DNA of 43,279 bases from a virus, in the IMG/VR virus record IMGVR_UViG_3300037502_002139, positions 1-43,279 of that record; one strand, given 5' to 3'. The notes below the pieces were generated by a model, which worked only from the letters and a program-made list of their open reading frames with translations, ran no database searches and was not told the DNA's origin. Both the position numbers and the translations under genes were made by a program. Shown one piece after another: positions 1 to 43,279 of the stretch (positions are counted from its first letter, which is position 1; the number at the start of each line of letters is the position of its first letter).

Positions 1-62
1 ATTTCTTCTTGAGTTAAATTGTGTAGCTTACGCAATAATTTCAGTCGTTTACCGATATGCAT
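1..62 (-). CDS. XRE-family HTH protein, N-terminal fragment cut by the window edge
   Basis: Only the first 20 codons are present, starting at an ATG at 60-62 directly after the stop of the preceding gene. The residues (IGKRLKLLRKLHNLTQEE near the start) match the first helices of Cro/CI-type XRE DNA-binding domains. This is recognition from a short fragment, so function is inferred. It is the last visible gene of the left early operon. Joined to the right edge of the window, the frame stays open into the partial gene at 43066-43279, but that would fuse an HTH start to a replication-protein tail. Confidence 0.55.
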   Translation of the reverse strand, partial: MHIGKRLKLLRKLHNLTQEE

Positions 63-248
63 CTACTTCACTCCCCTCACATACTCACTATCCCCATACC
101 CCACTTCTCGCAAGTCATACTTTTCTATCTGCTCATAGTTTGCTTCGTCCACCAGTGCAATATACTGCCTGCCGTTGACCCATATCGTCTGGTAATCGCC
201 TTCGATCGGTTGCTTGGCTAAGTACCAGTGGTAGCCTGGCGGGGTCAT
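63..248 (-). CDS. hypothetical small early protein (61 aa)
   Basis: A 61-residue protein rich in Trp, Tyr and acidic residues, with no membrane segment or recognised domain. The start is an ATG behind GAAAGGAG, and it overlaps the end of the upstream gene by four bases, so the pair is probably translationally coupled. It belongs to the string of small proteins at the distal end of the left early operon. Function unknown. Confidence 0.7.
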   Translation of the reverse strand: MTPPGYHWYLAKQPIEGDYQTIWVNGRQYIALVDEANYEQIEKYDLREVGYGDSEYVRGVK

Positions 249-457
249 TGGTTTGCTCCTTTCTCTTCCTCCTCTACTAGTTCGGCGTGGAGTCCGTCCG
301 CATTTAAAAAGTCTATTAAAATCTCAAAGTCATCACTTGCAACAACCATATCCCAGGCAAACCCTTCAAATCCGTACTCTTCCTCAAGCTCATTTACAGC
401 TCGATTAAAATCAGACGTTAGGACTTCTCCGTAGTTTACTGATATTGTTTGCCTCAT
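245..457 (-). CDS. hypothetical acidic early protein (70 aa)
   Basis: A 70-residue, strongly acidic protein, ending in a Glu-rich tail. It overlaps both neighbours by four bases and starts at an ATG after GGAGCTGGAAGA, so it is part of a tightly coupled cluster. No motif is recognised. Acidic small early phage proteins are sometimes host-takeover or DNA-mimic factors, but nothing here shows that specifically. Confidence 0.7.
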   Translation of the reverse strand: MRQTISVNYGEVLTSDFNRAVNELEEEYGFEGFAWDMVVASDDFEILIDFLNADGLHAELVEEEEKGANQ

Positions 458-969
458 TCTTCCAGCTCCTCAACGGGTTCGGCAAAAGCCATAAATCTAG
501 GGTCATAGTCTTTTATTTCTTGTTCAGTCAGTGCTAACACGCCTCTTTCTGATTCTGGATATTGATTCGGCTCCACTTTAGAAGTAACCCGCCTGACTGT
601 TTCTCCATATCTTCTGATCAGCACACAGCCTTCTTTATCTAACACCCGATACTTCTTCTCTTCCACTTCGTAGCCATCTAACCACGCACGAGCGAATGTC
701 TTTTCATGACCAGAAACCCACTCAACAACCTCGTCAAAATTACCATGTTTATAATTAGAATGAACAATGTAAAATGTCTGTTGTAAAGTATAACCATCGT
801 TTTTTGATTTTTTAATAAACTCCCCTACAAACTCAGGCACAACCACTTTCTCCGGTTCGTCCAGTTGGTCGATAATTTCAAAAACATCCTCTAACCTTAC
901 ATGGTACGCTCCTTCGTTTTCTTCCCATGCCGCCGCAATTAATGTATCTTTCAACTTTCGTTTATTCAT
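454..969 (-). CDS. DUF1642-like phage protein (copy 1)
   Basis: A 171-residue protein of the type annotated as DUF1642 in phages of Gram-positive bacteria; function unknown. The first ~45 residues are identical to the protein at 37579-38067, because the perfect 648-bp repeat ends inside both genes. After about residue 46 the two diverge, then share scattered stretches such as FARAWLDGYEVEEKKY and a final EQEIKDYD segment. This mosaic looks like homologous recombination between related phages inside a conserved 5' end. Family assignment is from memory of its pattern, without a search. Confidence 0.75.
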   Translation of the reverse strand: MNKRKLKDTLIAAAWEENEGAYHVRLEDVFEIIDQLDEPEKVVVPEFVGEFIKKSKNDGYTLQQTFYIVHSNYKHGNFDEVVEWVSGHEKTFARAWLDGYEVEEKKYRVLDKEGCVLIRRYGETVRRVTSKVEPNQYPESERGVLALTEQEIKDYDPRFMAFAEPVEELEE

Positions 970-1483
970 CTCATTTACACCTCTTTCCCGTTTATTTCCA
1001 CGATGTCAGATATTTTTATGGTTGTTGGGTGATGACTTAAATTTCCTTCTAAAATAACTTTGATTGTCGTCTCTGATTCATATATATTATCTAAACCATT
1101 AGCAGGTCTAGCTTTAATCAAAGACCCTCCGTAGTTAACAAGTAGTTTATCTTCTAACTCTCGTTTATCCATTCCGTTCACTCCTTAATCTAAAAACCGA
1201 TGCTTTGCTTCTAATGTGGTACAGGCCAGCTGTATGATTATTATGGACGATACGCTTAATCTTAATTCCGGTATGACTAGCGATAATAGGTTTAAGCCGA
1301 TAATTAACACACTGGTATAAGCTACAAGGTCTAACATTTTCAGCCTGTTCTCAATTGCCTTTTTAAATGAGCTTGTTAGCCCTTTAAGTTCTTCTTTGTC
1401 CAATTTAGCCATATAGCGATTAGACACTAATATGCACGTCTGAATGACAATACTTGGGATAATACTAGATAGCTGGTTAATAA
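836..1483. repeat. 648-bp perfect direct repeat, left copy
   Basis: Base-for-base identical, as far as line-by-line reading shows, to 37934-38581 at an offset of 37,098. It spans the 5' part of the DUF1642 gene, the whole 65-aa gene and nearly the whole 101-aa membrane gene. Outside the edges the flanking sequence diverges at once on one side and within the DUF1642 gene on the other. Confidence 0.95.
975..1172 (-). CDS. hypothetical early protein (65 aa), copy 1
   Basis: Small protein starting MDKRELEDKLL. The ATG at 1172 sits seven bases after AAGGAG, which is better placed than the GTG nine bases upstream. It lies wholly inside the perfect repeat and is duplicated at 38073-38270. No domain is recognised; the middle is beta-rich with a conserved-looking GNLSHHPTTIKISDI segment. 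Function unknown. Confidence 0.65.
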   Translation of the reverse strand: MDKRELEDKLLVNYGGSLIKARPANGLDNIYESETTIKVILEGNLSHHPTTIKISDIVEINGKEV

Positions 1484-1490
1484 TGCTCAC
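1185..1490 (-). CDS. small membrane protein (101 aa), copy 1
   Basis: A 101-residue protein with a hydrophobic N-terminus (about residues 8-24) and two further hydrophobic stretches (about 55-90), with a basic, helical middle, so probably an integral membrane protein. Its GTG start overlaps the upstream stop as GTGA. Almost all of it lies in the 648-bp perfect repeat; the second copy at 38283-38588 differs only at residue 3 (I to V). Role unknown. Confidence 0.7.
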   Translation of the reverse strand: MSIINQLSSIIPSIVIQTCILVSNRYMAKLDKEELKGLTSSFKKAIENRLKMLDLVAYTSVLIIGLNLLSLVIPELRLSVSSIIIIQLACTTLEAKHRFLD

Positions 1491-1858
1491 TCCTTAATCA
1501 ATTCGCCCTCGTTCAGAAAGAATAAATCTTCTAGTAGCTCTATCTCTAAGTCTCTGAACTTTGATGCCTTCCTCAACTTAGAATTGACCGATTGCGGTGT
1601 TATATCCAACACTTGAGCTATATCACTTTTAGAGGTGTCGAACTCCCTCATTTTCATTCTGATTTTTAAGTAATCCACCTTGTCATAATCTACAAAGGTA
1701 TTTACTTTAGTTATTTTCCAACCTTTGTACAGTCTTTTAGTTGAAGCATGACTTCTAATTGTGGTTGAAGCTATGCCAGTTTTATATGCCAATGTGTCCA
1801 CATCTCCACGGCTGATCAGTTCGTCGCCTTCATGTATTTCATATACAAATCGTTCCAT
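1487..1858 (-). CDS. putative DNA-binding early protein (123 aa)
   Basis: The N-terminal half (YEIHEGDELISRGDVDTLA and on) has the same layout as the protein at 2626-2832: a short strand, a Gly-hinged turn and an HTH-like segment with TIRSHAS. The C-terminal half (KSDIAQVLDITPQSVNSKL) looks like a second helix-turn-helix. The start ATG follows GGGAGGGATCAC. It replaces, at the same place beside the repeat, the HNH gene seen at 38585-39199. DNA binding is inferred from fold pattern. Confidence 0.65.
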   Translation of the reverse strand: MERFVYEIHEGDELISRGDVDTLAYKTGIASTTIRSHASTKRLYKGWKITKVNTFVDYDKVDYLKIRMKMREFDTSKSDIAQVLDITPQSVNSKLRKASKFRDLEIELLEDLFFLNEGELIKE

Positions 1859-1869
1859 GTGATCCCTCC

Positions 1870-2130
1870 CTAATATCGACTACTATAGTTTCTCGTCACG
1901 TTCCCAGCTCGTGCTTTATGCCCATTTATGCCACTTGCGTTCATCAAGTGCTTCTGCCTTTTCAGTCCCTTATCCAATCCATCAATCGTCATATGCCCGA
2001 TATAGCCGCGTCTGGACTGTAACGTATCAAACCCTGCAATCCCATTCGTATGGTCGAAATAGCTGTGTCCTGTTACAAATCGCTCGTCTGCGCAGCGGTA
2101 GAAGTGGTATCGTTTGTCTTTGTAGGTCAT
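1870..2130 (-). CDS. YHFY-type small phage protein, paralogue 1 (86 aa)
   Basis: An 86-residue basic protein beginning with a K-RYHFYRC segment, followed by a G(I/F)xGxxxxQSxxxYxGxxxI pattern and a basic tail. The protein at 39633-39884 has the same start (KYHFYKQ), the same GIWGYLAPQSLKWYLGY block and the same Arg-rich end. The two are therefore diverged relatives in equivalent positions of the two early blocks. Function unknown; the basic C-terminus suggests nucleic-acid contact. Confidence 0.65.
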   Translation of the reverse strand: MTYKDKRYHFYRCADERFVTGHSYFDHTNGIAGFDTLQSRRGYIGHMTIDGLDKGLKRQKHLMNASGINGHKARAGNVTRNYSSRY

Positions 2131-2642
2131 CCTTCCCCCTCCTTCAACAAATCAAGCAGTCCACCTTTAATCTCAAGTCCAAACTCCGCTAAATCCTTTT
2201 CGTTGACTGACTTCTTTCCGCTGGTGTCTTTCAGGTGCTTCCAGCTAGTCCATGGTACTGCGTAGAACCGTTTCAAGTTGAAGCTGATAACAATCAGTGC
2301 CACGGCTCCCAAATGGTCGTGATAGGCTAGATCCTTCTCTTGTGCCGGACTTAATCGGTCAAAAGCTAGGTTCGTTGAATCGGTATTCTTTGCTTCGAAA
2401 ACGATCGAACGGCCATCTTTTAGTGTGCCTGTATAGTCCGGTTGTGCCTTCTTCGTGAATATCGCCTTATACTGTCCTTTGGATCTGCTAATCGGCGCAA
2501 TGACTCTCATTGGTTCTGGTGTTTTCTGGATATAGGCCTTGCCTTGTAAGGCGTAATGAACACAGGTCCGATCAAGCAGCAGTTCGAATCTGTCACCGTT
2601 GCGCTTTGCTTTTAGTCCTCTGTAGTTATTCGTTGTCTGCAT
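2127..2642 (-). CDS. recU: RecU-type Holliday junction resolvase
   Basis: A 171-residue protein of the RecU family, which cleaves four-way junctions in recombination and can process phage replication intermediates. Visible features are GDRFELLL near the N-terminus, the EKTPEP-like QKTPEPMRVI, then KKAQPDYTGTL and IVFEAKNTD, the D...ExK nuclease core, and FYAVPWTSW near the end. The ATG at 2642 follows AAGGAGCAACAA; longer in-frame extensions upstream overlap the next gene and lack a ribosome site. A second, unrelated resolvase lies at 41158-41499. Confidence 0.88.
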   Translation of the reverse strand: MQTTNNYRGLKAKRNGDRFELLLDRTCVHYALQGKAYIQKTPEPMRVIAPISRSKGQYKAIFTKKAQPDYTGTLKDGRSIVFEAKNTDSTNLAFDRLSPAQEKDLAYHDHLGAVALIVISFNLKRFYAVPWTSWKHLKDTSGKKSVNEKDLAEFGLEIKGGLLDLLKEGEG

Positions 2643-2832
2643 TTGTTGCTCCTTCCTCTTCCAATGACACCAGCACTCTGCGGTTGCCTTTATCTCTCCT
2701 GAGATAAGTCGGCGTCTTGTAAAAATGAATCGTTCGTTCATCGACATTCATGTCTTTTGCAATCTCCTTGACCGTTCCCATAGAAAGTAGGTCTTCACCT
2801 TTGTACAGTGCCCATTCTTTTGGTTTAGTCAT
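2626..2832 (-). CDS. small HTH-like phage protein (68 aa)
   Basis: A 68-residue protein with the pattern WALYKGEDLLSMGTVKEIA followed by VDERTIHFYKTPTYLRR, which resembles a short HTH of a family common in phages of Firmicutes and found next to various early genes. The N-terminus resembles that of the protein at 1487-1858. Start ATG behind AAGGAGCGGCTA. It overlaps the recU start by 17 bases, so translation is probably coupled. The exact role is unknown. Confidence 0.7.
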   Translation of the reverse strand: MTKPKEWALYKGEDLLSMGTVKEIAKDMNVDERTIHFYKTPTYLRRDKGNRRVLVSLEEEGATNADNE

Positions 2833-2850
2833 TAGCCGCTCCTTTCTTAT

Positions 2851-3024
2851 CTACAAGTAACCTAAATCGTCCTCGTCACTGTTCTTAATCAGTTTATCCC
2901 AGCAAGACTTATGCCATGCGTGTTCTTTGAAATCGACACTTGACCACACTTCAGCAATATAGTCCTCTTCTATTGGCTTCTGACAAACTTGACAGAGTGG
3001 TTTGTCATTGCTCTCTTCACTCAT
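2851..3024 (-). CDS. small zinc-ribbon-like protein (57 aa)
   Basis: A 57-residue protein with one CxxC (CQVC) near residue 11 and a later HxWHKSC, together a plausible CCHC zinc site. The ATG at 3024 follows GAGGGGAGTAACTGA. It fits exactly between the methylase-like gene and the next small gene, in the same direction. No specific family is recognised; zinc binding is inferred from ligand spacing only. Confidence 0.65.
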   Translation of the reverse strand: MSEESNDKPLCQVCQKPIEEDYIAEVWSSVDFKEHAWHKSCWDKLIKNSDEDDLGYL

Positions 3025-3040
3025 TCAGTTACTCCCCTCT

Positions 3041-3763
3041 TTAAATATCTAATACCAACTGCTCTAGTTCCTCTTTATCTACTCTTTGATACTCACTTGT
3101 TTCTAACCCTATTCTTCTGAACATAAACCATCCCGGCGTATACCATTGACTGATACAATCTTCCTGATCCATAGATAATGCATTCTTCACTTCGCATCTT
3201 GCTGGTATACCTAAAATGGAGAGCTGAACAAAAGCCATCAGTAATGCGTTCGTATCTAAGTCAGTGCAATACACTTCCAGTTGAGTTTGAGGATTATATC
3301 CTTTCTCTTTCATGGTTTCAGCTAGTGCAATGATCATCCCTCCAGCGCCGACAGTAGGTTCATAAAATCCTATCTTCTCTTTTTTCTTTAACTGGTCCTC
3401 GTCAAAAGTGAGATCCGCCATAAGTTTTGATACATGATAAGGTGTGAAAAATTGCCCCAGGTGTTTATTGCTGAATTCGCCTTCCATGTATATTTCACCT
3501 AGCCAATCATGGGATTGGTATTCAAACAACCGGATGAGAAGAGCTAGGCATTCACTGAACTTATGCATATCATTGCCGTACTTATCTACCAGCTTCATGT
3601 ACGCTACTTCTCTTTCATGTCTTAAATGCGATCGGTCCGTTACATTAGCAAGTGCGTAAGCCATCGCATGAATCCAATCGAAGTAGACTTCCCATCGATT
3701 GAGATGACCGGGGAATGACTGGAGTACCTTAATCAACGATATCTTTACATCGTTTCTATTCAT
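3041..3763 (-). CDS. N-6 DNA methylase-like protein, catalytic motif not seen
   Basis: A 240-residue protein with the HsdM-like signature LGQFFTPYHVSKLM and a SAM-site motif EPTVGAGGMII (about residues 130-140), then a CTDLD acidic motif. These place it in the N6-adenine methylase family. The NPPY/F motif IV expected ~60 residues downstream is not present; the region reads ALSMDQEDCISQWYTPGW. It may bind SAM without methylating, or use a divergent motif. It overlaps the DnaD-like gene by four bases, typical for these replication operons. Confidence 0.75.
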   Translation of the reverse strand: MNRNDVKISLIKVLQSFPGHLNRWEVYFDWIHAMAYALANVTDRSHLRHEREVAYMKLVDKYGNDMHKFSECLALLIRLFEYQSHDWLGEIYMEGEFSNKHLGQFFTPYHVSKLMADLTFDEDQLKKKEKIGFYEPTVGAGGMIIALAETMKEKGYNPQTQLEVYCTDLDTNALLMAFVQLSILGIPARCEVKNALSMDQEDCISQWYTPGWFMFRRIGLETSEYQRVDKEELEQLVLDI

Positions 3764-4743
3764 TCAGCTGCTCCTTTCCTAGCTCTGATCCGTTCCAATC
3801 GTTTTTTAAATTCGGTATCGTCAATTACTTCATCCTCTGGCTCTTCATAATCATCTCCTGCCCAGTTAGGTAATGATTCTTGGCGGGCATTGCTGTTGTT
3901 CTTATTTGACCAGTCATTTTTCTTGTATTGCTTATTCCTGTTCTTCTGATATTCCCTAGCTTGCTCAACAGTCGTTACGTTATTGTCAGACCACTCTCTT
4001 AGAGCTGACTCAACAAAAGAAAGTGCCTGGCCTTTCTTAACGTCCTTACTGCCAGCTAATTTAATAGCTGCAGTGACTAAATCATCTGAATGCCGATCGA
4101 TTAAACGGTTCAAGTCTTCTACCTGGACAAAGTTAGGGAATGCCCATAGCTGTTCGAAAGAAGAAAGAGCGTTAAACTTTTTCGGAGAATTGTCGCCGCC
4201 GTCTGTAGTAGCTCCTTTACTTTCCTGTCCTTTACTATCCTTTACTATACTTTGTGTACTTTCGCTGTCATTAACTGGGGTTTCTTCCTCCGGTAACTTC
4301 GTTTCTTCCACCTTTACTACGTTATTAACTAAGTTAATGTGACTAGATATATCTTTCTTAGACACGAGACAGTATGTTTTTTCCATCTCAACGTTCTTTC
4401 TTTTCTCAGTAGCTTTCATGTATCTCTTTTGAATTCCAGAGGACGTTAATATCTTATGTTTGTCGAACATAGTCTTGTTAAACAACTCAACTTCTACGCC
4501 TTTATTGATGACTTTAGAAACCTGATCTTCCGTAATACCGAGTTCGTCTGCAATAAAAAAGTAAAAGTCGTCATCAACTAGGATAAAGTACCCTTCATCT
4601 CGGTAAATGTTGGATAAAACGCTGATTAGTATCCCTACTGCTCCTTCACCGCACCCTCTCAATATCTTTCTGATTTTTATGTCAGATAAGAAATCTACGT
4701 CAAAAGGAAAATAATCAATTCCTGTTTTTCTAGGTCTTGCCAT
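3760..4743 (-). CDS. DnaD-like phage replication initiator (Lin1244/DUF4373-type N-terminus)
   Basis: A 327-residue protein. Residues ~1-110 (starting MARPRKTGIDYFPFDVDF) match the DUF4373 winged-helix domain used for origin binding in Listeria-like phages. The linker is Ser/Thr and acid rich; the C-terminal half has the DnaD/DnaB_2 helicase-loader pattern (LWAFPNF, then SFVESALREWSDNNVTTVEQA). It should open the phage origin and load a helicase. The start is an ATG preceded by GGAGGTGACTTG, which decides against the longer upstream reading. The origin may lie within this gene, as in relatives, but no iterons were resolved. Confidence 0.85.
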   Translation of the reverse strand: MARPRKTGIDYFPFDVDFLSDIKIRKILRGCGEGAVGILISVLSNIYRDEGYFILVDDDFYFFIADELGITEDQVSKVINKGVEVELFNKTMFDKHKILTSSGIQKRYMKATEKRKNVEMEKTYCLVSKKDISSHINLVNNVVKVEETKLPEEETPVNDSESTQSIVKDSKGQESKGATTDGGDNSPKKFNALSSFEQLWAFPNFVQVEDLNRLIDRHSDDLVTAAIKLAGSKDVKKGQALSFVESALREWSDNNVTTVEQAREYQKNRNKQYKKNDWSNKNNSNARQESLPNWAGDDYEEPEDEVIDDTEFKKRLERIRARKGAAE

Positions 4744-4754
4744 CAAGTCACCTC

Positions 4755-5567
4755 CTAATCGATTAAGTCCCCTGACTGTATAAAACCAGTCAATATCTTC
4801 CGCTGTCTGCAATACTCACACTTGCCACACATGTTTGGTTTATCTTCGCCATTTTTGATCTGAGATACTCGGTCAATCGATCGCTCCAGTTCTTCTAGCT
4901 CGAACTCTTTCTTTGTTTCTTCCGGTTTGATTGCAGCTATATCAGACGGTGTCTGCTTCGTTACGGCGTAAATGTAGCCTTTGATGGGTTTGCCATATTG
5001 CTGCTCCAAAAGCCGCTCATACACTGCCATTTGAAGGATATAGCCATATGATTCAATGAAGCTGACATACGTACCGTACTTATCTGACCAGAACCGCTTA
5101 TCAAGCTGAGCTGCTGTCTTAAGATCGATGAAATACCCTTTCTCGACATTCAGTAAATCGATCTTTCCTTTCCACTGGACGCCGAACAAGTCACCTGTGA
5201 CGATCGTTTCTCTTTCTCCTTGCCATAAATAGTTGAATAGTGGTTCGTCTTTGATTCGGTCAATCATCTGTTCCGCTACCTGGAAGGCTTTCAGTAACCT
5301 GTACGGCTTACGTGAAGAAAAGAGCTTGTCTTTGTTCTCTTCTTTGAATTGTTCGTGTGCTTCCAGTGATTCAAAGTATGAATGGACGTAGTTTCCAACC
5401 AGTAAAGCGGTGGGATCGGAAACTGGTTCCCAATCCCCTTTTAACTTCGCTAGTGCAGCCGCTTCACAGGTCATGAAATCTTTGTATTGAGAGACGCTGA
5501 GATACTTCCAGTTGGATTCGTTACTATAGTAATTAGAAGGATCGAGTGAAAAATTTTTTTCAGACAT
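4755..5567 (-). CDS. PD-(D/E)XK exonuclease, RecE/Cas4-like (DUF3799-type)
   Basis: A 270-residue nuclease, the usual partner of RecT: it would resect double-strand ends to give the 3' strand on which RecT anneals. Visible are GNYVHSYFE, the catalytic GKIDLL followed by YFIDLKT (D...DxK core, ~residues 137-155), and a C-terminal CGKCEYCR. With Cys33 (FMTCE) that makes four cysteines spaced as in Cas4/AddB-type Fe-S nucleases. It starts at an ATG overlapping the HNH gene's end. The HNH gene has been inserted between it and recT. Confidence 0.85.
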   Translation of the reverse strand: MSEKNFSLDPSNYYSNESNWKYLSVSQYKDFMTCEAAALAKLKGDWEPVSDPTALLVGNYVHSYFESLEAHEQFKEENKDKLFSSRKPYRLLKAFQVAEQMIDRIKDEPLFNYLWQGERETIVTGDLFGVQWKGKIDLLNVEKGYFIDLKTAAQLDKRFWSDKYGTYVSFIESYGYILQMAVYERLLEQQYGKPIKGYIYAVTKQTPSDIAAIKPEETKKEFELEELERSIDRVSQIKNGEDKPNMCGKCEYCRQRKILTGFIQSGDLID

Positions 5568-6165
5568 TAGCTACACCTCGATCACTCAAGTACTCCCACT
5601 TGTAGCCCAATACTGTTTTTCGTGTTCCTTTACATACTGCGCTGATATTTGCGTCTTTAACTCCAAAAGCTTTTTCAGCTGCTCTTATGGATGGATAAGT
5701 TCGAATAACTCTGTTTGTTGATATATCAATTTGACATACTGGTTTTGCTTTTTTGATTGCAGAGCGAGCTATTTTCGTTCCGTAACTATTGTTATAAGAT
5801 TGAGTACACCACTCTAGGTTTTTGTAAGTGTTATTCATTTTGTTCTCGTCAATGTGATTTACCATGGGTAGATCGTTTGGGTTAAAAACAAATGTTTCGG
5901 CTACAAGCCTGTGAACGGTTTTGGTAGTTTGGACTTTATTCATAGTCAAAGCCACTATATAGTATCCATTTTTTCCTAACCCTTGAGATAACAACTGACC
6001 TTTATAGAATCTGGTTTGATTATTATTCGTTTTGACATACCGATCGACACTACGAACTTTACCTAAGTTTGAAACTTGGTAAAAATTCTCGTATCCTTTT
6101 ACCCAATCCCATACCTCATTGTTTAGGTTGAGTGGTTCTTTCTTCAAAGAGCTCGCTTTGTTCAT
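5560..6165 (-). CDS. HNH homing endonuclease (NUMOD4-HNH-NUMOD1 type)
   Basis: A 201-residue free-standing homing endonuclease. The NUMOD4 segment is clear (VWDWVKGYENFYQVSNLGKVRS-like, near residue 20), followed by an HNH core with VHRLVAETF, NHIDENKMNN and NLEWCT, and a C-terminal DNA-binding repeat (SIRAAEKAFGV, NISAVCKG). Such enzymes are selfish: they cut an intronless or insert-free allele so that repair copies them in. ATG at 6165 follows GAGGTGCAAGAAC. It overlaps the recT 3' end by 50 bases and splits recT from its nuclease partner. Confidence 0.9.
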   Translation of the reverse strand: MNKASSLKKEPLNLNNEVWDWVKGYENFYQVSNLGKVRSVDRYVKTNNNQTRFYKGQLLSQGLGKNGYYIVALTMNKVQTTKTVHRLVAETFVFNPNDLPMVNHIDENKMNNTYKNLEWCTQSYNNSYGTKIARSAIKKAKPVCQIDISTNRVIRTYPSIRAAEKAFGVKDANISAVCKGTRKTVLGYKWEYLSDRGVANV

Positions 6166-6886
6166 GTTCTTGCACCTCATTTTCTTGACCGACTTCTGTT
6201 GCAAATCCTTCGATAATGTCGTCCGGTTCTTGTTTATTCTGGAAGTCTGACAGCAGATCGGTTGTTGTGTCGTCTTCCTCTATCCTCTCAGCCTGTCTAA
6301 TGACTTCCTGAGGGCTTTTATCGTCTTCGGTATACATTGCCCCTAGAGAGTTCGGAAACGCTTCTCTCAGCGCATTAACGACCGCTACTTTACGGATCAT
6401 ATTAGCCGGCTGTTGCTTCCATGTGGCTTGTGATTTTGAAAACTCGTCATACGCAATTTCAACATACGTTGGAACATCCCGATCATCTCGGTAGACTTCA
6501 CACCAGGCGCCGATAATGGTTTCATTCTTCATCTTGATTGCCCCATCACGCTTGACCATATCGCCATCTTTTTCGACAATGATTCCAGCTTTAAATCCTT
6601 TGAAGTTCGGATTTGATTCAGCACGTTTCATGAACGCTTCTTTTGATGTAATCATTTGTGCCGGAGAACCATTAAATTTGACCAAGTACGCTTCGTTTAA
6701 GAACGGGTTCAGCTGTGCATATTGGCATAGCTTGATGAAATTGACTGCTTCTTCTCCTGTAATCTTTGCGTTCCCCTTAGTTACAAACTGATTGACCACT
6801 GACGGGCTTAATTCAACTTTCTGACCGCCTGACTGATACGACACGGCATATTTCTCTTCTTTCTTGGTTGTTACTTCATTAGTCAT
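6116..6886 (-). CDS. recT: RecT-family single-strand annealing protein
   Basis: A 256-residue recombinase of the RecT/Bet superfamily that anneals complementary single strands, working with the exonuclease at 4755-5567. The core (GEEAVNFIKLCQYAQLNPF, AYLVKF, then GAWCEVYRDDRD and a RKVAVVNALREAFP helix) is typical and complete. The C-terminal 50 residues are acidic and Gln/Glu rich, the usual SSB-contact type tail. Start ATG behind GGAGGAATTGAA. The 3' end lies within the HNH gene, so its final residues may have been re-formed by the insertion. Confidence 0.92.
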   Translation of the reverse strand: MTNEVTTKKEEKYAVSYQSGGQKVELSPSVVNQFVTKGNAKITGEEAVNFIKLCQYAQLNPFLNEAYLVKFNGSPAQMITSKEAFMKRAESNPNFKGFKAGIIVEKDGDMVKRDGAIKMKNETIIGAWCEVYRDDRDVPTYVEIAYDEFSKSQATWKQQPANMIRKVAVVNALREAFPNSLGAMYTEDDKSPQEVIRQAERIEEDDTTTDLLSDFQNKQEPDDIIEGFATEVGQENEVQEHEQSELFEERTTQPKQ

Positions 6887-6904
6887 TTCAATTCCTCCAT
6901 TTTC

Positions 6905-6961
6905 TGGTATAATAAGAGTACATAGTTTTCTTTGACACCTTGTGCGAGGTGTCTTTTTTTT
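6905..6961 (+). ncRNA. candidate short plus-strand RNA opposite recT: extended -10 plus terminator
   Basis: On the plus strand TGGTATAAT (6905-6913) is a perfect extended -10 element. About 20 bases further a 7-bp perfect stem (GACACCT / AGGTGTC, 6934-6953) with a six-base loop is followed by T8. Transcription would start near 6920 and stop near 6960, giving ~40 nt. No coding gene on this strand feeds the terminator. A copy of the same architecture lies at 36403-36448. The -35 is poor, so the call is tentative. Alternatively the hairpin only stops antisense transcription. Confidence 0.4.
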
Positions 6962-7208
6962 ATTTGTCTATATAGGCTTTTACGGTAAAACCTTTGCTGT
7001 AGTCGTGGATCCCAAATGCTGTTGCAGACCCCAAATCTCGGATTGTTTTAATATTGCCAAACTCCATAACTTTATCAGTCGCTTCTTCGTAGTTTGATTC
7101 ATCGTAATAAGTCACTGTGATATGCGCCCCGTTTCTGTGAGCATCAATGATTTTTTGTTCCAAGTCCGATAAATAAAGATTGTCATAAGCCTTTCCTTCG
7201 TTTGCCAT
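6960..7208 (-). CDS. hypothetical early protein (82 aa)
   Basis: An 82-residue protein starting MANEGKAYDNLYLSDLEQKI. The ATG at 7208 follows GAAAGGGGTGATCAC; the longer reading upstream overlaps another gene in a different frame and lacks a ribosome site. No domain is recognised. Its stop lies right at the T-run of the plus-strand hairpin 6934-6961. Confidence 0.6.
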   Translation of the reverse strand: MANEGKAYDNLYLSDLEQKIIDAHRNGAHITVTYYDESNYEEATDKVMEFGNIKTIRDLGSATAFGIHDYSKGFTVKAYIDK

Positions 7209-7221
7209 GTGATCACCCCTT

Positions 7222-7458
7222 TCAAACTTGCTCGATCTGGTCATATTCCATCTCCGATAAATCATAATCTGTAACCAATCGCTTAGCGTCTGCTCTATCC
7301 AGATGCCATTTCGCTTCTTTCTTCGCTTCGTCCTCGTCAACGGCTGATACTCTGACTTCTACTGTCATGGGTATAGCGACACTTACGAGGTACTCTTTCT
7401 CTTCTTCTGGTTCGCCAGCGTCTGAAAACCGTTCAGTCATATCTGGTACGTAAGTCAT
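7222..7458 (-). CDS. hypothetical early protein (78 aa)
   Basis: A 78-residue acidic protein with an IPMTVEVRVSAVDEDEAKKEA segment, like the small beta-alpha proteins of many phages in which a strand-rich stretch is followed by an E/K helix. The start overlaps the upstream stop by one base. Function unknown. Confidence 0.65.
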   Translation of the reverse strand: MTYVPDMTERFSDAGEPEEEKEYLVSVAIPMTVEVRVSAVDEDEAKKEAKWHLDRADAKRLVTDYDLSEMEYDQIEQV

Positions 7459-7658
7459 CAGCGTTCTCCTTTCTCAAGTAACTCTTCCATCTCATCAAAC
7501 ATCCGCTTATTCAACTCAGCTACTTCAATTTCTAGTAGTTCATAATCACGTTCCACATCTATCCGTGCCTGTCTCGGTGTAAGTCCGTTTCTGATCAGGC
7601 GTCTCCAGTCGTCAAAGGCGTATTCGATCAAGTCTTGTCTGATAATTGGTTCCTGCAT
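7458..7658 (-). CDS. hypothetical helical early protein (66 aa)
   Basis: A 66-residue protein predicted mostly helical, with a long C-terminal acidic and Leu-rich helix (about residues 35-62). It is joined by one-base overlaps to the genes on either side, indicating one transcription unit. No family recognised. Confidence 0.65.
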   Translation of the reverse strand: MQEPIIRQDLIEYAFDDWRRLIRNGLTPRQARIDVERDYELLEIEVAELNKRMFDEMEELLEKGER

Positions 7659-7849
7659 TAATCAACACTCCAATCTGCTCTTAAAGCTGAATACATGACT
7701 AAAATCAGCGGTAGAATAAGATATTCTCCACCCCATGACGGCTGAAGCCCTAGTGACAACCTGTGATTAACTGCATGTTCTCTAGCTATAATGGTCAACA
7801 CGATTCCCAAGATGAGTAACGCTATTTCTTTTCGATACTTTTTTATCAT
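7658..7849 (-). CDS. small membrane protein (63 aa)
   Basis: A 63-residue protein with a basic N-terminus and two hydrophobic segments (about residues 7-23 and 42-58), so probably a two-pass inner membrane protein. It overlaps the 3' end of the excisionase-like gene by 68 bases in a different frame. Function unknown; small early membrane proteins of temperate phages can block superinfection, but that is only context. Confidence 0.55.
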   Translation of the reverse strand: MIKKYRKEIALLILGIVLTIIAREHAVNHRLSLGLQPSWGGEYLILPLILVMYSALRADWSVD

Positions 7850-8081
7850 CCTTATTAGCCCCTTTCTTCAATATATCGCTGTAATCTACTTCATTCTCAT
7901 ATACCCAGTGTTTAAATCGTTCAATCTCGAAATCAGGAATCTTATGACCAGGTAACTTTAGACTTTTCAAATCTCCCCGTTTGAGCAGCGCGTACACTGT
8001 ATTTACGTTGACACTTAGGATTGCTGCGGTTTCTTTAACTGTAAATAGTTGCTTTTTGATTGGTTCTGTTTCTATTGCCAT
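7782..8081 (-). CDS. excisionase-like HTH protein
   Basis: A 99-residue protein starting MAIETEPIKKQLFTVKETA. The region FTVKETAAILSVNVNTVYALLKRG is a classical HTH_17/MerR-like winged helix of phage excisionases. It could direct integrase towards excision or act as an early regulator. The ATG at 8081 follows GAGGAGTGATCAC. It stands in the early operon, away from the integrase, which is usual for Gram-positive phages. The function as excisionase is inferred from the fold. Confidence 0.65.
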   Translation of the reverse strand: MAIETEPIKKQLFTVKETAAILSVNVNTVYALLKRGDLKSLKLPGHKIPDFEIERFKHWVYENEVDYSDILKKGANKDDKKVSKRNSVTHLGNRVDHYS

Positions 8082-8085
8082 GTGA

Positions 8086-8838
8086 TCACTCCTCAATGTC
8101 CATTAGTGCTGAAATTCCTCTCTCTTCTAATATCTCATGGATAAACAACCGACCCTTCTGAGTCCATTTAGTATTCATCTTAGTGTCTGGCCTACCGTCT
8201 GATCGTCTGATATTGATTGTTTGAGATTTCGTATAGCCATTATTCATATGCTCTTTATACAAGATCCATTGTCCGCCTACTTTGTGCTGGACATGCTCTT
8301 CATGAAGTACTTTGTTCAAGGCCTGTGCAGTCATGCCATAATCTGCAGCTATTTGACTGGTAGCCAGGAGCCCTTTTGATTCCAAGATAGTATCTAGATA
8401 ACTGATTTTCGGTTCGTACTCAGCAATCAACTGAGCTTGTACCTCTGTTTGCTCTTCCAGATACTTGCGCTGGCGTTGTTCTTCTATCCATCTCTCAGCT
8501 CGTTTGATTGGATCTTCAATCATATAGCTGGCTTGATCTTGCTGCATTTCGTTAAATCGTTTTACATATAGCGCTGTAAAAATAGTTCCTTTCTTACCAA
8601 TTAATTTATTAGCTACCATTTCGCATCCTTGTTTCGTTAGTAAGAAGCACGGTCTTTCTTGATTGTTAGCGTCTATATAAGCTGACTTGAGGAAGAAATC
8701 GCTGTGGGGAACTTTCCCCTCGGCTAAATATCCAATATACTTGCGAATGTCTTTCAGTAATTCGTTATGTTGCTTTTCGATCATCTCTGCTACTTCTCTT
8801 GATTCAATGGTTTGTTTACTTGTCATCGTCATTAACAT
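8086..8838 (-). CDS. Rha-type antirepressor with KilAC domain
   Basis: A 250-residue antirepressor. The N-terminus (TSKQTIESREVAEMIEKQH, then DFFLKSAYID and FLLTKQGCEMVANKL) is a pRha domain; the C-terminus (TSQIAADYGMTAQALNKVL ... GRLFIHEIL) is a KilAC DNA-binding domain. Such proteins interfere with repressor or regulate early genes. The start is an ATG behind GGGGAGTAAGTAA. It lies two genes downstream of cro in the same operon. Confidence 0.88.
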   Translation of the reverse strand: MLMTMTSKQTIESREVAEMIEKQHNELLKDIRKYIGYLAEGKVPHSDFFLKSAYIDANNQERPCFLLTKQGCEMVANKLIGKKGTIFTALYVKRFNEMQQDQASYMIEDPIKRAERWIEEQRQRKYLEEQTEVQAQLIAEYEPKISYLDTILESKGLLATSQIAADYGMTAQALNKVLHEEHVQHKVGGQWILYKEHMNNGYTKSQTINIRRSDGRPDTKMNTKWTQKGRLFIHEILEERGISALMDIEE

Positions 8839-8842
8839 TTAC

Positions 8843-9367
8843 TTACTCCCCTCTCATATACTTCTGTGCCTTCCAGTAAGGTGTCCGCATTTTGATTCCG
8901 TCCATTACTGACATGTCCAATGTTCCGAATATCGATTCAATGCATTTCATTTCGACAAATACCTCGTCTAAATAATTTACTGCGTAATCGACAATGGCTT
9001 CTCTATCCTCATCAGACAAAGCGTTTCTGTTCTTGGCCAGCGCCATCATCGCTCTTTTCTTTCTGATGCTTCTTTCTTCTGATTCGTATGCTTCGATCAT
9101 GTCCAAAGCGTGTGGGCTTTCTTGATAGATGTCTGATTCCATTGGTGGAAGAAGGTTAAAGAACTTAAATGACATTTTTTGAGTGAACGTTGAATCATTT
9201 ATAAACCCTGCAATATCCCTCACCGCATCTAATGGAGTTGGTTCGTCTTTAAAATAGCCATTTACCGTTTGTTTCGCCCTCATCGTGCCTTTTGCCAGTC
9301 TTACTTGTGTAACGCCTTTTCTTTGTGCTGCTGCTCTTAAATCATTACTGATAACTTCTGAACTCAT
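8843..9367 (-). CDS. XRE-like early regulator (174 aa)
   Basis: A 174-residue protein with an N-terminal HTH-like segment (LRAAAQRKGVTQVRLAKGT, then AKQTVNGYF) and a long helical, charged C-terminal part. It resembles the short repressor-like proteins placed between cro and antirepressor genes. ATG behind TTAGGAGGCGATCAT. Its regulatory role is inferred from position and HTH pattern. Confidence 0.7.
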   Translation of the reverse strand: MSSEVISNDLRAAAQRKGVTQVRLAKGTMRAKQTVNGYFKDEPTPLDAVRDIAGFINDSTFTQKMSFKFFNLLPPMESDIYQESPHALDMIEAYESEERSIRKKRAMMALAKNRNALSDEDREAIVDYAVNYLDEVFVEMKCIESIFGTLDMSVMDGIKMRTPYWKAQKYMRGE

Positions 9368-9446
9368 ATGATCGCCTCCTAATTTCCGTATTTGATTTAT
9401 AGATAGTCCGATTAGTTATGCCGTATTATTTAATTAGCTACAAGGC

Positions 9447-9468
9447 AGTGTAATTTTTTGATTACACT
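9447..9468. promoter_or_regulatory. operator-like palindrome at the cro stop codon
   Basis: A perfect 8-bp inverted repeat, AGTGTAAT-N6-ATTACACT, covers the cro stop codon and the start of the gap behind it. It has the same GTAAT-N6-ATTAC core as the operators in front of cro. It could allow repressor looping across cro, or control the genes behind it. Confidence 0.65.
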
Positions 9469-9656
9469 TTGATCGAAAAAAGTTCCTCGACTGTACACCC
9501 TAGAGCTTTAGCCAGTTCAATCGCTATTGGAGTGCTAGGGATCGCCTTCCCATTTTCAATCTTGTTTAAATACTGTCTTGATATAGCTGCTTTCTTGCTT
9601 AACTCTTCCTGAGTTAACCGTTTATCAATGCGTCTTTCTTTTAACTGAGAAGTCAT
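9462..9656 (-). CDS. Cro-like XRE repressor (64 aa)
   Basis: A 64-residue protein that is essentially a single XRE helix-turn-helix (KRLTQEELSKKAAISRQYLNKIE). It is the first gene of the leftward early operon, divergent from the repressor gene, which is the classical cro position. ATG behind AAAGGAGG. Its promoter at 9699-9727 overlaps the shared operators. It should favour lytic growth by repressing the repressor gene. Confidence 0.85.
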   Translation of the reverse strand: MTSQLKERRIDKRLTQEELSKKAAISRQYLNKIENGKAIPSTPIAIELAKALGCTVEELFSIKV

Positions 9657-9676
9657 GTTGATCCTCCTTTCAAAGT

Positions 9677-9692
9677 GTAATTAATTGATTAC
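9677..9692. promoter_or_regulatory. operator site O1 (GTAAT-N6-ATTAC)
   Basis: Perfect 5-bp inverted half-sites with a six-base spacer lie just downstream of the cro -10, where bound repressor would block transcription of the early operon. The longer AGTGTAAT half is shared with the site at 9447-9468. Confidence 0.65.
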
Positions 9693-9698
9693 AAAACC

Positions 9699-9727
9699 AT
9701 AGTAACCCATTGATTACGAAGTGTCAA
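9699..9727 (-). promoter_or_regulatory. early promoter for cro operon
   Basis: On the minus strand TTGACA (9722-9727), a 17-base spacer and TACTAT (9699-9704) form a near-consensus sigma-A promoter in front of cro. Operator O2 lies inside the spacer and -10, O1 immediately downstream. Confidence 0.85.
9702..9717. promoter_or_regulatory. operator site O2
   Basis: GTAAC-N6-ATTAC, one mismatch from the O1 core, is placed in the spacer and -10 of the cro promoter. Binding here would exclude RNA polymerase from the early promoter. Confidence 0.6.
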
Positions 9728-9758
9728 CCATTAAGTACAATTTTTTTATAGTTTTTTT

Positions 9759-9774
9759 GTAATCAAAAGAATAC
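9759..9774. promoter_or_regulatory. operator site O3 near the repressor gene
   Basis: GTAAT-N6-AATAC, one mismatch from the palindrome, lies just ahead of the repressor gene. This is the expected place for an autoregulatory site. No good -35/-10 pair was found for the repressor gene itself, so its promoter may need activation. Confidence 0.5.
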
Positions 9775-9795
9775 AATGTGTTTGAGGTGGAGAAA

Positions 9796-10203
9796 ATGGC
9801 TAATGAGCTGGGTAATTATCTTAAAGAATTAAGAGGAACTAAGTCGTTAAGAGAGGTTTCTGAACGATCTGGGGGAAAACTGAGTCACAATGTAATACGG
9901 ACTGCTGAAAAAGGAATTGGAACACATGGCAATTCATATATTCCTTCTCCAGAGAAATTAAAAGCCTTTGCTGAGGTATACGGTGTCTCTTATTCTAAGT
10001 TAATGAATCTGGCTGGTTATTCTGAAGGTACTCCTGAATGGGCCACCCCAGAAGATGTAGTGAGAGTGGAAAGATTCCTAGACGAACAAACAAAAATGAC
10101 TCTAGGTGGAGAAGAATTATCCAAAGAGAAGGCTGATCAAGTAAGGAATATTCTTAGAGGCGCTTTGTGGGAAGAATTGGAAAAACAAAAAGGAAGTAGG
10201 TAG
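9796..10203 (+). CDS. phage repressor, short XRE type without peptidase domain
   Basis: A 135-residue protein with an N-terminal XRE domain (NYLKELRGTKSLREVSERSG, then a NVIRTAEKG recognition region) and a helical C-terminus. There is no S24/LexA-like autoprotease domain. It is divergent from cro and is followed two bases later by the ImmA-type protease, so induction probably goes by proteolysis in trans as known for ICEBs1 ImmR/ImmA. ATG at 9796 is preferred over the GTG at 9778, because GAGGTGGAG precedes it. Confidence 0.85.
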   Translation: MANELGNYLKELRGTKSLREVSERSGGKLSHNVIRTAEKGIGTHGNSYIPSPEKLKAFAEVYGVSYSKLMNLAGYSEGTPEWATPEDVVRVERFLDEQTKMTLGGEELSKEKADQVRNILRGALWEELEKQKGSR

Positions 10204-10204
10204 C

Positions 10205-10639
10205 ATGAATGAAAGAATACGGGTTTTAATTACCAGATTAAAAAAAGAACATGGCACACTCGATCCGTTTCAGATTATTACCGAAAAGGAATTAGGGCTG
10301 AAGTATGTTCATTTCCCTTCTGAAGTTTTAGGACGCTACATGAAAACTTTTTCTCGTCCGACTATATTCTTGAATGAATCACTTGAATCAAGCAACCAAC
10401 GCTATTTTGTGGCCAGCCACGAGTTATGCCATGCCTTAGAGCATGAAGAATTGTCTGGTTATTATGTATTTAATCATAGATCCAGGTCGAAGCTTGAAAA
10501 TGAAGCGAACGTATTTGCAACAACCCTCTTATTTAATTTCTATATGGAAGAACACGAAACATATCCACGTACATCGCAAAGTTTAAAATATACATACGGT
10601 GTGCCGACAGAATATTCAGAACTGTTTTTAAAATTATAA
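10205..10639 (+). CDS. ImmA/IrrE-type metalloprotease (anti-repressor protease)
   Basis: A 144-residue protein of the ImmA/IrrE (DUF955) family. The zinc motif HELCH (HExxH) is at about residues 77-81, with the downstream NEANVFATTLL helix supplying the third ligand Glu. Such proteases cut the adjacent repressor when activated by DNA damage or cell signals. It follows the repressor gene by two bases, so both are made together. The pairing is established for related elements; the substrate here is inferred from adjacency. Confidence 0.88.
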   Translation: MNERIRVLITRLKKEHGTLDPFQIITEKELGLKYVHFPSEVLGRYMKTFSRPTIFLNESLESSNQRYFVASHELCHALEHEELSGYYVFNHRSRSKLENEANVFATTLLFNFYMEEHETYPRTSQSLKYTYGVPTEYSELFLKL

Positions 10640-10658
10640 AAAGAAAGAAGGAAGAAGA

Positions 10659-11267
10659 ATGGAATTGAAGAAATTACTTATGTTAGGATTTGCCAGCACT
10701 TTGATACTGACTGCGTGTGGTGAAGAAGCTGCGGATACTTCTGCTGAAGAGCCAACTGATACGGAATCAACTGAGGTTGCTGAAGATACTGACACTGACG
10801 CTGGCAATGATACTGATGAAGAGGTCACAGAAGACGAACCTGAAGAAGAGGAAGAAGAAGCAGTCGAAGAATCTGAAAGAGAAATTGTATTGGGTGAACC
10901 AATGCAAATAGGCGATTATACTATGACAATTACGGATTATTCTTTAGGAACAGATTATGAAGGAAACGACGCCCTTATCGTTACTTATGACTGGGAAAAC
11001 AGTTCTGATGAATCAGCTTCTCCTTTCATGACGTTTATGCTTAAAGGATTCCAGGATAATGTTGAGACCGAAGATGTATTCATGGTCGACGGTGCAGATA
11101 TAGGCGCCGGGCAAAAAGAAGTGAGACCAGAAGGTAAAATCGAAGGTGCTCATACCGTTGTTGGTATAAATGACTTAGACCAACCGCTTGAATTAGAACT
11201 CGATGTATTAATTTCCTTCACCAGCGATCCTTATACGACAGTTCTAGATTTATCAACATTACAATAA
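10659..11267 (+). CDS. acidic lipoprotein with DUF5067-like domain, candidate superinfection exclusion factor
   Basis: A 202-residue lipoprotein. The signal peptide ends in a lipobox (LILTAC, Cys20). A ~50-residue Glu/Asp/Thr spacer (about 21-75) follows, then a beta-rich domain (GDYTMTITDYSLGTDYEG, ALIVTYDWEN) like DUF5067. It should be anchored outside the membrane, with the spacer holding the domain away from the surface. Position between repressor and integrase matches the superinfection-exclusion lipoproteins of lactic phages such as TP-J34. That role is inferred from position and topology. Confidence 0.75.
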   Translation: MELKKLLMLGFASTLILTACGEEAADTSAEEPTDTESTEVAEDTDTDAGNDTDEEVTEDEPEEEEEEAVEESEREIVLGEPMQIGDYTMTITDYSLGTDYEGNDALIVTYDWENSSDESASPFMTFMLKGFQDNVETEDVFMVDGADIGAGQKEVRPEGKIEGAHTVVGINDLDQPLELELDVLISFTSDPYTTVLDLSTLQ

Positions 11268-11274
11268 TATCGGC

Positions 11275-11302
11275 AAAGATTAGGCTCCGGCCTTTTCTTT
11301 TT
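11275..11302 (+). terminator. weak terminator after lipoprotein gene
   Basis: A short G+C stem (AGGC-TCCG-GCCT, 11282-11293), extended by A/T pairs and followed by TTTCTTTTT, lies seven bases after the lipoprotein stop. It would limit transcription of the lysogeny operon into the next gene. Confidence 0.5.
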
Positions 11303-11365
11303 AATATAAAAAGAACATGAGTTCGTACTTTTGCATATTGAAGTACGGGAAAAGAGGCAAAAACT

Positions 11366-11692
11366 ATGTTTATTATCGATATGACGACACTCGAATCGGA
11401 CTTTGTCCTAAAAAGTATGACTAGATCCAAAGCCAATGATATCAGGACATATGATGTGAATCATCAGATGTCGATGTTTGCTTACTACTATGATGATTAC
11501 ATCCATTTGAAAATACGACGGTACAACGACCAGCGCACTAGTTTTAGAGATTGGCAAACAATACAAACTGCCGGGTTCATCTATCCTGATATTGAACTTA
11601 ATCAAACAGAAGACATCTACATGGATCATGAAGACAATCAATTGCATGTTAAACTCCCCTACTCTATTTATAAAAGGAATGATAAAAGATGA
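11366..11692 (+). CDS. hypothetical protein upstream of integrase (108 aa)
   Basis: A 108-residue soluble protein, rich in Tyr, Asp and Thr, with no recognised domain. The start ATG follows AAAAGAGG. It ends four bases inside the integrase gene, so the two are coupled. A role linked to lysogeny or integration is possible from this position but nothing more can be said. Confidence 0.6.
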   Translation: MFIIDMTTLESDFVLKSMTRSKANDIRTYDVNHQMSMFAYYYDDYIHLKIRRYNDQRTSFRDWQTIQTAGFIYPDIELNQTEDIYMDHEDNQLHVKLPYSIYKRNDKR

Positions 11693-12822
11693 AAGGATCT
11701 GTAAGAAAAAGAGGAAATCGATGGTATTACTTTTTTGACGCTGCACCAATAAACGGAAAACGACAAATCATTGAGCGTGCTGGCGGTGACACCAAGGCTG
11801 AGGCTTTAGCTGCTTTAAGAAAGGCCATCAGTGAATATGAGAAATCTGGAGCGGTATTCAATGACACAAATATTAGCGTTCATGACTATTTAGAGTATTG
11901 GTACGATGACTATGTACTGCGTAATCTCAAATACAATACGCATAAAAATTATAGGAACATTTTAGATAAACACATCTATCCTTACATTGGTGGATACCGA
12001 TTGAAAAGCATACAGCCTTCCACTCTTCAAAAAGTTATAGATATTAACTTTGAAAAAGGATTGTCTAAAAAAACGTTGGCCATAATAAAAACTGTACTCA
12101 ACGGAGCATTTAGACGTGCTGTATTCCCCTACCAATATATCCAACAAGATCCTACCCGTTTTATAAGCATGCCTAAATTTGATGAACGACATAAAGTAAC
12201 TAAAGAAGATTTAAAGATAATAACTGTTGATGAGTTCAAACGATTAAAAGATAGCATTAGTCCGGCTAATCCGTTTTATATCCCTATGATGATCGCCTTT
12301 TATACCGGCATGAGACGGGGAGAAGTATCTGGGCTTAAATGGAGTGATATTAACTATGAGGAGCAGACTATAACAATTAACAGGATAGTTATCATGAACG
12401 ACGAGGGTTATGAAGAAGGTACACCAAAAACTCAGGCATCCTATCGAACGATCGGAATAGGAAACGATTTAGTCAATGCTCTTAAACAACATAGAAAAAG
12501 GCAGTTAGAGAATAAATTATTTTATGGCCAGCATTATATCGATAATGAGTATGTATGTACGAAAGAAAACGGAGAATTAGTCACTCCCTACTCGATAAAC
12601 TGGCATGTTCATAAAACACGAAGAGACACTGGAATCGAATTTAATTTCCATTCTTTTCGACATACTCATGCTACACTCCTCTTAGAAGGTGGAGCGAAAA
12701 TAAAAGCCATCCAGGAGCGACTAGGACATTCCAGAATAAGCACAACGATGGATACCTATTCTCACTTAACTCAAAAGACTAAAAAGGAAACTGTCGATTT
12801 GTTTGAGAACTTGATGAAATAA
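11689..12822 (+). CDS. int: tyrosine-type site-specific integrase
   Basis: A 377-residue phage integrase. An AP2-like arm-binding domain (residues 1-50, GSVRKRGNRWYYFF) is followed by a SAM-like core-binding domain and the catalytic domain: Arg in FYTGMRRGEVSGLKW, HxxR in FHSFRHTHATLLL, and LGHSRISTTMDTYSHL with the nucleophilic Tyr. It integrates and excises the phage at att. The GATGGCAAA repeats directly behind it are candidate arm sites. The lytic-side genes begin after 13.1 kb without host DNA between. Confidence 0.95.
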   Translation: MKGSVRKRGNRWYYFFDAAPINGKRQIIERAGGDTKAEALAALRKAISEYEKSGAVFNDTNISVHDYLEYWYDDYVLRNLKYNTHKNYRNILDKHIYPYIGGYRLKSIQPSTLQKVIDINFEKGLSKKTLAIIKTVLNGAFRRAVFPYQYIQQDPTRFISMPKFDERHKVTKEDLKIITVDEFKRLKDSISPANPFYIPMMIAFYTGMRRGEVSGLKWSDINYEEQTITINRIVIMNDEGYEEGTPKTQASYRTIGIGNDLVNALKQHRKRQLENKLFYGQHYIDNEYVCTKENGELVTPYSINWHVHKTRRDTGIEFNFHSFRHTHATLLLEGGAKIKAIQERLGHSRISTTMDTYSHLTQKTKKETVDLFENLMK

Positions 12823-13130
12823 AAAAGATTTGCCATCAATTGCCGACAGATGATGGCAAAATGATGGCAAATCTCTATTTTCAAAGGCATAATCAAATAC
12901 CCAACCTTATTATATCAACGTTTATTCGTCATCCAAGTTAAGAACAGACATAAACGCCTCTTGTATGATCAGTATTTTAAAACATGTATTATCGCTTTAT
13001 ATTATCCATATAAGTATATTCATACCAACGTTTCATGAGTTGCTGTTTTCTATATTTTCCATATATATCCATATGATTATCTAAATTTAATTATTTCAAT
13101 GATGGAAGAAAGACGGAAGGCTAAAGCAAG
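12823..13130. other. gene-free att-side region between integrase and accessory genes
   Basis: About 310 bases with no credible gene. It holds the inverted repeat at 12826-12874 and an AT-rich tract with repeated CAACGTTT (near 12920 and 13027) and several CCATATA motifs (13000-13075) that look like integrase or host-factor binding DNA. By position it should contain attP, or the shared att of tandem prophages. The core cannot be fixed without the host sequence. Confidence 0.55.
12826..12874. repeat. inverted and direct GATGGCAAA repeats, candidate integrase arm sites
   Basis: AGATTTGCCATCA (12826-12838) is perfectly inverted by TGATGGCAAATCT (12862-12874), and a second TGATGGCAAA (12851-12860) lies in tandem before the latter. 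The three copies of one 9-10 bp word in mixed orientation, three bases behind int, are what AP2-type integrases bind as arm sites. The inverted pair could also form an int terminator, with CTATTTT after it. Confidence 0.6.
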
Positions 13131-13156
13131 AGAGCAGACTACTAATCTGCTCTTTT
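13131..13156 (+). terminator. perfect hairpin terminator, convergent between int side and accessory genes
   Basis: AGAGCAGA / TCTGCTCT form an 8-bp perfect stem with a seven-base loop, followed on the plus strand by TTTTATTT. On the minus strand it lies just after the stop of the gene at 13159-13404 and is followed by a weaker T-rich run, so it may work both ways. Confidence 0.7.
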
Positions 13157-13158
13157 AT

Positions 13159-13404
13159 TTACATCGGATCATTCTGAGCTTTTAGATAGTGCAGCAAGCT
13201 CTTCATATCCAACTCATCATAGCGGCCACCGATAACATCGTCTTCATGGAACTGGTAGTCATAATATAATTTTACGCCATTTTTCTTTTTGTAATATGAT
13301 CGGACCGTTTCATTGCCGAACTCTTCGATGTCAGATTCTAAATCTTCAATTAATTGTGTGCACTCATAACTATACTTTACTCCGTCTTTTCCGATGATGG
13401 CCAT
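13159..13404 (-). CDS. hypothetical accessory protein (81 aa)
   Basis: An acidic soluble protein, starting MAIIGKDGVKYSYEC at 13404, four bases after the upstream stop; an ATG at 13422 that overlaps the upstream gene is the alternative. No family recognised. It is the last gene of the accessory block between lysis and att, where lysogenic-conversion genes often lie. Confidence 0.55.
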   Translation of the reverse strand: MAIIGKDGVKYSYECTQLIEDLESDIEEFGNETVRSYYKKKNGVKLYYDYQFHEDDVIGGRYDELDMKSLLHYLKAQNDPM

Positions 13405-13408
13405 GGTC

Positions 13409-13588
13409 TCAACTCGTTTCATTTATTTTTGATTCTATCATTTCTTTTAACTCTAGTAAATCTTCTAAGTCTGCCTTCCGTATGAATGTTTTAGCTGTAG
13501 AGCGCTGCTTGACATAGGTGCGGCGCTCTCTATTCTTATCATCATATCGTTTTTGAGCCTTTATTTGTGCTTCGGTTAATTTAGCCAA
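13409..13588 (-). CDS. small basic protein of a mobile-element family (59 aa, TTG start)
   Basis: A 59-residue highly charged protein with LTEAQIKAQKRYDDKNRERR and then a KQRSTAKTFIRK core and an acidic C-terminal helix. This pattern recurs in small proteins on plasmids, phages and chromosomes of Enterococcus, Staphylococcus and Lactobacillus; its function is not established to my knowledge. The TTG at 13588 lies behind AAGAAGGGAAG and overlaps the upstream gene by eight bases. Confidence 0.65.
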   Translation of the reverse strand: MAKLTEAQIKAQKRYDDKNRERRTYVKQRSTAKTFIRKADLEDLLELKEMIESKINETS

Positions 13589-14075
13589 GATAATACTTCC
13601 CTTCTTTTAACTCAATTCCGTATTCCTTCAGCTGAGAGCTTGCGACTGTAGTACCGTCTATTATAAATTCTAATTCATATTCGTGATCATGATAGATTCC
13701 GCTGGCATCTGCTACTGCTGGACGTTTATGATCAGACACTCTGACTTCTTTTCCTTCATTATTGATGATGTAGTGGCTGCTGCTCATATGTGACTTTTCA
13801 ACTTTATACCCAGCTAATTCAAGTGCTTCTTTTAACAGTTCATTTTTAGCCAATTTAGAAAAGCTGATGTCGCTCATTCCGATTAGAAATCCGTCTAAGC
13901 CTGATTCGTCTTTAGCGCTGATCATATCGTGAGCCGCTTGATATTCTTCTTCTGCATCGTCGTCCATTTCGATCCCATCATAGTATTCATTAACTGCTTC
14001 GTCCAGTGATTCATGTAGCAGTTTTCTTTCAAAGCTCATTTCTAGGTCATACACTTCATTTTTGAATTCAATCAT
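13581..14075 (-). CDS. hypothetical accessory protein (164 aa) with its own promoter
   Basis: A 164-residue acidic protein starting MIEFKNEVYDLEMSFE; the ATG at 14075 follows AAAGGAGCGGATAACA, whereas the longer reading starts inside the promoter. It contains an Asp/Glu-rich stretch (DGIEMDDDAEEEYQ) and a later SHYIINNEGKEVRVSDHKRP segment. No domain recognised. It is transcribed from the promoter at 14109-14137, separate from the late operon, so it is likely expressed in the lysogen. Confidence 0.65.
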   Translation of the reverse strand: MIEFKNEVYDLEMSFERKLLHESLDEAVNEYYDGIEMDDDAEEEYQAAHDMISAKDESGLDGFLIGMSDISFSKLAKNELLKEALELAGYKVEKSHMSSSHYIINNEGKEVRVSDHKRPAVADASGIYHDHEYELEFIIDGTTVASSQLKEYGIELKEGKYYLG

Positions 14076-14108
14076 TGTTATCCGCTCCTTTATCTTATCT
14101 TTAATTAT

Positions 14109-14137
14109 ATTATATAGTACATGACTATATAAGGCAA
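14109..14137 (-). promoter_or_regulatory. strong promoter of accessory block with internal palindrome
   Basis: TTGCCT (14132-14137), a 17-base spacer and TATAAT (14109-14114) on the minus strand. An 8-bp inverted repeat, TATATAGT-N5-ACTATATA (14111-14131), fills the spacer and overlaps the -10, so it looks like an operator. It lies between a terminator and the 164-aa gene. Confidence 0.8.
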
Positions 14138-14172
14138 GTATTATGTTCACTTTTTATAAAATATTTTCAAAT

Positions 14173-14200
14173 AAAAAAAGACCCTCCAACGACGGAGGGT
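14173..14200 (-). terminator. terminator after the 155-aa clamp-motif gene
   Basis: ACCCTCC / GGAGGGT (14181-14200) with a six-base loop, followed on the minus strand by CTTTTTTT. It starts two bases after the stop of the gene at 14203-14670 and isolates that gene from the promoter downstream. Confidence 0.9.
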
Positions 14201-14202
14201 AA

Positions 14203-14670
14203 TTAAAATAGCGACAGCTGCATCGGATGATCACTAACTTCTTTTTTGACTTTAAAGTTCTTCAATCGTTCTTCAGCTTCTCTGCTGACAAGGGCAGGGT
14301 CTTTTCTTTCCGGAAGAAAAACAGCTGGGAAGAACGGATTGCTGAAGAGGTCTACCGGTGCAGTCATGTAATTCTGCCGATCAATTTCAAATCTTTGCTT
14401 TAATATATCTGGATTAATTGGTTTGTTCTTATCAGTTTCAATTATTTTTGGTAACCAGCATCCAGTCGGTGAGTATTCTTTCGTGATAACCTCTAACTTA
14501 CCGAACCCCTCACTCCATTCATAGATCATCTGACTATATAAGTAAGTGTAGTGGTAATTCCAAGCCATACGCTCGACTTCATCGGTTAGAGGTTCTCTAT
14601 CTCTTTTCTTTTTAGAGTTCCACGCTTTAACAAATTTCGGTTGAGTATCTCCATACGCTTTCCACCACAT
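14203..14670 (-). CDS. unknown protein with C-terminal sliding-clamp motif (QLSLF)
   Basis: A 155-residue protein starting MWWKAYGDTQPKFV, rich in Trp and Tyr, ending in MQLSLF. QLSLF is the canonical pentapeptide (QL[SD]LF) by which bacterial polymerases and repair proteins bind the DnaN beta-clamp, and its place at the extreme C-terminus after a flexible, charged stretch fits exposure. The body is not recognised. It is flanked by terminators on both sides and starts after AGGAGCGATCAGT, apart from the lysis operon. It may target host replication or recruit itself to the clamp. Clamp binding is inferred from the motif only. Confidence 0.65.
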   Translation of the reverse strand: MWWKAYGDTQPKFVKAWNSKKKRDREPLTDEVERMAWNYHYTYLYSQMIYEWSEGFGKLEVITKEYSPTGCWLPKIIETDKNKPINPDILKQRFEIDRQNYMTAPVDLFSNPFFPAVFLPERKDPALVSREAEERLKNFKVKKEVSDHPMQLSLF

Positions 14671-14691
14671 ACTGATCGCTCCTATGTAAAG

Positions 14692-14720
14692 ACCCCCACC
14701 TTAAGTTGTGAGGGTTGTCT
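14692..14720. terminator. terminator between lysis operon and accessory gene
   Basis: ACCCCCAC / GTGAGGGT (14692-14699, 14708-14715) pair as an eight-pair stem with one G-U in the minus-strand RNA. On the plus strand it is followed by TGTCTTTTT, on the minus strand by CTTTA, so it may stop both directions. It lies 42 bases after the amidase stop. Confidence 0.6.
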
Positions 14721-14757
14721 TTTTATGGTTGATTTCTTATATTCAACGATATTAGGC

Positions 14758-15903
14758 TTAGAATCTGTTCTGATTTAATCTGCGCTGCAATTCTTTTACT
14801 ACTGCACTGTTTGTTCTACTGATAGCACCAGTTACAGGCGTTCCCATTCGTCTTTGCAAGGCTCTTAATGTTAATGGCCCAAACAGTCCGCCACGTTGGT
14901 TAGACGGAAGATTTAAGCGTCTCTGCATCTCTCTGACGACCATTGAGCCGCCAGTTCCAAACTGGACACTAGGGATGTTACGGGTAATCTCTGTACGTTG
15001 CTGTCCGCCAATTGCTCCAGTGACTTGTGTGCCTAAGACTTGTTGCAGTCGTCTAGTTGTAGCAGGCCCGAATGATCCGTCAATCGCTAGTTGAGGAACT
15101 TGTGGTCGAGGTGTAGACGACGGTTTTACTGCTGGTTTAGGTGCTGGACCGCTGACAGCGATTGGAATCTCAATATCCTCTCCTACTCTGATTAAATCAG
15201 GATTGGCCAGTTCGTTATGCTTCACGAGTTCAGCAACGGTGGTGTTGTATTTCTTAGCAATAGCGCTCAACGTATCTCCGGACTGAACTGTATAGCTGTG
15301 GCCTAACGGTTTAGCTGGTTTTTTAGCTGGTTTAGAATTTTCGACCTTAGCATTCAGGATTGCTTCAACTAGCTTTTTAGCATATTCATCTGTGCGTTGA
15401 AGCATGATGTCTGCGTCAGTTCTGTTGGTTCCGAAACCAAGTTCTAATAGACGATATGTGATCCCGTTATTTCTGGCCATGTTGACGTTGAACAAGTTAT
15501 TTCTTCCACTGATGCCTTGATGTCCTCTGTGAGTGAATCTAAGGCCTACCATGCTGCCGATAGCGTCTCTGATTTGTAAGTCCATATCATCTGGGGAGTA
15601 GTCAGAGTGGATAATGACATGCCCACCTCTAGCTTGGTTGGTGAAGGCATCAAAGTGGAACTCGACTACTTCATCTGCACCGTGCTCATTGACCAGTTGG
15701 ACTAAGTTCCCGTGATTAGACACCTTTAGTGCATCATAGAAGATGACTTTAGCATCTTTAGGAATATACTTTTTCATCAGTGGGAACAGATTCTCCACCA
15801 TGTACCGATGCTCGCCTTTGGTGATGAAACCAGTTGCTCCTGGATCGAACGTTCCGTTCCTTTGGTTCCCGTGACCTGCGATAAGTAGATATGTTTTACT
15901 CAT
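14758..15903 (-). CDS. endolysin: N-acetylmuramoyl-L-alanine amidase with LysM and PG-binding repeats
   Basis: A 381-residue cell-wall hydrolase. The N-terminal Amidase_3 domain (about 1-185) shows the zinc ligands in LLIAGHGN, the EFHFDAF motif and a late LLELGFGTN. A LysM motif (about 202-245, YTVQSGDTLSAIAKKYNT) follows, then two similar peptidoglycan-binding-like blocks (DGSFGPATTRRLQ and GGLFGPLTLRALQ). There is no signal peptide, so export depends on the holin encoded next to it. It cuts the amide between muramic acid and the stem peptide to release phage. Confidence 0.93.
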   Translation of the reverse strand: MSKTYLLIAGHGNQRNGTFDPGATGFITKGEHRYMVENLFPLMKKYIPKDAKVIFYDALKVSNHGNLVQLVNEHGADEVVEFHFDAFTNQARGGHVIIHSDYSPDDMDLQIRDAIGSMVGLRFTHRGHQGISGRNNLFNVNMARNNGITYRLLELGFGTNRTDADIMLQRTDEYAKKLVEAILNAKVENSKPAKKPAKPLGHSYTVQSGDTLSAIAKKYNTTVAELVKHNELANPDLIRVGEDIEIPIAVSGPAPKPAVKPSSTPRPQVPQLAIDGSFGPATTRRLQQVLGTQVTGAIGGQQRTEITRNIPSVQFGTGGSMVVREMQRRLNLPSNQRGGLFGPLTLRALQRRMGTPVTGAISRTNSAVVKELQRRLNQNRF

Positions 15904-16169
15904 TATTTATCATCCTTTCTTAACGCTACTACACTATCATATAACCCACTCGCTCCCGCACCGCTTAACAGGCCTGCTAGTCCGTACAGGAACAGGTCTT
16001 CCCCGCCTGCTAATGCAAATACGATACCGACTGCAATTCCTAAACCGATACTTATAAATGGCAACCACCGTTTATTTAGATCCGCCGTCTTAAATAACTC
16101 CACAAAAATAGCGATGACCGGAGCCATCACCACTGCTAGTGCGACCGCTTCATTTAGTACTGCTTCCAT
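15903..16169 (-). CDS. holin (88 aa)
   Basis: An 88-residue protein with three hydrophobic stretches (about residues 8-24, 36-53, 60-75), an acidic/neutral N-terminus and a charged C-terminal tail (RKDDK). This is the typical layout of Gram-positive phage holins. It overlaps the amidase by one base and would time lysis by forming membrane holes. Confidence 0.85.
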   Translation of the reverse strand: MEAVLNEAVALAVVMAPVIAIFVELFKTADLNKRWLPFISIGLGIAVGIVFALAGGEDLFLYGLAGLLSGAGASGLYDSVVALRKDDK

Positions 16170-16591
16170 TAGTCACTCTCCCCTTTCAAATACGAAACTT
16201 CTAACTTTAGGTCAACGTTTTCGTTCTTCAACTCTTCGTTTTCCGTTCTCAGTTCAGTGTTTTCTTCTTTAAATTCTTCATTTTCTGTTTCAAGCAGTTC
16301 AACATACTTCTTATACTCTTCCACTTTTTCATTTGATGCTTTTCTAAATTCGTTAAACTCTTGCTTTATTGATGCATTTTCTTCACGTAACTGTCTCACT
16401 TCATCGCGGAATCCGCTGACCTGTTCTTTATATTCAGATAGAATGACACTCATATTCTCTACATACATCCCTTCTGAATTAGTCTCGGATTCCAGTTGCT
16501 GGCGCTTGATGTCAGCCTGCCCTTTTGTTCTCGTGCCTAAATAAGTGAGTACAGCCGTGACGATTCCCACAATAACTGTCTCACTATTCAT
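16169..16591 (-). CDS. membrane-anchored coiled-coil protein (140 aa)
   Basis: One N-terminal transmembrane segment (about residues 4-21) followed by a ~100-residue coiled coil of repeated ENEELK/ENVDLK heptads. Immediately upstream of the holin in the lysis cassette it may be an accessory lysis protein (spanin-like or holin modulator); this is a guess from topology. The ATG at 16591 follows GGGGCGGTTTG. Confidence 0.7.
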   Translation of the reverse strand: MNSETVIVGIVTAVLTYLGTRTKGQADIKRQQLESETNSEGMYVENMSVILSEYKEQVSGFRDEVRQLREENASIKQEFNEFRKASNEKVEEYKKYVELLETENEEFKEENTELRTENEELKNENVDLKLEVSYLKGESD

Positions 16592-16916
16592 CAAACCGCC
16601 CCTTTATACTGATCCCCACTCCTATGAGTAACGCATGTAATGAAAAGTAAAACGATTGACCCATCTGTAAAAAGTTGAGGACAGTTAGCGCCCATATCAC
16701 GTTGATACAAACAATACCCACCACTCTTAATCGTCTATGATTTAATATCAACCCCATTAACTTAATAAGCACCGCTATTAAAGCAAAGGCCATAAAGATA
16801 TAACGTCCTTGTTGGTATGAGATATAGGCTAAATACAGACTGATGTAGCATAGTGCTAACGAGAACCATTTATCATATATGAGGGCGCCGATACGTTTCA
16901 TTTTTGTTTTGACCAT
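16584..16916 (-). CDS. multi-pass membrane protein in lysis cassette (110 aa)
   Basis: About four hydrophobic segments (near residues 16-33, 40-54, 62-80, 85-103) in a 110-residue protein. It is the first gene after the fibre terminator and overlaps the next gene by eight bases. It may be a second holin-like or antiholin protein, or an unrelated membrane protein. ATG at 16916 follows AAAGGAGCGTGAGT. Confidence 0.65.
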   Translation of the reverse strand: MVKTKMKRIGALIYDKWFSLALCYISLYLAYISYQQGRYIFMAFALIAVLIKLMGLILNHRRLRVVGIVCINVIWALTVLNFLQMGQSFYFSLHALLIGVGISIKGRFDE

Positions 16917-16940
16917 ACTCACGCTCCTTTCTCTGCAACT

Positions 16941-16968
16941 AAAAAGAGACCAGCTTACGCTAGTCTCT
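16941..16968 (-). terminator. terminator after tail-fibre gene
   Basis: AGAGACTAGC / GCTGGTCTCT (with one G-U pair) and a four-base loop, followed by TTTTTAG on the minus strand. It separates the structural genes from the lysis cassette. Confidence 0.9.
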
Positions 16969-17005
16969 TGTTTTCATTCTGTTTTCATTTACCGCACAGT
17001 ATGGG

Positions 17006-19690
17006 TCAACGATACACATAAGGCAATTTGCTATATGTGCTTTCTACACCATCACCAATGTAAGGCTGCATCAGGTCCTTGAAAGTCACACATTCTAGCC
17101 AACCTTCCGCCATTGCTGCGTCTAATTTTGATAGCAAGTAATCCCAATCGGCGACGCTGATGTCTCCAGTTTCGTTGTCTTTGACTTCGTGCGTATACCC
17201 AACAAAAACACCTCTAGTCCATTGCAATTCTGCGAATCGAGTATCCGTCAACTCGTTTGTAACCGAGTGTAGCTGCAGACGACGGACGTTATACATGTTA
17301 GGGAATGGAAAAGCTTCTATTTTTTCAACGCGCGAATATGCTCCGCTCATAGCGAACGCATAGAATAAACCTTTTGAACCCATCGCGCTAGGCGCGTTGT
17401 TACGATACCAAGCCGCACGCCATAACGGGTTGTACCCCCATGATTTCAACAGGTCAATGGCTTTAAAGCTTTCCTCTTTCAATTCGTCGGGCGTCATTGT
17501 AGCAATAGCATCTTCCGCCGCGTAGCTGTGTATGGATATTTCATTATTATTCTCTAGGCTGGTTTCATATAGCCTAGTACGAGACATGAACTTAGGTTGA
17601 TTGATGTTATCTTCAATTCTGAAAGGGCAAGTAGCGTTAATTACAGGTATCCCGCGGTTTTTTAGATCGATATACCCACGCTCGTTTTCGTCAAAGAAAT
17701 GTGCGTATCCACCATCATGAATAAACATGAATTTCGCTTTCTCATTCTTTTCTACCCAAACTGAACCTACAGCGATAAACGTTGTGTTTGTGTTTGACTC
17801 ATTACCTGCGGCTGTGATTCTTAGCCTTCTAACGCTTCCGTAATCAGTAGTAAACGAAGACCCGTCAGTTGTTCTGAAACGCATTAAGTTCCAGCCGTTT
17901 TTAACGAAGTTGCCATCTCTTTCTGCCATCGTGGTTGAATATGCCATCTCTACTAAATTCTCATCCATGATACGTAGAAAGACAGGTCCTACTTTCGATA
18001 TATCTTCAATGTAAATCCAAGCACATAAAGATTGAAAGTGTGTTATGTCTCCTGCTATGTCCTTCGCTATAACAGCGACAGTATTTCCTGTTAATGTTAC
18101 TTTTAGTCCAACATCTCCGCCTTTAGCTAAGTTGGCATCCAACAAAGCATCGCCGCCCGTTACTGTGACCCCTTCATCCCCGCCAATGTAAAGATACTGG
18201 TTTGTCGGTTTTGAGGATACGTGACGAGTTATTCCTGTAGATAACGCCTCTTCTTCCGTTAATATCTTGTTTGTGTAATCTATGGTAGTTGAAACGGCAT
18301 TATCATTTTCTTCTTCTACCGTTTGCACCCTGGTCGATAAGTCGTTTTGCTCAGTTTTGATGGTTTCGATTTCTTTTTTAGACGTTGAAACTTCATCAAA
18401 TAAGAAAATGTTGTTCGCGACGTTTCCAGAGTCTTCAAAATAACCGGCGTAATATTTATCTATAAAATCATCCATAAACTGTTTATCAGGTTCATTCCCT
18501 GCGCCAAACGCTGTTGTTAGGTCAATTAGAATGTATTTAGTAACATCAATCACCGTATCAGCAGGTGCGAAAGAAAAAAATCTAACCCTAGCAGTGGTAT
18601 TTCCATTGATAGATGAAGTGAATACTCTCGATAACTTTTCAAAATTCCCTGACCCAGTATGACTGACAGGACCAATCCCACCAACATTAATCTGCATTGA
18701 TGGTGTATTACTTCTTACATCAGCTTTTAAATAATATAGATTACCTTGTTTAAGATTAGTTGCTTGTGAAAAGTTATACTCTGTTCCGGTATCGGTTTTA
18801 GTGAGTGTGACCACTCCACCTGTAACATTTGCATTTAAACCAGAAGGGGCAGACCAATTGGTTAAACCATTCAAAAAATTACCGTTAAGGATTTTATTTT
18901 GTATAGGTTTTACTAAATCATTGCGTAGGGTATCTTCTAGTTTTTGAGTTGTAACACTATTGTCCTGCGGTATAGACAGGAGATTGAAAGAAGTCCCCTC
19001 CCCACCCTCGATAGCACCCAGAACATTAGCGTCTAAATCTTCAAGCGAAGCTTTAACCCCCCCACCTACTTTTTGTTGCTTCGTTTGTGCCAACTCTGCG
19101 GTAACTTCAGTCAGCCTAGGCGCATAAGTCGCTTCTAAATCTGCAGCTTTCTGAGCGTAGTCCTCAGCTAAATCATCTAAGGTCTGCAGCTTGTCCGCCA
19201 CGTCAGTATCAATTCCATCAATGATCGCTTTCAGATCACTTGACCGCTGAATGATATCATCTTTTAGTTCTTCGAACGACTGAACGTAGAACTGTTCCAT
19301 TGCCGGCAAGTCCTTGTCGATCAAAGACTGTTTCAGATTGATTCTGAAGTACCCAACGTCCAAAGACTTATTATTGCCGTAGTCCAGATAGATTCCACAA
19401 AGGAATGAGCCTGATTGACTGATTATGTTATCAGGCAACACAAAACTGACCAGATTTTCATCGTAATCTTCGACTGTCATATTGTGAACGGCTTTTTTTC
19501 CGCCACGCTCCAAAGCGATCAAGACATCTTGAACAGCTTCAAGGGTCTTGCCATCACCAGGCGACTTAATTTGTACGGTTATTTTAGCTGTTTGCTGGTC
19601 ATACGAATAAAAGTCAATTTTCTTATCATCAACTCGTTGCCGATGAGCTGAAATCGACAGCGTCTCTTTATATAACTTATATATGATCAT
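17006..19690 (-). CDS. tail fibre / upper baseplate protein with C-terminal NodB-like domain
   Basis: An 894-residue host-contact protein. Residues 1-130 match the BppU N-terminal baseplate domain (IIYKLYKETLSISAHRQ start). A coiled region (about 130-260), a carbohydrate-binding-like segment (about 265-420, ILNGNFLNGLTNWS and LIDLTTAFGAGNEPD) and a second beta-rich module follow. The last ~240 residues look like a polysaccharide deacetylase: FIHDGG motif, ISIHSYAAED, RAAWYRNN. The second metal His of H(S/T)xxH is not present, so catalysis is doubtful. It probably binds or trims cell-wall polymer at adsorption. Confidence 0.8.
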   Translation of the reverse strand: MIIYKLYKETLSISAHRQRVDDKKIDFYSYDQQTAKITVQIKSPGDGKTLEAVQDVLIALERGGKKAVHNMTVEDYDENLVSFVLPDNIISQSGSFLCGIYLDYGNNKSLDVGYFRINLKQSLIDKDLPAMEQFYVQSFEELKDDIIQRSSDLKAIIDGIDTDVADKLQTLDDLAEDYAQKAADLEATYAPRLTEVTAELAQTKQQKVGGGVKASLEDLDANVLGAIEGGEGTSFNLLSIPQDNSVTTQKLEDTLRNDLVKPIQNKILNGNFLNGLTNWSAPSGLNANVTGGVVTLTKTDTGTEYNFSQATNLKQGNLYYLKADVRSNTPSMQINVGGIGPVSHTGSGNFEKLSRVFTSSINGNTTARVRFFSFAPADTVIDVTKYILIDLTTAFGAGNEPDKQFMDDFIDKYYAGYFEDSGNVANNIFLFDEVSTSKKEIETIKTEQNDLSTRVQTVEEENDNAVSTTIDYTNKILTEEEALSTGITRHVSSKPTNQYLYIGGDEGVTVTGGDALLDANLAKGGDVGLKVTLTGNTVAVIAKDIAGDITHFQSLCAWIYIEDISKVGPVFLRIMDENLVEMAYSTTMAERDGNFVKNGWNLMRFRTTDGSSFTTDYGSVRRLRITAAGNESNTNTTFIAVGSVWVEKNEKAKFMFIHDGGYAHFFDENERGYIDLKNRGIPVINATCPFRIEDNINQPKFMSRTRLYETSLENNNEISIHSYAAEDAIATMTPDELKEESFKAIDLLKSWGYNPLWRAAWYRNNAPSAMGSKGLFYAFAMSGAYSRVEKIEAFPFPNMYNVRRLQLHSVTNELTDTRFAELQWTRGVFVGYTHEVKDNETGDISVADWDYLLSKLDAAMAEGWLECVTFKDLMQPYIGDGVESTYSKLPYVYR

Positions 19691-19705
19691 GACCCCCTTT
19701 ACTTA

Positions 19706-20131
19706 TTAATTGATTCGTCCAATATGAAGATATCGGATAGTCAGTCGAGTTGCGCCACTCACATTCCCGTTTAATTTGGTGACTTCTGCACTTCCGGATC
19801 GGCTATTGATTTTTGATGTGCGGACTTGAACATCCTGGAATGCTGCTTGTCCATCGTAAAGTTCAGCATTATAATCACTAAAAATAATCGACATGCTCCG
19901 TTTGAAAGCTGATGGGATATTGTTATTGTCAAAGCTCTGTGTATCGCCTACACGCCAGCCGTTTGATCGTGTAAATTCTCTGGATCCAAAAGCAACAACG
20001 TATTCATTACCGAAGACAATGTAATGCCCATCAGCGTTCGATCCTCTTTCAGTAATTGCTGCATTTTTAAAGTTTTGATCAATAGCTTCTGCTGCATTGG
20101 ACATGCCTTTAAATATATCTAGTAACGCCAT
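19706..20131 (-). CDS. tail/baseplate-associated protein (141 aa)
   Basis: A 141-residue protein, beta-rich in its second half, starting MALLDIFKGMSNAAEAIDQNF. It lies between two baseplate genes, and starts at an ATG after AGGAGGAATATAA. Its role in the baseplate is inferred from position alone. Confidence 0.65.
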   Translation of the reverse strand: MALLDIFKGMSNAAEAIDQNFKNAAITERGSNADGHYIVFGNEYVVAFGSREFTRSNGWRVGDTQSFDNNNIPSAFKRSMSIIFSDYNAELYDGQAAFQDVQVRTSKINSRSGSAEVTKLNGNVSGATRLTIRYLHIGRIN

Positions 20132-21130
20132 TTATATTCCTCCTAGTCTGATTTGAACTGATTTGTATCCTTCTATGAATGTATAGGCATTTCCTTCGAC
20201 CTGTTCCAGCTGCGCATCAGCTAAAGCATAGTGAGAGGGGACATGCACCTCTAACTGCTTCCTGCTTAAATGAACAACCTGCAAGGGTAACGATCTAGGT
20301 GCTGTCCCGTCCCAGTCAACCCCTTCAGGTTGCTCTTCCAAGTCGACTGTTCCCAGTCCGTATGTCCAATACAAGCCGTCAACTCTCGGCATATAGCCTA
20401 AGTTATGTTCAATAGTGGCCAGTTTGTAGTCTGGCCTTAGCTCATTCAATTGATTCTGTAAGTTAGCCACTTGATTCTCATCCAGCTGGCTTTGAAGATC
20501 GTCGAACCATTGATGGAATAAACTTTGTTGAGCGGATAACAGGTTTTCGAGTGACTGCTGATTCTCGTTTGCATTGCTTTCAAACAGATCAAACGTGGCC
20601 TGAAGCATAGCTTTGTACTGGTCTTCAAGGCCGGATACTGGCAACTCTCCATTCATAACGGAATAGCCGCAGAGTGAGGTGTTGGCCCGAGTATCTGTAA
20701 TATGCTGGTTAAATACATTCGTCGCATTACGAGGGATGTTCAACCTTGCCAGCTGCATCTCCCACATGTTTTCATTTCGGACGAGGTTAGTCGTGCCTTG
20801 TTTATAAATAATGCTGATTCGTCGCTCCATCATGTCCAGTCTGGCCACAATTAAATCCGTACGGTCCGCAGAAGAACTACCTGGCGTGACGTTAATAACT
20901 TGTCTATCAGTGTTCAAATACTGTCGTCCCTGAATCAGTATGGCTCCTGGCATTACTTCCACCCTCATGCCAGTATCGGCTGTCTCACGGACTCTTAATT
21001 GATCTCTGACGGTTGCGATGACCCCGTTTGTAAATATGTTGTGGTAATACGTGGCAAAATCCGTATCGCTGTATTCTCTGTCACCTTCGATCGATAGAAA
21101 AGGAAACATAAATTCTGTCAAATGATCCAC
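20132..21130 (-). CDS. baseplate / receptor-binding-type tail protein (332 aa)
   Basis: Residues 1-130 match the N-terminal domain seen in many A118-like and lactic phage baseplate proteins (YHNIFTNGVIATVRDQLRV, AILIQGRQYLN). A coiled coil with many Gln and Asn (about 180-235) is followed by a small beta domain. It probably forms a trimeric baseplate part. The start is a GTG joined to the previous stop; a TTG nine bases downstream lies better behind AGGTGG. Confidence 0.75.
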   Translation of the reverse strand: MDHLTEFMFPFLSIEGDREYSDTDFATYYHNIFTNGVIATVRDQLRVRETADTGMRVEVMPGAILIQGRQYLNTDRQVINVTPGSSSADRTDLIVARLDMMERRISIIYKQGTTNLVRNENMWEMQLARLNIPRNATNVFNQHITDTRANTSLCGYSVMNGELPVSGLEDQYKAMLQATFDLFESNANENQQSLENLLSAQQSLFHQWFDDLQSQLDENQVANLQNQLNELRPDYKLATIEHNLGYMPRVDGLYWTYGLGTVDLEEQPEGVDWDGTAPRSLPLQVVHLSRKQLEVHVPSHYALADAQLEQVEGNAYTFIEGYKSVQIRLGGI

Positions 21131-22198
21131 CTACTTTCTTTTTAGCATTTCGATCAGTGTCGGGCTGCGTCGTCCGAATGTCGGTACGATCTGCAGACCG
21201 TTTTCGTAAATCTCTTGTATTTCCGTAATTCTTGCAGTATAAGCTAATTCAAAGGTTGGAGAGCTTCTAAGGACTATATCACCCAGGTCGTAGTCTTCTT
21301 TGTAAATATAGAGCTGATTGTGCATGTTAATGTCCCCGTCCAGGATCAGAATTGGCTGGTGTTCTGCCAGCTTCGACTTCGCCCGTTCAATCAAAGTCTG
21401 CTGGTAGGCGCTGTTGGATAAGTCCTCTTGCTGTAAATCTCTGGCATCCACGTACAACTCTTTTCTGTCTAGCCCCTTACCACCGCCGTATGTGACTAGG
21501 ACTCGGTCACTACCTTCGCCTTCCCCGGCGACTAAAGCGACGTTGAATTCATCTACATCGCTTGATTCATAGCTTTCGTTTATAACGTTCTCTGCATCAG
21601 TGGTAAACTCGACTGATTCGGACAAGTCCTGTCCTTTGTAGAAGACGACATGTGACCCAGGAACAAACGGATCTTGTGCATCTTCTTTAAACCCAAAATC
21701 ATACGTCTCGCATAACTTTTCGACTTGCTCTTTCACTGAACCGTAAGAGTTCTGGAACTGGATAGACTCTGTAGTGAGTGATCCTACAGACGCAGCTGTT
21801 ATCTGATGAACCTTCCTGTCTGCATTAGACGGATTGATCACATGTCGCATCAGTAAGTCTCGTGCGATCACTTCCGCTCGTGCCTGTCTGATGTAGTTCT
21901 CCCATACGATTCGCTTGGACAATACACCGAAAAACGACTTGCCTTTGACATGCAGGATTCCGTTTTCTAAATTGTCGACGGCCGCATAATTGATATAATA
22001 AAAAACCCCATTGATTCTAATGGCGTTTCCTTTTTTTAAGTTATTCAGTTTGTCCATGGTTAACGGCAGTTTCAGATCAAAGTCATTTGATTGATAGTAC
22101 CTCCGGTTAACCACGAGTGACTTGAACTGATCGATCACATCCAGCTGGTCATAATCTTTTTCATTTAACTTCTCAAATACCTCTAATTCCACACTCAC
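21131..22198 (-). CDS. baseplate protein, ReqiPepy6 Gp37-like family (Tal position)
   Basis: A 355-residue protein with the pattern of the Gp37-like siphovirus family (DQFKSLVVNRRYYQSNDFDL near the start, then GVLSKRIV and ARDLLMRHVINP). In this position the gene encodes the tail-tip hub, the Tal/gp27-like part that closes the tail tube. No peptidase domain is attached, unlike many Tal proteins. GTG start overlaps the upstream stop by four bases. Confidence 0.82.
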   Translation of the reverse strand: MSVELEVFEKLNEKDYDQLDVIDQFKSLVVNRRYYQSNDFDLKLPLTMDKLNNLKKGNAIRINGVFYYINYAAVDNLENGILHVKGKSFFGVLSKRIVWENYIRQARAEVIARDLLMRHVINPSNADRKVHQITAASVGSLTTESIQFQNSYGSVKEQVEKLCETYDFGFKEDAQDPFVPGSHVVFYKGQDLSESVEFTTDAENVINESYESSDVDEFNVALVAGEGEGSDRVLVTYGGGKGLDRKELYVDARDLQQEDLSNSAYQQTLIERAKSKLAEHQPILILDGDINMHNQLYIYKEDYDLGDIVLRSSPTFELAYTARITEIQEIYENGLQIVPTFGRRSPTLIEMLKRK

Positions 22199-23067
22199 AC
22201 CCCCAGTATCTTCGGTTCGAATTTAATAAAGGATGTGGTGAATTCCACTCCTTCATCTGCCTGTAGCTGCAGATAATTAATGCCTTTGTCGATTTGCAGA
22301 AACTTGCTTTCAACTTTCCGCTTGGTCATGATATTAAACCAGCCGTCTCCGTCATCCTGTTCCACTCGTTTCTGCCCTCGTACAGTTGATATACGCAGCT
22401 TAGTCCCAGTCATAAACGTGCCGTTCAAAGCGAAATACTCTTGTGTCACCACATTATAAAGCCGTGGATTGACGAGCGGCCCGTTTACATTGATTGTAAA
22501 GACTGCACCGACTGCGACATGGCCATTGTTCTGTATTTCAATCACATCACCGGCTACTAGTCGAGCGAATTCAAAGTCCGGTGTCAGATTGAGTGGAAAC
22601 GTCATTTTCGGATAAACCTTGGCCATAGGGATTTCAGAATCGATTTCTGACTTGTCTTTCCAGTAAGGGTCCAATGCGGACAGGATAACTTCATATGGTT
22701 GCCTGATCGTTTTCTCGTCCTCGTTAAAGTACGGTGGAATCTCCGGTATCACGTCAATTTCATACGTGCCTATGTTATTTTCATAAGTAAGAGTGCCTGA
22801 TCGTTTCGGATCAAACACTCTAATCATTTCTTGTCTTAATTCCAATAGTTCTTCATGCGAGTCGTAATTCAAATACCCTCTCATGGTCAATTCACGAGCA
22901 TCTGTTTGTTGTGATATAAACTGCTTGCCGTCCATGCCGTACACACGGTGTGCGTGTATAAGGTTTTCAGCCGCTGCAAATCCTCGTTTGTAATTAAGCG
23001 TATAAGGGGGACGGTCCCATAATATGATCTCTTCGCCATCAATGTTTGTATAGGTTATTTTTTCCAA
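22195..23067 (-). CDS. distal tail protein (Dit)
   Basis: A 290-residue Dit-family protein: ITYTNIDGEEIILWDRPPY start, RELTMRGYLNYDS, then RQEMIRVFDPKRSGTLTY and DPYWKD. Dit hexamers join the tail tube to the baseplate. The TTG start lies seven bases after AAGGAGG. Position right after the tape measure gene confirms it. Confidence 0.9.
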   Translation of the reverse strand: MEKITYTNIDGEEIILWDRPPYTLNYKRGFAAAENLIHAHRVYGMDGKQFISQQTDARELTMRGYLNYDSHEELLELRQEMIRVFDPKRSGTLTYENNIGTYEIDVIPEIPPYFNEDEKTIRQPYEVILSALDPYWKDKSEIDSEIPMAKVYPKMTFPLNLTPDFEFARLVAGDVIEIQNNGHVAVGAVFTINVNGPLVNPRLYNVVTQEYFALNGTFMTGTKLRISTVRGQKRVEQDDGDGWFNIMTKRKVESKFLQIDKGINYLQLQADEGVEFTTSFIKFEPKILGV

Positions 23068-23082
23068 GTCAAGTCCTCCTTA

Positions 23083-25443
23083 TTATGCAAAATCATAGCC
23101 GAGTTTCTGCCATTCAAGCCGTGCACGACGTTGCATTTCTCGTTCATCGACTGCGCCATCACCATGGAAGTGGTTATGGATCGTTGCTTGTTTCCTGGAA
23201 TCGTTATTAACCGTAGATCCAGTCTGTCCTCTGCCTTCCATTCGATAAACAGACGCCACTGCTCGTTCGCTCAATTGCGGTTGTTTCACTCGTTGAACGG
23301 CTTTCATTGCAGCGCTGACTGTGCCTTCAAAACTCTTTCCAATGCGTCGAGCGGTCTGTCTTTCTTCCGCTTCCACACCGACGACCATTCCTTGAGGCAA
23401 CATTTCTCCGATTTCATCTCTAAAGACTCTGGAAGGTGATTTGACACCGAATACGCCTTTAACTTTATCAGTCACACCGCTAAAGAAGCCACCGACTTTC
23501 TCGCCTAACCAGCCACCCATTGATGAAATACCGTCCCACAAGCCACGGACAATGTCTTTACCAATGGATAACAGATCGATATTCTTGGCTTCGCTAATGA
23601 TTGCAGCCCCGATTTCGATAATCGCTCCTACAACATCATTAGTTAAGGATGTCATTCCTTTGATGAATTCCCAGATCAAATCAACTCCGGCAGTGAGCAG
23701 TTTAGGTGCATACTCTAGAATTTTAGCCAGCAGTTTGACCATTAATTCCACACCGCCTTGAATCAAATCAGGCAGCATAGCGATCAACCCGTCTTTAAGT
23801 GCACTGACAAGTTTTTTCCCTCGTTCGATGAATTCGGGTAATTTTCGAATGAATAACTGGATCAGATCTAGAATCAATTGAAGCCCTGTCGCCAGTAAAT
23901 CAGGCAGAGTATCAATCAGTCCACGAATGACCTGTTGTAAGAATTTCTTCCCGGTATCTAACATTGTGGGAAGGAAGCTAATAAACGCATCCAGTAAATT
24001 CAAGGCTATATTGATAGCCGTCTCGATTAGATAAGGAATGACAAGCGACAGGCCTTCTGCTAAATTCCGTAGCGCCCAGCTTCCTATTTCTATCATCTGA
24101 GGGAGAAACTCTATGAATCCATTCAGCAATCCAGTCATGACCTCGACTGCCTTCTCCAGAACCCCAGGCATTGCCTGATTGATTCCGTCAAGTAAATTAA
24201 AGACGATATCAACGCCCATCCAGATAAGTTCCGGAAGGAGCGTTTCAATCGCCGTTAGAAAGTCATAGATCACAAAATGGAGCGCTTCAAACACTTCGCT
24301 GAAACTACCTGTGCCATTCAGCAAATTGCCGAACGCAGAGGTCAGTTCGTTCACTGAATCTCTTAGAACCTCATTTGTGTTATAGGCATATACGAAAAGG
24401 GCTACTAGAGCACCAAGCGCACCGACAACTAAACCGATCGGACTAAATAAAGCGCCTATAGCTCCTTTTAACATGCCCATCATGCCTCCTGACTTAGATA
24501 TTGCCGTTGTTAACGTAGAAAAGGTGCTTTGTACCGCCATAAACTTGTCAATCATGAAAGATCCAGCTAACAGCAGAGGCCCGATAGCAGCCGCTACCGT
24601 TGCTATGATTCCAGCCAGTTTCAATTGTTCATCTGATAAATTACTGACCCATGTCACCGCACTTCTTAGGATGTCTAAGACACCATTGATCGCCGGTAAG
24701 AATGCTGTACCGATTTCTGCGGCTACATCAATGATCTCTGATTTTAATAGACCCATCTTAGTTTTAGCGTCTAGGTTCTCTTCGGTATAAGCTGCCAGGG
24801 CATCGCCGGACTGGTTATAGACTTCAGCCAGCAAGACTTGTGTCCTGATCTGGTTTGTCATTTCTTCTCCAGCGCCCATCAGACCCATTTCTACAGCTTT
24901 ATTCTTCACTGTCGTGGCATCTAACTGAATACCAAGCCCTTGTAGGCTCTTATATTGACCTGTGATCGCTGAACTGAGTGCATTTGTGACATCTTCAGCA
25001 CTGTGCGTGCCTGAGTTAAAGTTAGCCAGTGCGCCAGCCACATGCATGAATTCGCCAGTCATTCCAGTCGCTTCTTCACGAGCAAATCCCATCGGAACCA
25101 GGAGATCCTGTATGCCTGACGCCATTGATCGTGCTTCTGCTTTTGTTGCTGGTGTCAGCTTCTGAAACTCTTTAATAAACGCATCTGACTGATCGGACAT
25201 GTTCCCGAATACGGTATAATACTTTGCTTCCGTCGCTTCCAGGTCCATGGCTGCTTTCCCCATGCCGATAGCCATACCAGCAAGAGGAACAGTGACATAC
25301 TTGGTCAAGTTCTTCCCAGCGTCTTTCATCATGCCCGATATACTTTTCGCCATATTTCCAAATTCTTTGTTAATATCTTGAGCACCCCGGATAGCCGGGT
25401 CTTTGTCCAGATCGACATCAATTTTCACTGAGCCGTCAGCCAT
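23083..25443 (-). CDS. tape measure protein
   Basis: A 786-residue tape measure protein that sets tail length and leaves with the DNA. N-terminal phage tail-length domain (MKDAGKNLTKYVTVPLAGMA, AKYYTVFGNMSDQ) to about residue 230, hydrophobic helices (near 285-360), then several ~37-residue Leu/Pro-rich repeats (LP-x-LI-x-x-G-x-x-L type, about 400-620), and a C-terminal charged part. By the common rule of about 0.15 nm per residue the tail would be near 120 nm. Confidence 0.93.
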   Translation of the reverse strand: MADGSVKIDVDLDKDPAIRGAQDINKEFGNMAKSISGMMKDAGKNLTKYVTVPLAGMAIGMGKAAMDLEATEAKYYTVFGNMSDQSDAFIKEFQKLTPATKAEARSMASGIQDLLVPMGFAREEATGMTGEFMHVAGALANFNSGTHSAEDVTNALSSAITGQYKSLQGLGIQLDATTVKNKAVEMGLMGAGEEMTNQIRTQVLLAEVYNQSGDALAAYTEENLDAKTKMGLLKSEIIDVAAEIGTAFLPAINGVLDILRSAVTWVSNLSDEQLKLAGIIATVAAAIGPLLLAGSFMIDKFMAVQSTFSTLTTAISKSGGMMGMLKGAIGALFSPIGLVVGALGALVALFVYAYNTNEVLRDSVNELTSAFGNLLNGTGSFSEVFEALHFVIYDFLTAIETLLPELIWMGVDIVFNLLDGINQAMPGVLEKAVEVMTGLLNGFIEFLPQMIEIGSWALRNLAEGLSLVIPYLIETAINIALNLLDAFISFLPTMLDTGKKFLQQVIRGLIDTLPDLLATGLQLILDLIQLFIRKLPEFIERGKKLVSALKDGLIAMLPDLIQGGVELMVKLLAKILEYAPKLLTAGVDLIWEFIKGMTSLTNDVVGAIIEIGAAIISEAKNIDLLSIGKDIVRGLWDGISSMGGWLGEKVGGFFSGVTDKVKGVFGVKSPSRVFRDEIGEMLPQGMVVGVEAEERQTARRIGKSFEGTVSAAMKAVQRVKQPQLSERAVASVYRMEGRGQTGSTVNNDSRKQATIHNHFHGDGAVDEREMQRRARLEWQKLGYDFA

Positions 25444-25446
25444 ACA

Positions 25447-26040
25447 TTACCTCCTTCCTTTTCGTCTGAGATTTTCAAGTGCTTTGAGTGACTGTTTCTG
25501 CTTGGCCACTTTTTGAGCTGGCAACTCGTAATACGCCTGCAGCTTCATCAGTCGTTCACGCTCTTTCTTGCCGACTTCTTTCTCTGTTGGTATCTTCATG
25601 ACTCTGTAGCCAATCGCTTTCATGATCGGACTGTCTTCAGGTAAGTTATTGAAAATGGCCATAAATTTGTGCCAATCCATCTTGCCTATTTCTTCCTGAA
25701 GATCGATTCCAACCAATAAAAAAGAAGCGTAAATACGCTCCGCATCAATGCTATAGTCCATTACTGGTACTTGTTCCTCGTCATCCGACTGGTATTCCAT
25801 GTATGTATCGAATATCAGCTTGACGACATTATCCCGATCAGCTAGTTTAAATTGACTATACTGCTTGTAGTCCTTGACCAGCACTCGGAACATGACGATA
25901 ACCTTCTCGTAGTCTCTGAATACATCGTTTTTCGCTATATCAAAGCATTTGAGCAGTGCATCGAAAGAGAAGTTAATCTCTATCGTCTGTCCGTCATAGT
26001 CCACCGTTTTAGCTGTCGGCTTCTGTAGTAGAGTAAACAT
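25447..26040 (-). CDS. tail assembly chaperone, Gp15 family
   Basis: A 197-residue protein of the bacteriophage Gp15 family: EINFSFDALLKCFDIA near the start, DAERIYASFLLVGIDL, then WHKFMAIFNNLPEDSPI. It occupies the G/T chaperone position just ahead of the tape measure. It starts nine bases after, and in the same frame as, the upstream stop, with a weak ribosome site, so translation likely depends on the upstream gene. Confidence 0.85.
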   Translation of the reverse strand: MFTLLQKPTAKTVDYDGQTIEINFSFDALLKCFDIAKNDVFRDYEKVIVMFRVLVKDYKQYSQFKLADRDNVVKLIFDTYMEYQSDDEEQVPVMDYSIDAERIYASFLLVGIDLQEEIGKMDWHKFMAIFNNLPEDSPIMKAIGYRVMKIPTEKEVGKKERERLMKLQAYYELPAQKVAKQKQSLKALENLRRKGRR

Positions 26041-26049
26041 CGCATCACT

Positions 26050-26403
26050 CTATTCTGTGTATTTTTTGAGTTCAACATCCTTTAGATCATCTACTAGTCT
26101 TTGAATGTGAGGAATTAGCTGACGGAATACGCCCATCATCACGTAAGTTGAACCGCCGCATGTGTCGTATATCTTCTCTCCGTCGCCTTTTTCAAACATG
26201 GAGTCAAACATGCCAATCGCAAGGTTTTTCGATTCGTCAACTGACTCGACACCATCACCTTGTAGCTTTTTAGCATCCTCATTTAGTCGGTCCATGTCTT
26301 TTGCAAGCTGCTTGATCTTTTCATCTTTCAAAGAGACGCGGTATACGCCTTCCCCTATTTCAAACTCTTCATACTCTTTTTTTATCTGAATTTTATGTGC
26401 CAT
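26050..26403 (-). CDS. tail assembly chaperone (first of pair, 117 aa)
   Basis: A 117-residue helical, charged protein between tail tube and Gp15 genes, the usual place for the first tail chaperone. There is no canonical slippery site leading into the next gene; the frames are the same and split by a TAG. ATG follows AAGGGAGGCAACACATA and the hairpin terminator behind the tail-tube gene. Confidence 0.8.
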   Translation of the reverse strand: MAHKIQIKKEYEEFEIGEGVYRVSLKDEKIKQLAKDMDRLNEDAKKLQGDGVESVDESKNLAIGMFDSMFEKGDGEKIYDTCGGSTYVMMGVFRQLIPHIQRLVDDLKDVELKKYTE

Positions 26404-26426
26404 TATGTGTTGCCTCCCTTATATAA

Positions 26427-26457
26427 ATAAAAAAAGAGAACCTGTGATAGGTCCTCT
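26427..26457 (-). terminator. internal terminator after the tail-tube gene
   Basis: AGAGGACCT / AGGTTCTCT (nine pairs, one G-U) with a five-base loop, then T7 on the minus strand. The stem starts at the stop codon of the tail-tube gene. It stands inside the structural operon, so it probably lowers expression of chaperones and tape measure relative to the abundant tube protein. Confidence 0.9.
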
Positions 26458-26945
26458 TAGTCTTGTTCTGGTGTCGTTGTAGTGGTTGTAGCTTGTGCTT
26501 CAGCTGGTTCAGTAACTTCCGGTACGCCGTTAATGTGAATCTCGAAAGAAATATCCCCTTTGGTATTCGCATCTCCGCCGGGTCCTTCAATGTTGGCAAT
26601 GGTGCAGCGGCCCAGTAGCTCCGCACCGTCTGGATACGTGATGTGCAGTGATCCTTTGCGCCCTTTACCTTTTAGCCATTTTAGTTTGTTGTAGACAAGA
26701 TTCTGGAATGAATCATCATAGTCACGGTGTCCACTGAAGTTAAATACTTCTTGTCCGCCAGTCACATCAGATGAGGTATTCCCTCCGTCGTCATAATACG
26801 GTGTCTGATCGACTTCATCATTCCCGGCTACGTCCATTGACGAAATGCCTGACCCGATGTCTAACCAATCGCCCGTTCCTTTTTCTGCTTCCTGATCTTC
26901 ACTGAACTTCATTCTGTACCCTGCTTGAATAAGAAAGTTATCCAA
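26457..26945 (-). CDS. major tail tube protein
   Basis: A 162-residue protein of the siphophage tail-tube type: GYRMKFSEDQ start, SGISSMDVAGNDEVDQTPYYDDGG, FNFSGHRDYDDSFQN, and CTIANIEGPGGDANTKGDISF. The C-terminus is a Thr/Pro/Glu tail. It forms the stacked rings of the tail. TTG start after AAAGGAGTGAAGTAGAA. The terminator immediately behind it suits a high-copy structural protein. Confidence 0.88.
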   Translation of the reverse strand: MDNFLIQAGYRMKFSEDQEAEKGTGDWLDIGSGISSMDVAGNDEVDQTPYYDDGGNTSSDVTGGQEVFNFSGHRDYDDSFQNLVYNKLKWLKGKGRKGSLHITYPDGAELLGRCTIANIEGPGGDANTKGDISFEIHINGVPEVTEPAEAQATTTTTTPEQD

Positions 26946-26952
26946 TTCTACT

Positions 26953-27327
26953 TCACTCCTTTGTAAATTCTACTGCGTAAGCAGCGTTATAGAGCCAGCC
27001 TTCTTGAGAATCCCCTTGAAGGTAATGTGGCTCTGTATACGTCTCTAATTTAATGATTTTGTAGCCTTCTACTTCGATTTCCGCTTGATCTATGGTTTCG
27101 TCCATAACCTCGATCATCAGCATGGCAGCTTGTTGGTTTTGGTGCTTCACCATCAACTGAAACAAGCCGTTTTTTGTGCGGTTTCCCTTGTAATACGAGT
27201 CGCCACGTCCAGACGGCATGCTCATTAATGTAATGGCGTTGCCAGCTCTCACATTATCCACAGTGATGAAAGTGAAGAGGTCTCTCTTTTCCAATTCATC
27301 AGCTAGTGCATCCAAGAATTTAAACAT
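26953..27327 (-). CDS. minor capsid / tail terminator protein (Minor_capsid_3 type)
   Basis: A 124-residue protein matching the A118-type minor capsid 3 family (DALADELEKRDLFTF, DNVRAGNAITLMSMPSG). By position next to the tube gene it is probably the tail terminator. The family name is from pattern memory. Confidence 0.78.
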   Translation of the reverse strand: MFKFLDALADELEKRDLFTFITVDNVRAGNAITLMSMPSGRGDSYYKGNRTKNGLFQLMVKHQNQQAAMLMIEVMDETIDQAEIEVEGYKIIKLETYTEPHYLQGDSQEGWLYNAAYAVEFTKE

Positions 27328-27331
27328 TCCC

Positions 27332-27670
27332 TCACATCCTCTGCAGTATTCTTAGCCATTGGTTCAAGTTCAGCGCCTTGGCTTCCTCGAACCACTTTCC
27401 ACGAGCGTTAGGGTTTGAATCTTTACTGAAATTAAATTGCGGATTCCAGTAGAGCCGTCTAGCATACGGGGTGTCCCATATCAGTTTACCTTCGCCAATC
27501 CGACTAGCCAGACGACTGGAATCTTCTAAGTTCCCTGAATCTCTTGGAATGAAAAAGTTCGTGTCCTTCAGAACGATTTCATCCGCTTTGACTTGCTTCG
27601 CCTGAGTAATCTTATCAATTTTCGGCGCAACCCCTCTGAAATCGATCGACACATTTGTCCGAATACTCAT
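27332..27670 (-). CDS. minor capsid / head-tail joining protein (Minor_capsid_2 type)
   Basis: A 112-residue protein with the features of the minor capsid 2 (HK97 gp10-like) family: IPRDSGNLEDSSRLAS and TPYARRLYWNP. Such proteins join head and tail. It starts four bases inside the preceding gene. Confidence 0.8.
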   Translation of the reverse strand: MSIRTNVSIDFRGVAPKIDKITQAKQVKADEIVLKDTNFFIPRDSGNLEDSSRLASRIGEGKLIWDTPYARRLYWNPQFNFSKDSNPNARGKWFEEAKALNLNQWLRILQRM

Positions 27671-27996
27671 CGTAGAAACACTTCCAGATGATGAACCTTA
27701 TCCGGTCGGTCATCGTAAAAGATAGCCACTTCTCCGACATGCATCTCCATGCCGTTGAATATGACTTTCCCATTTTTATGAAAGCGGCAGTAATCGGAAT
27801 GTGTTGCATCCCAATACAAAGTGGTTTGCGAGATAAATTCTTCACCATTCGGCGTTTTAATACGTTTACTCTTCGGATCCAGTCTGACGTGCTTGACCGT
27901 CTGTTTTTCACCGTATTCGTTCCCATATCGGCCTTCAGTAAAGTCTTGATATTCGATCTCATGGATCAACAAGCTTTTTTTGATCGGTGCTACCAT
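27667..27996 (-). CDS. minor capsid / head closure protein (Minor_capsid_1 type)
   Basis: A 109-residue protein with a stopper-like beta layout: RLDPKSKRIKTPNGEEF, ATLYWD-type strand, and VIFNGMEMHVGEV. Position and pattern match the A118 minor capsid 1 family, taken to close the head. It overlaps the next and previous genes by a few bases. Confidence 0.8.
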   Translation of the reverse strand: MVAPIKKSLLIHEIEYQDFTEGRYGNEYGEKQTVKHVRLDPKSKRIKTPNGEEFISQTTLYWDATHSDYCRFHKNGKVIFNGMEMHVGEVAIFYDDRPDKVHHLEVFLR

Positions 27997-28361
27997 ACGC
28001 TCACACCCTTATATAAAAGACCTGTTCTGAATAACACCATCTTCAAGTCCGGATGATACTGGTCATCTTTGGTCTTTGAGTCATTCGCATTCTTTGAATA
28101 AGAACCGATATTGAAGCCGCCACCAGACGAATCCAGTCGATGGTTCACGCCATGTACATCCAAGTATTCAGCTTGCATGCAGATGGCTTTTTTGACCAGT
28201 TTCAGCCGTCGTTCATCCAACTTAGATAAATCATCCATGGCGTAGTCAATAAAGCTGTAGACGTCTTTTTCAGCCTGTTTAGATAGGCTGTTAAATTCAG
28301 TTGCACCTTCGATCTTTTCACCGTCGTACTCATTTTCGTAGAAATTATAATCGACTAGCAT
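27990..28361 (-). CDS. head-tail connector protein (adaptor)
   Basis: A 123-residue helical protein (NFYENEYDGEKIEGATEF, KAICMQAEYLDVHG, GGGFNIGSYS) of the gp6/gp15-like adaptor type that binds below the portal. Its place right behind the capsid genes agrees. Confidence 0.8.
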   Translation of the reverse strand: MLVDYNFYENEYDGEKIEGATEFNSLSKQAEKDVYSFIDYAMDDLSKLDERRLKLVKKAICMQAEYLDVHGVNHRLDSSGGGFNIGSYSKNANDSKTKDDQYHPDLKMVLFRTGLLYKGVSVW

Positions 28362-28368
28362 AAGTCAC

Positions 28369-28641
28369 CTACTTTCTAAGCAGGGCGATTAATTCCGGCT
28401 TCTTGATACTTGCTTTGTAGTTAATATCCAACAGATCAGCAACGTGTTTCAGCTCGTCGACCGTCATGTTATCCGTCACAGCGATTAATGGTTCGTTGTG
28501 CTTGTTTGCATCGGTCATCAAGTACACTATGCGCTCATCTGTCAGGTCATAGTCACTATCAGCATGCGGAAAAGGCTTGCCTTTGAGACAAACCTTTCCG
28601 TCTACGCTGTCAGTGAAGTCTTTAATTGTTTCGAATTCCAT
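28369..28641 (-). CDS. small head protein with HeH/Rho-N-like C-terminus (90 aa)
   Basis: A 90-residue protein. The C-terminal ~35 residues (MTVDELKHVADLLDINYK, KKPELIALLRK) resemble the SAP/HeH or Rho N-terminal helical fold found in many small phage head proteins. It follows the capsid gene, with an ATG behind AGGAGGTCTTTCA. It may be a capsid decoration or connector accessory; the exact role is not clear. Confidence 0.7.
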   Translation of the reverse strand: MEFETIKDFTDSVDGKVCLKGKPFPHADSDYDLTDERIVYLMTDANKHNEPLIAVTDNMTVDELKHVADLLDINYKASIKKPELIALLRK

Positions 28642-28658
28642 TGAAAGACCTCCTAGTT

Positions 28659-29639
28659 TTAGTCGGCTGCTGGGGCAGGAACCGCACCTAAAGTAAGGTT
28701 AACAATGGCTTTCTTGTTGTCTTCCAGGACATAGTGTCCGCCTTTACCAGCACCTTGGAAAGCTACCCCGTCAAAGTCTTCAGATTCCATCGTACGAGCA
28801 GTATTGATACCTGAGAATGCTTTACCGATTGCTCCTACGTATGCATAACCAACTGACCCTTCCTGGAATGCCTTATCAGCAAGTTTCTGGATCTGGAACC
28901 CTTTGAACTCAACAATGTTGTTGCTGTCGATATTCACGTTAGAGTTCTTACCAGTTGTAACCAGTGGGTGATCGACGATAGCGTTGTACAGTTCAGACTT
29001 AACCTTAGCGTGCAGCGTTCCAACTGCTTCTAGGTTAGTGTAGTACGTAGCTAGATCGTTGAAGTATTTAAGGATTGCGTCATCACGCTGCTTTTTGTCG
29101 ACTGCATCACCAAACACATCAGCAAGCTCACGAGTTTCTCCAGCAGATTCTGCAATGAAAGCAGACGCTTCGTTGTTGAACTTATTGACAACCGCTTCCG
29201 CACGTCGCGCACCTACATCAGCAATCGCTGCATCGAAATCGTTATTTACAGTGTGACGGTCGATACCTACGTGCCATGCCCACTCAAACGTGTAAGGTAC
29301 GTCAGTGTTGGTGTAGATCATCTCTTGGCGTTCTCCGAAACGAGTGCTGTTTCCAGTACCCGTTCCGAATGCGGTATTGGCGTCTTTGTCGTATTCTCCG
29401 ATGACTACTTCTAGATCAGACGTCTTAACAGAAAACGCAGTCGCATTTTCTTGAACGCCATCTAATGCCTGCATATCTCCGGCAAAGAAGTCTCCGAAGT
29501 AAGAACGGGCTTCAAATACCGTTGGCAGTAATTCAGCAAATTGTTTCTCGTAGCGTCTTACTGGCTGATCCTGGTTTGTAGCAAAGAATTGCAGTTTCAT
29601 TTTCATTGGTTGTCCATTTGATACAGTAAGTTTTTCCAT
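28659..29639 (-). CDS. major capsid protein
   Basis: A ~326-residue HK97-fold capsid protein of the A118/Listeria-like type: RRYEKQFAELLPTVFEARSYF, SVKTSDLEVVIGEYD and a C-terminal GAIGKAFSGINTARTME. It follows the scaffold gene. The ATG at 29639 lies 11 bases behind GGAG; a GTG at 29648 is closer than normal to the ribosome site. The N-terminus holds a KLQFFAT motif like that of the scaffold. Confidence 0.92.
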   Translation of the reverse strand: MEKLTVSNGQPMKMKLQFFATNQDQPVRRYEKQFAELLPTVFEARSYFGDFFAGDMQALDGVQENATAFSVKTSDLEVVIGEYDKDANTAFGTGTGNSTRFGERQEMIYTNTDVPYTFEWAWHVGIDRHTVNNDFDAAIADVGARRAEAVVNKFNNEASAFIAESAGETRELADVFGDAVDKKQRDDAILKYFNDLATYYTNLEAVGTLHAKVKSELYNAIVDHPLVTTGKNSNVNIDSNNIVEFKGFQIQKLADKAFQEGSVGYAYVGAIGKAFSGINTARTMESEDFDGVAFQGAGKGGHYVLEDNKKAIVNLTLGAVPAPAAD

Positions 29640-29659
29640 GTATTTCACTTCTCCTTTTG

Positions 29660-30310
29660 TTATGTTCGTTTTTTATATCGATCTTTGACTGCTTCGAACG
29701 GATCTTTGCTTCCTGATCCATTCCCTTTGTAGTCTCCCTTTTTAGAGATGTTAGGCCATGCGGGTTTTTCTTCCTCATCTTCCTTTTTAGTGAATTGAGG
29801 GTACTTTTCGATGACTTGCTTGATTGCATCATCAATTGATGTATCGTCATTGACTAAGCGCTCAGCCAGTGCAATTACGTCCTCAACCGAATCACCATCA
29901 ACACCTGCTTTCATTGCAGATATTTGAGCTTCCAATTGAGAAACAGTAGTGGTCAATGCTTCCTTTTCACCTTGAAGCGACTGCAGAGCTTCTTGTTGCT
30001 TCTCCGCTTCCGTCTTCTGCGAATCTTGCCACTCCTTAAACTTCTGAAGGCCTTCCTTAGCGTTCTCGAAGTCCTCAATCCCTACTTCTTTAAACAGCTT
30101 TTCTTGCGCCTTCTTCGCTTCTCTAGCAGCAATGCTATTCACATCTTCTTGAGTAAACGTCTTACCATTCTCTGACTTGTCTTCAGGTTTGTCAGTCCCT
30201 TTTTCTTCACTCCCAGCCGGTTGTGGATTTGGGTCTCCGTTACCTCCATCAGTGCCAGTGTCAGCAGCAAACATCTGAAGGTTCATTACCATCATTTCAA
30301 TTAAACTCAT
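29660..30310 (-). CDS. scaffold protein (DUF4355-type)
   Basis: A 216-residue acidic protein: a short N-terminal NLQMFAAD motif, a Gly/Pro/Glu-rich linker, then a long coiled coil (about 60-135, SQLEAQISAMKAG), ending in KDPFEAVKDRYKKR. This is the usual DUF4355 scaffold of Gram-positive phages, which directs capsid assembly and is lost at maturation. The ATG at 30310 follows GGGAGGAAATGAAC; the longer reading starts inside the intergenic hairpin region. Confidence 0.85.
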   Translation of the reverse strand: MSLIEMMVMNLQMFAADTGTDGGNGDPNPQPAGSEEKGTDKPEDKSENGKTFTQEDVNSIAAREAKKAQEKLFKEVGIEDFENAKEGLQKFKEWQDSQKTEAEKQQEALQSLQGEKEALTTTVSQLEAQISAMKAGVDGDSVEDVIALAERLVNDDTSIDDAIKQVIEKYPQFTKKEDEEEKPAWPNISKKGDYKGNGSGSKDPFEAVKDRYKKRT

Positions 30311-30372
30311 GTTCATTTCCTCCCTAATGGGTATTTTGTTCTTCCGTTCTTTATAGCGTCTGCGGATAAAGA

Positions 30373-30406
30373 CAATAAAATAGCCGGCACTCAATGAGTA
30401 TCGGCT
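30373..30406 (-). terminator. hairpin before the scaffold gene
   Basis: AGCCG-AT-ACTC / GAGT-GC-CGGCT with a three-base loop and ATTTTATT after it on the minus strand. It is a moderate terminator between the portal-side genes and scaffold-capsid. The ~220-base gap (30311-30531) around it holds only tiny open frames (for example a 9-codon GTG frame at 30437-30466 behind AGGAAGG) and no convincing promoter. Confidence 0.6.
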
Positions 30407-30531
30407 TGTGTTAAGTATTTAGTTTGTATTTTTACGTTAATACAAGACGAGATAGGCTGTTTTCACAGCGATCACTTCCTTCCTACTTTGGTTGGTATGT
30501 TTTCCCGTAGAAACTCACTGTCTCACCGCCT

Positions 30532-30762
30532 TTACTCTATCCATTCAATGGAATTATTAACTAAAACAAACTTTGCATGCTCTAAAGCACCCACTATTTG
30601 CAAACTTTCTCCGCCGGTATGGTCGAATGATGAAACACCGTCCTTAATCGTAATGATTAAAGCCTGGTCGGACTGTTCAACCTCTTTTTTGTTAGATTCC
30701 CAAAATTCAGCATTGGTAATTCCTCTTTCTTTCTTACGCTTCTTTTCTTCAAATTCACTCAT
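30532..30762 (-). CDS. hypothetical head-region protein (76 aa)
   Basis: A 76-residue protein, highly charged at the N-terminus (EEKKRKKERG) followed by a small alpha-beta region. The ATG at 30762 lies six bases behind GGTGG. It overlaps the upstream gene by eight bases. No family recognised; it sits where A118-like phages have small accessory genes. Confidence 0.55.
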   Translation of the reverse strand: MSEFEEKKRKKERGITNAEFWESNKKEVEQSDQALIITIKDGVSSFDHTGGESLQIVGALEHAKFVLVNNSIEWIE

Positions 30763-30946
30763 TATCATCCACCGCCTTATCAGGAGGTTTAACCTGCTTG
30801 ACTCTGAAGTAGCGTTTCGGATGAGCTTGAATGTCCTCTAGAAAGTTCCCGGCCCACTGTTCATTTTGAAAGAAACAAATCAATCTCATTTTTAATTTAA
30901 AGTAAAATGTGTGCTTGATTTCAACAAATAATTTATCGGTATTCAT
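30755..30946 (-). CDS. hypothetical head-region protein (63 aa)
   Basis: A 63-residue basic protein starting MNTDKLFVEIKHTF. The ATG at 30946 follows GGGAGGTTATTACG, which decides the start over a longer reading that would run into the MuF-like gene. Function unknown. Confidence 0.55.
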   Translation of the reverse strand: MNTDKLFVEIKHTFYFKLKMRLICFFQNEQWAGNFLEDIQAHPKRYFRVKQVKPPDKAVDDNE

Positions 30947-30959
30947 CGTAATAACCTCC

Positions 30960-32033
30960 CTATACAATCTGCTCTCTCTGTCGACGTCTTGTGCGTCCTG
31001 TATCATCGATAAATCCACGCATCTGAGCCTGTCTGTCTCTGACTTTCTGCTTAGCGGCTGTTATATCTTCCGGTTTAGCTTTCATTGACTCCAGCATGCT
31101 TAATTCCTTCTTAGCAGCCCGGATATTCCGTTCCAGTTTGCGTTGTTGCTGCGATTCAGCGTACTTTTCTTCTGATTCTTTCTTGTTATACGGCTGGAAT
31201 TTCTTTTTGTTCCCTCTGCCAGGAAAGTAAGCGTACATTTGATGATTGCAGTTAATGCCTGTGACAATGCCATCAATCGCACCGTAGCTGGTTTCACTTA
31301 ACAGCGGATACCCTTTAGTCGCTCCTGTTCTGGAATAAATCTTCCCTTGATACTCAATATGCGACGGTCTACTACCAGCGTGACTGCTGATTTCAACTAA
31401 ATCTATACCGTATTCATCATAACGGGCTTCTGTAACTGCATTAACGGTATTCTTACGAGTGGCTCTGATAACCATTGATACATAGGCTTCTGCAGACCAT
31501 TCAGCACCATTTTTAGCAACGAATCCAGTCAATCCTTTATCGCCAGCTCCTTTAATGGATCGGACCATAGATTGATACGGTGTCCGGTTACCTGTGACCA
31601 CATCGACAACTGCCCGATTCAATATATCTTGGTACAACTGATTCGATTTATCCAGCATGGTCGAGTTTGTTAAGTCCAGCGATGTCTTTGCTTGTCTGCC
31701 TACCATCTCAATACGCTCTTTTATAATGTTTGTCGGCTCGACATATGGCAAATGGTCCAGTTCAGTATGAAGCTCATCAAACCGCTTGATTTGAGCGATA
31801 CCGAACTCTTGAATAAAGGCTTCAAGTTCTTCTAGTGATTGACTACTGTACTTCCTCAGCACTTCCATCTGTTTCTGATCCAACTCACCTAAATGACCCA
31901 TCCGTTCGACTTGCCAATTGATTACATTATCCTCTGTCACTCCATCCCCGTTTCCGATGACTTGAGCGACATTCTGAAGCATTTCCATTTCTATTTCTCT
32001 GTACAGTTTCTCAATAAGGACTGTCGACGCCAT
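30960..32033 (-). CDS. minor head protein, MuF / Phage_min_cap2 type
   Basis: A 357-residue protein next to the portal gene. It has the min_cap2 pattern: RAVVDVVTGNRTPYQSMVRSI, then ATRKNTVNAVTEARYDEYGIDLVEISSHAGSRPSHI and GINCNHQMYAY. These proteins associate with the portal inside the head and may be ejected with DNA. The long N-terminal part is helical. No fused toxin domain is seen at the C-terminus, which is a basic coiled coil. Confidence 0.88.
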   Translation of the reverse strand: MASTVLIEKLYREIEMEMLQNVAQVIGNGDGVTEDNVINWQVERMGHLGELDQKQMEVLRKYSSQSLEELEAFIQEFGIAQIKRFDELHTELDHLPYVEPTNIIKERIEMVGRQAKTSLDLTNSTMLDKSNQLYQDILNRAVVDVVTGNRTPYQSMVRSIKGAGDKGLTGFVAKNGAEWSAEAYVSMVIRATRKNTVNAVTEARYDEYGIDLVEISSHAGSRPSHIEYQGKIYSRTGATKGYPLLSETSYGAIDGIVTGINCNHQMYAYFPGRGNKKKFQPYNKKESEEKYAESQQQRKLERNIRAAKKELSMLESMKAKPEDITAAKQKVRDRQAQMRGFIDDTGRTRRRQREQIV

Positions 32034-32035
32034 GG

Positions 32036-33529
32036 TTATTCACCTACATTCAAGGAGCTTATACCGAAGTTGTCCACATCTTCACCGTTTATAGAGCGTC
32101 CACCTAGCGAATCTTCACCAATCAGAGCCATCCACTCTTCTGCTTCTTTCTCTGTTAAGTCATTGGCACGCATTAAAGCAATCTTATGGGGCATCATCTT
32201 ACCTTGATACATAGCCGTATAGTAAGCCATGTTCTGATTACGGTCCTGAGCGATGGAATCATCAAAGTCCAACGTTACACCAAAGTCATCTGGACCATTA
32301 TACAAGCCGTACAGCTTCCCGACATCGATAATCGTTTTAATTAAGTCTTTAATGCCTTTTTCAACCAGCTGCTCATGAGCGTTCTTTGTCTGATACGTTT
32401 CAGAGTTCTGCGAAATAACTTCTGTTGCTGTTTTGATTCCAGTCCCGTCAAAGCGGAAGGTTCCAGGATTTAAGCCCGTCTGCATGGCCAGTATGTCCAG
32501 CGCTGCATTAATACCTGTAATGATCTGATCGATACGAATATCAACGGTCAAATCTTTAATTGGTTCGTTTTCATTCGCAATGGCTTCATACATCGTCTCG
32601 TCTGGATCGAATATGACCCGCATTTCTTCGTCACGCAGAATAGGGTACAGATATTCTTTCGTCACAGCGACTTTACGTTTGCCCATTCGGAATTCATGCC
32701 ACCAAAAGTCATACATAAAGTCCAGTAAATAAAGGGTGTCATATGAATTCTCAAACAAGCTGATTCCGAGTGGACTATGGAGATTCTTATTATTCGCTAT
32801 GTTCGGTCTGAAATAGACATATAATGGCCGTCTAAGATTAGGAATGACCGCCTCTTCTTCTAAATCGTCATATAATCGACTTAACGGCACCTGTTTGCCC
32901 AGTTTATTCGGGCTGTCTGACTCATATAGCTCGTTTCTGATCACATAGTCCTTGCCTTGCCATTCGTTGAACTCTAGTAAGGTATAATACTTCCCGTTCT
33001 TCGTTTCGGTATCGACGAATAACGCTTCATCAATCTTGCTGGAATCATTGGATAACGGGAAAAAGGCATCGGCTGGCGCATAGGACAACTTGATCTGCTC
33101 TTTATCCGGATCGAAGTAAACTTTGATAGCTGATCCGCTTAAAGCGAACATATACTCAAGATAACGAGGAAAGTTAAACACAAAATCGTTATCGTTTAGC
33201 ACCCCTTCGACAAATTCCTTTGCTGTATCATCGTCAATATTCATCTTGACCTTCTCGCTGAATATCAGCATGGCCATCTTTTCAGAAATCTTCTTACCCA
33301 TGCTCATAGTTTTCATTGTCCGGTCAATCGGTCGTTTTCTAAACGATGGATATTCTTTGTAGGCTTGCCAGTCTGGTTCTCCGGCATAGATTTTCTTATG
33401 TTTCTCAATTCGGTCATACGCCTGTTCATCAATTTCAATATGTTTATGTGAATCTAATTCTTTCAATGATTTAACGAGTCCCAATCTCATCGCCACCCCT
33501 TTCATATATTCTTTAATCTTCTGCCACAC
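32036..33529 (-). CDS. portal protein
   Basis: A 497-residue SPP1 Gp6/A118-type portal protein: KKIYAGEPDWQAYKEY near the start, a KMAMLIFSEK stretch, and the C-terminal crown with FRFDGTGIKTATEVISQNS and ALMRANDLTEKEAEEWM. It forms the dodecameric DNA gate of the head. The GTG start lies behind GGAGGTGATGGC, 12 bases after the terminase stop. Confidence 0.93.
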   Translation of the reverse strand: MWQKIKEYMKGVAMRLGLVKSLKELDSHKHIEIDEQAYDRIEKHKKIYAGEPDWQAYKEYPSFRKRPIDRTMKTMSMGKKISEKMAMLIFSEKVKMNIDDDTAKEFVEGVLNDNDFVFNFPRYLEYMFALSGSAIKVYFDPDKEQIKLSYAPADAFFPLSNDSSKIDEALFVDTETKNGKYYTLLEFNEWQGKDYVIRNELYESDSPNKLGKQVPLSRLYDDLEEEAVIPNLRRPLYVYFRPNIANNKNLHSPLGISLFENSYDTLYLLDFMYDFWWHEFRMGKRKVAVTKEYLYPILRDEEMRVIFDPDETMYEAIANENEPIKDLTVDIRIDQIITGINAALDILAMQTGLNPGTFRFDGTGIKTATEVISQNSETYQTKNAHEQLVEKGIKDLIKTIIDVGKLYGLYNGPDDFGVTLDFDDSIAQDRNQNMAYYTAMYQGKMMPHKIALMRANDLTEKEAEEWMALIGEDSLGGRSINGEDVDNFGISSLNVGE

Positions 33530-33541
33530 GCCATCACCTCC

Positions 33542-34864
33542 CTAATAGGCCCTGATGTATTTCTTATAAAAATAGTTAATGCTATATCTGAATTCATCCA
33601 TAGCGTGGTTATCCTTATCAACGGGTAATCCGTTATCACCACGCACGTACAAGCCAATCTCTTTTACGAAATGATAGTGATCATATTGGCCGTCCAATTC
33701 AAGGATGGAGAATAACCCTTCTTCAATACACGTTCTGGCTCGTTCAATACCCACTTCAATCTTTGCGCCCCGATTACTCGCCATTCCTTTTTTCGCCACC
33801 ATGTCACTGGCGTTATTATCAGCAGCGCTATTGTATACACCCACTGCATTTAATTCTTCTCGTAAGGATTTACATGCCGGATCGACAAAGGTCTGTGAGA
33901 ACGTAAAATTCCACCGGTTATGACACCAGTTCATGAACTCTTTAATCTCTCTGGCATAAACCGACATGGCTTTTGTTTCACCAGTCTCTTCTCCTGAGTG
34001 ATAATAGTGAGCTAATCGGTACAAATGATAGGTCACACCTTTACTGGATCGCTTACGAGTCACTAAGTTAAAGCTGCAAGACGTCGCATCACTTTGACCG
34101 CCATCAGCAGAGAAGTAAGTTTCTACCGGATCGCCTTCAATGATGTGATCCACGTTCTTATCCATATCAAACGCAGCATAAATAACTCCTTGAGGCATGA
34201 CTCGTTCACCTAAGAAGTCTCGTTTATATAGATATGGGTTCTTTTTCAGTGTTTCTTCAAGATCTGCAATACGTTCAGGCGTTAAAATCGGGTTATCTTT
34301 CATGGTCCAGTGCAGTCGCCGTGTCTTTTGCACCTCCAGCACTTCTTTAATGACCGGATGCATTGGACTAGGCGGGTTCATATCAGCGTAATGCCAGCGC
34401 CTTTGAGCAGCAACGGTTCGTCTGAATGCTTCCTGAATGAAATCCATGTTCAAGAGGTTTAATTCCCCAAAAGCTACACTTCCAAGAGACATACCAGTGA
34501 TCGCACCAACTGAATTAGCTTTCCCTCCACCTTTATAGTAGATCCGCTTATCGCCTTTTGGTGTATTTATCAGCAAGTGGTCTCCAAAGTCATCGTGTCT
34601 CATACGTGCCGCACCATCAAAGATATGCATCAATCCTGTGCCGTCACCATCAATGAATAACCGGTAGGCTTGCTCCTGGTTATAAGCAGAGAGCAGATGG
34701 TTTTCGTCTTCTGATTCAATGTAAAAGCGTGCTAGTTTAAAATGTCCAGCGGTTGTCTTTCCGGATCGGATCGTTCCCTCGTTCAAATCAAGCGTCGGTT
34801 TAAAGTCGCCAGTTATGAACTCTTTCTGTTTCTCTGAAAATATGATCTTATCTGCTTTAGCCAT
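33542..34864 (-). CDS. terL: terminase large subunit
   Basis: A 440-residue packaging motor. Walker A: NEGTIRSGKTTAG (about residues 30-40); Walker B-like SLGSVAFGELNLL. The C-terminal nuclease domain begins at YFSADGGQSDATSC (first Asp ligand), with later acidic residues in TFVDPACKSLREEL and DNHAMDEFRYS. The ATG at 34864 lies six bases behind GGGTG and overlaps terS by eight bases. It cleaves concatemers and pumps DNA into the prohead. Confidence 0.95.
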   Translation of the reverse strand: MAKADKIIFSEKQKEFITGDFKPTLDLNEGTIRSGKTTAGHFKLARFYIESEDENHLLSAYNQEQAYRLFIDGDGTGLMHIFDGAARMRHDDFGDHLLINTPKGDKRIYYKGGGKANSVGAITGMSLGSVAFGELNLLNMDFIQEAFRRTVAAQRRWHYADMNPPSPMHPVIKEVLEVQKTRRLHWTMKDNPILTPERIADLEETLKKNPYLYKRDFLGERVMPQGVIYAAFDMDKNVDHIIEGDPVETYFSADGGQSDATSCSFNLVTRKRSSKGVTYHLYRLAHYYHSGEETGETKAMSVYAREIKEFMNWCHNRWNFTFSQTFVDPACKSLREELNAVGVYNSAADNNASDMVAKKGMASNRGAKIEVGIERARTCIEEGLFSILELDGQYDHYHFVKEIGLYVRGDNGLPVDKDNHAMDEFRYSINYFYKKYIRAY

Positions 34865-35600
34865 TCTCATCACCCACAGTATTTAATAGCAGCTGCATAA
34901 GTGACGTGTCCGGTTCTTTCCCTTTGATTTCTTTCAGCTTCTCATCGAGTAAGTTGCCTTGCTTCGTCATGAGAACGAGTTTCTGACGTCTCTCGTCCGC
35001 TTCATCGGTAATAGCGACGAATTGTTTAATAAGATTGGATAACGTGCCTAGTGCCCTTGATTGAGCGTTTAGGAAGCGCTCTTGTTTGTCCCAGGCGAAT
35101 TGTATTTCGTATTCTGTTTCGTCTCCATACATGCCTGGTTTATCTTTTCTGAGCTCCTTGCTCATGTCCGCTTGGTCATAGACATACATAATCTTTTGCG
35201 CCCGGATGATAGCTGTATACTGGAACATGATAGAGTCCCATAACATATCAGCCTCATTCCGATCAGTCAGCGTGTCCATGATCTCTTTTGTTTCATCTGG
35301 CAGCCATTTGGCAAATAAACCATGCGTCACTGCGTTTTTATTTCCAGAAGGAGCAGAGGCTTTCTTATTCCCTTTGTTTCCTTCAGCATTCTTATTGCCT
35401 TTCATTGAATCGTAACGCTCCTTTTCAATCGGAGCGCTCCGTTTCGTTTCTCCATCCCAATTATCTTGTGATTTCCACTTGCGGACAGATGAAGGAGAAG
35501 CACCTATTTCTTCGGCTATGTCCTTTAAAAGCTTATTCTTATTAGAATCTATCCATAACTTGTACGCTTGATCCCGTTTCGGGTTTCGTTTTCTAGGCAC
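34857..35600 (-). CDS. terS: terminase small subunit (YqaS-like)
   Basis: A 247-residue DNA-recognition subunit. The N-terminal HTH (KRNPKRDQAYKLW, then LKDIAEEIGASPSSVRKWK) is typical of the YqaS family; the middle GNKNAEGNKGNKKASAPSG linker and GNKNAVTHGLF are also family features. GTG at 35600 behind GAGGTGGTGGAGAT is chosen over a longer start, since family members begin MPRKRN-like. It reads the packaging site and feeds the large subunit. Confidence 0.88.
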   Translation of the reverse strand: MPRKRNPKRDQAYKLWIDSNKNKLLKDIAEEIGASPSSVRKWKSQDNWDGETKRSAPIEKERYDSMKGNKNAEGNKGNKKASAPSGNKNAVTHGLFAKWLPDETKEIMDTLTDRNEADMLWDSIMFQYTAIIRAQKIMYVYDQADMSKELRKDKPGMYGDETEYEIQFAWDKQERFLNAQSRALGTLSNLIKQFVAITDEADERRQKLVLMTKQGNLLDEKLKEIKGKEPDTSLMQLLLNTVGDENG

Positions 35601-35636
35601 ATCTCCACCACCTCGCAATCTGTGTTTTGTTTTGTA

Positions 35637-35642
35637 ATCATA
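35637..35642 (-). promoter_or_regulatory. candidate late promoter -10 (TATGAT)
   Basis: On the minus strand TATGAT lies 37 bases before the terS GTG. There is no matching -35; in its place ends the dyad of 35648-35705. This is the pattern of an activator-dependent late promoter, and the ArpU-type activator is encoded just upstream. Confidence 0.5.
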
Positions 35643-35647
35643 GTCTC

Positions 35648-35705
35648 TAAACTGCACACACCTACCAACTGAGTCCAGTTATTCGACCATGGCATGTGCA
35701 GTTTA
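35648..35705. promoter_or_regulatory. 58-bp nested dyad upstream of terS, candidate ArpU site
   Basis: A perfect 10-bp inverted repeat (TAAACTGCAC / GTGCAGTTTA) frames a second, inner one (AACT-N6-AGTT, 35667-35680) with nearly the same centre. It lies between terminator and -10, directly where the late activator should bind. A packaging-site role is the alternative. Confidence 0.55.
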
Positions 35706-35715
35706 CAAATTATGT

Positions 35716-35745
35716 AAAAAAGCACCCACCGTATAGGTAGATGCT
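35716..35745 (-). terminator. terminator between late regulator and late operon
   Basis: AGCATCTACC / GGTGGGTGCT (ten pairs, two G-U) with a five-base loop, followed by TTTTT on the minus strand. It ends the early transcript after the late regulator, so the late operon needs its own promoter or anti-termination. Confidence 0.9.
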
Positions 35746-35971
35746 TTATATTAAGACTGCGACTTGGCAGTCAACATTTTGATTTGTTTTCTGACTGTTC
35801 AAGAGCCAGTCCGATAATCACCCCGGTTATAGCTCAGTGCAGAAAGAGAGAATGTACGGGTTCAGGAGGCAATCTGATCATGAGTTCTTCGTGTTCTACA
35901 CTTTACCATAGTATCAGTTTACTCTTTTAGTCACACATCACTCTATCATCAGTCATTCAAGTCTCACTCAT

Positions 35972-36388
35972 TTATTTTTTATCAATCAACAACCGCCCAT
36001 TGTCATACGCTTCAGCAAATTCGACCTGCGCTTTTCCTAATTCTCTATAATACGTCGCTTCACTCATTCCCAGGTCCATGTATATCATAATGTCGCTCCA
36101 TTGACGCCTATCTATGTACCGGTCATGTAACAACTGGCGTTGATAAGCATTCAACTTGTTCATGGCTCTGCCGATCTTCCATAATTCCTGTTCAGCAGTC
36201 ACTTTCCTAGATACAGCGTTCCCTACCTGGTCACTAGGACTCCCTCCCGATCCTTTGAGTTCCAATGAGAAGGTAGCGGTTATTTTGGGAGTGTACTCTT
36301 CATCCGCTAGCCTTGCCATTGAACGGTAATGCGACAATAAGCGATGGACATTCTTCTTCGTCTTCTCTTTGTCTATTTCCGGAAACAT
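35972..36388 (-). CDS. ArpU-family late gene regulator
   Basis: A 138-residue protein of the ArpU/RinA-like phage activator family. Typical are the N-terminal FPEIDKEKTKKNVHRLLSHYR, a middle VTAEQELWKIGRAMNKL, and a sigma-region-4-like HTH (AYQRQLLHDRYIDRRQW ... GMSEATYYRELGKAQ). It should switch on the late promoter ahead of terS. ATG at 36388 behind AAGGAGTGACGTG. The ribosome site can be hidden by a hairpin with 36432-36440. Confidence 0.85.
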   Translation of the reverse strand: MFPEIDKEKTKKNVHRLLSHYRSMARLADEEYTPKITATFSLELKGSGGSPSDQVGNAVSRKVTAEQELWKIGRAMNKLNAYQRQLLHDRYIDRRQWSDIMIYMDLGMSEATYYRELGKAQVEFAEAYDNGRLLIDKK

Positions 36389-36389
36389 C

Positions 36390-36443
36390 ACGTCACTCCT
36401 TATGGTATAATAGTCTTGCCAGGACACGTTCGAGTGACGTGTC
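36390..36443 (-). promoter_or_regulatory. two mutually exclusive hairpins in the leader of the late regulator
   Basis: In the minus-strand RNA, GACACGU (36443-36437) can pair with ACGUGUC (36429-36423). Alternatively ACGUCACUC (36440-36432) can pair, nine bases perfectly, with GAGUGACGU (36398-36390), covering part of the AAGGAG ribosome site. The two share four bases, so only one can form. This is the layout of a translational switch; no trigger is known. Confidence 0.5.
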
Positions 36444-36448
36444 TTTTT
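36403..36448 (+). ncRNA. candidate short plus-strand RNA opposite the late regulator
   Basis: TGGTATAAT (36403-36411), a perfect extended -10 on the plus strand, is followed by the perfect stem GACACGT / ACGTGTC (36423-36443) with a seven-base loop and T5. The predicted RNA is ~30 nt. It mirrors 6905-6961 in every element. A good -35 is lacking. Confidence 0.4.
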
Positions 36449-36454
36449 GTCGTC

Positions 36455-36613
36455 TTAAAATATCATGCTGTACACTGATAAGACCCCTAACCACACCACG
36501 CCTACCGCTAACGCTAATAAGCCGAATACGAAACCGTATATGAGTACCGTTGCTAGCCCTCTTACTATCAGTCTAGTTAATTTGAATAAAGTCGTTTCTC
36601 TTCCCCCATTAAT
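36455..36613 (-). CDS. possible small membrane protein, start uncertain
   Basis: An open frame of ~50 codons ends at 36455 and encodes a clearly hydrophobic segment (LATVLIYGFVFGLLALAVG, then VVWLGVLSVYSMIF), too good a membrane helix pair to be chance in such a gap. But no ATG, GTG or TTG lies upstream in frame; the frame opens after a TAA, with ATT at 36611-36613 or a CTG later. It may use a rare start or be a remnant. It overlaps the gene at 36577-36789. Confidence 0.35.
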   Translation of the reverse strand: MNGGRETTLFKLTRLIVRGLATVLIYGFVFGLLALAVGVVWLGVLSVYSMIF

Positions 36614-36789
36614 TTAGTCACTGCCTCAGCAAAACTTTCTAAAATACAACCAGTCGCTTTAAGCACACCGTCGTAGTACTCTCTGCTTATTGAACCTTTA
36701 TAAATAAGCTGATTGCGAATGACTTCAGTCTCAGACAACGAATTATCTAATATAATTAGCTCGTCGCCTTTCATGTATAAATGAACCAC
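36577..36789 (-). CDS. hypothetical early protein (70 aa)
   Basis: A 70-residue protein with a helical C-terminus (ATGCILESFAEAVTKLMGEEKR). The GTG at 36789 lies eight bases behind AAGGAGGG. It lies between SSB and the late regulator, in the same operon. No family recognised. Confidence 0.65.
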   Translation of the reverse strand: MVHLYMKGDELIILDNSLSETEVIRNQLIYKGSISREYYDGVLKATGCILESFAEAVTKLMGEEKRLYSN

Positions 36790-36802
36790 GCTTTATCCCT
36801 CC

Positions 36803-37282
36803 TTAGAAGGGAAGATCTTCATCTGAGATGTCTATACTGTCATTATTCTTCTCAAAAGGATCCTCATCCTGTTTCTGATACCCGTTATTTTGCCCTTGTG
36901 AGCTGTTTTGGTTGCTCTGTGAATAATTACCTTCCGAACTGGCTGAACGGCTCTCATTCGTCTTTTTTGAGTCTAAATACTGTATGTTTTCTGCAACGAC
37001 TTCAGTGATGTAGATTTTTCTGCCTTCGTTATTCGTATAGTTCCTGGTCTGTATCCGCCCAGCTACTGCAATTAGAGAGCCTTTACGCGTAAAGTTAGCT
37101 AGGTTCTCGGCCGGCTTCTTCCATACGACACATGAAACGAAATCTGTTTCTTTTTCACCTTGAGCATTCGTGAATGGACGCTCTACCGCTACTGTGAAGC
37201 TTGCAACTGCCGTAGAGTTACCGGTATATCTGAGCTCAGGATCTCTCACAAGGCGCCCAATAATTGTTATATTGTTGATCAT
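36803..37282 (-). CDS. ssb: single-stranded DNA-binding protein
   Basis: A 159-residue SSB. The OB fold (residues 1-105) is typical: INNITIIGRLVRDPELRYT, TVAVERPF, DFVSCVVWKKPAENLANF, GRIQTRNYTNNEGRKIYITEVVAE. The flexible Gln/Asn/Ser linker ends in the acidic DISDEDLPF tip that recruits replication and repair partners such as RecO and primosome proteins. ATG behind GGGAG. It protects ssDNA for replication and for RecT-type annealing. Confidence 0.96.
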   Translation of the reverse strand: MINNITIIGRLVRDPELRYTGNSTAVASFTVAVERPFTNAQGEKETDFVSCVVWKKPAENLANFTRKGSLIAVAGRIQTRNYTNNEGRKIYITEVVAENIQYLDSKKTNESRSASSEGNYSQSNQNSSQGQNNGYQKQDEDPFEKNNDSIDISDEDLPF

Positions 37283-37582
37283 TTACCACATCTCCCTCTC
37301 ATCTGCATCTTTAAATATCTCTCGTGATTCAGCTATCATCCTAGCTATTCGTTCTGGTGACTTGTGGAATTCTTGCACGATTGACGCATCTGTCTGCTGC
37401 ACACGTTCCCCAATCGTCTTTAAATCCGGATCCTTATTCTGGTATCGGCGTTTTCTCATCTCCGTTTCGACTTCAAGCTGCATATTATTTGCTACAGCCG
37501 CCACTTGCTCTAGTTGGCTGTCTGTCATTTTATCGGCTTCTAGCTCTCCGAATTCATAGATGATGTGGTTTGTGTCGTTCAT
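37283..37582 (-). CDS. hypothetical early protein (99 aa)
   Basis: A 99-residue helical, acidic protein (SQLEQVAAVANNMQLEVETEMRKRR). It starts at an ATG behind AGAGGAGGTTGAGTC, overlaps the DUF1642 gene by four bases and abuts ssb. No family recognised. Confidence 0.7.
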   Translation of the reverse strand: MNDTNHIIYEFGELEADKMTDSQLEQVAAVANNMQLEVETEMRKRRYQNKDPDLKTIGERVQQTDASIVQEFHKSPERIARMIAESREIFKDADEREMW

Positions 37583-38067
37583 GACTCAACCTCCTCTGCG
37601 AATGGCCAGAAACGTTCGTCGTAGTCTTTGATTTCTTGTTCGGTTAAGTACCCTTTATTCTTGTATACTACTTTGCTGTAAGCGTTAATGACTTCTCCCT
37701 CAGAGTTTTTGGTTAAAAGGAAACAGTCGTTTTTGTCTTTAACTTCATACTTCTTCTCTTCCACCTCGTAGCCGTCAAGCCATGCACGTGCGAATAATTC
37801 AGGATTGTCATATATCCAATTCTCAGTAACATTCCCTCCCGTGTTCTTGACGTTTGAAAAAATTAGCCAAAAAGCTTTTGACAAACTACACTCATCTTCT
37901 TTTGCGTTCTCTATCCACTCACCCACAAACTCCGGCACAACCACTTTCTCCGGTTCGTCCAGTTGGTCGATAATTTCAAAAACATCCTCTAACCTTACAT
38001 GGTACGCTCCTTCGTTTTCTTCCCATGCCGCCGCAATTAATGTATCTTTCAACTTTCGTTTATTCAT
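37579..38067 (-). CDS. DUF1642-like phage protein (copy 2)
   Basis: A 162-residue relative of the protein at 454-969. The N-terminal ~45 residues are identical; the rest differs but keeps FARAWLDGYEVEEKKY and the EQEIKDYDERFWPFAEE end. The right copy is followed by ssb and the late regulator, the left one by small unknown genes. Function unknown. Confidence 0.75.
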   Translation of the reverse strand: MNKRKLKDTLIAAAWEENEGAYHVRLEDVFEIIDQLDEPEKVVVPEFVGEWIENAKEDECSLSKAFWLIFSNVKNTGGNVTENWIYDNPELFARAWLDGYEVEEKKYEVKDKNDCFLLTKNSEGEVINAYSKVVYKNKGYLTEQEIKDYDERFWPFAEEVES

Positions 38068-38581
38068 CTCATTTACACCTCTTTCCCGTTTATTTCCACG
38101 ATGTCAGATATTTTTATGGTTGTTGGGTGATGACTTAAATTTCCTTCTAAAATAACTTTGATTGTCGTCTCTGATTCATATATATTATCTAAACCATTAG
38201 CAGGTCTAGCTTTAATCAAAGACCCTCCGTAGTTAACAAGTAGTTTATCTTCTAACTCTCGTTTATCCATTCCGTTCACTCCTTAATCTAAAAACCGATG
38301 CTTTGCTTCTAATGTGGTACAGGCCAGCTGTATGATTATTATGGACGATACGCTTAATCTTAATTCCGGTATGACTAGCGATAATAGGTTTAAGCCGATA
38401 ATTAACACACTGGTATAAGCTACAAGGTCTAACATTTTCAGCCTGTTCTCAATTGCCTTTTTAAATGAGCTTGTTAGCCCTTTAAGTTCTTCTTTGTCCA
38501 ATTTAGCCATATAGCGATTAGACACTAATATGCACGTCTGAATGACAATACTTGGGATAATACTAGATAGCTGGTTAATAA
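37934..38581. repeat. 648-bp perfect direct repeat, right copy
   Basis: Identical to 836-1483, same orientation. Upstream of the copy (higher coordinates) the genes differ: HNH here, a two-HTH protein at the left. On a circular molecule the two copies would be ~6.18 kb apart across the window ends, and recombination would delete the whole right-hand helicase module. Confidence 0.95.
38073..38270 (-). CDS. hypothetical early protein (65 aa), copy 2
   Basis: Identical in sequence to the protein at 975-1172, including its ribosome site. It lies wholly in the repeat. Function unknown; its retention in both copies suggests that the repeat is recent. Confidence 0.65.
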   Translation of the reverse strand: MDKRELEDKLLVNYGGSLIKARPANGLDNIYESETTIKVILEGNLSHHPTTIKISDIVEINGKEV

Positions 38582-38588
38582 CACTCAC
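38283..38588 (-). CDS. small membrane protein (101 aa), copy 2
   Basis: Same protein as 1185-1490 except for Val instead of Ile at residue 3, at the repeat edge. The GTG start lies next to the stop of the HNH gene (GGAGTGAGTG), so the promoter-proximal junction has been rebuilt in a new context. Confidence 0.7.
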   Translation of the reverse strand: MSVINQLSSIIPSIVIQTCILVSNRYMAKLDKEELKGLTSSFKKAIENRLKMLDLVAYTSVLIIGLNLLSLVIPELRLSVSSIIIIQLACTTLEAKHRFLD

Positions 38589-39199
38589 TCCAATTCTCTA
38601 AGTTTAATATTTGCCGTGACTTCCAGATCAGTCATGCGGTAAATCGCTTCGTTCAACTCCGGGTAGTCCGTTGTCTGCTTACGTTTCCCAGCTGTCGTTA
38701 CTGCATTCTGATTGACCATATATAAATTATCCAATCGGCAATTCTGACGGTTGCCGTCCTTGAACAAAACGACATGCCGTTCCGGTATCTCTCCGTACGC
38801 TTGCTCCCACACATACCGATGCTTCTTCACCCACACATTAGGGTCAGCTATTTTAATTTCCGTCCATCCTTCAAGCACTCGCTCACTCCCCACCGGTGAA
38901 CGAGATTCAGTGTGCCCTTTCTTGTACCACCCCTTCTCACTGCCGGGAGTGCGCAGACCTTTCATGCCTTTATTCCACGGCTCGAACCCTTTTGTAAACT
39001 GGGTGGAGGTGCTTAATTTCCCTCTCATCCCAGTCTTGATGCCTGCCCGTGTCATCCGACTAGCTATAGACCGAACCGTTCGGTTTGTGCCGAAATGTTT
39101 ATTGAAAGTATCTGCGACTTCCTCAATCGGCTTTCCTGGTGCAATCTGCCGGAGATACTCGATTTCCTCGTCTGTGTAATGCCTGTACCTTTGCGCCAT
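38585..39199 (-). CDS. HNH endonuclease with HTH N-terminus
   Basis: A 204-residue endonuclease. The N-terminus is a Myb/HTH-like DNA-binding segment (HYTDEEIEYLRQIAPGKPIEEVADTFNKH); the C-terminal half carries an HNH core (KHRYVWEQAYGEIPERHVVLFKDGN, then CRLDNLYMVNQN). The family is common as mobile endonuclease genes in phage early regions. ATG behind GGAGGGGTAACAC. It borders the 648-bp repeat and may have taken part in spreading it. Confidence 0.85.
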   Translation of the reverse strand: MAQRYRHYTDEEIEYLRQIAPGKPIEEVADTFNKHFGTNRTVRSIASRMTRAGIKTGMRGKLSTSTQFTKGFEPWNKGMKGLRTPGSEKGWYKKGHTESRSPVGSERVLEGWTEIKIADPNVWVKKHRYVWEQAYGEIPERHVVLFKDGNRQNCRLDNLYMVNQNAVTTAGKRKQTTDYPELNEAIYRMTDLEVTANIKLRELE

Positions 39200-39202
39200 G
39201 TG

Positions 39203-39655
39203 TTACCCCTCCAGCATTTTCGGTGTCTCTCTGCCAGGCTCCATACGATCATTTTTGTAGCGCTCAGCGTCCAGAACTACTTTACTGGTGTTGATGATTT
39301 GTGTGGATACTTGAGCCATCGCTTTCGACCGTTCAATTTCTTCTTTCAATTCTTCTTTGCTTATTTTATCGTTGTTCAACCGCTTTAATTGATCAAACAT
39401 AATGTCGTTTAAACTGCCTAGATTATTAGTCATGGGTTCCTGCTCCTTCTCTCGTTTTTTTATTTGCTTTTTTACAATTAGTTCAGTCACCGGCTCAGCC
39501 AACAAGTCTTTCCTTAATGCCACAAGCCGCTCATCGTCCATGCTTACATTTCTCAAATACGTTTTTGTATCAGACTTGCGCTGGAGAGTCCATTCTGGTT
39601 CTTCTTCCAACTCCGTCAACCGCTCGTAAAAGTTAGGAATATCTGGAATGCGCAC
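39203..39655 (-). CDS. hypothetical early protein (150 aa) with strong internal start
   Basis: A 150-residue charged, helical protein. The second half, from MTNNLGSLNDIMFDQLKRL, matches a small phage protein family that usually stands alone (~75 aa). An in-frame ATG at 39433 lies eight bases behind AGAAGGAG, the best ribosome site in the gene. So either two nested products are made, or an N-terminal extension has been fused to the family. Confidence 0.65.
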   Translation of the reverse strand: MRIPDIPNFYERLTELEEEPEWTLQRKSDTKTYLRNVSMDDERLVALRKDLLAEPVTELIVKKQIKKREKEQEPMTNNLGSLNDIMFDQLKRLNNDKISKEELKEEIERSKAMAQVSTQIINTSKVVLDAERYKNDRMEPGRETPKMLEG

Positions 39656-39884
39656 GTTTCTGCCTCCTCACTCGATTAGTCATTGACTTTGCATTGCGTG
39701 TGTGGCTATTTTCAGCCTGTTTCAGCTCGTTTTCCATTGTCTGAATGTCTTTATACCCGAGATACCATTTAAGGCTCTGAGGGGCTAAATACCCCCATAT
39801 TCCGTGTGATTCGTCTGAGTAACGTAAACCGGGTAACTCTGGGTCTGTGCCTTGTTTGTAAAAGTGATATTTGATGTTGGTCAT
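39633..39884 (-). CDS. YHFY-type small phage protein, paralogue 2 (83 aa)
   Basis: Diverged relative of the protein at 1870-2130: KYHFYKQG start, GIWGYLAPQSLKWYLGYKD block, and Arg-rich end. It starts four bases inside the methyltransferase gene. Function unknown. Confidence 0.65.
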   Translation of the reverse strand: MTNIKYHFYKQGTDPELPGLRYSDESHGIWGYLAPQSLKWYLGYKDIQTMENELKQAENSHTRNAKSMTNRVRRQKRAHSRYS

Positions 39885-40486
39885 GAGTCGGCTCCTTTCA
39901 AAGCTTCACTTAATATGTGTTCTCCAACTGCAGGTAATACACAATTTCTAAGCACTTGCCTTTTGTTCGGCAATTTATACCCAGATAATTCATACCCTAA
40001 CGCTTCTTGTAGTTGTGGTATTTGAGCAGCTCTTAGTTTAGGTCTCACAAAATCACGTTTTTTAATATCAAAATTACACCAGAATTTATGTCGATCTAAT
40101 TCAACGTCTGGTTCTATCAACGGTTTGTAGTAAGGATTGACGTTTTCGACTAACCATTTACCTTTAAAGTTATACTTCAAAAAAATGATTTCCTGATACA
40201 GTTTCATATCTGGATAAACTGCTTCCACACCTCTGTATCTCACGCCTATATTTTGTCTGAAACTACTGTGTGTTTGGCACGGTGGACTTGCCCAGATAAA
40301 ATCAAATTCCTTAAAATGATTAAGCAGATATTCGTGAGCGTCTGTTACTATTACCTCATCATTAGGAAATAAAGTTTTGTAAACTAAAGCTATGTTCTCG
40401 TCATATTCAACAGCTGTTATTTCGTGTTCATCGCCCCACGATTTCCTATTCCCGCCAATTCCGGCATATAGATTCAATATTTTCAT
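39881..40486 (-). CDS. small C5-cytosine DNA methyltransferase
   Basis: A 201-residue Dcm-like enzyme. Motif I is LNLYAGIGGNR at the N-terminus, motif IV is WASPPCQTHSS with the catalytic Cys (~residue 75), motif VI is WLVENV, and a final NCVLPAVGEHI is motif X-like. The region for target recognition is very short compared with 300-400-residue relatives. No restriction gene is near, so it probably protects phage DNA from host restriction. ATG at 40486 starts within GGGGGAAGAGGG. Confidence 0.88.
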   Translation of the reverse strand: MKILNLYAGIGGNRKSWGDEHEITAVEYDENIALVYKTLFPNDEVIVTDAHEYLLNHFKEFDFIWASPPCQTHSSFRQNIGVRYRGVEAVYPDMKLYQEIIFLKYNFKGKWLVENVNPYYKPLIEPDVELDRHKFWCNFDIKKRDFVRPKLRAAQIPQLQEALGYELSGYKLPNKRQVLRNCVLPAVGEHILSEALKGADS

Positions 40487-40824
40487 CCCTCTTCCCCCTC
40501 CTTCACTTCGCATACATCCACTTGTTCTTCAACTTGTGCCTTCAGCAATCGCTCGCTTGAATTAGAATACGTCACGATACTGCTTTGCTGCTTGTACCTT
40601 TTGTTAATTTCACGTTGGAGATACCACTTTGCTTTTTCAAGGTCTTCTAGGCTATTACCTTTCTTGTCAGATCTCGTGATGTATTTAACCACGTTTCCCA
40701 GATGAAAGTTCAGTTCGAACGCTTCGATGATGTCAATCACTTCCATCTTGTCCGACTGGTAATGATCGGGATGGTTCACGTTACTGTGATGTCTGTGCGT
40801 TCCGTGATTTAGTCTGTGGCTCAT
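40483..40824 (-). CDS. DUF3310-family phage protein
   Basis: A 113-residue protein with the DUF3310 signature: NVNHPDHYQSDKMEVIDIIEAF and GNVVKYITRSDKKGNSLEDLEKAKWYLQREI. It is a frequent early phage protein (sometimes called nucleotide kinase-like) with unproven function. The ATG at 40824 follows AAAGGAGCGAAAAAAA; an upstream ATG at 40896, overlapping the previous gene, gives a 137-residue alternative. Confidence 0.85.
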   Translation of the reverse strand: MSHRLNHGTHRHHSNVNHPDHYQSDKMEVIDIIEAFELNFHLGNVVKYITRSDKKGNSLEDLEKAKWYLQREINKRYKQQSSIVTYSNSSERLLKAQVEEQVDVCEVKEGEEG

Positions 40825-40888
40825 TTTTTTTCGCTCCTTTATCGTTGATTCCGCTGATTCAACTATATTCGGGTGCTCTTTTAAAGGT

Positions 40889-41161
40889 TTAGACATTGGC
40901 GTCTCTTTTCGCTATATCGCCTATTGCTACGTCTATTTCTCCTTGTTCTTTTTCTATAAACTCTAGATCATCATCAGTCAACGATTCTAACGCATCGATT
41001 GGCATTCCTTCGGAGATATAAAACAGTTCAATCGCTTCTTCGTATGCGTTCAATCTACCTTGACGATATTCATATTCAGCCGTGCCAGGCTCGACTGTTG
41101 AAAGAATGCGTTTCTCTTTTGCGTACATGATATTCAGTGCGTTGTTTAAGTCTATTTTCAT
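40889..41161 (-). CDS. hypothetical acidic early protein (90 aa)
   Basis: A 90-residue acidic helical protein (MKIDLNNALNIMYAKEKRIL; later LTDDDLEFIEKEQGE). It overlaps the resolvase gene by four bases. No family recognised. Confidence 0.65.
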   Translation of the reverse strand: MKIDLNNALNIMYAKEKRILSTVEPGTAEYEYRQGRLNAYEEAIELFYISEGMPIDALESLTDDDLEFIEKEQGEIDVAIGDIAKRDANV

Positions 41162-41499
41162 TTTTCCGCCTCCTCTAATGTGATTAAGTACCGCTTATAT
41201 ATTTCCATCCACTCATCTAGCTGCATAGTCACAAGCCAACCCGTCCGATTTTTCCGGTGTGCCACTATGCCAAGTTCGTTATCTCGCTTGTCTCTGATTG
41301 TCTGCTCTATCGCCTGATGGATGTTCAGTCGTTCCACTCGCTTCGACTCAACATGGATGTGAGGTAATCCCACCACATCTGCGTCGTTGTTAATGCCAGC
41401 AAATTGCTGCGAGCGTCTTGCGCCTTCAAATCCATATGATCTGAATATTTTAGATAATTCCCGCTCGCCTGCTTTACCTTTTCGATTACTGTTTACCAT
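41158..41499 (-). CDS. Hjc/VRR-like Holliday junction resolvase
   Basis: A 113-residue nuclease with KGKAGERELSKIFRSYGFEG (Glu of motif I), NNDADVVGLPHIHVESK (D...ExK core) and a basic tail region. This is the small phage Hjc-like or VRR-type endonuclease fold. It would cut branched DNA before packaging. It duplicates the role of RecU at 2127-2642 without being related in sequence. ATG behind AAGGAGTGACCGA. Confidence 0.82.
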   Translation of the reverse strand: MVNSNRKGKAGERELSKIFRSYGFEGARRSQQFAGINNDADVVGLPHIHVESKRVERLNIHQAIEQTIRDKRDNELGIVAHRKNRTGWLVTMQLDEWMEIYKRYLITLEEAEK

Positions 41500-41510
41500 T
41501 CGGTCACTCC

Positions 41511-41831
41511 TTAAACTTTCGGTAGTTTACTGCCATCTTTCGTCCACTGCTTAACCAAATAGGCATTCCACTGGTCACCTAGTCCGGTCGACAACCTCGC
41601 CATATCCAGCGCTTCGAGCATATGCGTCATGCGTTGATTGTCCTGTTGTTTTATCCATATCAGCATGCCTTCCGCTACGTTGTCCGGTAATTCGGTATCT
41701 TGCATGAGTTTGCGTGCCCAAGCCATTTTATAAGCACATTGTTTCGCTTTCTCTAATTCCAGCAAAGGCAGTAAATGATCATGTTTCCACTCTTCTTCTT
41801 TGCATACATCCAGATAATCTTGATAGTTCAT
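41511..41831 (-). CDS. hypothetical early protein (106 aa)
   Basis: A 106-residue helical protein, rich in Trp, Leu and Lys, starting MNYQDYLDVCKEEEW. Its ATG overlaps the helicase stop. Located between helicase and resolvase, it may be a replication accessory, but nothing in it is recognised. Confidence 0.65.
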   Translation of the reverse strand: MNYQDYLDVCKEEEWKHDHLLPLLELEKAKQCAYKMAWARKLMQDTELPDNVAEGMLIWIKQQDNQRMTHMLEALDMARLSTGLGDQWNAYLVKQWTKDGSKLPKV

Positions 41832-43069
41832 CAATCCAGCTCCTCAAAGTACATTGACGAACCAACAAACCGATAACTTAGAGTAAATGTGATGCCTTCT
41901 CTGTTCTTAGCAATGTTGAGTTTGACGACATTTTCATCTTCTGGATCTCTATATAAGAAACCAACGACATTTGAATCTTGCTCAACTGAACCCGATTCCC
42001 TCAAGTCACTCAAATTAGGTACTTTATCTTGTCTGCTCTCAACCGCTCTGTTGAGTTGAGACAACATGATTATTGGAACATCTAAATCGTTGGTTAACTT
42101 TTTAAAGGTACGAGTTATTTCCCCTACTTGCAGGTGTCTATCCATTCGCGAGTTGTCTGTTTCAATCAGACCAATATAATCCACTATGGCAACGTAGTTC
42201 TTGCTGCCGTGCTCGTGTACTCTGCGTCTAATCTGTTTCTCTATCTGTCTAAGTTTGTAAAGCGAATCATAGACCTTTAGTCCAGTTCTGGATAAACCTT
42301 GAGCCATTTTAGCTGTACGATCTTTTTCATCTTCTTTCAAACGCTCGTTTGGTTTCCGCAGTTTGTAAGAATTGATATTTGCCTTTAGACTTATAAAGCG
42401 GTCTAGCATTTGCTTCTTACTCATTTCGAGAGTGAAAATATCTACCGCCATATTCGTTTGCTTATCTAACATTTGAGAAGCTAAGTTGATTACATAAGCC
42501 GTCTTCCCTACTGACGGTCTCGCCCCAATCGTGATTAACATGCCGCCCCTCATGCCGTCTCCTATCACTCTGTCTAATTTCTCGAACGACCGAATGCCTT
42601 CTTCACTTTCAATCTCTAGGCTATTAAGGAATGTCTTTACGGCTGATTCTAATGACCCGTCATCACCAGATTTTTGCGTTTCTTCAAGTTCTCTAATTCT
42701 GTCCTGTAAAGAAAGCAAGTTCTGTTTAGATGGCTGGTTCAAATAGCGCTCATTCGCTTGTCTAATCTTTTCCTCAAAGAATCGTCTCTGCAGCAACTTA
42801 ATTCCTTGTTCGTAGTTATCTAATTCATGAAATCTGAACGATAGCAACTCTAGAGAATCTTCCGTCCAGCTTGTGTAAGGGTCAATCTCTTTAATCTTTA
42901 CCAACAACTCGGAGAAGTCGGTGTATTTGCCATCCGTTTGAGATAATGTATCAACTAAAACTTTGTTCTGCTTATCGAATATCCATTCAGTTTCCAAGTC
43001 GTATCTCATGAAAAGCGACGGATCATACAGACTTGCTCCAACAACTTTGTTTTCTAATTCCAGGCTCAC
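41831..43069 (-). CDS. replicative DNA helicase, DnaB-type
   Basis: A 412-residue DnaB-family helicase. N-terminal helical domain (about 1-120, ENKVVGASLYDPSLF), linker, then RecA-like motor with Walker A ARPSVGKTAYV (~residue 183), DIFTLEMSKKQMLDR, Walker B YVAIVDYIGLIE, and LSQLNRAVESRQDKVPNLSDLRESG. It unwinds the phage fork and would be loaded by the initiator encoded just upstream. The GTG start overlaps that gene's stop as GTGA. Confidence 0.93.
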   Translation of the reverse strand: MSLELENKVVGASLYDPSLFMRYDLETEWIFDKQNKVLVDTLSQTDGKYTDFSELLVKIKEIDPYTSWTEDSLELLSFRFHELDNYEQGIKLLQRRFFEEKIRQANERYLNQPSKQNLLSLQDRIRELEETQKSGDDGSLESAVKTFLNSLEIESEEGIRSFEKLDRVIGDGMRGGMLITIGARPSVGKTAYVINLASQMLDKQTNMAVDIFTLEMSKKQMLDRFISLKANINSYKLRKPNERLKEDEKDRTAKMAQGLSRTGLKVYDSLYKLRQIEKQIRRRVHEHGSKNYVAIVDYIGLIETDNSRMDRHLQVGEITRTFKKLTNDLDVPIIMLSQLNRAVESRQDKVPNLSDLRESGSVEQDSNVVGFLYRDPEDENVVKLNIAKNREGITFTLSYRFVGSSMYFEELD

Positions 43070-43279
43070 GGCTCAATCCCCATTTCTTTAAAGGTATCGT
43101 CTAATGTCTTTTGTTCTTTCTCACTCGTGTTGGCAGTCGTTGAGTAATCATCATTCCACCGTTCGTTATGAAACCAAGTACTCCCATGTGCCGGCTTCTG
43201 CCATTCCTCACGTTTAAGGTATTTCTTGTAAGCAACAATGCCATCTTGAATCTGCTTGTTCGTTGTACCTTCCTTGATC
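43066..43279 (-). CDS. phage replication initiator, C-terminal fragment cut by the window edge
   Basis: The last 70 codons of a replication protein. KEGTTNKQIQDGIVAYKKYL followed by HGSTWFHNERWNDDY is the conserved C-terminal helicase-interaction region of many Gram-positive phage initiators. It is not the same protein as the DnaD-like one at 3760-4743. The stop overlaps the helicase start (GTGA). The upstream part is outside the window. Confidence 0.75.
   Translation of the reverse strand, partial: IKEGTTNKQIQDGIVAYKKYLKREEWQKPAHGSTWFHNERWNDDYSTTANTSEKEQKTLDDTFKEMGIEP

Follow-up and report, generated by a model that had tools for sequence, protein, structure and literature searches.

The window analysed here, a virus record of 43,279 bases from IMG/VR, encodes an A118-like temperate siphophage. 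An integrase, an A118-type holin and a LysM amidase endolysin are present, and the portal protein has 45% identity to those of Listeria phages A118, A500 and 184. The closest phage found is a prophage of Alkalibacterium thalassium DSM 19181. The endolysins of the two are 90% identical, and from this one shared gene the host is probably Alkalibacterium or a close relative, a Gram-positive bacterium. The replication genes in the window encode a DnaB-type helicase, a DnaB_2 replication (initiation) protein, RecT, SSB and a PD-(D/E)XK protein. Neither a DNA polymerase nor a clamp was recognised among the window ORFs examined, so the phage would depend on host DnaN, and the clamp that its proteins encounter would be that of the host. 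The A. thalassium genome that carries the closest prophage has an ordinary DnaN.

Two features elsewhere in the window can be noted. The early region has a diverged direct duplication of ca. 845 bp (649–1493 and 37747–38591, 91.7% identity), in which genes for 68-aa and 101-aa proteins and part of a 162/171-aa gene are present twice. Two DNA methyltransferase genes, of the N6 (PF02384) and C5 (PF00145) families, are short for their families (3041–3763 and 39881–40513), and the C5 gene matches only the N-terminal part of its family.

The gene of interest encodes a protein of 155 aa and follows the lysis genes on the minus strand. In the direction of transcription, the region contains:

15903–16169, minus strand: holin of the A118 Hol118 type, by family match
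14758–15903, minus strand: endolysin (Amidase_3, LysM and PG-binding), the gene shared with the A. thalassium prophage
14692–14720, minus strand: moderate hairpin between the endolysin and the 155-aa gene, lacking a T-run (−14 kcal/mol, z −2.2)
14679–14683, minus strand: ribosome-binding site AGGAG, 8 nt 5' of the ATG
14203–14670, minus strand: gene for the 155-aa orphan protein (ATG at 14670, TAA at 14203–14205), from the ORF and its codon bias
14206–14220, minus strand: codons for QLSLF, a canonical clamp-binding motif (residues 151–155), directly before the TAA
14171–14200, minus strand: intrinsic terminator directly 3' of the 155-aa gene, with an 8-bp stem (14200–14181) and a T7 tail (−13.4 kcal/mol, z −3.2)
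13581–14075, minus strand: neighbouring downstream gene for a 164-aa orphan protein, with a promoter TTGCCT-17-TATAAT at 14137–14109

The 155-aa ORF is a real gene. Its codon score was 0.24 per codon, compared to −0.23 ± 0.09 for shuffled sequence, and was the highest of the six frames; the remaining frames of the region scored zero or below, and codon usage in the gene is phage-like. The encoded protein has a mass of 18.6 kDa and a pI of 8.5, with 6 Trp and 8 Tyr. A basic body rich in Trp and Tyr is compatible with nucleic-acid contact, but is no proof of it. A single-sequence AlphaFold2 model had a pLDDT of 39, too low to interpret; it was coil from about residue 137 onward, at a pLDDT of only 25–37.

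The preliminary description placed this gene behind the lysis cassette and between two terminators. The position holds, and so does the downstream terminator. The upstream hairpin at 14692–14720 is doubtful – it has no T-run and was not called in the terminator scan, and on the plus strand, where a T-run is present, it is weak (z −0.7). It is at most a weak or leaky terminator. The stretch that separates the endolysin from the 155-aa gene yielded no sigma-A-type promoter. Since the upstream hairpin is unconvincing as a terminator and no promoter was found, the simplest reading is that the gene is probably transcribed by read-through from the lysis operon. The 164-aa gene, which is preceded by the strong terminator and served by a good promoter of its own, is probably a separate transcription unit. 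Its product matched no family, and viral relatives were not found. The spacer and −10 element of its promoter overlap a palindrome, ATATAGTcatgtACTATAT, a possible operator.

Searches for relatives of the 155-aa protein were extensive. As had been claimed, it belongs to no recognisable family: scans of Pfam, PHROGs, NCBIfam and PADLOC, up to E 1–10, gave no match. Nothing homologous was found in the plasmid collection, in a scan of GTDB contigs, in the sister phage, among 32 records of related phages, or in ca. 800 genomes from the class of the likely host. IMG/VR contained no homologue when searched with the whole protein and with each half, and DNA patterns for PTGCWLP and MWWKxYG retrieved 97 loci there, 0 of them homologous. 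The few matches that did appear are attributed to chance. These were a gamma-tubulin complex component in the PDB (E 0.21), a crAss-like phosphoesterase gene that was the one match in the phage collection searched to E 10 (E 0.1), and matches in 27 genomes of the family and 395 + 399 genomes of the order and class, including an amidase and a BlaR1-like protein. In some searches and in the fold prediction the query was 14203–14667, without the first Met; the outcome was unaffected. At the search depth used the protein is an orphan, and no catalytic or DNA-binding domain was recognised in its body.

What distinguishes the protein is its tail. QLSLF forms exactly the last five residues, as the preliminary description stated, and has the pattern Q-aliphatic-x-[LM]-[FL]. 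By chance a C-terminal QLSLF is expected at 1.1e-6 per protein, or ca. 1.3e-4 over the 120 ORFs in the window that encode 60 aa or more. Among the 2,833 distinct ORFs of all loci examined, QL[SD]LF was seen four times against 0.06 expected, always near the C-terminus. The other three proteins are A. thalassium PolC, from the genome with the closest prophage, which ends in NQLSLFDI (sequence GLPDENQLSLFDI), and two PcfK-like phage proteins. Strong clamp-motif matches elsewhere were confined to the host PolC, PcfK-like proteins and one non-canonical ORF of 55 aa. The QLSLF tail is unlikely to be a chance occurrence. A further match, QSELF, lies in the C-terminal tail of the RecT/Bet protein (residues 243–247; window 6116–6886). 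It may be a weaker clamp motif, yet is likely chance, because QxxLF-like matches are frequent in the window.

The claim that QLSLF is a canonical clamp motif is borne out by published work on Bacillus subtilis, in which the same sequence is the C-terminal clamp-binding motif of PolC, conserved across PolC proteins, and a PolC QLSLF peptide with a free carboxylate binds DnaN with a Kd of 3.8 uM (PMC12309361). The highest-affinity clamp motifs have the consensus QLxLF, and in Pol II and Pol IV the motifs are C-terminal (PMC11139829). Proteins of mobile elements often carry a QLxLF at the C-terminus, among them transposases (PMC4549789) and PcfK-like proteins.

The slot behind the lysis cassette is a variable site for cargo genes, since the nearest prophage has unrelated genes in the corresponding place. 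Behind the shared endolysin, the A. thalassium prophage (L067:7271–8520) has a DUF3800 gene and, on the opposite strand, a YolD-like gene whose match is weak, below the Pfam cut-off. These unrelated genes support the earlier suggestion of an accessory location, of the kind used by lysogenic-conversion genes. No protein with a clamp motif was found behind the lysin in the other A118-like phages searched.

The 155-aa protein can be compared with several known proteins directed to the clamp. Gram-positive PolC has the same pentapeptide at or next to its C-terminus, but the orphan protein has no polymerase domain, is only 155 aa long and shows no similarity to PolC beyond the motif. SocB of Caulobacter has been reported to act through the usual clamp-binding motif at the DnaN pocket, and RipA of the Rosmer system in Streptococcus pneumoniae at the same pocket. 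Both are toxins with antitoxin partners, whereas no recognised antitoxin is adjacent to the 155-aa gene. The region was checked for an operon of the SocAB or RipAB type; the 164-aa gene that follows lies beyond the strong terminator, with a promoter to itself, and neither the 155-aa nor the 164-aa protein matches a PADLOC family. Gp168 of the Staphylococcus phage Twort is likewise a phage protein aimed at the clamp. It has been reported to bind in the DNA channel of the clamp and not in the motif pocket (PMC11139829). Transposases of insertion sequences, for example the IS1634 family, also carry a C-terminal QLxLF (PMC4549789), but the orphan protein has no transposase domain, and identity as a transposase was rejected for want of any Pfam, PHROG or NCBIfam match. 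PcfK-like proteins (PF14058), found in phages and Lactobacillales, are small mobile-element proteins in which a linker is followed by a clamp-type motif at or near the C-terminus. Their bodies are unrelated to that of the orphan protein. The orphan matched nothing in Pfam at E values as high as 10, and profile comparison with hhalign (probability 0.9%) aligned the last 22 residues only, so that membership of this family was rejected as well.

Our favoured reading, in which we have somewhat better than even confidence, is that the phage cargo protein binds host DnaN through its QLSLF tail and that its body acts at replicating DNA. The gene would be cargo of an A118-like temperate phage, whose host probably belongs to Alkalibacterium or is closely related to it, and would be expressed late, via read-through from the lysis operon. 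The free C-terminal QLSLF would enter the hydrophobic pocket on DnaN in which PolC also docks. This would tether the body, ca. 140 residues of aromatic and basic character, at replicating DNA, of the host or of the phage, where it would exert its own DNA-directed activity. The binding to DnaN, the late expression by read-through and the activity of the body are the parts that we infer. Several lines of evidence argue for this reading: the exact consensus at the extreme C-terminus, at an expectation of 1.3e-4 in the window; a likely host whose PolC has the identical motif and whose DnaN is ordinary, together with a phage in which no clamp of its own was recognised; the affinity measured for PolC QLSLF and the frequency of QLxLF tails in mobile-element proteins; and the DUF3800 and YolD-like genes in the sister-prophage slot. 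It is weakened by the lack, in the collections searched, of a homologue that could show conservation of the motif, by the lack of a recognised catalytic or DNA-binding domain, and by a structural model that at pLDDT 39 is unusable, also as a guide to the exposure of the tail. Motifs of five residues are also easily produced by mutation, which counts against it.

The tail could instead serve as a decoy, occupying the DnaN pocket, excluding PolC or repair polymerases and slowing replication of the host or a competing phage. The identity of the motif with that of PolC would suit such a role, and SocB, RipA and Gp168 are precedents. However, B. subtilis DnaN holds QLSLF with no more than micromolar affinity, and a B. 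subtilis strain with QLSLF placed in DnaE is viable and unharmed (PMC12309361), so a small decoy would require high levels or extra contacts. The same two results weaken the proposal in the preliminary description that the protein competes with host polymerase. The phage itself also requires DnaN, and the antitoxins known for both SocB and RipA have no evident counterpart here. We regard this role as unlikely, and a plain decoy acting by its tail alone as less likely than docking. We think it quite unlikely that an undescribed temperate-phage factor bearing a copy of the host PolC tag seizes or redirects the clamp and so blocks replication of the host or of competing phages.

Fortuitous occurrence of QLSLF in a protein with a different function, such as a late structural accessory or one linked to lysis, is rather unlikely. 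It would agree with the lack of homologues showing conservation and with a site that follows the late lysis genes and has no promoter of its own that was found, but the expectation in the window is ca. 1e-4, and stays below ca. 1% even if one allows generously for other motifs that might have been reported. An antitoxin-free function in defence or superinfection exclusion, sensing or blocking the replication of an incoming phage at the clamp, would suit the cargo position and the other accessory genes at this site in the sister prophage. It is very unlikely, given no match in PADLOC and no promoter found that is suited to expression in a lysogen. The earlier idea that the protein protects the lysogen gained no supporting evidence. 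Docking of a DNA-acting activity fits best among the roles that had been suggested.

If the protein does bind DnaN, it would be a new small protein that plugs a temperate phage into the replisome of its host. Unrelated mobile-element proteins – the orphan, PcfK-like proteins and transposases – share one and the same clamp tag as their ending, and a C-terminal QLxLF may for this reason be a cheap pointer to uncharacterised phage genes with a role at the replication fork.

The PcfK-like proteins (PF14058) merit attention in their own right. The literature searched contained no paper that connects PcfK to the sliding clamp. Those encoded by A118-like phages and by genomes of Lactobacillales (L121:7931–8404, L124:7006–7401 and L233–L238) all end in a clamp-type motif after a variable linker. 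The motifs include QLDLF, QLSLL, QISLF and QLELF, and all 8 sequences retain the Gln and the main Leu. Because conservation is visible here, the PcfK-like proteins are a better-supported candidate family of clamp-binding proteins than the 155-aa protein.
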